Assembly: GCA_003560165.1 (NCBI GenBank)
Contig: PWJC01000041.1
Location: 1-44,126 of the forward strand
Reading direction: 5' to 3'
DNA from: Bacteroidales bacterium
Lineage (GTDB): Bacteria > Bacteroidota > Bacteroidia > Bacteroidales > UBA7960
DNA length: 44,126 nucleotides
Position 1 is the stretch's first letter; each line of letters starts with the position of its first letter. The notes below the pieces were generated by a model. It was not told where the DNA came from, did not search any database, and saw nothing but the letters and a program-made list of their open reading frames with translations. The translations under genes were made by a program, and so were the position numbers. Shown piece after piece: positions 1 through 44,126 of the stretch.

Positions 1-7
1 AGGGCTG

Positions 8-3000
8 ATGGCCGCGGCCTTCCTCTTTATCCTTACAGGGAAGCTCGCTGCCATTGAGGATGCGCGCATGATGCGCTTTCCCGACATCAATGGAAACCAG
101 ATCGTATTTGTCTTTGCCGGCGATATCTGGACTGTGGATGCCACCGGGGGGGATGCCCGGCAGTTGACCTCCCACAAGGGCCTGGAACTGTTCCCAAAAA
201 TCTCTCCCGATGGGCAATGGATCGCATTCTCTGCCGAATACAGTGGTTCGAGGCAGGTGTATGTGATGCCTGCGGCGGGAGGGGCTCCCAGGCAGCTGAC
301 CTGGTATAACGACGTGGGCCCCATGCCACCGCGCGGAGGGTTTGACAATGTGGTGCTTGGATGGACCCCCGACAGCCGCAAGGTGTTGTTTCGGGGCAAC
401 AGGACTCCCTATGGAGACAGGATGGGCAAGTACTTCCTGGTCGACATCAACGGTGGGCTGGAAGAGCCCCTGCCTGTCCCACACGGAGGATTCGGGGTTT
501 TGTCTCCCGAAGGCGACAAAATAGCCTTTGCATACGTAGACCGCGAATTCAGGACCTGGAAGCGCTACAAGGGCGGCAGGGCATCCAACCTCTGGATCTA
601 TGACCTGGAGGCAGATCATTCAGAACAGATTACCGATTTCAAGGGCACTGACCACATCCCGGTCTGGTATGGCGATCACATCTATTTTGCTTCCGACCGC
701 GACAAATGGCTGAACATCCATGCATACAACACCAACACCGGCCAGGTTCGCCAGCTTACCTTCCACGACGACTTCGATGTCATGTGGCCAAGCGGGAGCG
801 GAGGACAGCTGGTGTATGAGAGTGGGGGCCATCTTTACCGGCTCGACCTCAATAATGAAAACCCCGAGAGGGTGGTGGTCAATATCAGATACGATTATGC
901 CCACACCCTGCCCTATCAGAAAAACGTAAAGGACAACATCCATAGCATGGCCATTTCACCGGGGGGGAACAGGGTCCTTTTCGATGCCCGGGGCGACATT
1001 TTCTCTGTGCCGGCAGGCGAAGGGACCATCCGCAACCTCACACTTAGCCAGGGAGTAAGGGCCGTTTATCCGCAATGGTCGCCCAATGGGCGATGGATCG
1101 CCTACTATGCCGATACCACCGGCGAATACGAAGTATATCTTTTGGAAAACAGGGACGGGGCCGAACCGCTGCAGATCACCACTGGCAGCCAGGGATGGAA
1201 GTACCAACCCAAATGGTCGCCCGACAGCCGCTACCTGGTATTTTTCGATCGCAGCATGAAACTTCAGCTGCTCGACATCCAAAACAGGCAGATCAGGGCA
1301 ATCGACACCCCCACGGCCGAGGAGATCCGGCATTACGACTTTTCGCCCGACAATCAGTGGATTACCTACGCCAAAAGCAGCCCGAACGGACTGTCGGCCG
1401 TGTGGGTGTACCATATCGGCGACGAGGAGGCCTTCCAGCTTACGGGCGACAATTTCGGCGACAGGAACCCGGTGTTCTCCAAAGACGGGCAATACATCTT
1501 CTTTTTATCCAACCGGGATTTCAACCTGAGGTTTTCGGCTTTTGAATTCGATTATGTATACGACCGGGCTACCCGTATATACGGCCTTCACCTGACCAGG
1601 GAAAGCCCGAGGCTATTTGAGCCTGTTGAAACGGAAGAACCCGCAGAGAGCCAGGATCAGAATCCTGCAGCCAACCAGGAGGTGGAGGTACGCATTGAGC
1701 GCGAAGGAGCGGACGGGCGGATTGTGGCATTTCCGTTGTCGCCGGGCAGCTATCATGGCTTGCAGGCCGTAAGCGAGGGTCTGGTCTATTTTACCACTTC
1801 CGGCATGCGGCGCTACCTGATTAAAGAACAACAGGATCAGTCGATCATGGAAGGCATTGGCATTGGCGTGGTGTCTGCCGACGAAAGCAAATTCCTGTAC
1901 CAGCACCGGGGCGATTACGGGGTAGCCAGGCTGGCCCCCGGACAGCAGCCGGGCGAAGGCAAACTGAACCTGGAAAACCTGACCATGCGCATAGAGCCAC
2001 ACAAGGAATGGGAGCAGATATTTACCGACGGATGGCGCATTTACCGCGATTTCTTTTATGTGGAAAACCTGCACGAGGTCGACTGGGAAGGCTTTTATGA
2101 GAGGTATTCGGCATTGCTGCCCTACCTGAACCACCGTTTCGACCTGGATTATATTTTCGGCGAAATGATCGCCGAGACCAATACCGGGCACGCCTATGTG
2201 GATTATGGCGACTTTGAGCGTGTCGAAAGGGTGGAGACCGGACTTCTCGGGGCCGAACTGGAGGCCGACCACCGCAACAGGCGTTACATCATCCGCAAGA
2301 TCTATCCCGGTGAAAATTGGGACGGAGGCAGGCGTTCGCCTCTTACCCTGCAAGGAATCGATGTAAGGGAGGGTGACTACCTGATCCGTATCGAAGGACA
2401 TGAAGTAACCACCTCCGATAATCCCTACAAATTCCTTGAAAACCGTGTCGGCATTGCCACCCGCATCACCGTCAACAACAGGCCCACGGCAGATGGCGCC
2501 CGTACCTACACCACACGGCCCATTTCCAGTGAGATCAACCTGAAGCACCTGGATTGGGTAAACACCCGCCGGGCCATGGTCGACGAAATGTCGGGGGGTC
2601 GCATCGGGTATATCTATGTGCCCAATACGGCCGCCGACGGCAACAGGGAACTCTTCAGGGGCATGTACGCCTACCACCACAAGGACGCCCTCATTATCGA
2701 CGAACGCTTTAACGGCGGCGGCTTCATCCCCGACAGGATGGTCGAGATACTGGCCCGGGAAACCCTTGCCAAATGGTACCGTGCAGGTCTGCCGCATCCG
2801 ATGCGCACCCCCGGGGTGGCCCATGACGGGCCCAAGGCCATGCTGATCAATCAATTCAGCTCTTCGGGCGGAGATGCCTTTCCGTATTTTTTCCGGGAGC
2901 TGGGCCTGGGCACCATCATCGGAACCCGTACATGGGGTGGCCTGGTTGGCATGACCGGCAATGCAGGGCTCAAGGATGGCGGATACATCGGCGTCCCGCG

Positions 3001-3226
3001 TTTTGGCATCTACAACGACGAAGGCGAGTGGATCATTGAAGGCATCGGTGTGTATCCCGACATTGAAGTCATCGACACCCCGCACAAAGTGGCCAGGGGA
3101 GAAGACCCCTCCCTTGAAAAAGCGGTGGAGGTGTTGCTGCAAAAACTCCGGGAAGATCCACCCAGGGAATGGCCGGTACCCGATCCGCCCGACCGCTCGG
3201 GATGGATAGAGAAAAAGATCGAATGA
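8..3226 (+). CDS. Secreted tricorn-like S41 family peptidase (beta-propeller + PDZ + C-terminal S41 protease)
   Basis: 1072 aa ORF with repeated WSPDGRWIAY/PxxSPDG propeller motifs and a C-terminal S41 signature (NQFSSSGGDAFPYFFRELGLGTIIGTRTWGG); hydrophobic N-terminus. The start could lie upstream of the window edge. Confidence 0.9.
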   Translation: MAAAFLFILTGKLAAIEDARMMRFPDINGNQIVFVFAGDIWTVDATGGDARQLTSHKGLELFPKISPDGQWIAFSAEYSGSRQVYVMPAAGGAPRQLTWYNDVGPMPPRGGFDNVVLGWTPDSRKVLFRGNRTPYGDRMGKYFLVDINGGLEEPLPVPHGGFGVLSPEGDKIAFAYVDREFRTWKRYKGGRASNLWIYDLEADHSEQITDFKGTDHIPVWYGDHIYFASDRDKWLNIHAYNTNTGQVRQLTFHDDFDVMWPSGSGGQLVYESGGHLYRLDLNNENPERVVVNIRYDYAHTLPYQKNVKDNIHSMAISPGGNRVLFDARGDIFSVPAGEGTIRNLTLSQGVRAVYPQWSPNGRWIAYYADTTGEYEVYLLENRDGAEPLQITTGSQGWKYQPKWSPDSRYLVFFDRSMKLQLLDIQNRQIRAIDTPTAEEIRHYDFSPDNQWITYAKSSPNGLSAVWVYHIGDEEAFQLTGDNFGDRNPVFSKDGQYIFFLSNRDFNLRFSAFEFDYVYDRATRIYGLHLTRESPRLFEPVETEEPAESQDQNPAANQEVEVRIEREGADGRIVAFPLSPGSYHGLQAVSEGLVYFTTSGMRRYLIKEQQDQSIMEGIGIGVVSADESKFLYQHRGDYGVARLAPGQQPGEGKLNLENLTMRIEPHKEWEQIFTDGWRIYRDFFYVENLHEVDWEGFYERYSALLPYLNHRFDLDYIFGEMIAETNTGHAYVDYGDFERVERVETGLLGAELEADHRNRRYIIRKIYPGENWDGGRRSPLTLQGIDVREGDYLIRIEGHEVTTSDNPYKFLENRVGIATRITVNNRPTADGARTYTTRPISSEINLKHLDWVNTRRAMVDEMSGGRIGYIYVPNTAADGNRELFRGMYAYHHKDALIIDERFNGGGFIPDRMVEILARETLAKWYRAGLPHPMRTPGVAHDGPKAMLINQFSSSGGDAFPYFFRELGLGTIIGTRTWGGLVGMTGNAGLKDGGYIGVPRFGIYNDEGEWIIEGIGVYPDIEVIDTPHKVARGEDPSLEKAVEVLLQKLREDPPREWPVPDPPDRSGWIEKKIE

Positions 3227-3227
3227 T

Positions 3228-5540
3228 CTAGAAGGGGTATCCGATCCCCAAGTTAAAGACGATGTTCTCCCGCAGCCAACGGCCGTCAAAGAGCCGCACG
3301 GTGTCGAAATAGCGGCCGTTGGCGGTGGAGGGAGTGGCCAGGGGAAAAGCGAAATCAAATCGAAGGACAAAAAAGCCCGGGTCGATACGAAGACCCGTAC
3401 CGGCTCCCATGGCGATCTGCATAATAAACTCCCCGCTGCGGAACTCACCCCCCGGTACCTGCTCGTCTTCTTCCAGCCGCCAGATATTGCCTGCATCCAC
3501 AAACAGGGCTGCTTTGAGCAGACCGGTGATGGCAAGTCGGTATTCGAGGTTGATTTCCAGTTTCAGGTCGCCGGTACGGTGAATGCCAAAAGTGGTGACC
3601 TCCTCTTCGCCCTGGTCGTAGATGCCCGGGCCCAGGGTTCTGGGGTGAAAAGCCCGGATGCTGTTGGATCCGCCAATCACAAATTGCTTTACAAAAGGCA
3701 GCATGTCGGAGTTGGCATACGGAAATCCGGCACCCAGTATCAGGCGTGAAGCCAGCAGTTGGCCTTCTGTGAGTTCATAGTAGTATCGAAGGTCGACTTC
3801 CGACCTGGCAAATTGGGCAAAGGGCTGTCCGAACACCGCATAATTGCCCCTGTCGTCGGTGCCGGCCCCGGAAAGGGAATGGATCAGATAAGCCAGGTTC
3901 CCCGACAGGTCCAGGTCCCAGCGCAGATACCAGTCGCGGCCGTGTACGCCTTCAAGCCTCGAATTGTAGATAAAGGAATACTGCCCGCCAAGGATGAACT
4001 GCTCGAACAGCCCTTCGCGAAGCAACCTCCCCCCCACCACCTCATCTTCGAGTGGCTCTGTCATATTGCCGAGAATAAAACTATTGAAAACCAGGGGGCT
4101 GACTCTGTATTGGGTAGAGCGGCGGCGGTTCCAGGTATAGCCGAACTGCAGGCGCAGGGTGGTCAGGCTGAAGGCATCGGTTCGGTGAAGGAAATTGACG
4201 CCGGCCGACACCCGGGTCTTTGGCGACAAGACCTGGCGGCCGGTATGCCAGCCAAACGGAAGGATAAAGCGGGGGTAGGTAAGGCCACCATCCAGGCCAA
4301 ACTCCCTCAAAGAGGCGCTGCGCTGCCGCCCCACCAGCACCTCGTAGGCTGCGTTCATGCTCAGGTCGAGGGCTTCGGCGCCTTTAAACAGGTTCAGGTT
4401 GCTGAACCCCAAGACCAGGCCGGGCCCGGCAAAATGGTTGCTTTTGGTAACCCCCCTGAGCTCGGCCGACAGGGATTTGGGCCGGGTGGGTGAAAGCAGG
4501 ACTCGGATATCCAACAGGTAGTCGTCCTCCCGCTGGCGTTCAGCAAACCTCAGGTTAACAAACCTGAAAGTCCCCAGTCCGAGCAGGTGGTTCAGTGTGC
4601 GGTCATGATCCTCCACATTGTATATGCTGCCAGAATGCAGGTAGATGGCCCGGGTAATGGCCTGAGGGCTAAATTGCTGCTGGCTGTCGATGAAATACAA
4701 TCCATCGCCCAGATAGAGCGTATCTGCCGCAGACCGGTTGCCATCAGGGGCCACCATGTAATCGGCCTCTATGTATATATTCCCGATCCGGTACTGCCTC
4801 CTGCCCTGTGGCGGAATGTTCTCCTTGATGGTGACGTATATATCAACATGGCGGTTGCCAGCCGCCGAATCGGCCCTGAAAAGGAGGAGGTCGGGATGAA
4901 AAAAATAATATCCCTGCCGTTTCAGGGCATTGTCGATGCGCCGCCTCTCCTGCCTCAACATTTCCAGGCTGTATAAATCGCCGGTCCGGATCAGGCTGTT
5001 GTCGAGCAGGGCATTGATCCTTTCGGGAAGCATGCCGTCTTCTTCGGAGGGGTGAAGCCGCCCGAAACGATAGGGAGGCGCAAGATCCACAAAATAGTCG
5101 ACCGAGGCGGAGCGTCTGTCCCTGCTCACTTCGTAGTTCAGCGAGTGCTCAAAATAACCCATATTGTACAATCTGTTATCGATCAGCCGAAGGTTACGCT
5201 CAACCGACACCTGGTCGAAAAGCACCGGTTCTTCTCCCAGCCTTTCGCGCATCCAGTACCTTAATCCCCTTCCGGTGGGTTCGCCAGCTACCTGGTACAT
5301 CCACAAACGCGGCCGCATAAACAAAAAGCTGGAATTGGGCCGGGGGCGGAGCACCCGGGAGAGTTCTGCTTCAATATTGCGGGGTTCCCTGATATCATCT
5401 GCCTTGTCGATATGCACCTGGCTGCCGGTATACAGCTGTTGGTCCTCCTCCAAAAGGCGCAGACCGGTACACCCCCCGATAAGGGGCAGCATCAGCAGCA
5501 GCGGCAGCCACACGGTCATGTATTTTCTTTGTGTCATCAT
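3228..5540 (-). CDS. Omp85/BamA-TamA family outer-membrane protein (POTRA + surface antigen D15 barrel)
   Basis: 770 aa, lipobox-like LIGGCTG at N-terminus, POTRA-like region, C-terminal barrel ending GIGYPF; immediately downstream of a TamB-like gene. Confidence 0.88.
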   Translation of the reverse strand: MMTQRKYMTVWLPLLLMLPLIGGCTGLRLLEEDQQLYTGSQVHIDKADDIREPRNIEAELSRVLRPRPNSSFLFMRPRLWMYQVAGEPTGRGLRYWMRERLGEEPVLFDQVSVERNLRLIDNRLYNMGYFEHSLNYEVSRDRRSASVDYFVDLAPPYRFGRLHPSEEDGMLPERINALLDNSLIRTGDLYSLEMLRQERRRIDNALKRQGYYFFHPDLLLFRADSAAGNRHVDIYVTIKENIPPQGRRQYRIGNIYIEADYMVAPDGNRSAADTLYLGDGLYFIDSQQQFSPQAITRAIYLHSGSIYNVEDHDRTLNHLLGLGTFRFVNLRFAERQREDDYLLDIRVLLSPTRPKSLSAELRGVTKSNHFAGPGLVLGFSNLNLFKGAEALDLSMNAAYEVLVGRQRSASLREFGLDGGLTYPRFILPFGWHTGRQVLSPKTRVSAGVNFLHRTDAFSLTTLRLQFGYTWNRRRSTQYRVSPLVFNSFILGNMTEPLEDEVVGGRLLREGLFEQFILGGQYSFIYNSRLEGVHGRDWYLRWDLDLSGNLAYLIHSLSGAGTDDRGNYAVFGQPFAQFARSEVDLRYYYELTEGQLLASRLILGAGFPYANSDMLPFVKQFVIGGSNSIRAFHPRTLGPGIYDQGEEEVTTFGIHRTGDLKLEINLEYRLAITGLLKAALFVDAGNIWRLEEDEQVPGGEFRSGEFIMQIAMGAGTGLRIDPGFFVLRFDFAFPLATPSTANGRYFDTVRLFDGRWLRENIVFNLGIGYPF

Positions 5541-5549
5541 GCTGGTTCC

Positions 5550-8500
5550 TCAATCAATGTACTCCGGGTCGCCCGGGGGCACTTCCGGGCTTTCCTGCCG
5601 GGTTCTGAACAACTCCCTGAATCGCCTGTAGGTCTGTTTAAAGATCAGTGACAGACCGGTCTCCACCAGTTCGCCATCAAACACATCCTGGTATTTTCTC
5701 TCCCTGTAGCCTTTCACGATCAGCCTGCCATCGGGCGTGAGCAGGTATTCGACCGAAAAATCACCGGCTATGTCGGCCGGGCTCAGTTGCCTGCGGGTTT
5801 CGTCCTCCAGTTCCAGGTTCCCTCCTGCAGTGATCCTCAGCCTGTCGTCCAGGAAATCGCGGGAAATCTCCATCTGCAATTCTGTCCTTCCCACCACCTC
5901 ACCATCCACCACTTGTTCGTACGATTCTACACCGAATTGGATATCAATGCCCCTGACATACCTCTCAGAGAGCCGGTTTAACTGCTGCGACAGGATGCGG
6001 CTGGCACTGCTGCGTGCCGTGGCAGTAAGGCCCGGGCCTTCGGCGATCGAAGCGAAGGGGTCTTCGCGGATAAAACTGCCGATGGTCAAAAGGGCAAATA
6101 CCTGTTTGTTCAGTTCCGACTCGTTTTCATTGAGCCCATCCAGCCGCTGTTGCAAGCGGCCTTCCATGGCGCCCCGGTGTTCGGGTGGGAGCATGATCTC
6201 AAAACGGATCTGAGGACTCATCAGTTCCCCGTTCATATGAAGCATTACTTCAAAGGGGTAGGTGCGCCGGTAAGCAACCCCCGGCTGGTCTGAAACGGCG
6301 TGCGATGCCATGAGCTCTCCGGCCGAAGTCCTGATGGTATACCTTGCCAAGATATCGACCGTGGCATCGATGGGATCGCCGGTCCATACGATATTGCTGC
6401 CGCTGACAATATCGAAATTCCGGCGGATAAAATCAAAGAAAGTCATCTGGTAGGCACCTGAGCTGATCTCGTAATTTCCGGCCAGGCTGATGCGTCCGCC
6501 GGGGTCCACCCCGTAGGTGAGAACGCCTCCTCCCCTGACTTCGAGAAAATCGCCGGTATGCTCATCGATAAATACCCGTACATCGGTAAGGGGGTCCACC
6601 TCCACATTGACGTTGACCACCATGTTCTGAAACGCCGCCGTCATAGGCTCGCGCTCCAGGGGCCTGTCGATGAACTCAGCAAAAGGGAGGTCGGCAGGAG
6701 GTATGAACTCCACCACCCCCTCATCGCCAATGGCCTGGGGATGGGCCGGAGGGATGATGAAACTGAAATCGGAACCCTGGTTCAGCCCCAGCCTGCCCTC
6801 GATCTGGGGTTGGCTCAGCGGACCCTGCATCCGCAGATCGGTGTCGATGAGCAGGCGGCCGAAAAACAGCTCGTTTTGCCCCCTGGGCAGATCCATGGCC
6901 AGGAAATTCCGTGACGAAAGCATGAGGTCGAAGCGGATGTCGTCCATTTGGTCGATGTTCACCGTGCCATCGAGGCTCGCCCTCCTGCCGCTTCGGTCGA
7001 CCAGGGTGAATTCGCTGAATGCAATACGTTGCCTGTCAAATATGATGCGTTCGTCCGGAATACGGTACGCCGCATTGACAAAGGCCACATGGAAACCGAC
7101 CTGGTCAAAGTCAAGTGCACCGGTAAGGCCGGGTGCCGACAGCTCACCGTCCAGGCGAAGCTCACCCGAGAGCATCCCCTGCATCTGGCTAAGCTGTTCA
7201 AAAGTAAATGCCTCCAGTGTAGACAGGTCGAGCTGATCCAGACGCACATCCATGGCGATACTTGCCGGGGCTGCCAGATTCAGACTGCCCTCCAGGTCAA
7301 GACGGTTTCCGTAACCACTCACCGAAACCCTGGTGTGGTATACGGCCGGAGGTTTACTCTCCATCCACAGCTCCACATCACCGATTTTATTGCCCTCCAC
7401 CCCCAGGGCATCTACCGTGAGCTCGGCCGACAGCAGCGGGGTTTCGAACAAGTGGGTAATGTCGGCCGAGGCATTCAGCCCCCCGCTGACCAGGGGAGTT
7501 CCCCCGATCAGGTCGAATGCGCCCAGGTCGATATGACGAAGCCGGATTTCCAGGGGTTCCTCCAGATTGTCGGGATCGCCGCGGTGCAGGGCGATCTCCT
7601 TGCCGTTGCTGCTGATGTTTAACCGGTGAGCGGTCAGGTAGCGGGGGCCGAGGCGCAACAAATTGGCAGGATCAGCAACCCATTCCTGACGGTTTACCAG
7701 CAGATGCTGATCGAGTGTGAGCTCTGTCAAACCGTCTATCCGGCGCAGCCGGCCCGAAAGGTCGAGCCAGGCATCGCCGCGGTGGTCGTCGAACGAAAGG
7801 TTAAACTCCAGCACGTCCTGCTGTAGTTCTCCCATCAGTTCGACATTGGAAAGATCCATTCCCCCTGCCCTGAACGAGGGCAAGGCCAGGGAAACTTCTA
7901 TGAGGCCGGGGTCTGAAGCAGCGCGAAGGTGAAGTTGTTGCAGTTCCCACCCCGTGGCTTCGGCATGGGGTATGTTGAGGTCGAGGCTCAGCATGGAAGT
8001 CTGACCGTCAAAATCTATGCTGAACCCAAACGCCTCATAGGTTTCAATTTGTGGAAGCAGCAATTCGGTAATATAAGGAGTAGGGCTCAGCTTGCCGTTC
8101 AGGGTGAATTCCTGATCGGCCGGAACCGGGATGCCATCAGGGGGACTACCCATCTCAAAGTATTCGCCCAGATGTGCTGCCAACAGGCCTGGAAGGCCAA
8201 GGGGTGAGATGCTGCCGTGATAGGCCAGTTCCAAAAAGGGAGCCGTAACATCCAGGCTGAAGTCCTCCCCGGGCATGCCGGCTTCCACTATCAGGCTGTC
8301 CAGCGAAAAGACCTCCCCCTCGTGGAATACATGGGTGTTGTCCAGACGGATAACACCCTCAAAAAAATCATCGGCCAACTGGCTGATATCGGCCGACAGA
8401 TTGGTCTGCACCAAAATGAGATCGGAGGTCAGCATCAGTTCACGGGCATTCATATGCAGCAGCTCCCATTCGGCACTCAGTCGTGGGGCCTCCTCCCCCA

Positions 8501-10640
8501 GCTTCATGCCGGTATGGGCGATCAGTGAAAGGTGGTCGTCGCTGTATTCAAGCACCGACCGGATCTCCCCTCCGCTAAGGCTTCCCGATAATTCAAGACC
8601 GCGGTAGGTATACTCATTAAACCATACCGAATCGATCCTGCCTTCTGCCTCCATTTCCATCTGTATGGGATCGAATCCCCTTCCGCTGATAACAAAATCC
8701 GCATAAAGCTCTCTGATGAGTTCTTCCTCCCCCAGCAAGGCAATTGGCCTGGGTGCGTCCAGTTGAAACCGGGCTTCCCAGGCGGGTTCCTCTTCCCCTT
8801 GCCGTGTGGCCATTTGCAGCTCGAGCAGCAGGTTCGCCACCTCACTTTCAAGTCCGGCATCCAGCTCGAAATCGTAAGGAGTCCCGGAAAAAGAAAGCTC
8901 CCCGATCAGGGTATCGGGAAAAACCAGACCTTCCGGACGCAGGGTATCGGGAAGATAGGCCATCATTGCCGGGGGATGGCTCTGCAATGTCCACTGCGGG
9001 ATGTCAGCAAACAGGCTGTCGAGCTCCGGATAGCCGCGTATGTTGGCGCTCAGGCCGGTGCTTAGCCGCCCCGGCAGTCCGATCAGGACCTCCTCCAGCC
9101 AAAGGTCTTCCAGGGTCCCGATGGCCCTGGCAGAGAACATCAGGGGGGGGGCCTGGGGATCGGGGAACAACACCTGCAGCCCAGGCACGAACACCATCAG
9201 ATCTCGGCCCAGCAGGCCGCCCTCCAGCCGGATGTCGAGGGGCTGATGGGGAAGCGGCACCAGGTTTTGCCGCAAAAGCGGTGCTCCAATGTGCAGCCGT
9301 CCCTCCAACCTGCTTTCGGTGGTCTCGATGAGCAGGTCCTCCACGAGAGCCTCCCGGCCCAGGGCAATCCCGGCAGAGAGTTCTATCAGCGAAAAGCCAC
9401 CGGCATCCCTGCCGGAAAAGTGCCGCAACCCGGCCCGCAGGCTGTCGGGGGTGAGCAGCAGATCCTCAATCCACAGGTCGACATCGTCAAAAGCAAAACT
9501 TTCGGCATCAAATGCTTCCCCGCTGCCACCGGCCAGCTTGTTTCGGTTCATGGACACAGAGGCCTGGTTCAGCCTCAGTTGGCCGGCCCACACAGTGACC
9601 GGGATGATCCCTTCCAAATTGAATTCCCCATCACCAGTGGGAGCAATTTCTTCTTGCAGGGGGCTCTCCCTCTGCCCGCCACCGGTGTAAAGATCGGCCA
9701 CCAGCCCATCCACTACCAGGCTGTGCAAGGCAAAGTCCAGGCGGTCGATGTCCAGATCGCGGGGATTCAGGAGCAACTCCTCCAGCCAGAGGTCGAGCAC
9801 CCTGTTACCCGCCTCGGCATAGTGAAAGCCCAGATTACCCAGACGCAGGCTACCCAAAAAGATCCGGGGGGTTTCGGGTGGGGGTTCATCGGGGCGAACA
9901 GCCGGCTCTCTGGAGGGTTCATCCAGGGCCAGGTCAATGGTCCCATCCAGGATGGCCACATCACCGAGGCCGAACCGCATTCCGGCAGGATCAAGCAATT
10001 CGATGGGAAGATCGATCCTGCCAATGCCCAGCCGGAGATCAATGCCCGCAAAGTGGTCGGCAAAGCGGAAGGAAACATTGCGCAAGAGGATGCTGCCGAT
10101 GTCAAACTCCCAGTCTGCAGCCTGTTCTCCGGGCGTTTCCTCTTCGGGCGACCGTTCGCCGGGGTCATCCATTGCATCAGCAGGCTGATCTGCTGCAGCC
10201 ACTTCCCCGGCAAGGGCCATGATGATCCGGTCTGTGTTGAAGAGGGTATCGGGATAAAGCCGGGTCATGGAAAAGCGGGCATCTTCCAGGCTCAGGCGGC
10301 GCAGATGCACCCGGTTACGCAACAGGGCCAGCACCCGCACATCTGCCTCCAGCCTCCCGGCATACAGCAGGGTATCGCCCTGCAAATCTTCGGCATAAAT
10401 CCTCTCCAGGCTGATGGAAGCAGGAAGGCGAAGGGCCACCCTGCCGACCGTGATGGGGGCGCCAGTGCGTTCGGAAGCCATCCGGGCGAGCTGACCCGTA
10501 AGCCAGGTTTGTACGGGAGGAAGTTGCAGGGCGATTGCCACAGCCAGTATCAGCAGGAAGAGAATGAACAGCCCCCGCCCTGTCCACCTGAGGGCGGTTG
10601 TCAAATATCTTTTTATGGCCGGGGATGGATTTAACCGCAT
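5550..10640 (-). CDS. tamB: Translocation/assembly module TamB (DUF490) protein
   Basis: Very long ORF with N-terminal TM helix, beta-rich repeats and typical TamB C-terminal region (ISLAGNYEISSGAYQMTFFDFIRRNFDIVSGSNIVWTGDPIDATVDILARYTIRTS). Likely start at MRLNPSP (10640) rather than ORF start 10670. Confidence 0.88.
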   Translation of the reverse strand: MRLNPSPAIKRYLTTALRWTGRGLFILFLLILAVAIALQLPPVQTWLTGQLARMASERTGAPITVGRVALRLPASISLERIYAEDLQGDTLLYAGRLEADVRVLALLRNRVHLRRLSLEDARFSMTRLYPDTLFNTDRIIMALAGEVAAADQPADAMDDPGERSPEEETPGEQAADWEFDIGSILLRNVSFRFADHFAGIDLRLGIGRIDLPIELLDPAGMRFGLGDVAILDGTIDLALDEPSREPAVRPDEPPPETPRIFLGSLRLGNLGFHYAEAGNRVLDLWLEELLLNPRDLDIDRLDFALHSLVVDGLVADLYTGGGQRESPLQEEIAPTGDGEFNLEGIIPVTVWAGQLRLNQASVSMNRNKLAGGSGEAFDAESFAFDDVDLWIEDLLLTPDSLRAGLRHFSGRDAGGFSLIELSAGIALGREALVEDLLIETTESRLEGRLHIGAPLLRQNLVPLPHQPLDIRLEGGLLGRDLMVFVPGLQVLFPDPQAPPLMFSARAIGTLEDLWLEEVLIGLPGRLSTGLSANIRGYPELDSLFADIPQWTLQSHPPAMMAYLPDTLRPEGLVFPDTLIGELSFSGTPYDFELDAGLESEVANLLLELQMATRQGEEEPAWEARFQLDAPRPIALLGEEELIRELYADFVISGRGFDPIQMEMEAEGRIDSVWFNEYTYRGLELSGSLSGGEIRSVLEYSDDHLSLIAHTGMKLGEEAPRLSAEWELLHMNARELMLTSDLILVQTNLSADISQLADDFFEGVIRLDNTHVFHEGEVFSLDSLIVEAGMPGEDFSLDVTAPFLELAYHGSISPLGLPGLLAAHLGEYFEMGSPPDGIPVPADQEFTLNGKLSPTPYITELLLPQIETYEAFGFSIDFDGQTSMLSLDLNIPHAEATGWELQQLHLRAASDPGLIEVSLALPSFRAGGMDLSNVELMGELQQDVLEFNLSFDDHRGDAWLDLSGRLRRIDGLTELTLDQHLLVNRQEWVADPANLLRLGPRYLTAHRLNISSNGKEIALHRGDPDNLEEPLEIRLRHIDLGAFDLIGGTPLVSGGLNASADITHLFETPLLSAELTVDALGVEGNKIGDVELWMESKPPAVYHTRVSVSGYGNRLDLEGSLNLAAPASIAMDVRLDQLDLSTLEAFTFEQLSQMQGMLSGELRLDGELSAPGLTGALDFDQVGFHVAFVNAAYRIPDERIIFDRQRIAFSEFTLVDRSGRRASLDGTVNIDQMDDIRFDLMLSSRNFLAMDLPRGQNELFFGRLLIDTDLRMQGPLSQPQIEGRLGLNQGSDFSFIIPPAHPQAIGDEGVVEFIPPADLPFAEFIDRPLEREPMTAAFQNMVVNVNVEVDPLTDVRVFIDEHTGDFLEVRGGGVLTYGVDPGGRISLAGNYEISSGAYQMTFFDFIRRNFDIVSGSNIVWTGDPIDATVDILARYTIRTSAGELMASHAVSDQPGVAYRRTYPFEVMLHMNGELMSPQIRFEIMLPPEHRGAMEGRLQQRLDGLNENESELNKQVFALLTIGSFIREDPFASIAEGPGLTATARSSASRILSQQLNRLSERYVRGIDIQFGVESYEQVVDGEVVGRTELQMEISRDFLDDRLRITAGGNLELEDETRRQLSPADIAGDFSVEYLLTPDGRLIVKGYRERKYQDVFDGELVETGLSLIFKQTYRRFRELFRTRQESPEVPPGDPEYID

Positions 10641-10780
10641 ACAATTCGTTTGGGCAGGGTCTTCCACCAAGATACAAAATGTTGGGAAAAGTTTTCAACA
10701 AAATTTGATTTGCCAATGCACCCGGCAGGCATTACCTTTGAACAACCGCAGAAAGCTGTGGGGTAAAACCAGGGCAACGC

Positions 10781-11125
10781 ATGGACAAAAACAAAAAAGA
10801 CAGTGGTCGCCGCATCATATACTCTACCGATCCCTCTTTCGGGCAGGAAAGGGAAGAGGAGATGCAGGAAACCCCACCGCCCGCCTCACAGCGGCTCAGG
10901 GCGGGAATCAGCAAAAAAGGCCGGGCAGGCAAAACAGTGACCGTGGTGACAGGCTTTTCAGGAAACCCCAGAGAGCTGGAGGCCCTCGGCAGGGAGCTCA
11001 GAAGTCACTGCGGCACAGGAGGATCGGTTAAGGAGGGTCAGATACTGCTGCAGGGCGATGTGCGGGATAAGGTGGTCAATGCGTTGCTCAAGGCAGGTTA
11101 CCAGGCAAAAAAAGCCGGGGGCTGA
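10781..11125 (+). CDS. SUI1/eIF1-family translation initiation factor homolog
   Basis: 114 aa; C-terminal SUI1 motif KTVTVVTGFSGNPRELEALGRELRSHCGTGGSVKEGQILLQGDVRDKVVNALLKAGY. Confidence 0.88.
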   Translation: MDKNKKDSGRRIIYSTDPSFGQEREEEMQETPPPASQRLRAGISKKGRAGKTVTVVTGFSGNPRELEALGRELRSHCGTGGSVKEGQILLQGDVRDKVVNALLKAGYQAKKAGG

Positions 11126-11133
11126 GCCCCGGC
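11107..11133 (-). terminator. Rho-independent terminator for ferritin, overlapping the 3' end of the SUI1 CDS
   Basis: GCCGGGG-N6-CCCCGGC (11114-11133) followed on the minus strand by seven T (A7 at 11107-11113 on +). Confidence 0.7.
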
Positions 11134-11166
11134 CCTGATTCCTGAAAACCCCGACAGGACAACGGC

Positions 11167-11667
11167 CTATTCCCCTTCTCCTGTTTCGCGCATCGACAGG
11201 ATATCGCGGTCAAACAGGTAAAGGTTGTTGCTGCCCAGCAATGCGAGCTTGTCGATGACGCCCTGCACCGAAGCCTCCTCTTCCATTTGTTCGTCCACAA
11301 ACCATTGTATCCAGTTATGGGTGGCATAGTCTTTCTCATTCAGGCTAAGCGACACAATATCGTTGATGGCCGCAGTGACCATCTGTTCGTGCTCAAGCGA
11401 GGCATCAAACACTTCCCTGACTCCCGGAAAGTCTTTGGGCGGCTGGTCGATTTTCGGAACTTCGGCATGCCCGCCCCGTTCATTGATAAAAAGGATAAAC
11501 TTCATCATGTGTCCGCGTTCTTCATCCGACTGGGCATAGAACCAGGAAGCAATTCCGGCCATTCCCCGGGTTTCGGCCCATGAAGCCATCGACAGGTAGA
11601 GCTGGGATGCATAGGCCTCCTTCGACACCTGTTCATTCAGTATTTTCAACATTTTTTTTGAGAGCAT
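11167..11667 (-). CDS. Ferritin (non-heme)
   Basis: MLSKKMLKILNEQVSKEAYASQLYLSMASWAETRGMAGIASWFYAQSDEERGHMMKF is a classic FtnA-type sequence. Likely start at 11667 (ORF track gives 11694). Confidence 0.93.
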   Translation of the reverse strand: MLSKKMLKILNEQVSKEAYASQLYLSMASWAETRGMAGIASWFYAQSDEERGHMMKFILFINERGGHAEVPKIDQPPKDFPGVREVFDASLEHEQMVTAAINDIVSLSLNEKDYATHNWIQWFVDEQMEEEASVQGVIDKLALLGSNNLYLFDRDILSMRETGEGE

Positions 11668-11891
11668 AGTTTCCTTGTTTAAATGTGGTACCATGGCAGC
11701 AGCAAGTCTGCATTTACGAACAACATAACAAAGCCGGTGGCATATTTGTTTGTATGGCAGAAAAAAAAACAGCGGGCGGCCTTTGAAACCCCACCCCTGG
11801 CTAAGACCGGCAATGCTCCAAAAAAAACTTCACGCTTATCGTACTATCTATCAGACCATTAAAAACTATACAGGAAAAAAAACGCTTTTTA

Positions 11892-11924
11892 TTTGTTTTA
11901 TTAACTCCTTTTATAGTATATTTG
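11892..11924 (+). promoter_or_regulatory. Bacteroidetes-type promoter upstream of Rrf2 gene
   Basis: TTTG (11892-11895) - N21 - TATATTTG (11917-11924), matching the TTTG / TAnnTTTG consensus. Confidence 0.65.
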
Positions 11925-11965
11925 CGTATTCAAATACTGTTTTTCTTATTAATTGTATTTGCATT

Positions 11966-12361
11966 TTGAGTAAAATATTCCACATATCAGAGGCCGCCAG
12001 CATCGCCATTCACAGCATGGCTATGATATCCAGAAGCAATACCTTGCTCAATACCAAGCAGGTAGCCGAAAAGACGGGTTTTTCCAAAAACCATACGGCA
12101 AAGATATTGCAGCAATTGGCAAAAAACGGGTTCCTTCGATCGACACGGGGACCCCGGGGCGGATTTGTATTGGGCAAAAAAGCGGAGGAGATCAGCCTGA
12201 TGGACATATACCGGATTATCGAAGGACAACCCGAGGAAACCGTCTGCCGGATGGATTGCGGCAACTGCCCTGTTGACACCTGCATTTTCGGTGGGCTCGA
12301 TGCCAGATTCAGCGGCGAATTCAAACAATACATGACGGAAAAAAACCTGGCAATGCTTTGA
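11966..12361 (+). CDS. Rrf2 family transcriptional regulator (Fe-S type)
   Basis: Winged-helix sequence LNTKQVAEKTGFSKNHTAKILQQLAKNGFLRSTRGPRGGF followed by a Cys cluster CRMDCGNCPVDTC. Probable TTG start at 11966 (LSKIFHISEAASIAIH), 3' of the predicted promoter. Confidence 0.82.
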   Translation: MSKIFHISEAASIAIHSMAMISRSNTLLNTKQVAEKTGFSKNHTAKILQQLAKNGFLRSTRGPRGGFVLGKKAEEISLMDIYRIIEGQPEETVCRMDCGNCPVDTCIFGGLDARFSGEFKQYMTEKNLAML

Positions 12362-12760
12362 GCAGGAAGACGGAAGACAGAGGACAGAAGACGGAAGGTA
12401 GTAAGTAGTAAGTAGCAGGTAGTAGGTAGGAAGAAGAAAGTTGAAAAGTTGAAAAGTTGAAGAGTTGAAGAGTTTAAGAGTTGAAGAGTTGAAGAGTTGA
12501 AGAGTTGAAGAGTTGAAGAGTTTAAGAGTTTAAGAGTTGAAGAGTTGAAGAGTTTAAGAGTTGAAGAGTTGAAGAGTTGAAGAGTTGAAGAGTTGAAGAG
12601 TTGAAGAGTTGAAGAGTTGAACGGTTTAATAGCTGAAAATTAAACTATTAAACTATTAAACCATTAAACTATTAAACCTGTTGGGATTTCCCCGGGTTCT
12701 AACTGTCGCATCGACTGCGAGAAAACGCGAAATGACCTTTCGTCATTTTGACTTTTTCAC
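12362..12760 (+). repeat. Composite intergenic repeat, copy 1 (E/A 7-mer arrays, B 8-mer array, C AT-rich 8-mer hairpin block, D head)
   Basis: GAAGACR-like 7-mers (12365-12397), GTAGTAA-like 7-mers (12398-12430), about 23 units of GTTGAAGA/GTTGAAAA/GTTTAAGA (12440-12622), GGTTTAATAGCTGAAAATTAAACT + ATTAAACY units (12623-12678), head CTGTTGGGATTTCCCCGGGTTCTAACTGTCGCATCGACTGCGAGAAAACGCGAAATGACCTTTCGTCAT. Confidence 0.95.
12730..12748. promoter_or_regulatory. Candidate operator: perfect inverted repeat upstream of ferredoxin-hcp
   Basis: AAATGAC-CTTTC-GTCATTT, 45 bp upstream of the ATG at 12793; regulator unknown. Confidence 0.4.
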
Positions 12761-12792
12761 ACATCATAACAAAATAACTAAGGAATAACTTC

Positions 12793-13725
12793 ATGAAACG
12801 GACTATAATAAAAATCGACGAAGACTTGTGCAATGGCTGCGGGCTGTGCATTGAGGGCTGCCACGAGGGCGCCCTGCAACTGATCGACGGGAAAGCCCGG
12901 ATGATCAGCGATCTGTATTGCGACGGCCTGGGGGCCTGCATCCCCGAATGCCCGGTATCGGCCATCACCCTCGAGGAACGCGAGGCCGAACCCTACAACG
13001 AGCAAAAGGTCATGGAGCGCATCGCCCCCAAAGGTGAGGCCACGGTGCTGGCCCACCTGAACCACCTCATCGATCACGATCAGCACGAATATGTCAGGCA
13101 GGGGATCCAGTACATCAAAGACCACGATCTGCCCATAGACCTTTCCAAATTAACCCCTCAAAAAACCGAAGTGAACATGAGCACCACAAAAGAACAGAAG
13201 CATACCGCGCAAGCTGCACAGCGCGGCGGACAGCCCGAAAGCCACCATCCCCTTGCAGGAGGCGGGGGCTGCCCGGGTTCACGGATGATGAACTTCGACC
13301 TTCCCAACGGTGGCGCAGCCGCCGCCCCCGCAGGCGAACAGCCTTCAGCCCTCAGGCAATGGCCGGTGCAGCTCCATCTGGTGAATCCCGAAGCGCCATA
13401 TTTCAGGGAAGCCGATGTGTTGCTGGCTGCCGATTGCGTGGCCTTTTCCATGGGCAACTTCCACAGCAGATTCCTAAAAGGCAAAGGGCTTGCCATTGCC
13501 TGCCCGAAGCTCGATGCGGGCAAGGAAGCCTATATCGAAAAGCTCACCGCCATGATCGACCACTCCAGGATCAACACCCTGACCGTAATGATCATGCAGG
13601 TGCCCTGCTGCTCGGGTCTGAAGCAAATCGCCGTCGCGGCGGCGCAGGCTGCCGGCCGCAAGGTACCCGTAAAGGCGATCACTGTTGGCCTGCAGGGAGA
13701 GATCATCAACGAAGAATGGATATAA
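12793..13725 (+). CDS. 4Fe-4S ferredoxin-domain protein, Hcp-associated
   Basis: N-terminal two-cluster ferredoxin motif (CNGCGLCIEGCHEGALQ ... CDGLGACIPECPVSAI) and a long C-terminal domain with VPCCSGL; directly upstream of hcp. Confidence 0.88.
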   Translation: MKRTIIKIDEDLCNGCGLCIEGCHEGALQLIDGKARMISDLYCDGLGACIPECPVSAITLEEREAEPYNEQKVMERIAPKGEATVLAHLNHLIDHDQHEYVRQGIQYIKDHDLPIDLSKLTPQKTEVNMSTTKEQKHTAQAAQRGGQPESHHPLAGGGGCPGSRMMNFDLPNGGAAAAPAGEQPSALRQWPVQLHLVNPEAPYFREADVLLAADCVAFSMGNFHSRFLKGKGLAIACPKLDAGKEAYIEKLTAMIDHSRINTLTVMIMQVPCCSGLKQIAVAAAQAAGRKVPVKAITVGLQGEIINEEWI

Positions 13726-13818
13726 AAAGGGATAAGGAGCGAACCTGCCCGCAAAGGGCTCACGCAACAAACTCCCGGAAAAACAACAGTTATTCACAAA
13801 ACCTTAAACCAAAAGACC

Positions 13819-15489
13819 ATGAGTACGAACATGTTTTGCTATCAATGCCAGGAAGCCGCAAAAGGCTTCGGATGCACCCTGAAGGGTGTCTGCGGAAAGG
13901 AACCCGAAGTAGCGGGCATCCAGGACGTAATGATGTATTTTCTGAAAGGCCTGTCGGTGTATGCCAATATGGCCAGGGAACACAAGATCCCGACGCCTGC
14001 GGCCGACCGCTTTGTCCAGGAGGGCCTGTTCATGACCATCACCAACGGGAACTTCGACAAGTCGCGGTTCATCGACAAGCTGCGCGACGGTTTTGCCATG
14101 CGCATCGAACTGGAAAACAAGCTGGAGGAAGCCGGCATAACGATCGACAAGGACAAACTGCCCGAAGCTGCGCAGTGGAATGCCTATACCCCGGCCGAGT
14201 ACGAGAGAAAGGCCCTGCAGGTGGGCATACAGCAACTCAGCCCCAATGAAGACATTCGCTCGTTGAGGGAACTGATCACATACGGCATCAAGGGAATGGC
14301 CGCCTATGCAGAGCACGCGGGCAATCTTGGCCACATTGGCGACGAGATCAACGCCTTCATGCAAAAAGGACTGGCCGCCACCCTCGACGACAGCCTGACT
14401 GCCGGCGAACTCACCGCCATGGTGCTCGAATGCGGGAAATACGGGGTGGAAGTCATGGCCCTGCTGGACAAGGCCAACACCACCGCCTACGGCCACCCGG
14501 AAATCAGCAGCGTAAATATCGGGGTGCGCAACAACCCGGGCATCCTCATCAGCGGACACGATCTTCGCGACATGGAAGATCTGCTCGAACAGACCAGGGA
14601 CACAGGCGTGGACGTGTACACCCACAGCGAGATGCTGCCGGCAAATTATTACCCAGCCTTCAAGAAGTACGACCACTTTGTGGGCAACTACGGCAATTCG
14701 TGGTGGAAGCAACGCGAGGAATTCGAAAAATTCAACGGCCCGATACTCTTTACCACGAACTGCATTGTGCCGCCCCTGAAAAGCGCCGGTTATACCGGAC
14801 GCATTTATACCACCGGATCCTCGGGGCTGGAAGGCGCCGCCCATATTCCCGACCGCCCGGAAGCCGGACGCAAGGATTTCAGCAGCATCATTGAGCATGC
14901 CAAAAAATGCGCGCCACCGGTCGAAATAGAGTCGGGCAAGATCGTGGGCGGATTTGCCCACAACCAGGTCATGCAACTGGCCGACAAGGTGGTCGACGCC
15001 GTCAAATCGGGCGCCATCCGCAAATTCTTTGTCATGGCCGGATGCGACGGCCGCATGAAAGACCGTGAATACTATACCGATTTTGCCGAAGCCCTGCCCA
15101 AAGACACCGTCATCCTTACGGCCGGTTGTGCTAAGTACCGCTACAACAAGCTGCCACTGGGAGATATCGGAGGAATACCCCGTGTGCTTGACGCCGGTCA
15201 GTGCAACGACAGTTATTCGCTGGCCGTGATCGCCCTGAAACTGAAAGAAGTATTCGAACTCAACGACATTAACGAACTGCCCATTGCCTATAACATTGCA
15301 TGGTACGAGCAAAAAGCGGTGATTGTTTTGCTGGCCCTGCTTTCGCTCGGGGTGAAAAACATCCACCTGGGGCCCACACTCCCTGCCTTTTTATCGCCCA
15401 ATGTAGCCAATGTGCTGGTGGAAAACTTCGGGATCAGCGGCATCACCAAGGTCGACGAAGACATGAAGATTTTCCTCGGCGAAAACTAA
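13819..15489 (+). CDS. hcp: Hydroxylamine reductase / hybrid cluster protein
   Basis: N-terminal [20 protein letters not shown] (CX2CX8CX5C), [18 protein letters not shown] and CAKYRYN motifs typical of Hcp. Confidence 0.97.
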
Positions 15490-15499
15490 ATTTGGGTAA

Positions 15500-15543
15500 T
15501 TTTGGAAGCTAGAAGGTCGAATTCTACCTTCTAGCTTCCAAAA
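15500..15543. other. Perfect 18-bp inverted repeat (hairpin) between hcp and bfd-like gene
   Basis: TTTTGGAAGCTAGAAGGT - CGAATTCT - ACCTTCTAGCTTCCAAAA; no T-tract follows on the + strand. Confidence 0.9.
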
Positions 15544-15557
15544 AACAACACAACCAC

Positions 15558-15755
15558 ATGACGAACGAAACCGGCTCCATCATCTGCAATTGCAACGAAA
15601 TCCTCTACAGCGAAGTGGAAAAGGCCATCAGGGAGAAAAAACTGATGACCATTGAAGAAGTGGGCAACGAAACCACGGCGGGAACGGTATGCGGCGGCTG
15701 CGTAGATGAGATCTACCTGCTGCTCGAAAAGATCAACGGCAAGGTCGAACTCTGA
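15558..15755 (+). CDS. BFD-like [2Fe-2S]-binding protein
   Basis: IICNCNEILYSEVEKAIREKKLMTIEEVGNETTAGTVCGGCVDEI matches the CxC...CxxC BFD-like domain. Confidence 0.85.
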   Translation: MTNETGSIICNCNEILYSEVEKAIREKKLMTIEEVGNETTAGTVCGGCVDEIYLLLEKINGKVEL

Positions 15756-15764
15756 GGCCTGCGC

Positions 15765-16184
15765 TTAGTCGAGCATTTCCCTGACCTCTCTGGAGATCTC
15801 ATTGGTTTTGGCCCTGACCTGTCCGAGGGTTACCGATACCTCCGATACCACCTCATTCCACTCGTCCATTTCGGCCGCCCTGACCCTTTCAAGCTCCGCA
15901 TCCAGGCGATCGCGCTGCTCCACCAGCCCGGCACGGGCTTCTTTCAGATTCTCTTCGGTTTCTCCGCTGGCCTCTTCGATCTGCTCGTCAAGATACCTGA
16001 TGCGGTCATTGATGTTGGTTTTGAATTTGGAGAGTTCCTGCTCCACATCGGCCTTTACCTCGGCAAGCCTTTCCTGCCTGGCCTGTTCCCTGGCTCCTTC
16101 GCCGCAGGAGAACAACACACCGCTCATCAGCACCATAGACGCTATCAGGGTCGTGACCGTCAGGCTTTTTTTAAACTGTTTCAT
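15765..16184 (-). CDS. Small coiled-coil lipoprotein of unknown function
   Basis: Signal peptide with lipobox-like SGVLFSCGE, then Glu/Lys/Arg-rich heptad-like sequence. Confidence 0.7.
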   Translation of the reverse strand: MKQFKKSLTVTTLIASMVLMSGVLFSCGEGAREQARQERLAEVKADVEQELSKFKTNINDRIRYLDEQIEEASGETEENLKEARAGLVEQRDRLDAELERVRAAEMDEWNEVVSEVSVTLGQVRAKTNEISREVREMLD

Positions 16185-16230
16185 TGTGGGATGGATTTGA
16201 ATGGGTTACTAATTATTATAATTGGGTATT

Positions 16231-16420
16231 TTGAGATGTCGAAAGGTCGTTTTATCCTTCCCGCAGGCAGTGCAACAGTCAAAACATCCTGCAAACCCTG
16301 CGAAGTTAAAAAGCTTAAGAGCTTAAGGGTTTAATTATCAGCTCTTAACCTTTTCTGCTTTTCAACTTTTCAACATTTCAACTCATCACTCATCACTCAT
16401 CACAATTCTGACTTCCGTCG
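16231..16420 (-). repeat. Composite intergenic repeat, copy 3 (short, diverged)
   Basis: On minus strand: GACGGAAGTC, 3x GTGATGA 7-mer, four 8-mer units (GTTGAAAT, GTTGAAAA, GTTGAAAA, GCAGAAAA), TTAAGAGCTGATAATTAAACCCTTAAGCTCTTAA hairpin block, head GACTGTTGCACTGCCTGCGGGAAGGATAAAACGACCTTTCGACAT. Confidence 0.85.
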
Positions 16421-16679
16421 TATGCCAACCCCCCGGACATGGCTCGTTGCATTAAGTGGGTTTGCCTGAGTGAATGATGCCACGAAAATAAGAAAAAATG
16501 CACAACTTATCCTAATCGGGAGGCGGGCAGGCATCCGGAGCAATGAACCCGATAAATTTCCTAAATTTACAAAAAATCACAAGCCCCCTGCGCCATGCCC
16601 TTGCTGTTGAAACGGCTTTCAATCTGTTTTCTGATCTGTGTGCCAGCTGCCGGCTGGCATTATTAAACAAATGATCCCT

Positions 16680-17330
16680 ATGGAAAAAACCATTCTACGC
16701 ATATTGTTTGCAGCCCTGATGATGGGCGGGTGCAGTGGCCCGCCGGCCGAAAAAGCCGGCGGGGGCTGGCCGGGGCACCGACTGCAATCGTGGCTGGACT
16801 ATTACGGTCTTCAGCTGGAAGACTTTGACCAGGCAGGGCGCTTCGATGCGTCCTACCCTGTCCGGGGGCCCCACGAGCCGGCCGATGAAGAACTCTATGC
16901 CCCGCTCTATGTGTATTCGGCCGATTCCACCCTGGCCATCGACCTGGACAGTTACCATCTGGTCATCAATCGCCGCAATGATGGCAGTCTGTATTCGCCG
17001 GGAAGGGAGGCCGACATGGAAGTGGCCCTCATTGACCTGGAAGCCGGGCTGCGCACCCGGCTATTGTTTTGCGGCACCCCCTGCCTGTTCGAGGAAGCCG
17101 GCTTCCACCCCGACGGGCGGGTGTTTGTGGCCGGGTTTTCCGAGGCCGGCAGCAGCCACCTGCCGGCAATCTGGCTGGTCGACACGGCCGAACGCAAGGT
17201 GGATTTCCTGCAGGCCACCAGGGCCTTTCACCCTGTCGAGGTACGCTACATTTCCGAGGTAAGGCTGAGCCACATCGACTTCCTGTTTGAGACTTTTCTG
17301 CCGGTCAGCCCGGCTGACCCCTTGCCCTGA
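16680..17330 (+). CDS. Hypothetical lipoprotein
   Basis: MEKTILRILFAALMMGGCSG lipoprotein signal; rest not recognised. Upstream in-frame ATG at 16671 also possible. Confidence 0.65.
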   Translation: MEKTILRILFAALMMGGCSGPPAEKAGGGWPGHRLQSWLDYYGLQLEDFDQAGRFDASYPVRGPHEPADEELYAPLYVYSADSTLAIDLDSYHLVINRRNDGSLYSPGREADMEVALIDLEAGLRTRLLFCGTPCLFEEAGFHPDGRVFVAGFSEAGSSHLPAIWLVDTAERKVDFLQATRAFHPVEVRYISEVRLSHIDFLFETFLPVSPADPLP

Positions 17331-17474
17331 CATCCTGCCTTTGTCTAAAAATCTGCCCGGACAACGCACCCAAACTGGTCTTATGTATAAGAAGAACTGC
17401 CTGCTATAACAGGTCTGCAGGGGTTTTTATATATTTGCGGCCAGTTATTCCAAACCAGAAGTTGCGGGGGTTTT

Positions 17475-19943
17475 ATGCAGATACACAGCTCACTCATCAA
17501 AGGTGTTTTTATTGCACTGCTTGGGGCCATTCTCAGCACAACGGCCGTTGCGGGCAACCAAAGGCGGGTCATTGAAGCGGTCCGTACCTCAACACCCCCC
17601 CTTATAGACGGCAGCCTGGAGGAAGCTGTGTGGCAAAAGGCCCCCCTTGCCGGCGATTTCCATCAGTACGAACCCCACAACGACCGACGGGCCAGCCTGC
17701 AAACCGATGTAAGGGTGCTTTATGACGACTACGCCATCTACATAGGGGTGAAAATGCTGGACCACAGCCCCGACAGCGTATTGCAGGAGATGGGGCTGCG
17801 CAACTCGGGGAACAGCCTCAACGCCGACCGCTTTTACCTGGACATCAATCCATTTAACGACGGCATCAATGGCTTTCGTTTCCAGGTATCGGCCTCGGGG
17901 GTGCAGACCGACGCCAATATGTCGGGCAACAACAGCGGCCGGGGCGATGCAAACTGGAACGCTGTATGGAAAAGCGCCGTGAGCCTCACCGAAAACGGCT
18001 GGGTGGTGGAAATGGCCATTCCTTATTCGGCCCTGAGGTTCCCAAACGGCAGCAGCCAGGAATGGGGCATTAATTTCTGGCGTGAGATCCGCCGTACCAG
18101 GGAAACCTCAAGCTGGAACCCGGTGAACCGCCGTTTGGGCGATCCCCTGGCCCAAATGGGCATACTGGAGGGTATCAAGGGGGTAGAGCCTCCCGTCAGG
18201 CTGGCCTTTTATCCCTATTTGTCAAACTACGTTGAAAATAACGGCTTTGAACCCGGCTGGGCAAATAACTTCAACGGGGGCATGGATGTAAAATACGGGA
18301 TCAGCCCAAGCTTTACCATGGACATGACATTGATCCCCGACTTCGGACAGGTACAGTCGGACGCCATGGTGCTGAACCTTTCGCCCTACGAGGTAAAATA
18401 CGACGAGAACCGCCAGTTTTTTACCGAGGGCACCGAACTTTTCGGAAAGGCCGACCTTTTCTATTCGCGTCGTCTGGGAGGCAGGCCCAGGGGGTATGCA
18501 AAGGCCCGGCAGGCACTTCAGGAACACGAGTTCATTTTGGAAAACCCCCTGGAAACGCGGATGATCAATGCCACCAAGCTTTCGGGACGAACCGGCTCCG
18601 GGCTGGGCCTTGGCTTCTTCAATGCCATGACCGCCGCAAGCCAGGCCATGCTGCTGGATACCCTTAGCGGAGAACAACGCCAGCTGACCACACAACCGTT
18701 TACCAACTATAACCTGGTGGTGATTGACCAAAGCATGCGCAACAACTCCTTTTTGAGCCTGGTCAACACCAATGTGGCAGGTTCTGCCGGGGGCTATACG
18801 GCCAATGTAACAGGCACCGAGTTCCGTTTTATGGACTCCAGCATGATGTACCGCATCAGTGGATCGGGAGCCCTGAGCCAGCAATACTTATCGGACCGGG
18901 AAAATATTTACGGATACAAATACGAGCTGCGGGCGGGTAAGTTCGGGGGAACCTGGCAGTACAACCTTCACCGCAGCCTGATCAGCGACACCTACGACCA
19001 GAACGACATGGGCTTTCTGAGGAGGAACAACCGCATCAGCGACGGGCTTTCCCTCAGCCACAACCTTTTTGAACCTTTCTGGAGGTTCTGGTCGGTAACC
19101 AACACCATCAGCCTCACCCACCACCGCCTGGCTGAGCCGGACACTTTCACCAACCTGGAGTTGCAGTACAGGTTGCGCATACTCTTCGACACCCGTTTTC
19201 ACGTCAGCCTGCGGTCTGCGTTCCAGCCCAGGGGGGAGCGGGATTATTTCGAACCGAGGGTGGCCGGCAGGTTCTATGAAACCGGCGAAGCCTGGGACAT
19301 CAACCTGACCTACTCTTCCGATTACCGCAAACGGCTGTATGTAGACGGGGAGTTCAGCTACGGCAAAAAACAGACCCATGGCACCCGCGAAGACCACGGT
19401 TTTAAACTGGAACCCACCTACCGGGTCAGCGACCGCATGAACATGTCCTATGGTTTTCAGTACAACAAAAGGAGAAACGATATCGGCTATACAGGCCACA
19501 GCCATCCCGACTCTGTTTTTTTCGGGCGCCGCCATTCGCCCACCCTCATCAATACCTACCGGACCACCTATATTTTCAGCAACAAGCTGTCGCTCGACTT
19601 CAACCTCAGGCATTACTGGTCGCGGGTCGGGTACGACGGACAATATTATCTGCTGGGGCAGGATGGCCTCCCCAAACCCCTTTCGGCCGATCTGGGAATT
19701 GCCGACATCAACTACAATGCCTTTACCATCGACATGCTGTTCACCTGGCAGTTTGCGCCGGGCAGCCAGATGACGGTAGCCTGGAAGAATGCCATCGACT
19801 CCAGGCAAAACATCCTGCATCCGGCATACCTCGACAATCTGCGCGATATCCTCAGCCAACCCCAGATCAACAGCCTCTCAATCAGGTTTCTTTATTATCT
19901 GGACTACCAACAGCTAAGAACCTCCGGGCGTCGCATTGGCTGA
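17475..19943 (+). CDS. DUF5916 / CBM9-like domain outer-membrane protein
   Basis: N-terminal CBM9-like region (PLIDGSLEEAVWQKAPLAGDFHQYEP), FYLDINPFNDGINGFRFQVSASGVQTD, WGINFWREIRRTRE, barrel-like C-terminus. Confidence 0.87.
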   Translation: MQIHSSLIKGVFIALLGAILSTTAVAGNQRRVIEAVRTSTPPLIDGSLEEAVWQKAPLAGDFHQYEPHNDRRASLQTDVRVLYDDYAIYIGVKMLDHSPDSVLQEMGLRNSGNSLNADRFYLDINPFNDGINGFRFQVSASGVQTDANMSGNNSGRGDANWNAVWKSAVSLTENGWVVEMAIPYSALRFPNGSSQEWGINFWREIRRTRETSSWNPVNRRLGDPLAQMGILEGIKGVEPPVRLAFYPYLSNYVENNGFEPGWANNFNGGMDVKYGISPSFTMDMTLIPDFGQVQSDAMVLNLSPYEVKYDENRQFFTEGTELFGKADLFYSRRLGGRPRGYAKARQALQEHEFILENPLETRMINATKLSGRTGSGLGLGFFNAMTAASQAMLLDTLSGEQRQLTTQPFTNYNLVVIDQSMRNNSFLSLVNTNVAGSAGGYTANVTGTEFRFMDSSMMYRISGSGALSQQYLSDRENIYGYKYELRAGKFGGTWQYNLHRSLISDTYDQNDMGFLRRNNRISDGLSLSHNLFEPFWRFWSVTNTISLTHHRLAEPDTFTNLELQYRLRILFDTRFHVSLRSAFQPRGERDYFEPRVAGRFYETGEAWDINLTYSSDYRKRLYVDGEFSYGKKQTHGTREDHGFKLEPTYRVSDRMNMSYGFQYNKRRNDIGYTGHSHPDSVFFGRRHSPTLINTYRTTYIFSNKLSLDFNLRHYWSRVGYDGQYYLLGQDGLPKPLSADLGIADINYNAFTIDMLFTWQFAPGSQMTVAWKNAIDSRQNILHPAYLDNLRDILSQPQINSLSIRFLYYLDYQQLRTSGRRIG

Positions 19944-19966
19944 ATCAGCCGCAAAACCGGATGGTT

Positions 19967-21823
19967 CTACGGATAGGGCATCCCAAATCTCAGCCCGGCA
20001 AAGCGGAGGTACTTTGTCCGGGCATCCTCTTCAAAAAACACCGTTTCGCCCCGGTACATCCCAAATCCACCAATAACGGCCTGTCCTTCCGACTTTGGCA
20101 AAAGGTTGTATTGCGAAAAATCATAGCCGAAGATATGCTGCTGATGAGGGCTGAGCACCAGCCTGATCTGCAGCAGCCCCTCCTGGAGTTGCAGGATGGC
20201 GCGTTCGTAGATCACATCTTCGATGCGGGTGTCCACATCCGTCAGCTCATAGGTGCCGAGCATAGAAAACACATCGGGGGGCAGGTGGTACCGGCCGCTG
20301 ACATCGATGCCGGCAGGATAGACATATCCACCCTGATCCACCATCAGCACCTTCTGGTCTTCCAGACGGCTCACGTTGATGCGGTAACGCTCGCCCAGCG
20401 AAAACCATCCGTCGGCATGATAAGCGGTCTGTAAGGTCTGCCCCCCCGTGGTCACCACCGCATGCCCTTCCAGGGGATACACCCGCAAGAGGTCGGTCTG
20501 CATCAGGTATTGTCCCCTGATGCGCTCGATGTCTTCCCTGGCGGGCTCTACCAGGGGTGGCCAGGCGGGGGGCAGGGGAACCGGGAACACCTTGCCCGTT
20601 TGTTCCTGAATGGCGGTCATCAGTATCATGCGTGCCATTTCCTCGAGGGTTTCCATTACACCGCCGGTATTGCATATCAATACCACCCCCATTCGGTGTT
20701 CGGGCACCACGGCCATTACTGCATTGTAATGCATGGTATTGCCTATCTGGTAAGCGTACTGGCCCTTCATCGGCGATGGATGGTCTTCCAGAATCCAGCT
20801 CCATCCCGACTGAAAGCTCTCATCAAGGGCTTTTTCTGTTTTCTGGTCGGTCAGCATGGAGCGGACCAGCTCTGCGGGTACCCTGGGGGCGGTTTGCCCC
20901 ACCTTCAATACCCAGTCGAGCAAGCCCAACATGTCGTGGGCAGTGGAAAAAAAACCCCCGCTGGAAGTCAGCATCGAAGGGAATTCGGACTGGGGATGGT
21001 CGAATTCCCGGATGTAGGGAAGGGCCAGCCCCGGGATATCCTCCTGATGTGCGAAAAAACCGCTGTCTGCCATACCCAGAGGGCCGAGCAGCTGCTGCTG
21101 AACATAAGCCGGGTAATCCATGCCCGTGACCGATTCGATCACCAGGCCAAGCAATTCGTAGCCCAGGTTCGAATACACATACTTTACCTCCGGAGGATAG
21201 GCCACATACTGCGAAGACAAATGGGTCAGCAAATCGGGTCGCTGTGCCGGATCGATGGTCAACAGGCCCTTGTAGAGATCCCTGGGCAATCCGCTGTAAT
21301 GGTTCAGCAGGTGGCGGATGCGAATGGGGGAGTCGTCGCGGTAGCGGCTATGAATGCTGAAATCCGGGAGGTAATCTGTCAGGGGGTCGTCCAGGCCGAT
21401 CCTTCCCTGCCCGGCCAGATCCATAACGGCTGCCGATGTCAGTATCTTGGTCAGGGAAGCCACAGGGTAGAGGGTATACTGGCTTGCCCTTGCCTGCTGT
21501 TCCACGTCTGCATAACCGAATCCGGTTGCCCACCGCGAACCGCCGGGTCCGGCAATGCCTATAGAAAGGCCTTTGATGTTTTCCAGTTTCACCATGCGGT
21601 CAACAAAGACCATGATGCGGCTTTCGAAAGAGGGGGTGATTTCGGTGCTCACAGCCGGCAGCGGCAACATCAGCAAGAGCAGCAGCAGGATCACGGGGGC
21701 CGCCGCCAGGGCTTTGCCCTGGTGCAGGGCGGGAGGCCCTGCCTGCCCCTGTTGCGCATTACGAAACCCTCTGAAAAACCGTCCTTGCACCATTGTGTCC
21801 TGATTTATCCGGAAAACCGCCAT
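19967..21823 (-). CDS. Serine hydrolase (beta-lactamase/PBP class C family), exported
   Basis: YPVASLTKILTSAAVM (SxxK), YSNLGYELLG (YxN) and a C-terminal extension. Confidence 0.88.
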   Translation of the reverse strand: MAVFRINQDTMVQGRFFRGFRNAQQGQAGPPALHQGKALAAAPVILLLLLLMLPLPAVSTEITPSFESRIMVFVDRMVKLENIKGLSIGIAGPGGSRWATGFGYADVEQQARASQYTLYPVASLTKILTSAAVMDLAGQGRIGLDDPLTDYLPDFSIHSRYRDDSPIRIRHLLNHYSGLPRDLYKGLLTIDPAQRPDLLTHLSSQYVAYPPEVKYVYSNLGYELLGLVIESVTGMDYPAYVQQQLLGPLGMADSGFFAHQEDIPGLALPYIREFDHPQSEFPSMLTSSGGFFSTAHDMLGLLDWVLKVGQTAPRVPAELVRSMLTDQKTEKALDESFQSGWSWILEDHPSPMKGQYAYQIGNTMHYNAVMAVVPEHRMGVVLICNTGGVMETLEEMARMILMTAIQEQTGKVFPVPLPPAWPPLVEPAREDIERIRGQYLMQTDLLRVYPLEGHAVVTTGGQTLQTAYHADGWFSLGERYRINVSRLEDQKVLMVDQGGYVYPAGIDVSGRYHLPPDVFSMLGTYELTDVDTRIEDVIYERAILQLQEGLLQIRLVLSPHQQHIFGYDFSQYNLLPKSEGQAVIGGFGMYRGETVFFEEDARTKYLRFAGLRFGMPYP

Positions 21824-21908
21824 GAACCACCTTTCCGGGGATTAAATTTTCGGTTTTGAATTTACGAACTTTGATGGCAATAAACAAACAATGCGTAACT
21901 TTATCGGC

Positions 21909-22529
21909 ATGAATCGCCGCAGTGTCATCTCCATCCTTTTGTTCTTTAAAATCCTCCTGATTGTCATGATCGTAAATCATCAGCTATCGCCAAAACCCGG
22001 GGCAGAAACCCTGCTGGAAACCATCCACGGCCGCAGCTCCGTCAGGGCCTACACCCCGCAGCAGGTCAGCGCACAGCAAGTAGAAAACCTGTTGCGGGCC
22101 GCCATGGCGGCACCCTCTTCGAGGAACATCCAGCCCTGGGAGTTTTACGTGGTCAGCGACCCTGAAATACTGAACGCACTCTCCCAAAGCCTGCCCTATG
22201 CCGCCATGGCGGCCGGGGCACCCCTGGCCATTGTCATCTGCGGGGACACCCAAAAGGGGCAACCCAATCAGGAGCAACAAATGAACTGGGTCATGGACTG
22301 CTCGGCTGCCTCCCAAAACCTGCTGCTGGCAGCCCATGCCATGGGTCTGGGGGCGGTATGGACCGGCATATACCCTTACCGCGAACGCATCGAAACAGTA
22401 AGGGGAGCCCTCGACATCCCCCCTCACCTGGTCCCCCTGAACCTGATCCCTGTCGGCTACCCCCTCGACCCTCCTGCGCCCAAAGACAAATGGGATGAGA
22501 AAAAGGTACATTATATCGGTGGGCCTTAA
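21909..22529 (+). CDS. Nitroreductase family protein with N-terminal hydrophobic segment
   Basis: IHGRSSVRAYTPQQVSAQQVENLLRAAMAAPSSRNIQPWEFYVV and GLGAVWTGIYP motifs; the ORF start at 21891 or MNRR start at 21909 adds a roughly 25-aa hydrophobic stretch. Confidence 0.85.
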   Translation: MNRRSVISILLFFKILLIVMIVNHQLSPKPGAETLLETIHGRSSVRAYTPQQVSAQQVENLLRAAMAAPSSRNIQPWEFYVVSDPEILNALSQSLPYAAMAAGAPLAIVICGDTQKGQPNQEQQMNWVMDCSAASQNLLLAAHAMGLGAVWTGIYPYRERIETVRGALDIPPHLVPLNLIPVGYPLDPPAPKDKWDEKKVHYIGGP

Positions 22530-22554
22530 ATGGGTGAACTATTCTTACACAATA

Positions 22555-22586
22555 TTTGTCAGAATAAAAAAACATTTGTACTTTTG
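22555..22586 (+). promoter_or_regulatory. Bacteroidetes-type promoter upstream of rpsO
   Basis: TTTG (22555-22558) - N20 - TACTTTTG (22579-22586). Confidence 0.7.
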
Positions 22587-22641
22587 CAGGCCTGTAAATA
22601 CCCTTAACATATCCAGCACAGAAATCAAATCATTTTATCCC

Positions 22642-22911
22642 ATGTATTTAAATCCCGAAATCAAGAAAGACATTTTCGCCCGTCACGGTGGGTCGGAAAC
22701 CAACACCGGCTCTCCGGAAAGTCAGATCGCGCTGTTTACACACCGGATCGCTCACCTGACCGGACATCTGAAAAAGAACAAGAAAGACAAACACACCCAA
22801 CGATCGTTGATATTGTTGGTGGGAAAACGCAGAAAAAAACTCAACTACCTGAAAAATAAAGATATTGAACGTTACCGGGCCATCATTTCGAAGCTGAAGC
22901 TCAGAAAATAA
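22642..22911 (+). CDS. rpsO: 30S ribosomal protein S15
   Basis: 89 aa MYLNPEIKKDIFARHGGSETNTGSPESQIALFTHRIAHLTGHLKKNKKDKHTQRSLILLVGKRRKKLNYLKNKDIERYRAIISKLKLRK. ORF track start is too far upstream. Confidence 0.98.
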   Translation: MYLNPEIKKDIFARHGGSETNTGSPESQIALFTHRIAHLTGHLKKNKKDKHTQRSLILLVGKRRKKLNYLKNKDIERYRAIISKLKLRK

Positions 22912-22922
22912 GCCCTCATGGT

Positions 22923-22961
22923 AAAAAAGCAGGCAATTAAACATTAATTGCCTGCTTTTTT
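22923..22961 (+). terminator. Terminator-like hairpin between rpsO and pnp
   Basis: AAAAAAGCAGGCAATTAA-ACA-TTAATTGCCTGCTTTTTT, perfect 18-bp stem with U tract. Confidence 0.85.
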
Positions 22962-23021
22962 ATCAAACGCCGTCTAGTCAATACAGGAAAATCAAGAAGA
23001 GTCACAGAAAAAGAAAAGAAG

Positions 23022-25163
23022 ATGAACAAAGACATTGGAATCAGGAAAACGATCGACCTCGGCGATGGCCGGGTCATTACACTGGAAACCGGCAAACTGG
23101 CCAGGCAGGCAGATGGTTCGGTGGTGGTAAGCCACGGCGATACCATGCTGCTGGCCACCGTGGTTGCCAGATCGGAAATAAAGGAAGGTCAGTCGTTTTT
23201 GCCCCTTTCGGTCGACTACCAGGAAAAATATGCAGCGGCCGGGCGTTTCCCCGGCGGTTTTTTCAAGCGCGAAGCACGCCCCTCAGAACACGAAATTCTG
23301 ATCTCACGCCTGGTGGACAGGGCATTGCGCCCCATGTTCCCCGATTATTACCAGGCTGAGACTCAGGTGCTGATCTCACTGATATCGGCCGGCAAGGACA
23401 TCCTGCCCGACGCCCTGGCCGGCCTGGCAGCATCTGCGGCCATTACCGTATCGGATATTCCGTTCAACGGCCCGATCTCGGAGGTGCGCATCGCCCGTAT
23501 CGAAGGGGAGTTCGTGATCAACCCCACCATTTCCGACCTTGAATCGGCCGACATCGACCTGATCGTGGCCGGGACCCTCGATAACATCGTCATGGTCGAG
23601 GGCGAAATGAAAGAAGTAGCCGAAAAAGAGATGCTCGAAGGCATCAAAAAGGCCCACGAAGTGATACGGATCCAATGCCAGGCCCAGCTCGATCTGGCGG
23701 CAGAGGTATCCGGGTCGAGCCCCAAACGCGAATACCCTCCCCTGGAGGCCGACCAGGAATTGCTGCAGCGCATGGAGCAGGAACTCTACGACAGCCTGTA
23801 CGAACTCACCCGCAAGACCATTGTCAACAAGCAGGAGCGCAGGGATGCCTACGATGCCATCCGTGAGGGCTTCCTGGAAAGTCTCGGCGAAGCCGAACGG
23901 GAAGAGAAAGAAGGACTGGTCAAAAGTTATTTCAAAGACATTCAGAAGAAGGCCATCCGCAATTTCGTGCTCGATGAGCGCACACGGATCGACGGACGCA
24001 GTCCCGAAGAGATCCGTCCTATCTGGTCGGAGGTCGATTACCTGCCCGCTGCACATGGTTCGGCCGTTTTTACCCGCGGAGAGACCCAGTCGCTGACCAC
24101 GGTGACCCTGGGCACTAAACTCGACGAGCAGACCATTGACGGGGCTGTGATCGAAGGGCGCAGCAAATTTATGCTCCACTACAATTTCCCGCCTTTTTCT
24201 ACTGGAGAGGTAAAAATGATGCGCTTTACCAGCCGCCGCGAAATCGGACACGGAAACCTTGCCCTGCGGGCCCTCAAACCGGTTCTTCCTAATGGAGCGG
24301 AAAATCCGTATACCATCCGGGTGGTTTCCGACATCCTCGAATCAAACGGCTCCTCTTCCATGGCCACCGTATGTGCCGGCACCCTGGCCCTGCTCGACGC
24401 AGGCGTCAAAATATCCAGGCCGGTTTCAGGAATTGCCATGGGCCTCATCGCCGACCCTGAATCGGGCAAGTACGCCGTACTGTCCGACATCCTGGGCGAC
24501 GAAGACCACCTTGGCGATATGGACTTTAAGGTTACCGGCACCAAAAAGGGCATCACCGCCTGCCAGATGGACATCAAGATCGAAGGCCTCAGCTTCGACA
24601 TACTGGAGGAAGCCCTCAACCAGGCCAGGGAAGGCCGGCTGCATATTCTGGACGAAATGAGCAAGACCATTTCCGAGTCCAGGCCGGAATACAAGCCCCA
24701 TGTGCCCCGAATTGTCAAGCTGACCGTGCCCAAAGAATTCATCGGCGCCATCATCGGCCCCGGCGGCAAGGTGATACAGGAATTGCAAAAAGAAAGTGGC
24801 AGCACCATCGTCATCGAAGAAGTGGGCGAATACGGGGTGGTTGACATCGTGTCGGAAAACAAGGCCTCCATCGATTATGTTGTCGAACGCATCAAAGGCA
24901 TCATCGCGGTACCCGAAATTGGGGAAGTATACAAGGGCAAGATCAAGAGCATTGTTTCTTTTGGCATGTTCGTGGAGATCATTCCCGGGAAGGAAGGGCT
25001 GCTGCACATCAGCGAGATAGAGTGGAGAAGGCTGGAGAAAGTGGAAGACAGCGGGTTCAGCGCCGGCGACGAGATCGAGGTGAAATTGCTGGACGTAGAC
25101 AAAAAAACAGGAAAGCTGAAATTGTCGCGCAAGGCACTGCTGCCCCGTCCGGAACGAAAATAA
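23022..25163 (+). CDS. pnp: Polyribonucleotide nucleotidyltransferase
   Basis: Two RNase PH domains, KH ([28 protein letters not shown]) and S1 ([30 protein letters not shown]) domains. Confidence 0.98.
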
Positions 25164-25250
25164 TTCCATGTATTGTTCGCTTTCATGCAACCCCTCAGCG
25201 GGCTCTTGCGTATCATGAAACAGGCCAGTGTCCTTTAATCCGGAAAACAG

Positions 25251-26114
25251 ATGCGGCAACTCAAGATCATCAAACAGGTAACCAACCGCGACACGGCGTC
25301 GCTGGACAAATACCTGCAGGAGATTGCCAAGGTTGGTCTGATCTCCGCAGAGGAAGAGGTTCAGCTGGCCCAGCGGATCAAAAAAGGCGACAAGGAGGCC
25401 CTGGAAAAACTCACCAAGGCCAATCTCCGCTTTGTGGTATCGGTGTCCAAGCAATACCAGAACCAGGGCCTCAGCCTCCCCGACCTGATTAACGAAGGCA
25501 ATCTGGGGCTGATGAAAGCCGCTGAACGTTTTGATGAAACCCGGGGGTTCAAATTCATTTCCTATGCCGTGTGGTGGATCAGGCAGTCCATTTTGCAGGC
25601 ACTGGCCGAGCAGGCAAGGATCGTCAGGCTGCCCCTGAACAAGATCGGTACCATCAACAAGATCAACAAGGCCTACAGCGAGCTGGAACAAAAACACGAA
25701 CGGGAGCCTGACGCAGCCGAGATCGCCGAATTGCTCAACCTGCCCCTGGAAGAGGTCAGAGAGTCGCTAAAACACAGCGGACGGCATGTTTCGATCGACG
25801 CCCCCATTCTGGATGGAGAGGAATCCGATATGTACGAGGTCTTGCAAAACGATGAGAGCAACACCCCGGAAAACAACCTTCTGTACGATTCGCTCAAAAA
25901 CGAGATCGAGCGCACCATTGCCACCCTGCCCGACCGGGAAGCCGATGTCATCAGGTATTACTTTGGCCTGAACGGGATGCAGCCCCATACCCTGGAAGAG
26001 ATCGGGGAAAAACTGGGACTGACCAGGGAGAGGGCAAGACAGATCAAGGAAAGGGGGCTCAGGCATCTGAAACAAACCTCAAAATCCAAAATTCTGAAAA
26101 CTTACCTGGGATAA
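25251..26114 (+). CDS. RpoD/SigA-type sigma-70 factor (paralog 1, downstream of pnp)
   Basis: [43 protein letters not shown], sigma region 2 [31 protein letters not shown], region 4 [18 protein letters not shown]. Confidence 0.95.
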
Positions 26115-26156
26115 GGGCTGGCTTCTTCAGCACCCGCCCGGCCAAGAGAAGAACCC

Positions 26157-26813
26157 ATGGAACACCTGGTAGCCCCTTCCTTGTTATCGGCCAATTTCCT
26201 CCGGCTCGAAGAGGAGGTGCAGATGGTCAACCGGAGCAGGGCCGATCTCTTCCACGTGGATGTGATGGACGGACATTTCGTACCCAACATCTCCTTTGGC
26301 TTTTCCATCATCAGGCAGATCAAGTCGGTGGCCCGCAAGCCACTGGATGTACACCTGATGATCAGCAAGCCCGACGATTACCTGGAGGCTTTCAGGGATG
26401 CCGGCGCCAACTGGCTTAGTGTGCATTACGAAACCTGCGCCCACCTCCATCGAAGCATATCGCAGATCAAAAAACTGGGCATGAAGGCCGGGGCAGTGAT
26501 CAATCCCCACAACAACGTGGAGCTGCTCAGGGGCATATTGCCCGACCTGGACTATGTGCTGCTGATGTCGGTGAATCCCGGTTTCGGCGGTCAGGATTTT
26601 ATCCCCGCTACCTATGGTCGCATAAAGGAGCTTGCCTTGATGCGGGATGAACTCAATCCGGAACTCCTGATCGAGGTAGACGGTGGCGTTGGCTTACACA
26701 ATGCTGCGTTGCTGGTGGAGTCAGGGGCCGACGTCCTGGTGGCAGGCAGTGCCGTCTTCCAATCGAAAGACCCTGAACTTGCCATATCAGGGATGAAGGA
26801 CCTGACATCCTGA
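26157..26813 (+). CDS. rpe: Ribulose-phosphate 3-epimerase
   Basis: APSLLSANFLRLEEEV, FHVDVMDGHFVPNISFG, VLLMSVNPGFGGQ, EVDGGV motifs. Confidence 0.97.
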   Translation: MEHLVAPSLLSANFLRLEEEVQMVNRSRADLFHVDVMDGHFVPNISFGFSIIRQIKSVARKPLDVHLMISKPDDYLEAFRDAGANWLSVHYETCAHLHRSISQIKKLGMKAGAVINPHNNVELLRGILPDLDYVLLMSVNPGFGGQDFIPATYGRIKELALMRDELNPELLIEVDGGVGLHNAALLVESGADVLVAGSAVFQSKDPELAISGMKDLTS

Positions 26814-26832
26814 TTCACCCGGACGCCTTCCG

Positions 26833-28032
26833 TTACCCCCGATCGACCGCTGGCGTCCAGTATCCACGGCGATAAGAAACGGCCAATCCCCAGGCCAGCA
26901 GCAGCAGCAGCAGGGCAACCACCCCAAAGGCATGGTAAAGGGAGCTCAGGCTGATCACAGGCTGAAATATGACAGGGGATAAAAACATACCCATAAAAAT
27001 AAAGGCGTTCAGGTATCCCACCAGGGTACCCCGGATATTGGCCGGAGCCAGATTCACCAGCCAGAGGTTGATGTTGGCCATCTGCAACCCGAAGCCAAGC
27101 CCTGAGACCAGTATGCCCGCTATCATCATAAAATAGGAGACGGCCTGGCTGATGACGAAGTAGCCTGCGGCCACCAGCAAATACACCAGGGCCATCAGCA
27201 GCGGGAAGTCGAAGCGGCGCTTGATCCTTGCGTAATTGAATGCCGTGATCATGGCCGTGACATTCATAAAGGCAATGGCAAAGCCCACTTCGGCATTGGA
27301 CACCCCGCCCAGGGCACTGAGCATGAAGGGCATCTGAACGGGAATCATGTAAAAGACAGCAAAGGAAAAAAAGGCCACTGCGTACACCCACCATACCTGC
27401 CGTGGGATCTGCCTGAACAGCAGACGGCCCGGGAGGGTGTGGCCGGGTAAAACCCGGGCCCTGCCGGGTTCATTGACCGAGAACCAGGCCATGATCAAAA
27501 TGATCAGGGCGACCGCATAGATCCAAAAAGGATACCTCCAGTGCACATCGGCAAGCAGCCCTCCCGTGGTAATGAAAACGAGCCCCCCTGTTGAGGCAAA
27601 GGCCGCCTGGTATCCCATCAGCCGGCTGCGTGCCTTGTCCTGGTAATAATCGCCGATCAGGGTAACGATGGAGGTCATCATCGCCCCAACGGCCACACCC
27701 AGCAGGGCCCGGCCCACCAGTATGAGGTAAATGCCCGGCAGCCAGACACCGGTGGTGCCGGCCAGCGCATACAACAGAAAAGAAGCCAGCAGCACTCTGC
27801 GGCGGCCTGAATAATCGACAATGGCCCCGGCAAGGGGAGCCATCAGGGCAATAAACAAGGCCGGCAGGGTCAGAATGAGCTTGCTCAGCAATTCGGCCCT
27901 TGGCAGATGGGCAAATTCACGGCTGATTTCGGGCAGGGCGGGCGCAATGATGGCCCCGGCCATAACCGTTAGCGTACTCCCAAGCAAAAGGGTGGCATTT
28001 CTCAGGCCGACTGTGTTAAAACCTCTGCCCAT
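26833..28032 (-). CDS. MFS transporter
   Basis: Twelve-helix-like hydrophobic profile, MAPLAGAIVDYSGRRRVLL and GRALLGVAVGAMM motifs. Start at 28032 preferred because the predicted -7 box (28057-28064) lies where the ORF-track start would be. Confidence 0.87.
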   Translation of the reverse strand: MGRGFNTVGLRNATLLLGSTLTVMAGAIIAPALPEISREFAHLPRAELLSKLILTLPALFIALMAPLAGAIVDYSGRRRVLLASFLLYALAGTTGVWLPGIYLILVGRALLGVAVGAMMTSIVTLIGDYYQDKARSRLMGYQAAFASTGGLVFITTGGLLADVHWRYPFWIYAVALIILIMAWFSVNEPGRARVLPGHTLPGRLLFRQIPRQVWWVYAVAFFSFAVFYMIPVQMPFMLSALGGVSNAEVGFAIAFMNVTAMITAFNYARIKRRFDFPLLMALVYLLVAAGYFVISQAVSYFMMIAGILVSGLGFGLQMANINLWLVNLAPANIRGTLVGYLNAFIFMGMFLSPVIFQPVISLSSLYHAFGVVALLLLLLAWGLAVSYRRGYWTPAVDRG

Positions 28033-28056
28033 ACCGGGGGTTGCATCAGAAAAGAG

Positions 28057-28064
28057 CAAAGGTA
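28057..28064 (-). promoter_or_regulatory. Candidate -7 box (TACCTTTG) for the MFS gene
   Basis: CAAAGGTA on + strand = TACCTTTG on -, matching TAnnTTTG; no clear -33 TTTG at standard spacing. Confidence 0.45.
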
Positions 28065-28113
28065 TCCATTTTATTACAGAAAGTTTTCTCCATTATTCCT
28101 TTCTCCAAAAGCC

Positions 28114-28147
28114 CCGGGACAAACAACAAGGGGTTGTTTCTTCCCGG
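28114..28147. other. Long hairpin in divergent intergenic region
   Basis: CCGGGA-c-AAACAAC-AAGGG-GTTGTTT-ct-TCCCGG: 6 bp + 7 bp stems separated by a small internal loop. Confidence 0.8.
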
Positions 28148-28317
28148 TAACTGAACCTTTTGCCCTCCGGTTTGTATTATATGCTCCGGAACAGGCAATC
28201 CAACTTTTTAAAAAAATCCATTTACCACAGAAAGAAGATGTTGTCCGGGATCTTATTTTTATTTAATCCGGTTTAATTTTATACCTTCCTTGTCACACCA
28301 CATAAACACATAAAACA

Positions 28318-28608
28318 ATGAAAAGAATACTGACATTTATTATTCTGGCAGCCGGCATAAGTGCAGCTCCCGCCTTTGGCCATCATTCGGGCGATTTATC
28401 CATCCTGGTCTTTGAGACCCTGCGGGGCGAAAAACTGGAAATGGCCTTTCATGAAGAGGCAGAAGCCGGCGTAACCCTCCCGGAAGAGATCCTGGTCAGG
28501 ATCTGTCCGGACAAGGCAGAACCAAAGAACCTGCTCACACTGCAGCAGCTGTTGCTGCTGCTCAGGGTAACTGAAACCGAAGAAGAGCTCCTTTTTGAAC
28601 TGAACTAA
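28318..28608 (+). CDS. Small exported protein of unknown function
   Basis: 96 aa with signal peptide MKRILTFIILAAGISAAPAFG; followed by a strong terminator. Confidence 0.7.
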   Translation: MKRILTFIILAAGISAAPAFGHHSGDLSILVFETLRGEKLEMAFHEEAEAGVTLPEEILVRICPDKAEPKNLLTLQQLLLLLRVTETEEELLFELN

Positions 28609-28628
28609 ATCAATCCGGCCCGGCCTGG

Positions 28629-28678
28629 CGGACCGGCTGCCGGGGGGAAGTTCCCCCTGTAGCCGGTCCGTTTTTTTT
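28629..28678 (+). terminator. Rho-independent terminator
   Basis: CGGACCGGCT...AGCCGGTCCG stem followed by TTTTTTTT, with inner GGGGGAA/TTCCCCC pairing. Confidence 0.9.
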
Positions 28679-28763
28679 CCTGCCGACCGGCCGGAGAATT
28701 GGCTACACGAAAAAATATGTTTAACTTGAGTGGGCAATTAAACAGCTATCAAAAACCTTTCCC

Positions 28764-29393
28764 ATGCCTTCCAAGGACAGCACCCCCCCTAAACTCAAAA
28801 GAGCCATTCAGACCATCGAAGTGTCCATCATCAAGGCCCTGATCGCCATGATGTCGATATTGCTCATTGCTGCCACCATTGAGCTTGGGCACGTACTGGC
28901 AACGGCCGTCATCGATACCGGCGAAGATCACTTCATCATCAACCTGGATAACCTGATGAATGTATTTGGGGTATTTCTGCTGGTGGTGATCGGGATTGAG
29001 CTGCTCGACACCATCAAGGTATACTTCAGAGAACATGTGATCCATGTGGAGGTGGTCATGCTGGTGGCCATCATCGCCATTGCCCGGAAGATCATTGTTA
29101 TGGACTTTGCCCTGTACTCGGGTGCTGAGATCCTGGGCATCGCCGCCATTATGCTGGCCCTGGCAGGGGGGTATTTCCTGATCCGGAAAACCGGTGGCTG
29201 CGACTTCTGGCCAAAGGAGATGGAAGAGACCGAAGACATCATCATCGAAGAAAGGATCGACACCGCAAACGACAAGGTGCTGGAGAGGAAAAAGACCATC
29301 AGGAAACACAGCGACGAGAACCTGATCCCTCCCGGCAAAAGCACAGCCAGAAAAACCAAGATGAAGGATCCCAGGTCACAAAAAAGGGATTAG
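28764..29393 (+). CDS. PsiE-like (phosphate-starvation-inducible E family) membrane protein
   Basis: Four hydrophobic helices, LMNVFGVFLLVVIGIELLDTIKVYFREHVIHVEVVMLVAIIAIARKIIVMD. Confidence 0.8.
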   Translation: MPSKDSTPPKLKRAIQTIEVSIIKALIAMMSILLIAATIELGHVLATAVIDTGEDHFIINLDNLMNVFGVFLLVVIGIELLDTIKVYFREHVIHVEVVMLVAIIAIARKIIVMDFALYSGAEILGIAAIMLALAGGYFLIRKTGGCDFWPKEMEETEDIIIEERIDTANDKVLERKKTIRKHSDENLIPPGKSTARKTKMKDPRSQKRD

Positions 29394-29456
29394 GGCGGGT
29401 TTTTTGTCAATCTTTTGTTACTTTCGCATTTTCTTAATCGAAAATCCGGAAGTTAA

Positions 29457-31091
<1,635 letters not shown>

Positions 31092-31176
31092 TTTTTTTAC
31101 ATCCACGCTCCGGGGCCAGGGAGAAGCGGCAATAAAAAACTGCCTTCCCCATATAAGGCATTTGGCTCATTTAGCC

Positions 31177-31184
31177 TATCTTTG
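31177..31184 (+). promoter_or_regulatory. Candidate -7 box (TATCTTTG) for yidC
   Basis: Perfect TAnnTTTG about 25 bp upstream of the yidC ATG; the upstream TTTG (31161) is too close to be a standard -33. Confidence 0.5.
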
Positions 31185-31209
31185 CAGTCCTATAAAAACA
31201 CAGTAGCAG

Positions 31210-33159
31210 ATGACGAGAGACAATATAATCGGTTTGGTTTTGATAGCCGTCGTCCTTTTTGGTTACAGCATCTGGATGGCACCTTCGGAAGAGGAAAGGC
31301 TGGAGGCCCGGAGGATACAGGACAGCATTGCCGAGGCCAGACGCACCCTGGCCGAAGCGGAAACCCCTGCCAAACCCCCGACCGCCCAACATCCGGCAAG
31401 TCCGGCTGCAGATTTGCTGCTCGAGACCCCGGCAGCCGACACCATCGACCTTGATTCGCTGCAAAGAGGGCGCCTGGCGGAACGCATGGGCTATTTTTCT
31501 GCTGCCGCCCTGGGCGAAGCAGATTTTATTGTACTTGAAAACGAGGCATTAAGGCTTCAGATCAGCAAAAGGGGCGGACATATCTTCTCGGCCGGGCTTA
31601 AGGACTACAAAACTTTCGACGGACGGCCATTATTGCTGTTTACAGGTGAGCATGAGCAATTTGCCTTCAACTTTTTTTCGGGCAACAGGAATATCTCCAC
31701 CAGGGAGCTGTACTTTACCCCCTACCTGAACGGCAGGCCTTTTACCGGGGGAAGAGAAACCATGGTATCGGGAGACAGCCGGATGGAATTCACCATGCGG
31801 GCCTACAGCGACCTGCATACCCCCGAACAGCCCAGCTATATCGAATATGCCTACGGCATACCCGGACAGGGCCATATGCTGGATTTCGATGTCAGCTTCA
31901 TCGGTACCCGCGATGCCATAGCAGCCAATACCACCTTCCTGAACCTCGACTGGCAGGCAAAGTTGCCCCGGCAGGAGAAGAACCGCGAAAACGAACAGAA
32001 CAACACGACCGTATACTACAAATACCTTCACGACGAGGTATCGCGTATACGGCCAACCAGAGACGGCTCCGAGAGGCTGACAACCAGCGTGCAATGGATC
32101 TCCTTCAAACAGCAGTTTTTCTCTTCGGTGCTAATCTCCGAGGATGGCTTCACCAATGCCGACATTGCCAGCATCACTGCGCCGGAAGGAGAAACCGGTT
32201 TTTTGAAGTCCCTGACAGCCTCCATCAACCTGGCTTACGATGCACGCAGCAACAACGTGTACCCCATGCGCTGGTACCTGGGCCCGAACTCCTACAACAA
32301 AATGAGCGCCTACAACCTGGAACTGGAACGGCAGATCCCCCTGGGATGGAGTTTCTTCCTGATGTCGTGGATCAACCGCTTCGCGGTAATCCCCATCTTC
32401 AACTTCCTCGACGGATACAATCTCAACTATGGCATCATCATCCTGATACTGACCCTGCTGCTGAAGATCGTATTGCTGCCCGTTGCCTACAAGACCTATC
32501 TGTCGCAGGCCAAGATGCGGCTGCTCAAGCCGGAGATCGAGGAACTGGGAAAGAAGTTCCCCAAGAAGGAAGATGCCATGAAAAAGCAGCAGGCCACCAT
32601 GAGCCTCTACAAAAAGGCCGGGGTCAACCCCATGTCGGGATGCATACCGATGCTGCTGCAGCTTCCGATATTGCTGGCATTGTTCCGGTTTTTCCCGGCG
32701 TCGATCGAACTCCGGCAGGAGGCTTTTCTCTGGGCCGACGACCTTTCTTCCTACGATTCCATCCTTGATCTGCCCTTTACCATTCCCTTCTATGGCGACC
32801 ACGTCAGCCTGTTCACCCTGCTGATGGCTGCCTCCATGGTATTGTACACCCACATGAACTCCCAGATGATGGCTTCAAGCAGCCAAATGCCCGGGATGAA
32901 GACCATGATGTATTTTATGCCCATCATGCTGCTGGGCATATTCAACAATTTTGCATCGGGACTCAGTTATTACTACTTCCTGGCCAACGTAATCACTTTC
33001 GGGCAGATGTTCCTGTTCCGCAAGGTGATCGACGAAGATGCCCTGCATGCAAAAATCGAGGAGAACAAGAAAAAACCGGTGAAGAAATCCAAATGGCAGA
33101 AACGCATGGAAGAGCTGGCCAAGCAACAGGAAGCCCAGAAGAAAAAGCGGAAAAAATAA
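31210..33159 (+). CDS. yidC: Membrane protein insertase YidC
   Basis: N-terminal TM + periplasmic domain; LNYGIIILILTLLLKIVLLPVAYKTYLSQAKMRLLKPEIEELGKKFPKKEDAMKKQQATMSLYKKAGVNPMSGCIPMLLQLPI. Confidence 0.98.
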   Translation: MTRDNIIGLVLIAVVLFGYSIWMAPSEEERLEARRIQDSIAEARRTLAEAETPAKPPTAQHPASPAADLLLETPAADTIDLDSLQRGRLAERMGYFSAAALGEADFIVLENEALRLQISKRGGHIFSAGLKDYKTFDGRPLLLFTGEHEQFAFNFFSGNRNISTRELYFTPYLNGRPFTGGRETMVSGDSRMEFTMRAYSDLHTPEQPSYIEYAYGIPGQGHMLDFDVSFIGTRDAIAANTTFLNLDWQAKLPRQEKNRENEQNNTTVYYKYLHDEVSRIRPTRDGSERLTTSVQWISFKQQFFSSVLISEDGFTNADIASITAPEGETGFLKSLTASINLAYDARSNNVYPMRWYLGPNSYNKMSAYNLELERQIPLGWSFFLMSWINRFAVIPIFNFLDGYNLNYGIIILILTLLLKIVLLPVAYKTYLSQAKMRLLKPEIEELGKKFPKKEDAMKKQQATMSLYKKAGVNPMSGCIPMLLQLPILLALFRFFPASIELRQEAFLWADDLSSYDSILDLPFTIPFYGDHVSLFTLLMAASMVLYTHMNSQMMASSSQMPGMKTMMYFMPIMLLGIFNNFASGLSYYYFLANVITFGQMFLFRKVIDEDALHAKIEENKKKPVKKSKWQKRMEELAKQQEAQKKKRKK

Positions 33160-33189
33160 GCCCAGGTTCCCATTCTGAAAACCAACGCC

Positions 33190-34542
33190 ATGGACCCCCT
33201 TTCCTGCATCAGCCCCGTCGACGGCCGTTACCACAAGATCACGGCCCCCCTGTCGGCTTTCTTCTCGGAGGAGGCCCTGATCCGTTACCGCATTCTGTCG
33301 GAAATTGAATACTTCATCGCCCTTTGCCAACTCCCCCTGCCTGCCCTGTCGGGACCTGACGGACCCGGACACGAAAAAATGAGGGATCTCTACCGGAAGT
33401 TCACCCGTTCGGATGCCCGTCAGATCAAAGCGATCGAGCAAACCACCAGGCACGACATCAAGGCTGTGGAATATTTCATTAAAGAGGCCTTTGAAAAAAT
33501 AGGGTACGGCAAGTACAAGGAATATGTCCATTTTGGTCTGACTTCGCAGGACATCAACAATACCGCCATCCCCCTTTCGCTGAAGGAAGCCATGTCGGGG
33601 GTTATGCAGCCTGCCTTTGAACAGCTGATGGATGCCCTGCGCACCCTGGCCAACGACTGGCTGGAAATACCCATGCTGGCCAGAACGCATGGGCAACCCG
33701 CCTCCCCCACCACCGTGGGCAAGGAGATCATGGTTTTTCACAACCGCCTTTCTATCCAGCTGAGGCAACTCTCTTCCCTTCCCTACCCTGCCAAATTCGG
33801 GGGTGCCACAGGCAACTTCAACGCCCACCGGGTGACCTTTCCGGACATCGACTGGTCAGGCTTCGCCAACCGCTTTGTGGCCTCACTGGGCCTGGAACGC
33901 TCACAGGTGACCACCCAAATTGACCACTACGACCAGCTGGCTGCCATTTTCGACTGCCTCAGGCGCATTGCCACCATCCTGATTGACCTGGTGAGGGACT
34001 GCTGGACCTATATATCCCTGGATTATTTCAAACAGAAAATCGTTGCCGGTGAGGTGGGTTCATCGGCCATGCCGCACAAAGTGAATCCCATCGATTTTGA
34101 AAATGCCGAGGGCAATGCCGGCCTGGCTATCGCCCTGTTGGGGCATTTGTCTGAAAAGCTTCCCATAAGCCGGCTTCAGCGCGACCTGTCGGATTCAACG
34201 GTGCTGCGCAACATCGGCCTCCCGCTCGCTCACCTGCTGATTGCCCTGAAAGCCACCTCAAGGGGCCTGGGCAAGCTCAGCCTGAACCGGGAAAATATCG
34301 ACAGCGACCTCGAAGGCAATATGGTGGTGGTGGCCGAGGCCATTCAAAGCATCCTCCGAAGCCTGGACTACCCCGAACCCTATGAGGCCCTCAAGAAGCT
34401 GACACGGCAACGCAAGGCCGTCACAAAAGAAGAATTGCAGCGTTTTATCGACGGGCTGACTATTGCCCCCGGGCAAAAAGAAAGGTTGAAACAGATCACC
34501 CCTTTTAATTATACCGGCATCATTCCCCCACGTATCGACTGA
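33190..34542 (+). CDS. purB: Adenylosuccinate lyase
   Basis: LSCISPVDGRYHKITAPLSAFFSE, HFGLTSQDINNTA, GSSAMPHKVNPIDFENAEGN. Confidence 0.98.
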   Translation: MDPLSCISPVDGRYHKITAPLSAFFSEEALIRYRILSEIEYFIALCQLPLPALSGPDGPGHEKMRDLYRKFTRSDARQIKAIEQTTRHDIKAVEYFIKEAFEKIGYGKYKEYVHFGLTSQDINNTAIPLSLKEAMSGVMQPAFEQLMDALRTLANDWLEIPMLARTHGQPASPTTVGKEIMVFHNRLSIQLRQLSSLPYPAKFGGATGNFNAHRVTFPDIDWSGFANRFVASLGLERSQVTTQIDHYDQLAAIFDCLRRIATILIDLVRDCWTYISLDYFKQKIVAGEVGSSAMPHKVNPIDFENAEGNAGLAIALLGHLSEKLPISRLQRDLSDSTVLRNIGLPLAHLLIALKATSRGLGKLSLNRENIDSDLEGNMVVVAEAIQSILRSLDYPEPYEALKKLTRQRKAVTKEELQRFIDGLTIAPGQKERLKQITPFNYTGIIPPRID

Positions 34543-34556
34543 GCCAGTCACCACCC

Positions 34557-36377
34557 ATGGAGAACTTCAAGAAGATACTTGTCTATGTCATTCCATACTG
34601 GAGCCGGCTGGCATTGAATGTCGTGTTCAACCTCCTGTCGGTGGTGTTCTCGCTGTTCACCCTCAATATGCTGATTCCCTTTGTGAGCATTTTGTTCGCC
34701 ACCCATGAGGAAACTTACCAACTCATGGTGTTCAGGCTCGACTTCCAGGTGATCATCAACAATTTCTATTATTACCTGACCCTGATCATCAACCGCTACG
34801 GGGAGGTCGGTGCCCTGATTTCCATCAGCATGCTGGTGGTGCTTACCAGTTTGCTGAAAAACGGCTTCAGGTACCTGGCATTGTACAACCTGGCCCCGGT
34901 TCGCAACGGGGTGGTCAGGGACATCCGCAACGACATTTACGACAAAACCCTTGATCTGCCCCTGGCTTATTATTCGCAGGGCAGGAAGGGCGACCTCATC
35001 TCAAGGATGACTAACGACGTGCAGCAGATCGAGACCACGGTGATCCATTCGTTTTCCATGTTGCTGCGCGATCCCATGACCATCATCGTCTACATGGGGT
35101 GGTTGTTGCTGATGAGCCCCCAGCTTACCCTGTTTGTCCTGGTGCTGCTTCCCCTGGCCGGCTATGTTATTGGCCGGATTGCCAGGACGCTGAAGCCAAC
35201 CGCACTCAAAGGCCAGGGAAAGATGGGGATCCTGCTCTCGGTAATGGAAGAGACCCTGACGGGTCTGCGCATTATCAAGGCCTTCAACGCCGAAGAGAAA
35301 ATGCAGAGGCAATTCCGCAGCCTGAACAGCCTGTACACCCGCATCATGAACAAGTTGTACCGCCGTCAGGATTTGGCATCTCCCCTGAGCGAATTCCTGG
35401 GTACCACGGTGTTCATCATCATCCTGATGTACGGAGGATCGCTGGTGCTTTCGGGCGGGTCGTCCCTGTCGCCTGAGGCATTTGTTGGTTACCTGGCTAT
35501 CTTTTCGCAGATCATCCAACCAGCCAAATATTTCTCCAAAGCATGGTACGACATACAAAAAGGCATGGCTTCGGCAGAACGCATCGATAAGCTGCTGAGT
35601 GCAGAGGTCACCATCAGGGATTCGTCCAACGCCATCCCGAAAAAGGATTTCACTTCAGACATCGTGTTTGAGGGAGTGAGTTTCCGGTATGAAGACAATT
35701 ATGTACTCAAAAACATCAATATTCGTATCCGCAAAGGTCAAAGGGTGGCCCTGGTCGGACAATCGGGAGCCGGCAAATCGACTTTTGTCGACCTCATTCC
35801 CCGCTTCTATGATGTAGAGGAAGGAGAGATCCGCATCGACGGTATCCCCCTGGCCGATATACGGATAAAAGACCTGCGTTCGCTGATGGGCAATGTAAAT
35901 CAGGAACCCATACTGTTTAACGACACTTTTTTCAACAACATCGCTTTTGGAGAGGCAGGGGCCAGCCAGGAAGATGTCATCAAGGCAGCCATGATCGCCA
36001 ATGCACACGACTTTATCATGGAAAGTCCGCTGGGCTATCACACCAATGTGGGCGACAGGGGCGGAAAAATGTCGGGGGGTCAACGCCAGCGCATCAGCAT
36101 TGCCAGGGCCGTGCTCAAAAACCCACCCATCCTGATACTCGACGAAGCTACTTCGTCGCTGGATACCGAATCGGAAAAACTGGTGCAGCAGGCCCTGACC
36201 AACGTCATGCAAAACCGCACGTCCATTGTGATCGCACACCGCCTGTCGACCATTGTTCACGCCGACCTGATCTGCGTAATGCACGAGGGGCGCATCGTTG
36301 AAACGGGCACCCACAATGAGTTGCTGAAACTGAACGGTATCTATAATAAGCTCCACGGACTGCAACTTTTTTCCTGA
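34557..36377 (+). CDS. ABC exporter (MsbA-like, TM + ATPase)
   Basis: Walker A GQSGAGKST, signature MSGGQRQRISIARAVLKNP, Walker B ILILDEATSSLD. Confidence 0.93.
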   Translation: MENFKKILVYVIPYWSRLALNVVFNLLSVVFSLFTLNMLIPFVSILFATHEETYQLMVFRLDFQVIINNFYYYLTLIINRYGEVGALISISMLVVLTSLLKNGFRYLALYNLAPVRNGVVRDIRNDIYDKTLDLPLAYYSQGRKGDLISRMTNDVQQIETTVIHSFSMLLRDPMTIIVYMGWLLLMSPQLTLFVLVLLPLAGYVIGRIARTLKPTALKGQGKMGILLSVMEETLTGLRIIKAFNAEEKMQRQFRSLNSLYTRIMNKLYRRQDLASPLSEFLGTTVFIIILMYGGSLVLSGGSSLSPEAFVGYLAIFSQIIQPAKYFSKAWYDIQKGMASAERIDKLLSAEVTIRDSSNAIPKKDFTSDIVFEGVSFRYEDNYVLKNINIRIRKGQRVALVGQSGAGKSTFVDLIPRFYDVEEGEIRIDGIPLADIRIKDLRSLMGNVNQEPILFNDTFFNNIAFGEAGASQEDVIKAAMIANAHDFIMESPLGYHTNVGDRGGKMSGGQRQRISIARAVLKNPPILILDEATSSLDTESEKLVQQALTNVMQNRTSIVIAHRLSTIVHADLICVMHEGRIVETGTHNELLKLNGIYNKLHGLQLFS

Positions 36378-36440
36378 GGGCTGTTTTTTAATTTAATCGT
36401 ATTTTTACAGGCAGACAAACATTAAATCCCTAGCCATTCC

Positions 36441-37001
36441 ATGGAAGAGAAGACAGAAAAACCCGATTTGAGCCATATCCTCACCATCCCGGGCAAAAAA
36501 GGCCTCTACAAAGTGGTTTCCCAAACCCGCAACGGCCTCATTGTCGAGTCGCTTGAAGACGGCCGGAAAATGCCCGTATTCACCACCGAGCGTTCCAGTT
36601 CGCTGGGCGACATCAGCATCTTTTCGACCGAAGGGGAAATTCCTCTGAAAGAAGTGTTCTGGAAGATCCATGAGGCCACTTCGGGGCAACCCGGCATCGA
36701 CCCCGCCACCGCCTCCCGGGAGCAGCTGAAGTCAAAATTCGAAGAGATTCTCCCCTCTTACGATAAAGACAGGGTGTATGTTTCCGACATTAAAAAGGTG
36801 TTCAGCTGGTACAATCTGTTGCTCGAAAAAGGCCTGATCAGCAAGCCCGAAAAAGTAGAAGAGGAAACAGAAGAGGAAAAAGAAGAATCCGGCAAGGGAA
36901 AAGGACAAGCCGAAAGCCCGTCTGCCGGGGCCGGGACCTCAGCAAAAACAGGGCAGCAACACAAAAAAGTGCAGCCAGGCAAAGGCAAACCCAAATCCTG
37001 A
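36441..37001 (+). CDS. DUF5606 domain-containing protein
   Basis: DLSHILTIPGKKGLYKVVSQTRNGLIVESLEDGRKMPVFTTERSSSLGDISIFSTEGEIPLKEVF matches the Bacteroidetes DUF5606 family as I recall it. Confidence 0.8.
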   Translation: MEEKTEKPDLSHILTIPGKKGLYKVVSQTRNGLIVESLEDGRKMPVFTTERSSSLGDISIFSTEGEIPLKEVFWKIHEATSGQPGIDPATASREQLKSKFEEILPSYDKDRVYVSDIKKVFSWYNLLLEKGLISKPEKVEEETEEEKEESGKGKGQAESPSAGAGTSAKTGQQHKKVQPGKGKPKS

Positions 37002-37024
37002 GCCCGGACAACTACCCCAAAAGC

Positions 37025-38068
37025 ATGCCCAGGATATACCCACGCCTTATACGGCCCCTTCTGTTCTTATTCCCTCCCGAATGGGTACACCACAGGGTGT
37101 CCTGCCTTTTGAAGGGCCTGTTATTTTTCCCCGGCGCAGCCTGGCTTTGCCGCCGGCTTTACCGGCTGAATGATCCCCGGCTTGAAAGGGAGGTATTTGG
37201 CATCCGCTTCTCCAACCCGGTGGGCGTTGCCGCAGGCTTCGACAAGGAAGCCGGGCTGTATGGGGCCCTGTCCTGTTTCGGATTCGGGCATGTGGAGGTG
37301 GGCACGGTAACCCCCCTGGGACAGAAAGGGAACCCCAAACCCCGGCTGTTCCGCCTGCCCGAAGACCAGGCCCTGATCAACCGCATGGGGTTCAACAACA
37401 AGGGCCTGAAAACCTTTGTGCGGAAACTCAAACGCCGAAACAACAAGCTGATTGTCGGAGGCAATATCGGAAAGAACACCCAGACCCCCGCCGAAGAGGC
37501 CATTGCCGATTATTGCCGTTGTTTCGAGGCCTTGTTTGAACTGGTCGATTATTTTACGGTCAATGTCAGCTGCCCGAACATAGCAGGGCTCCAGGCCCTG
37601 CAGGACAAGGAGGGCCTGCTGGAGTTGCTGAATGCTATTCAGCGCATCAACCGCCAGAAACCCAAAAGAAAGCCCGTACTGCTGAAAATATCGCCCGACC
37701 TGAACCATTCCCAGCTTGACGATGTGATCGGGCTGGTCCGGAAAACAGGGCTGGATGGGATCGTTGCTACCAATACCTCAACCCGCCGCGAAGGCCTGAC
37801 GGCAACTCCCGAAAAGGTCAAAAGGATCGGCAAGGGAGGATTGAGCGGCAGGCCCCTCAGGGATAAGTCAACCCATACCATTGCCTATCTGCACGAAAAA
37901 GGCAAGGGGCAGATCCCCATTGTGGGGGTGGGTGGGATCCTTACGCCCAAAGATGCCCTTGAAAAGCTGGCAGCGGGAGCCAGCCTGGTCCAGGTCTATA
38001 CCGGCTTTGTCTATTACGGGCCCTCTCTTGCCAAAAACATCAACGCCGCCATCCTGAGGAATGCCTGA
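37025..38068 (+). CDS. pyrD: Quinone-dependent dihydroorotate dehydrogenase (class 2)
   Basis: NPVGVAAGFDKEAGLYGAL, VGTVTPLGQKGNPKPRLFRLPEDQALINRMGFNN, N-terminal membrane segment. Confidence 0.95.
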   Translation: MPRIYPRLIRPLLFLFPPEWVHHRVSCLLKGLLFFPGAAWLCRRLYRLNDPRLEREVFGIRFSNPVGVAAGFDKEAGLYGALSCFGFGHVEVGTVTPLGQKGNPKPRLFRLPEDQALINRMGFNNKGLKTFVRKLKRRNNKLIVGGNIGKNTQTPAEEAIADYCRCFEALFELVDYFTVNVSCPNIAGLQALQDKEGLLELLNAIQRINRQKPKRKPVLLKISPDLNHSQLDDVIGLVRKTGLDGIVATNTSTRREGLTATPEKVKRIGKGGLSGRPLRDKSTHTIAYLHEKGKGQIPIVGVGGILTPKDALEKLAAGASLVQVYTGFVYYGPSLAKNINAAILRNA

Positions 38069-38150
38069 TTACAACCGGTCCGCGTCTGCCCGGATAAAAT
38101 ATTTTCGTCACCGGCAGACATTTTGGCCAAATTTTTGTTATTAATACATA

Positions 38151-39389
38151 ATGAACTACCTGAGCATTCGCTTTATACCAATTTTTCTCACATTCCTGGT
38201 TTTTCTGCCCCATGCAGGCACCGGCCAGGAGGATTCGGGCTTTGCCTTCGACCGCAACAGGCGATTCATTAACCTGCCCATCGAGGTGAGGAACAACCTG
38301 GCGGTGGTTCCCCTTTATATCAACGGTGCCGGCCCCCTGTACTTCATTCTCGACACCGGTGTAAAAACCACCATACTCACCGAGCCCATCATCACCCACC
38401 TGCTCGACCTGAATATCGAGGAAACCATACTTCTGTATGGTTTGGGAGGAGAGGGCACTGTCCAGGCGGCCCTTGCCACAGGAGTGGAGATCCGGATGCG
38501 GGGGATTACCGGTCGCAATATGAACCTGATCATCATCCCCGAAGACATCCTTTCCTTTTCCGAAATATTCGGGTTTCCGGTGTACGGCATCATCGGTCAC
38601 GACTTTTTCCGCCACTTTCCGGTAGAAATCAATTACCCCACCCAGACCATGAGGGTATACCGTGATCCCGATTACCGCATCAGGCGGAGGAGTACGGTGG
38701 TGCCCATCCGGCTGGTAGACGGGAAGCCCTATGTGGAGTCGCGGATTGTGGGCGAAGCCGGCGACACGCTCACCACCAATCTGTTGATCGACCTCGGCGC
38801 CAGCAGCCCCCTCTACCTGAACCGCGAATACAGTTTTTTGTCCGACAGGACAATAGACGGGTATCTGGGCAAGGGGATCAGCGGGAACCTCCTGGGTAAG
38901 CACGGGCGGGTTGAAAAACTGGAGATCGGCGAGGCCATTGCTATCCACGAACCGCTGGCCGCCTATCCGGACGCCAGGTTCCTTACCTTTCACGGTCAGC
39001 TGATCGATTGGGAAGGCATCATCGGGGGGGGTATCATCAAACGTTTCAACGTGATCATCGACTATCGCTCAGAACGACTGGTTCTGAGCCGCAGCCAGTT
39101 CTATGGCGAGCCCTTCAGCGCCGGCATGAGTGGGATTGAGGTGATGGCCAGGGGACCCGATCTCAGGGATTTCACCATCCACTATGTGCGCCCGGGTTCG
39201 CCAGGCTACGAAGCCGGACTGCAGTCGGGAGACAAGATCCTGGAACTGAACCGGACAGGCCGCCACTATCTCAATATGGAAAGCATACTTGATGAGCTTT
39301 CGGGAAAGGAAGGCAACTATATTTCGATGGTGGTGCAGCGCAACGAACAGATCGTGCGCGCCAGGTTCAGGTTGCGGCAAGACATCTAG
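38151..39389 (+). CDS. Exported retropepsin-like aspartyl protease with C-terminal PDZ domain
   Basis: YFILDTGVKTTIL (DTG motif), LLIDLGASSPLYL, PDZ-like PGSPGYEAGLQSGDKILELN. Confidence 0.85.
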   Translation: MNYLSIRFIPIFLTFLVFLPHAGTGQEDSGFAFDRNRRFINLPIEVRNNLAVVPLYINGAGPLYFILDTGVKTTILTEPIITHLLDLNIEETILLYGLGGEGTVQAALATGVEIRMRGITGRNMNLIIIPEDILSFSEIFGFPVYGIIGHDFFRHFPVEINYPTQTMRVYRDPDYRIRRRSTVVPIRLVDGKPYVESRIVGEAGDTLTTNLLIDLGASSPLYLNREYSFLSDRTIDGYLGKGISGNLLGKHGRVEKLEIGEAIAIHEPLAAYPDARFLTFHGQLIDWEGIIGGGIIKRFNVIIDYRSERLVLSRSQFYGEPFSAGMSGIEVMARGPDLRDFTIHYVRPGSPGYEAGLQSGDKILELNRTGRHYLNMESILDELSGKEGNYISMVVQRNEQIVRARFRLRQDI

Positions 39390-39403
39390 CCGGTACCAGG
39401 GGG

Positions 39404-41167
39404 CTACGGGCGCAGATAAGGAAGGTCTTTGTTTTTGCCCTTTTCCTTCCATTCGCGGGGCACTACCTCCCAGTTGTCCATGCTTTCGGGCACCACCTCG
39501 CCCATTTCCCTGAAATATCCGATCATTTCCGATCGCAGGTCATTTTCGGTGGTGGCCACGATGCGTTCTGACAATGCCTCACGTGCAATGCCGGCACCTT
39601 CGGTCAAATGGCCACCGCCCCCCGAACCCCGGTACGAATTGATCGCCACCCTGTAGGTGGCAGCGGGATCGAAAACCTCTCCATCCTGCATTTCAAGTAT
39701 ACTGACCCTTGATCCCACCGGCCGGCTCACGTCAACCTGGTAACGGATGCCTGCGGCCGAGTCGAAGTTAAAGGCAGGATTGCGAAATGCATGCCGCCCA
39801 CGGCGGTCGGAGGGCACCCTCCCCCTTTGGTCGCGGTGAAGATTGAGCAGGTGATCGCCTTCGTGCGACATTTCATTAAACCACAGTCCATAGGAATACT
39901 CCAGGTAATCGGTTATCTCCTGTCCGGATAGTTCCATGGTGTAGAGGTAATTTTCGTATTCGTACAAACGGAAGAGATCGCGCATCCGCAGGGGACCTGC
40001 GGGGATGGTTTCGTCGAAAGCCAGAGGGGCTGTAAAGGAGATATCGGCAGCGGTGAGCCTGAGCTGGATCTCGTGAACCAGGTCGGTAAACGGAGCGCTG
40101 CCAAAAAGGGCTTCGATCGAGTGCATGGGCCGGGTGATCTGTCCGATGGTTTCATTGGAAAAGGCAATGATCTCCTGCACATCTTTCTCGAAGGTGTTGA
40201 TAAAGGTATGGCTTGGCACCACCTTGGCGGTCGGCACCATCTCTCCCCTGACATCTTCCAGGACAAAATCCCGCCTGCCCAGCCGGGTAAAACTCAGTTC
40301 GGCCACTGCCAGGTTTTCGGCAAAATGCCCGGCACCCAGCAACAGCACCTCCCCTCCTTCCTGATTGATCACGGTGTGCACACGCTGCCGGTGGTCGTGG
40401 GCTGTAAATATCAGGTCAAAGCCGGGAACCGTCCTGGCCACGTGACCCGATGCATTCTCCAGGGGAAACTCCGAGGGATCGGGATACAGTGGCCCCATCC
40501 CGCTATGGAACAAACCGATCAGGGCATCGGGCTGTTCATTTTCCAGGATATAGGGTACCCAGTAACTGGCAGCCTCTGCCATATCCTGAAAGACCATGCC
40601 CTCCCAAAGGTGGGGGGGAAGCCAATTGGGAACGCCTGTTGTGGTAAGCCCAAGCACGGCGATGCGTACCCGCTGCCGGGTAATGATGGTATAGGGCTTG
40701 AAATAGGGCTCCCCGGTTTCACTATCGAGTACATTGGCAGCCAGCCATGGAAAATCGAATTCCTCCACAAGGCGGTTGTATACCTGGGGGCCGGCCTCGA
40801 TATCGTGGTTCCCGATGGTGGCTGCATCGTATTTCATCAGGTTCATCACCCTGGCGAAGAGGTTTTTGTCACTTTCCTGCACAAAATTGGCATAATAGGC
40901 TGCAGGAGTCCCCTGCAGGAGATCGCCGTTGTCCAGCAGGATGAGGTTGTTGCCCTGCCTGGTCCTGACGGCCTCCATCAGGTAATGTACGTTGGCCATG
41001 GAGGTAGCGGCAGGCCGGTCGTTCAGGAAGTCGTAAGGGAAAAGCCGGGCATGCACATCGCCCGTAACAGCCACCTGTATCTTGATCTCCCTGGCAAAAC
41101 CGGGCTGGGAAAGTGTGAAACCAAAGGCAAACAATGCGATCAGTGTAATCCGGTGCAGGGTCTTCAT
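39404..41167 (-). CDS. Metallophosphatase / 5'-nucleotidase (UshA-like), exported
   Basis: VAVTGDVHARLFPYDF, NLILLDNGDLLQGTPAAYY, ATIGNHDIEAG, C-terminal 5'-nucleotidase domain. Confidence 0.92.
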   Translation of the reverse strand: MKTLHRITLIALFAFGFTLSQPGFAREIKIQVAVTGDVHARLFPYDFLNDRPAATSMANVHYLMEAVRTRQGNNLILLDNGDLLQGTPAAYYANFVQESDKNLFARVMNLMKYDAATIGNHDIEAGPQVYNRLVEEFDFPWLAANVLDSETGEPYFKPYTIITRQRVRIAVLGLTTTGVPNWLPPHLWEGMVFQDMAEAASYWVPYILENEQPDALIGLFHSGMGPLYPDPSEFPLENASGHVARTVPGFDLIFTAHDHRQRVHTVINQEGGEVLLLGAGHFAENLAVAELSFTRLGRRDFVLEDVRGEMVPTAKVVPSHTFINTFEKDVQEIIAFSNETIGQITRPMHSIEALFGSAPFTDLVHEIQLRLTAADISFTAPLAFDETIPAGPLRMRDLFRLYEYENYLYTMELSGQEITDYLEYSYGLWFNEMSHEGDHLLNLHRDQRGRVPSDRRGRHAFRNPAFNFDSAAGIRYQVDVSRPVGSRVSILEMQDGEVFDPAATYRVAINSYRGSGGGGHLTEGAGIAREALSERIVATTENDLRSEMIGYFREMGEVVPESMDNWEVVPREWKEKGKNKDLPYLRP

Positions 41168-41217
41168 ATAGGTGGGATAGAATAATGAAAATAACGTTTG
41201 TTTATTCCTCTATAAAG

Positions 41218-41245
41218 CAAAGGCACCCTGAACAAGGTGCCTTTG
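41218..41245 (-). terminator. Terminator-like hairpin downstream of sigma factor paralog 2
   Basis: CAAAGGCACC-CTGAACAA-GGTGCCTTTG (+ strand), perfect 10-bp stem. Confidence 0.65.
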
Positions 41246-41262
41246 TTCAATGCGATGCCCGC

Positions 41263-42129
41263 TTACTGCCCCAGGTAGGCTTTCAGCAATTTGCTCCTGG
41301 AGGTGTGTTTCAGGCGGCGGATCGCCTTTTCCTTGATCTGCCTCACCCGCTCGCGGGTCAGGTCGAACTTGGCACCGATTTCATCCAGGGTGAGCCCGTG
41401 GTTCATGCCAATGCCAAAATAGAGGTTGATTACATCCCTTTCCTTCTCGGTAAGGGTAGCCAGTGAACGCTGTATCTCCCTGGCCAGGGACTCATGGATC
41501 AGACTGGAGTCTGCGTTGGGAGAGTCCTGGTTGATATATACATCGAGCAGGCTGGCGTCTTCGCCCTGCACAAGGGGGGCGTCGACCGAAACATGGTGGG
41601 TGGATATCCGGAAAGATTCGGTAATCTTGTCTTCGTGCACATCCAGGGCTTCTGCAAGCTCTTCGGCCGAAGGCGGACGTTCGTATTTCTGTTCGAGCCT
41701 GGAGGCCTCTTTTTTAATCTTGTTCAGTGAACCCACCTGGTTCAGTGGCAATCGCACAATGCGCGACTGCTCTGCCAGGGCCTGAAGGATGGACTGGCGT
41801 ATCCACCACACCGCATAGGATATGAACTTGAACCCCCTGGTTTCGTCGAAACGCTTGGCAGCCTTTATCAGTCCGAGGTTCCCTTCGTTGATCAGGTCGG
41901 GCAGGCTAAGCCCCTGGTTCTGGTATTGTTTTGCTACCGAAACCACAAACCTCAGGTTGGCCTTGGTCAGTTTCTCCAGGGCCACCTGGTCTCCCTGTTT
42001 GATCCGCTGGGCCAGAAGCACTTCTTCTTCGGCTGAAATCAAAGGAACTTTTCCAATCTCCTGCAAATATTTGTCCAATGACGCGGTATCGCGATTGGTG
42101 ATGGATTTGGAAATTTTTAGTTGTCGCAT
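41263..42129 (-). CDS. rpoD: RNA polymerase sigma factor RpoD (primary-type, paralog 2)
   Basis: [43 protein letters not shown] ... [32 protein letters not shown]; start at 42129. Confidence 0.95.
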
Positions 42130-42195
42130 ATATTCTGATAGGGTTTTGATAATTAGGGCTGTCGGAGCCAATTGCGCCCCATCGTGAAAAGCCCC

Positions 42196-42227
42196 CAAAA
42201 GTACAAATAAATTTGTTAAAAAGCAAT
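42196..42227 (-). promoter_or_regulatory. Bacteroidetes-type promoter for rpoD
   Basis: Minus strand ATTG - N20 - TACTTTTG. Confidence 0.6.
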
Positions 42228-42233
42228 ACCGGT

Positions 42234-43715
42234 TTAATCAAGCCCGATACCGTAATATCCACGCCTGCCATCGGGATAGACACCTTCCAGCAGCACCCCT
42301 CCGCTTTGTCCGGCCAGGATCTGTTCGATGTCGCGGGGTGAATGCACTTGCTGACCGCCAACATGGGTGATGACAAACCCGCGCCTGACGCCTGCCGAAC
42401 TCAGGGCACCACGGCTGACGGAGACAACCCTCACCCCGTGGGTGATATTCAGCCTCTCCAGTTCCTCTTCGGTCAGGCTTTCAAAACGGGCTCCCAGGAT
42501 TTCGGTCACGTGGGTCCGCCCGGGGCTTACACTGCCCACTTCTCCATAAATATTCTTCAACACGGCCGTTGTTTCCTTTCTCTCCCCATTGCGGTAATAG
42601 CTGATCTCTATCTCGTCGCCCGGACGTTTGCGGCCAACGGTCTCAATCAGTTCGGCCGGGTTCCTGATGGTTGCCTGATCGATGCCGGTGATCACATCGC
42701 CGGATATCAGACCGGCTTCGGCAGCGGCGCTGTTCTCATGCACCCTTTCGACAAAGGCTCCCCGGTTAACTCCCATGCCCTTTTCTTCGGCCCGCCGCCC
42801 GGTCATCTCGGTTATTTCGACGCCCAGAAGGCCCCGCTGCACTTCTCCGAATTCCAGCAGGTCTTCCATGACCTTTTGGGCAATATTCGAAGGGACTGCG
42901 AAGGAGTAGCCCGCAAAAGTGCCTGTGGTGGAGGCAATGGCCGTGTTGATCCCCACCAGCTCACCGTGGGTGTTCACCAGGGCACCGCCGCTGTTCCCAC
43001 GGTTTACGGCCGCGTCGGTCTGTATAAAGGATTCGATGGCCATGTCCTCGGTCAGTATATTGATATTCCGGCCCTTGGCACTGACAATGCCTGCCGTGAC
43101 CGTCGAAGCAAGGTTGAAGGGATTGCCAACGGCAAGGACCCATTCACCCACCAGCAGGGCATCTGAGTCGCCAAATTCGATATAGGGGAGCCCTTCTTCC
43201 CTGATACGCAACAGGGCAAGATCGGTGGTGGGATCATTGCCCACGACCTCGGCTTCATAGGTGCGGTTGTCGTTCAGGGTCACCTCAATCAGGCTGGCAT
43301 TGGCCACCACATGATGGTTGGTGATGATGTAGCCGTCGTGGCTGACAATCACCCCGCTGCCTGTGCCGACAGCCGGCCGTTGCGGGGCAGGGGTGCGGCC
43401 GCGGGGCCCGAAAAAGAAATCAAAGAGATCGCGTTCGCCGAAAATATCCTGAGGCGGACGACCCAGGGCTTTGAATTCACTGCGAATATGCACCACCGTA
43501 TTCACCGTCATCTCAGCCACCACAGTAAAATCAGGCAAAGTCGCAGGCAATGATTTCAGGTGTCCGACCAGGGAGGCGGGTACAGCTTCGGACCGGTGGG
43601 GTATGGTTACCGATACCCCGCGATCAACATCTTGTGTAAACAGGAAATGGTTCATCCCCACAGTGACCATTCCTCCCAAAACGGCAGCCAGGAACAAATG
43701 CAGAAATTTCTTCAT
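42234..43715 (-). CDS. HtrA/DegP-type periplasmic serine protease with two PDZ domains
   Basis: [59 protein letters not shown] motifs. Confidence 0.96.
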
Positions 43716-43888
43716 AACAAGGGTCGTTTTTTTAAAAAAACAATAGAATACGGGTAATTGTTGTAAACTACAAAAAAAAACACGTCAATTTGTCATCCGT
43801 CTAAATAACCTATTTTTCTGATCAATAAGTATGCCCTGCTCCATAGAAAAGTCTTAATAAAATTTAAAAATGGACAAAAGGTATACAA

Positions 43889-44126
43889 TGTATGAAATGT
43901 TCATTCGCGTCTTCTCGCAGGTAGTGCGACATTTACAACCCGGAGAAATCCCAACAGGTTTAATAGTTTAATGGTTTAATAGTTTAATTTTCAGCTATTA
44001 AACCGTTCAACTTTTCAACTTTTCAACTTTTCAACTTTTCAACTTTTCAACTTTTCAACTTTTCAACTTTTCAACTTTTCAACTTTCTTCTTCCTACCTA
44101 CTACCTACTACCTACTACTTACTATC
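43889..44126 (-). repeat. Composite intergenic repeat, copy 2 (truncated by window end)
   Basis: On minus strand: GTAGTAR 7-mers, GGAAGAAGAAAG junction, 10 units of GTTGAAAA (44005-44083), GGTTTAATAGCTGAAAATTAAACT + ATTAAACY units (43957-44004), head CTGTTGGGATTTCTCCGGGTTGTAAATGTCGCACTACCTGCGAGAAGACGCGAA. Confidence 0.95.

Follow-up and report, generated by a model that had tools for sequence, protein, structure and literature searches.

Inward-facing composites of seven- and eight-nucleotide tandem repeats in the intergenic DNA of a Bacteroidales genome

What kind of element fills the gap between an Rrf2-family gene and a 4Fe-4S protein gene in this Bacteroidales genome, and how could several unlike short tandem repeats have come to stand there in a definite order? 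The window analyzed here is the entire 44,126-nucleotide contig C173 of the MAG G000, which comprises 2.7 Mb in 184 contigs. A sequence-only reading of the window had described three intergenic loci sharing one order of modules (E, A, B, C, and D), and inspection of the sequence together with TRF and nhmmer recovered all three, in that order and on the strands given for them. In copy 1, on the plus strand, module E is a heptamer array of about 4.7 GGAAGAC units (12365-12397; TRF and sequence) that begins 3 bp past the stop codon (TGA, 12359-12361) closing the Rrf2-family gene (PF02082). It is followed by module A, a GTAGTAR heptamer array (12398-12431; TRF and sequence), by the A/B linker GGAAGAAGAAA (12432-12441; sequence), and by module B, an octamer array of about 23 GTTGAARA/GTTTAAGA units (12439-12627; TRF). 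The turn and module C, which start with GGTTTAATAGCTGAAAATTAAACTATTAAAC (12628-12677 by sequence; TRF 12639-12677), lead into the 71-bp head, module D (12678-12748; nhmmer E 4.7e-19), and a pyrimidine-rich tail remnant of TTTTGAC/TTTCGAC-like words (12749-12792; sequence) then extends to the 4Fe-4S protein gene (Fer4 domains), whose ATG is at 12793.

The other two loci lie on the minus strand. A divergent copy consists of an E remnant (GACGGAAGTCAGAATT; 16404-16419; sequence), a variant module A of 3.3 GTGATGA units (16381-16403; TRF), a module B of about 4 GTTGAAAA units (16350-16383; TRF), a turn with a degenerate module C (ATTAAACCCTTAAGCTCTTAAGC; 16306-16349; sequence), and module D at about 16230-16305 (nhmmer match 16234-16292, E 4.3e-10). 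The contig-end copy holds a module A array of GTAGTAGG (44094-44124; TRF), within which the contig stops at 44126, leaving the E side off the contig; inward of it lie a GTTGAAAA module B array of 12.4 units (43988-44086; TRF), module C (43958-43988; TRF), and module D (43888-43957; nhmmer E 2.3e-16), the last upstream of a Trypsin_2/PDZ (DegP-like) gene at 42234-43715 (Pfam). Its junctions, which had been called nearly identical to those of copy 1, are in fact identical to them. A search of the window with Rfam covariance models returned no match. Separately from the 7/8 arrays, and unrelated to them, repeats of period 12 and period 18 occur in a coding region at 36857-36983.

One part of the original description did not survive closer reading. 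Module C had been counted as a module in its own right, but it is mostly the reverse complement of a B-type unit (TATTAAAC for GTTTAATA) and forms the inner portion of the opposite arm; in copy 1 these inverted units pair as a hairpin at the turn with the GTTTAATA just before them. The turn itself (e.g., AATATCAAATACTT or GAAAATTAAAC) is AT-rich and almost self-complementary, and each element is in effect two half-elements joined head to head. With array orientation assigned by the purine-rich strand, changes of orientation within a G000 intergenic region ran from plus to minus in 33 cases and from minus to plus in none, so that these mixed regions read purine-rich first on both strands. The same inward direction was found for seven changes against one in the sister species G013 (the exception being purine-neutral), for two against none in other sampled genomes of the order, and for three against none at further Bacteroidota loci fetched by their heptamers. 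Part of this count is owed to the shared descent of copied blocks, though probably not all of it, to judge from the like direction in other species with unrelated words. Snap-back copying was rejected as the sole source of the inverted pairs, the innermost arrays of the two arms belonging to the same family in just 3 of the 33 mixed regions; 20 of the remainder set B opposite a related GTTTAA form.

The claim of three copies in 32 kb was right about the copies, which are real, but fell far short of their number, as the loci belong to a genome-wide set. The whole of copy 1 used as a query matched 47 places in G000 (217 first-look candidates, 40 of them scored), many of them at contig ends, and the large share of matches in that position indicates that the repeats break the assembly. 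Counts for G000 cover about 750 kb of its 2.7 Mb, on contigs partly picked for having a match and with gene starts taken from a simple ORF caller, and within this sample 92 intergenic regions carry arrays. The gene gaps of G000 hold several hundred tandem arrays, with units almost exclusively of 7 nt (GAAGACR, GAAGGTA, GTAGTAR, GTGATGA, and AGCCAAM) or 8 nt (GTTGAARA, GTTTAARA, GAACGATG, GTCGAAAA, and TATTAAAC). No G-tract of three or more occurs in GTTGAARA, GTAGTAR, GAAGACR, GTTTAARA, AGCCAAM, or GAACGATG, a single array region mixes several units, and module B runs from 2 to 37 units in sampled G000.

This restriction to two periods is strict. Across 34 sampled genomes of the order, TRF assigned a period of exactly 7 (71) or 8 (99) to 170 of 234 intergenic arrays and to none of about 100 coding arrays, and in 580 kb sampled from G000 it did so for 130 of 150 intergenic arrays and for no coding array, period-7/8 arrays making up 13% of the sampled intergenic bases. 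A lag spectrum computed without TRF agrees with these periods: in 78.7 kb of G000 intergenic DNA, exact-match runs of at least 14 bp amounted to 1931 bp at lag 7 and 3996 bp at lag 8, with 0 bp at each lag from 2 to 6 and 0-16 bp at lags 9-13. Three Markov shuffles of G000 sequence produced no period-7 or period-8 array which, together with the lag spectrum, shows that the arrays are not due to chance; and since any period is tolerable in intergenic DNA, the 7/8 preference is a property of the generating process.

The proposed single composite family with a conserved module order extends well past the three copies. Reading from the gene boundary inward in sampled G000, 7-mers lie outside and 8-mers inside in 53 transitions, with 6 against; A to B runs 25:0, H (GAACGA) to B 8:0, and B to AGCCAA 12:1. 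A finer ranking of modules scored 79 for and 7 against, and is descriptive, having been picked after the data were viewed. The A/B junction GGTAGGAAGAAGAAAGTT[GT]AA occurs 17 times in about 750 kb of G000, and most composites are therefore copies of one another rather than independent inventions. Two near-identical loci (L144 and L148) share linker, B, C, D, and tail, and differ in array copy number and in their left flanks, a pattern that bears the marks of recent copying of a whole composite. The further suggestion that the architecture is maintained, in the sense of selection, was not borne out, as the identical junctions and the L144/L148 pair point to whole-composite copying instead. The outer ends in sampled G000 are arrays of varying unit and length, half-elements and mosaics are frequent, and no fixed terminal repeats were seen at composite ends. 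At two loci a second dispersed repeat (CCTGCGTGAAAATCAAGGCCGG...GGCCTTCAGTAAGCAGGCC) abuts head D (L185, 1-110; L157, 15200-15427).

How far the head marks the family depends on the direction in which one asks. An nhmmer profile of D found 23 heads at E<1e-3 in sampled G000, and although they are mutually diverged, all 23 have an array no more than 60 bp away, nearly all directly after C, with ...TTAAAC running into CTGTTGGG. Heads thus never occur without arrays, whereas most of the 92 array regions, set against 23 heads, are without D. The head therefore does not define the family, and a majority of arrays lacking it is among the outcomes that the sequence-only reading had listed as counting against its proposal. 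Single D heads contain short palindromes, and a head of type II contains CACTGCC..GGCAGTG. A structured RNA was rejected as an explanation of head D: RNAalifold on 22 heads yielded no pair and no consensus structure, and the window has no Rfam match.

With respect to genes, the arrays hug the ends rather than the beginnings of reading frames. Measured from its outer end, an inward block is a median of 11 bp away from stop codons (n=49), in some cases overlapping the stop by up to 15 bp, and a median of 106 bp away from start codons (n=49), distances that differ clearly (Mann-Whitney p 2e-9). In sampled G000, arrays were found between 24 of 264 tandem, 11 of 82 divergent, and 2 of 46 convergent gene pairs. 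We read the proximity to stops and the clearance from starts as probable selection sparing the region upstream of starts, and not as terminator function.

The sequence-only reading had also supposed that the layout is kept while its units change, and the sister species fits this. Among 20 congeners, only G013 gave a substantial match, with two weak matches in G007. In at least 40 places G013 carries a composite of its own, of related layout, in which a GAACGATG array is followed by a TTGGCTG array, a TTAAACCA array, and a head that has no relation to D. Copy 1 splits an Rrf2-ferredoxin gene pair that 12 congeners retain with a spacer of about 24-200 bp, which in most of them is without an array; elsewhere this spacer holds (CCCAATAA)n in G012 and (CTTTCGAC/TTTTGACA)n in G005 and G006, and G007 has (AACCAGA)n ahead of the orthologous ferredoxin gene. 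Locus L071 of G007 and locus L082 of G012 thus carry unlike 7/8-mer arrays at an orthologous spacer, (AACCAGA)n against (CCCAATAA)n. Other orthologous gaps have an array in just one species or unlike units in both. G000 has 635 occurrences of (GTTGAARA)3, a motif that none of the 395 other Bacteroidota genomes contains. Of 396 Bacteroidota genomes, 14 contain (GAAGWCR)3, some of these genomes being complete or nearly complete, and GAAGWCR-type words recur in distant genera. By these comparisons the composites are recent and lineage-specific, with a vocabulary that changes between species.

No matches to the composite were found in viral contigs or in phage or plasmid records. A scan of genome contigs found it only in SKNJ01000330.1 (L067) and SKNJ01000247.1 (L068), from a record labeled Thioalkalivibrio; both encode Bacteroidota-like proteins (patatin-like and FtsX-like) and are probably misbinned, and L067 is 100% identical to G000:C25 over 1000 bases at the same coordinates and is therefore not independent evidence. 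These contigs open (L067, 1-330; L068, 1-370) with an apparent 5S rRNA 3' end and terminator, then (TTGGCTG)n and other arrays. Several further loci are recorded here for their own sake. In L228 (G051:C1:36121) a GAAGWCR array at about 1490-1530 apparently lies in frame inside a putative secreted T9SS-type protein, and in L243 (G152) a GAAGWCR heptamer at about 1496-1532 is followed by AGCCAAC units directly 3' of an apparent tRNA gene. Both sister species have several loci, L128 (6820-6870) and L157 (about 11180-11230) among them (G000:C172, C144, and C56), at which the dyad CATTCG-N14-CGAATG, or a variant close to it, precedes a -7-like box TATATTTG; the arrangement resembles the operator and promoter of a regulon.

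The proposal that these repeats match no described family holds for one part and not for another. Inward-facing intergenic heptamer arrays are known from Xanthomonas and Nostoc, where Rehm et al. (2015) described the repeats GGGAATC and GGGGA(C/T)T (PMC4692102), whereas in the papers searched we did not find the multi-unit composite form, the octamers, or the head described. The Xanthomonas GGGAATC arrays lie near the 5' neighboring ORF whatever its direction (28 nt vs 160 nt), overlap stop codons, and form 70-75 convergent plus/minus pairs in two xanthomonads (PMC4692102). The arrays studied here are likewise tandem intergenic heptamers, dispersed over the genome, close to stops, and found in inward pairs; the arrays of Rehm et al. 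were not linked to mobile elements. Intergenic units of about 7 nt, proximity to the 5' ORF, and convergent pairs all place our arrays with this class of intergenic heptamer SSRs; the single quadruplex-forming unit of the GGGAATC type is not found in them. The GGGAATC class has one G-rich unit of that kind, mostly in four copies and without octamers (PMC4692102), while here several 7- and 8-mer units without quadruplex G-tracts follow one another in a set order, accompanied by an AT-rich turn and by a dispersed head. In addition, GGGAATC arrays are underrepresented between divergent genes (PMC4692102), which is not so here (11/82). Rehm et al. discussed array location through quadruplex effects and cited a polymerase-footprint slippage idea for the excess of heptamers (PMC4692102). 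Quadruplexes are not the general cause, because the inward geometry also occurs with G-tract-free units, with 8-mers, and with words specific to the sister species.

A second precedent is formed by the cyanobacterial STRR heptamers and by the TAACTGA arrays that MacGregor (2015) reported from Beggiatoaceae, Cyanobacteria, and some Bacteroidetes, with further heptamers beside TAACTGA in Gramella and Aequorivita (PMC4679880). They share with our arrays the intergenic heptamers, the indels in 7-nt steps, and the array-less relatives with shorter spacers. In Beggiatoa, however, TAACTGA lies upstream of start codons, unlike the present arrays, which come after stop codons, and neither a composite order nor octamers nor a head, all present here, were reported for it (PMC4679880). 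In the literature searched, which left most subscription journals outside, we found no ordered multi-unit 7/8-nt composite with a head, no species-specific replacement of this kind, and no inward rule without G-tracts. The composites are an elaborate version of the little-understood bacterial intergenic heptamer repeats, not an ordinary transposon.

The arrays combine a strict period, block copying, length variation, inward polarity, proximity to stops, and a lineage-specific vocabulary. We propose, with roughly even confidence for and against, that they are non-autonomous and largely neutral intergenic composite microsatellites that grow by slippage with a 7-8 nt step and are spread by templated repair. 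An element would consist of two half-elements of 7- and 8-nt arrays facing each other across an AT-rich turn, and its history may be thought of in four steps. (i) Slipped-strand DNA synthesis with an inherent step of 7-8 nt would expand the units, as suggested by the strict period. (ii) Whole composites (E/A-B-C, with or without head D) have been copied in blocks to further intergenic sites, with later changes in array length; the pathway may be templated break repair, i.e., template switching or gene conversion, for which the repeats themselves would provide the seed. (iii) Both 3' ends at a break could be extended along the purine-rich strand and then joined via short self-complementary AT-rich words (TTTAAA, TTAA), so that the purine-rich arrays would point inward. 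(iv) Purifying selection would presumably leave arrays only at harmless sites, just after stops and away from the region upstream of start codons. Templated repair is favored on the strength of two domain searches: neither the Y1 transposase domain Y1_Tnp (PF01797), which 7 of the 21 genomes in the genus match, nor the reverse transcriptase domain RVT_1 (PF00078) had a match in G000 (95% complete) or G013, and the RAYT and reverse-transcriptase hypotheses were rejected on these grounds. Orthologous sites are too diverged between species to reveal target-site duplications. Slippage alone does not explain the inward polarity and the fixed module order, and pure neutral slippage does not predict the recurrence of GAAGWCR in distant genera.

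Streptococcus BOX elements are the closest modular analogue, and they lend some appeal to an alternative that we nonetheless consider rather unlikely, in which a transposase supplied in trans mobilizes a BOX-like or MITE-like parasite as one piece, and the arrays do no more than expand within it. The boxA-boxB(n)-boxC plan is the same kind of modular, interspersed repeat in fixed order with a tandem middle of variable copy number, is called parasitic, often supplies the stop codon of the upstream gene, and in another species, S. suis, carries the variant outer modules boxE/boxF (PMC3049150); the arrays here also overlap stops and may supply them, and the block copying with fixed junctions and a head would suit such an element. 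BOX modules, however, measure tens of nucleotides and have defined ends and a stem-loop (PMC3049150), whereas the composites are open 7-8 nt arrays around a head without a consensus fold; defined terminal modules are not found at both ends, the outer ends being arrays of variable length and unit, and half-elements and mosaics are many. The units and head of G013 are completely different, and with no Y1_Tnp in either G000 or G013 the composites also depart from REP/BIME-RAYT systems, which they resemble in their intergenic, interspersed, and palindromic layout. To our knowledge, tandem 7-8 nt arrays are not part of REP or BIME elements. A function in RNA or transcription, with the purine- then pyrimidine-rich spacer acting as a two-strand insulator, a Rho-type terminator, or a stabilizer of mRNA 3' ends, seems improbable to us. 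Arrays do begin directly past stop codons, all 33 mixed regions read purine-rich first on either strand, and the pyrimidine-rich arms contain C and almost no G (TCTTCAAC), as do Rho loading sites, which are C-containing and nearly G-free. Against this, convergent pairs, which need two-way termination, are not richer in arrays (2/46 vs 24/264 and 11/82), most orthologous congener spacers are without an array, and neither a consensus structure from the head alignment nor an Rfam match in the window was found. A two-way terminator in particular was rejected for want of any array excess between convergent genes (2/46).

The 7-8 nt step and the inward polarity would be the expected trace of 3'-end addition followed by fusion, and other species show a like direction with units unrelated to these, as does Xanthomonas with GGGAATC (PMC4692102). 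It is nevertheless a quite remote prospect that a dedicated activity, telomerase-like or a stuttering polymerase, adds 7-8 nt repeat units to broken 3' ends before head-to-head joining, given that RVT_1 is missing from G000 and G013 and that recurrent identical junctions mean that most arrays were copied, not newly written. Chi sites are species-specific, 5-8 nt long, purine-rich, and orientation-dependent. Inward arrays would face a central break, yet we think it very doubtful that the arrays are tandem orientation-dependent recognition sites, whether Chi-like recombination sites or uptake sequences: many unlike units are used side by side, and the unit words are not overrepresented singly in 643 kb of coding DNA, where, for example, GAAGACG was observed 96 times against 78 expected and GTTGAAGA 20 times against 16. 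The Chi/uptake-site hypothesis is disfavored by these expected frequencies. Finally, G000 is a MAG in which numerous contigs end in arrays, as an assembly or binning artifact might produce, but many arrays are internal with genes on either side and heptamer arrays like these are also present in genomes that are complete or nearly so, and we can give such an artifact almost no credence.

Beyond the preferred reading of slippage-grown, repair-copied microsatellites, a broader and frankly speculative idea, which we would not expect to hold, is that bacteria have a hitherto unrecognized DNA-end process that advances in steps of 7-8 nt: purine-strand repeats would be written or copied onto the two 3' ends of a break between genes, and these ends would then be fused head to head. 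Words specific to each species would build up in layers, and their inward geometry would be alike in Bacteroidota, in Xanthomonas, and in Nostoc. A 7/8 spectrum this sharp, in DNA where any period could be tolerated, is a clean fingerprint of a molecular ruler, and with arrays making up 13% of its sampled intergenic DNA, G000 is well suited to the search for that ruler. The arrays also terminate many MAG contigs, and in this way they shape what assemblies recover.
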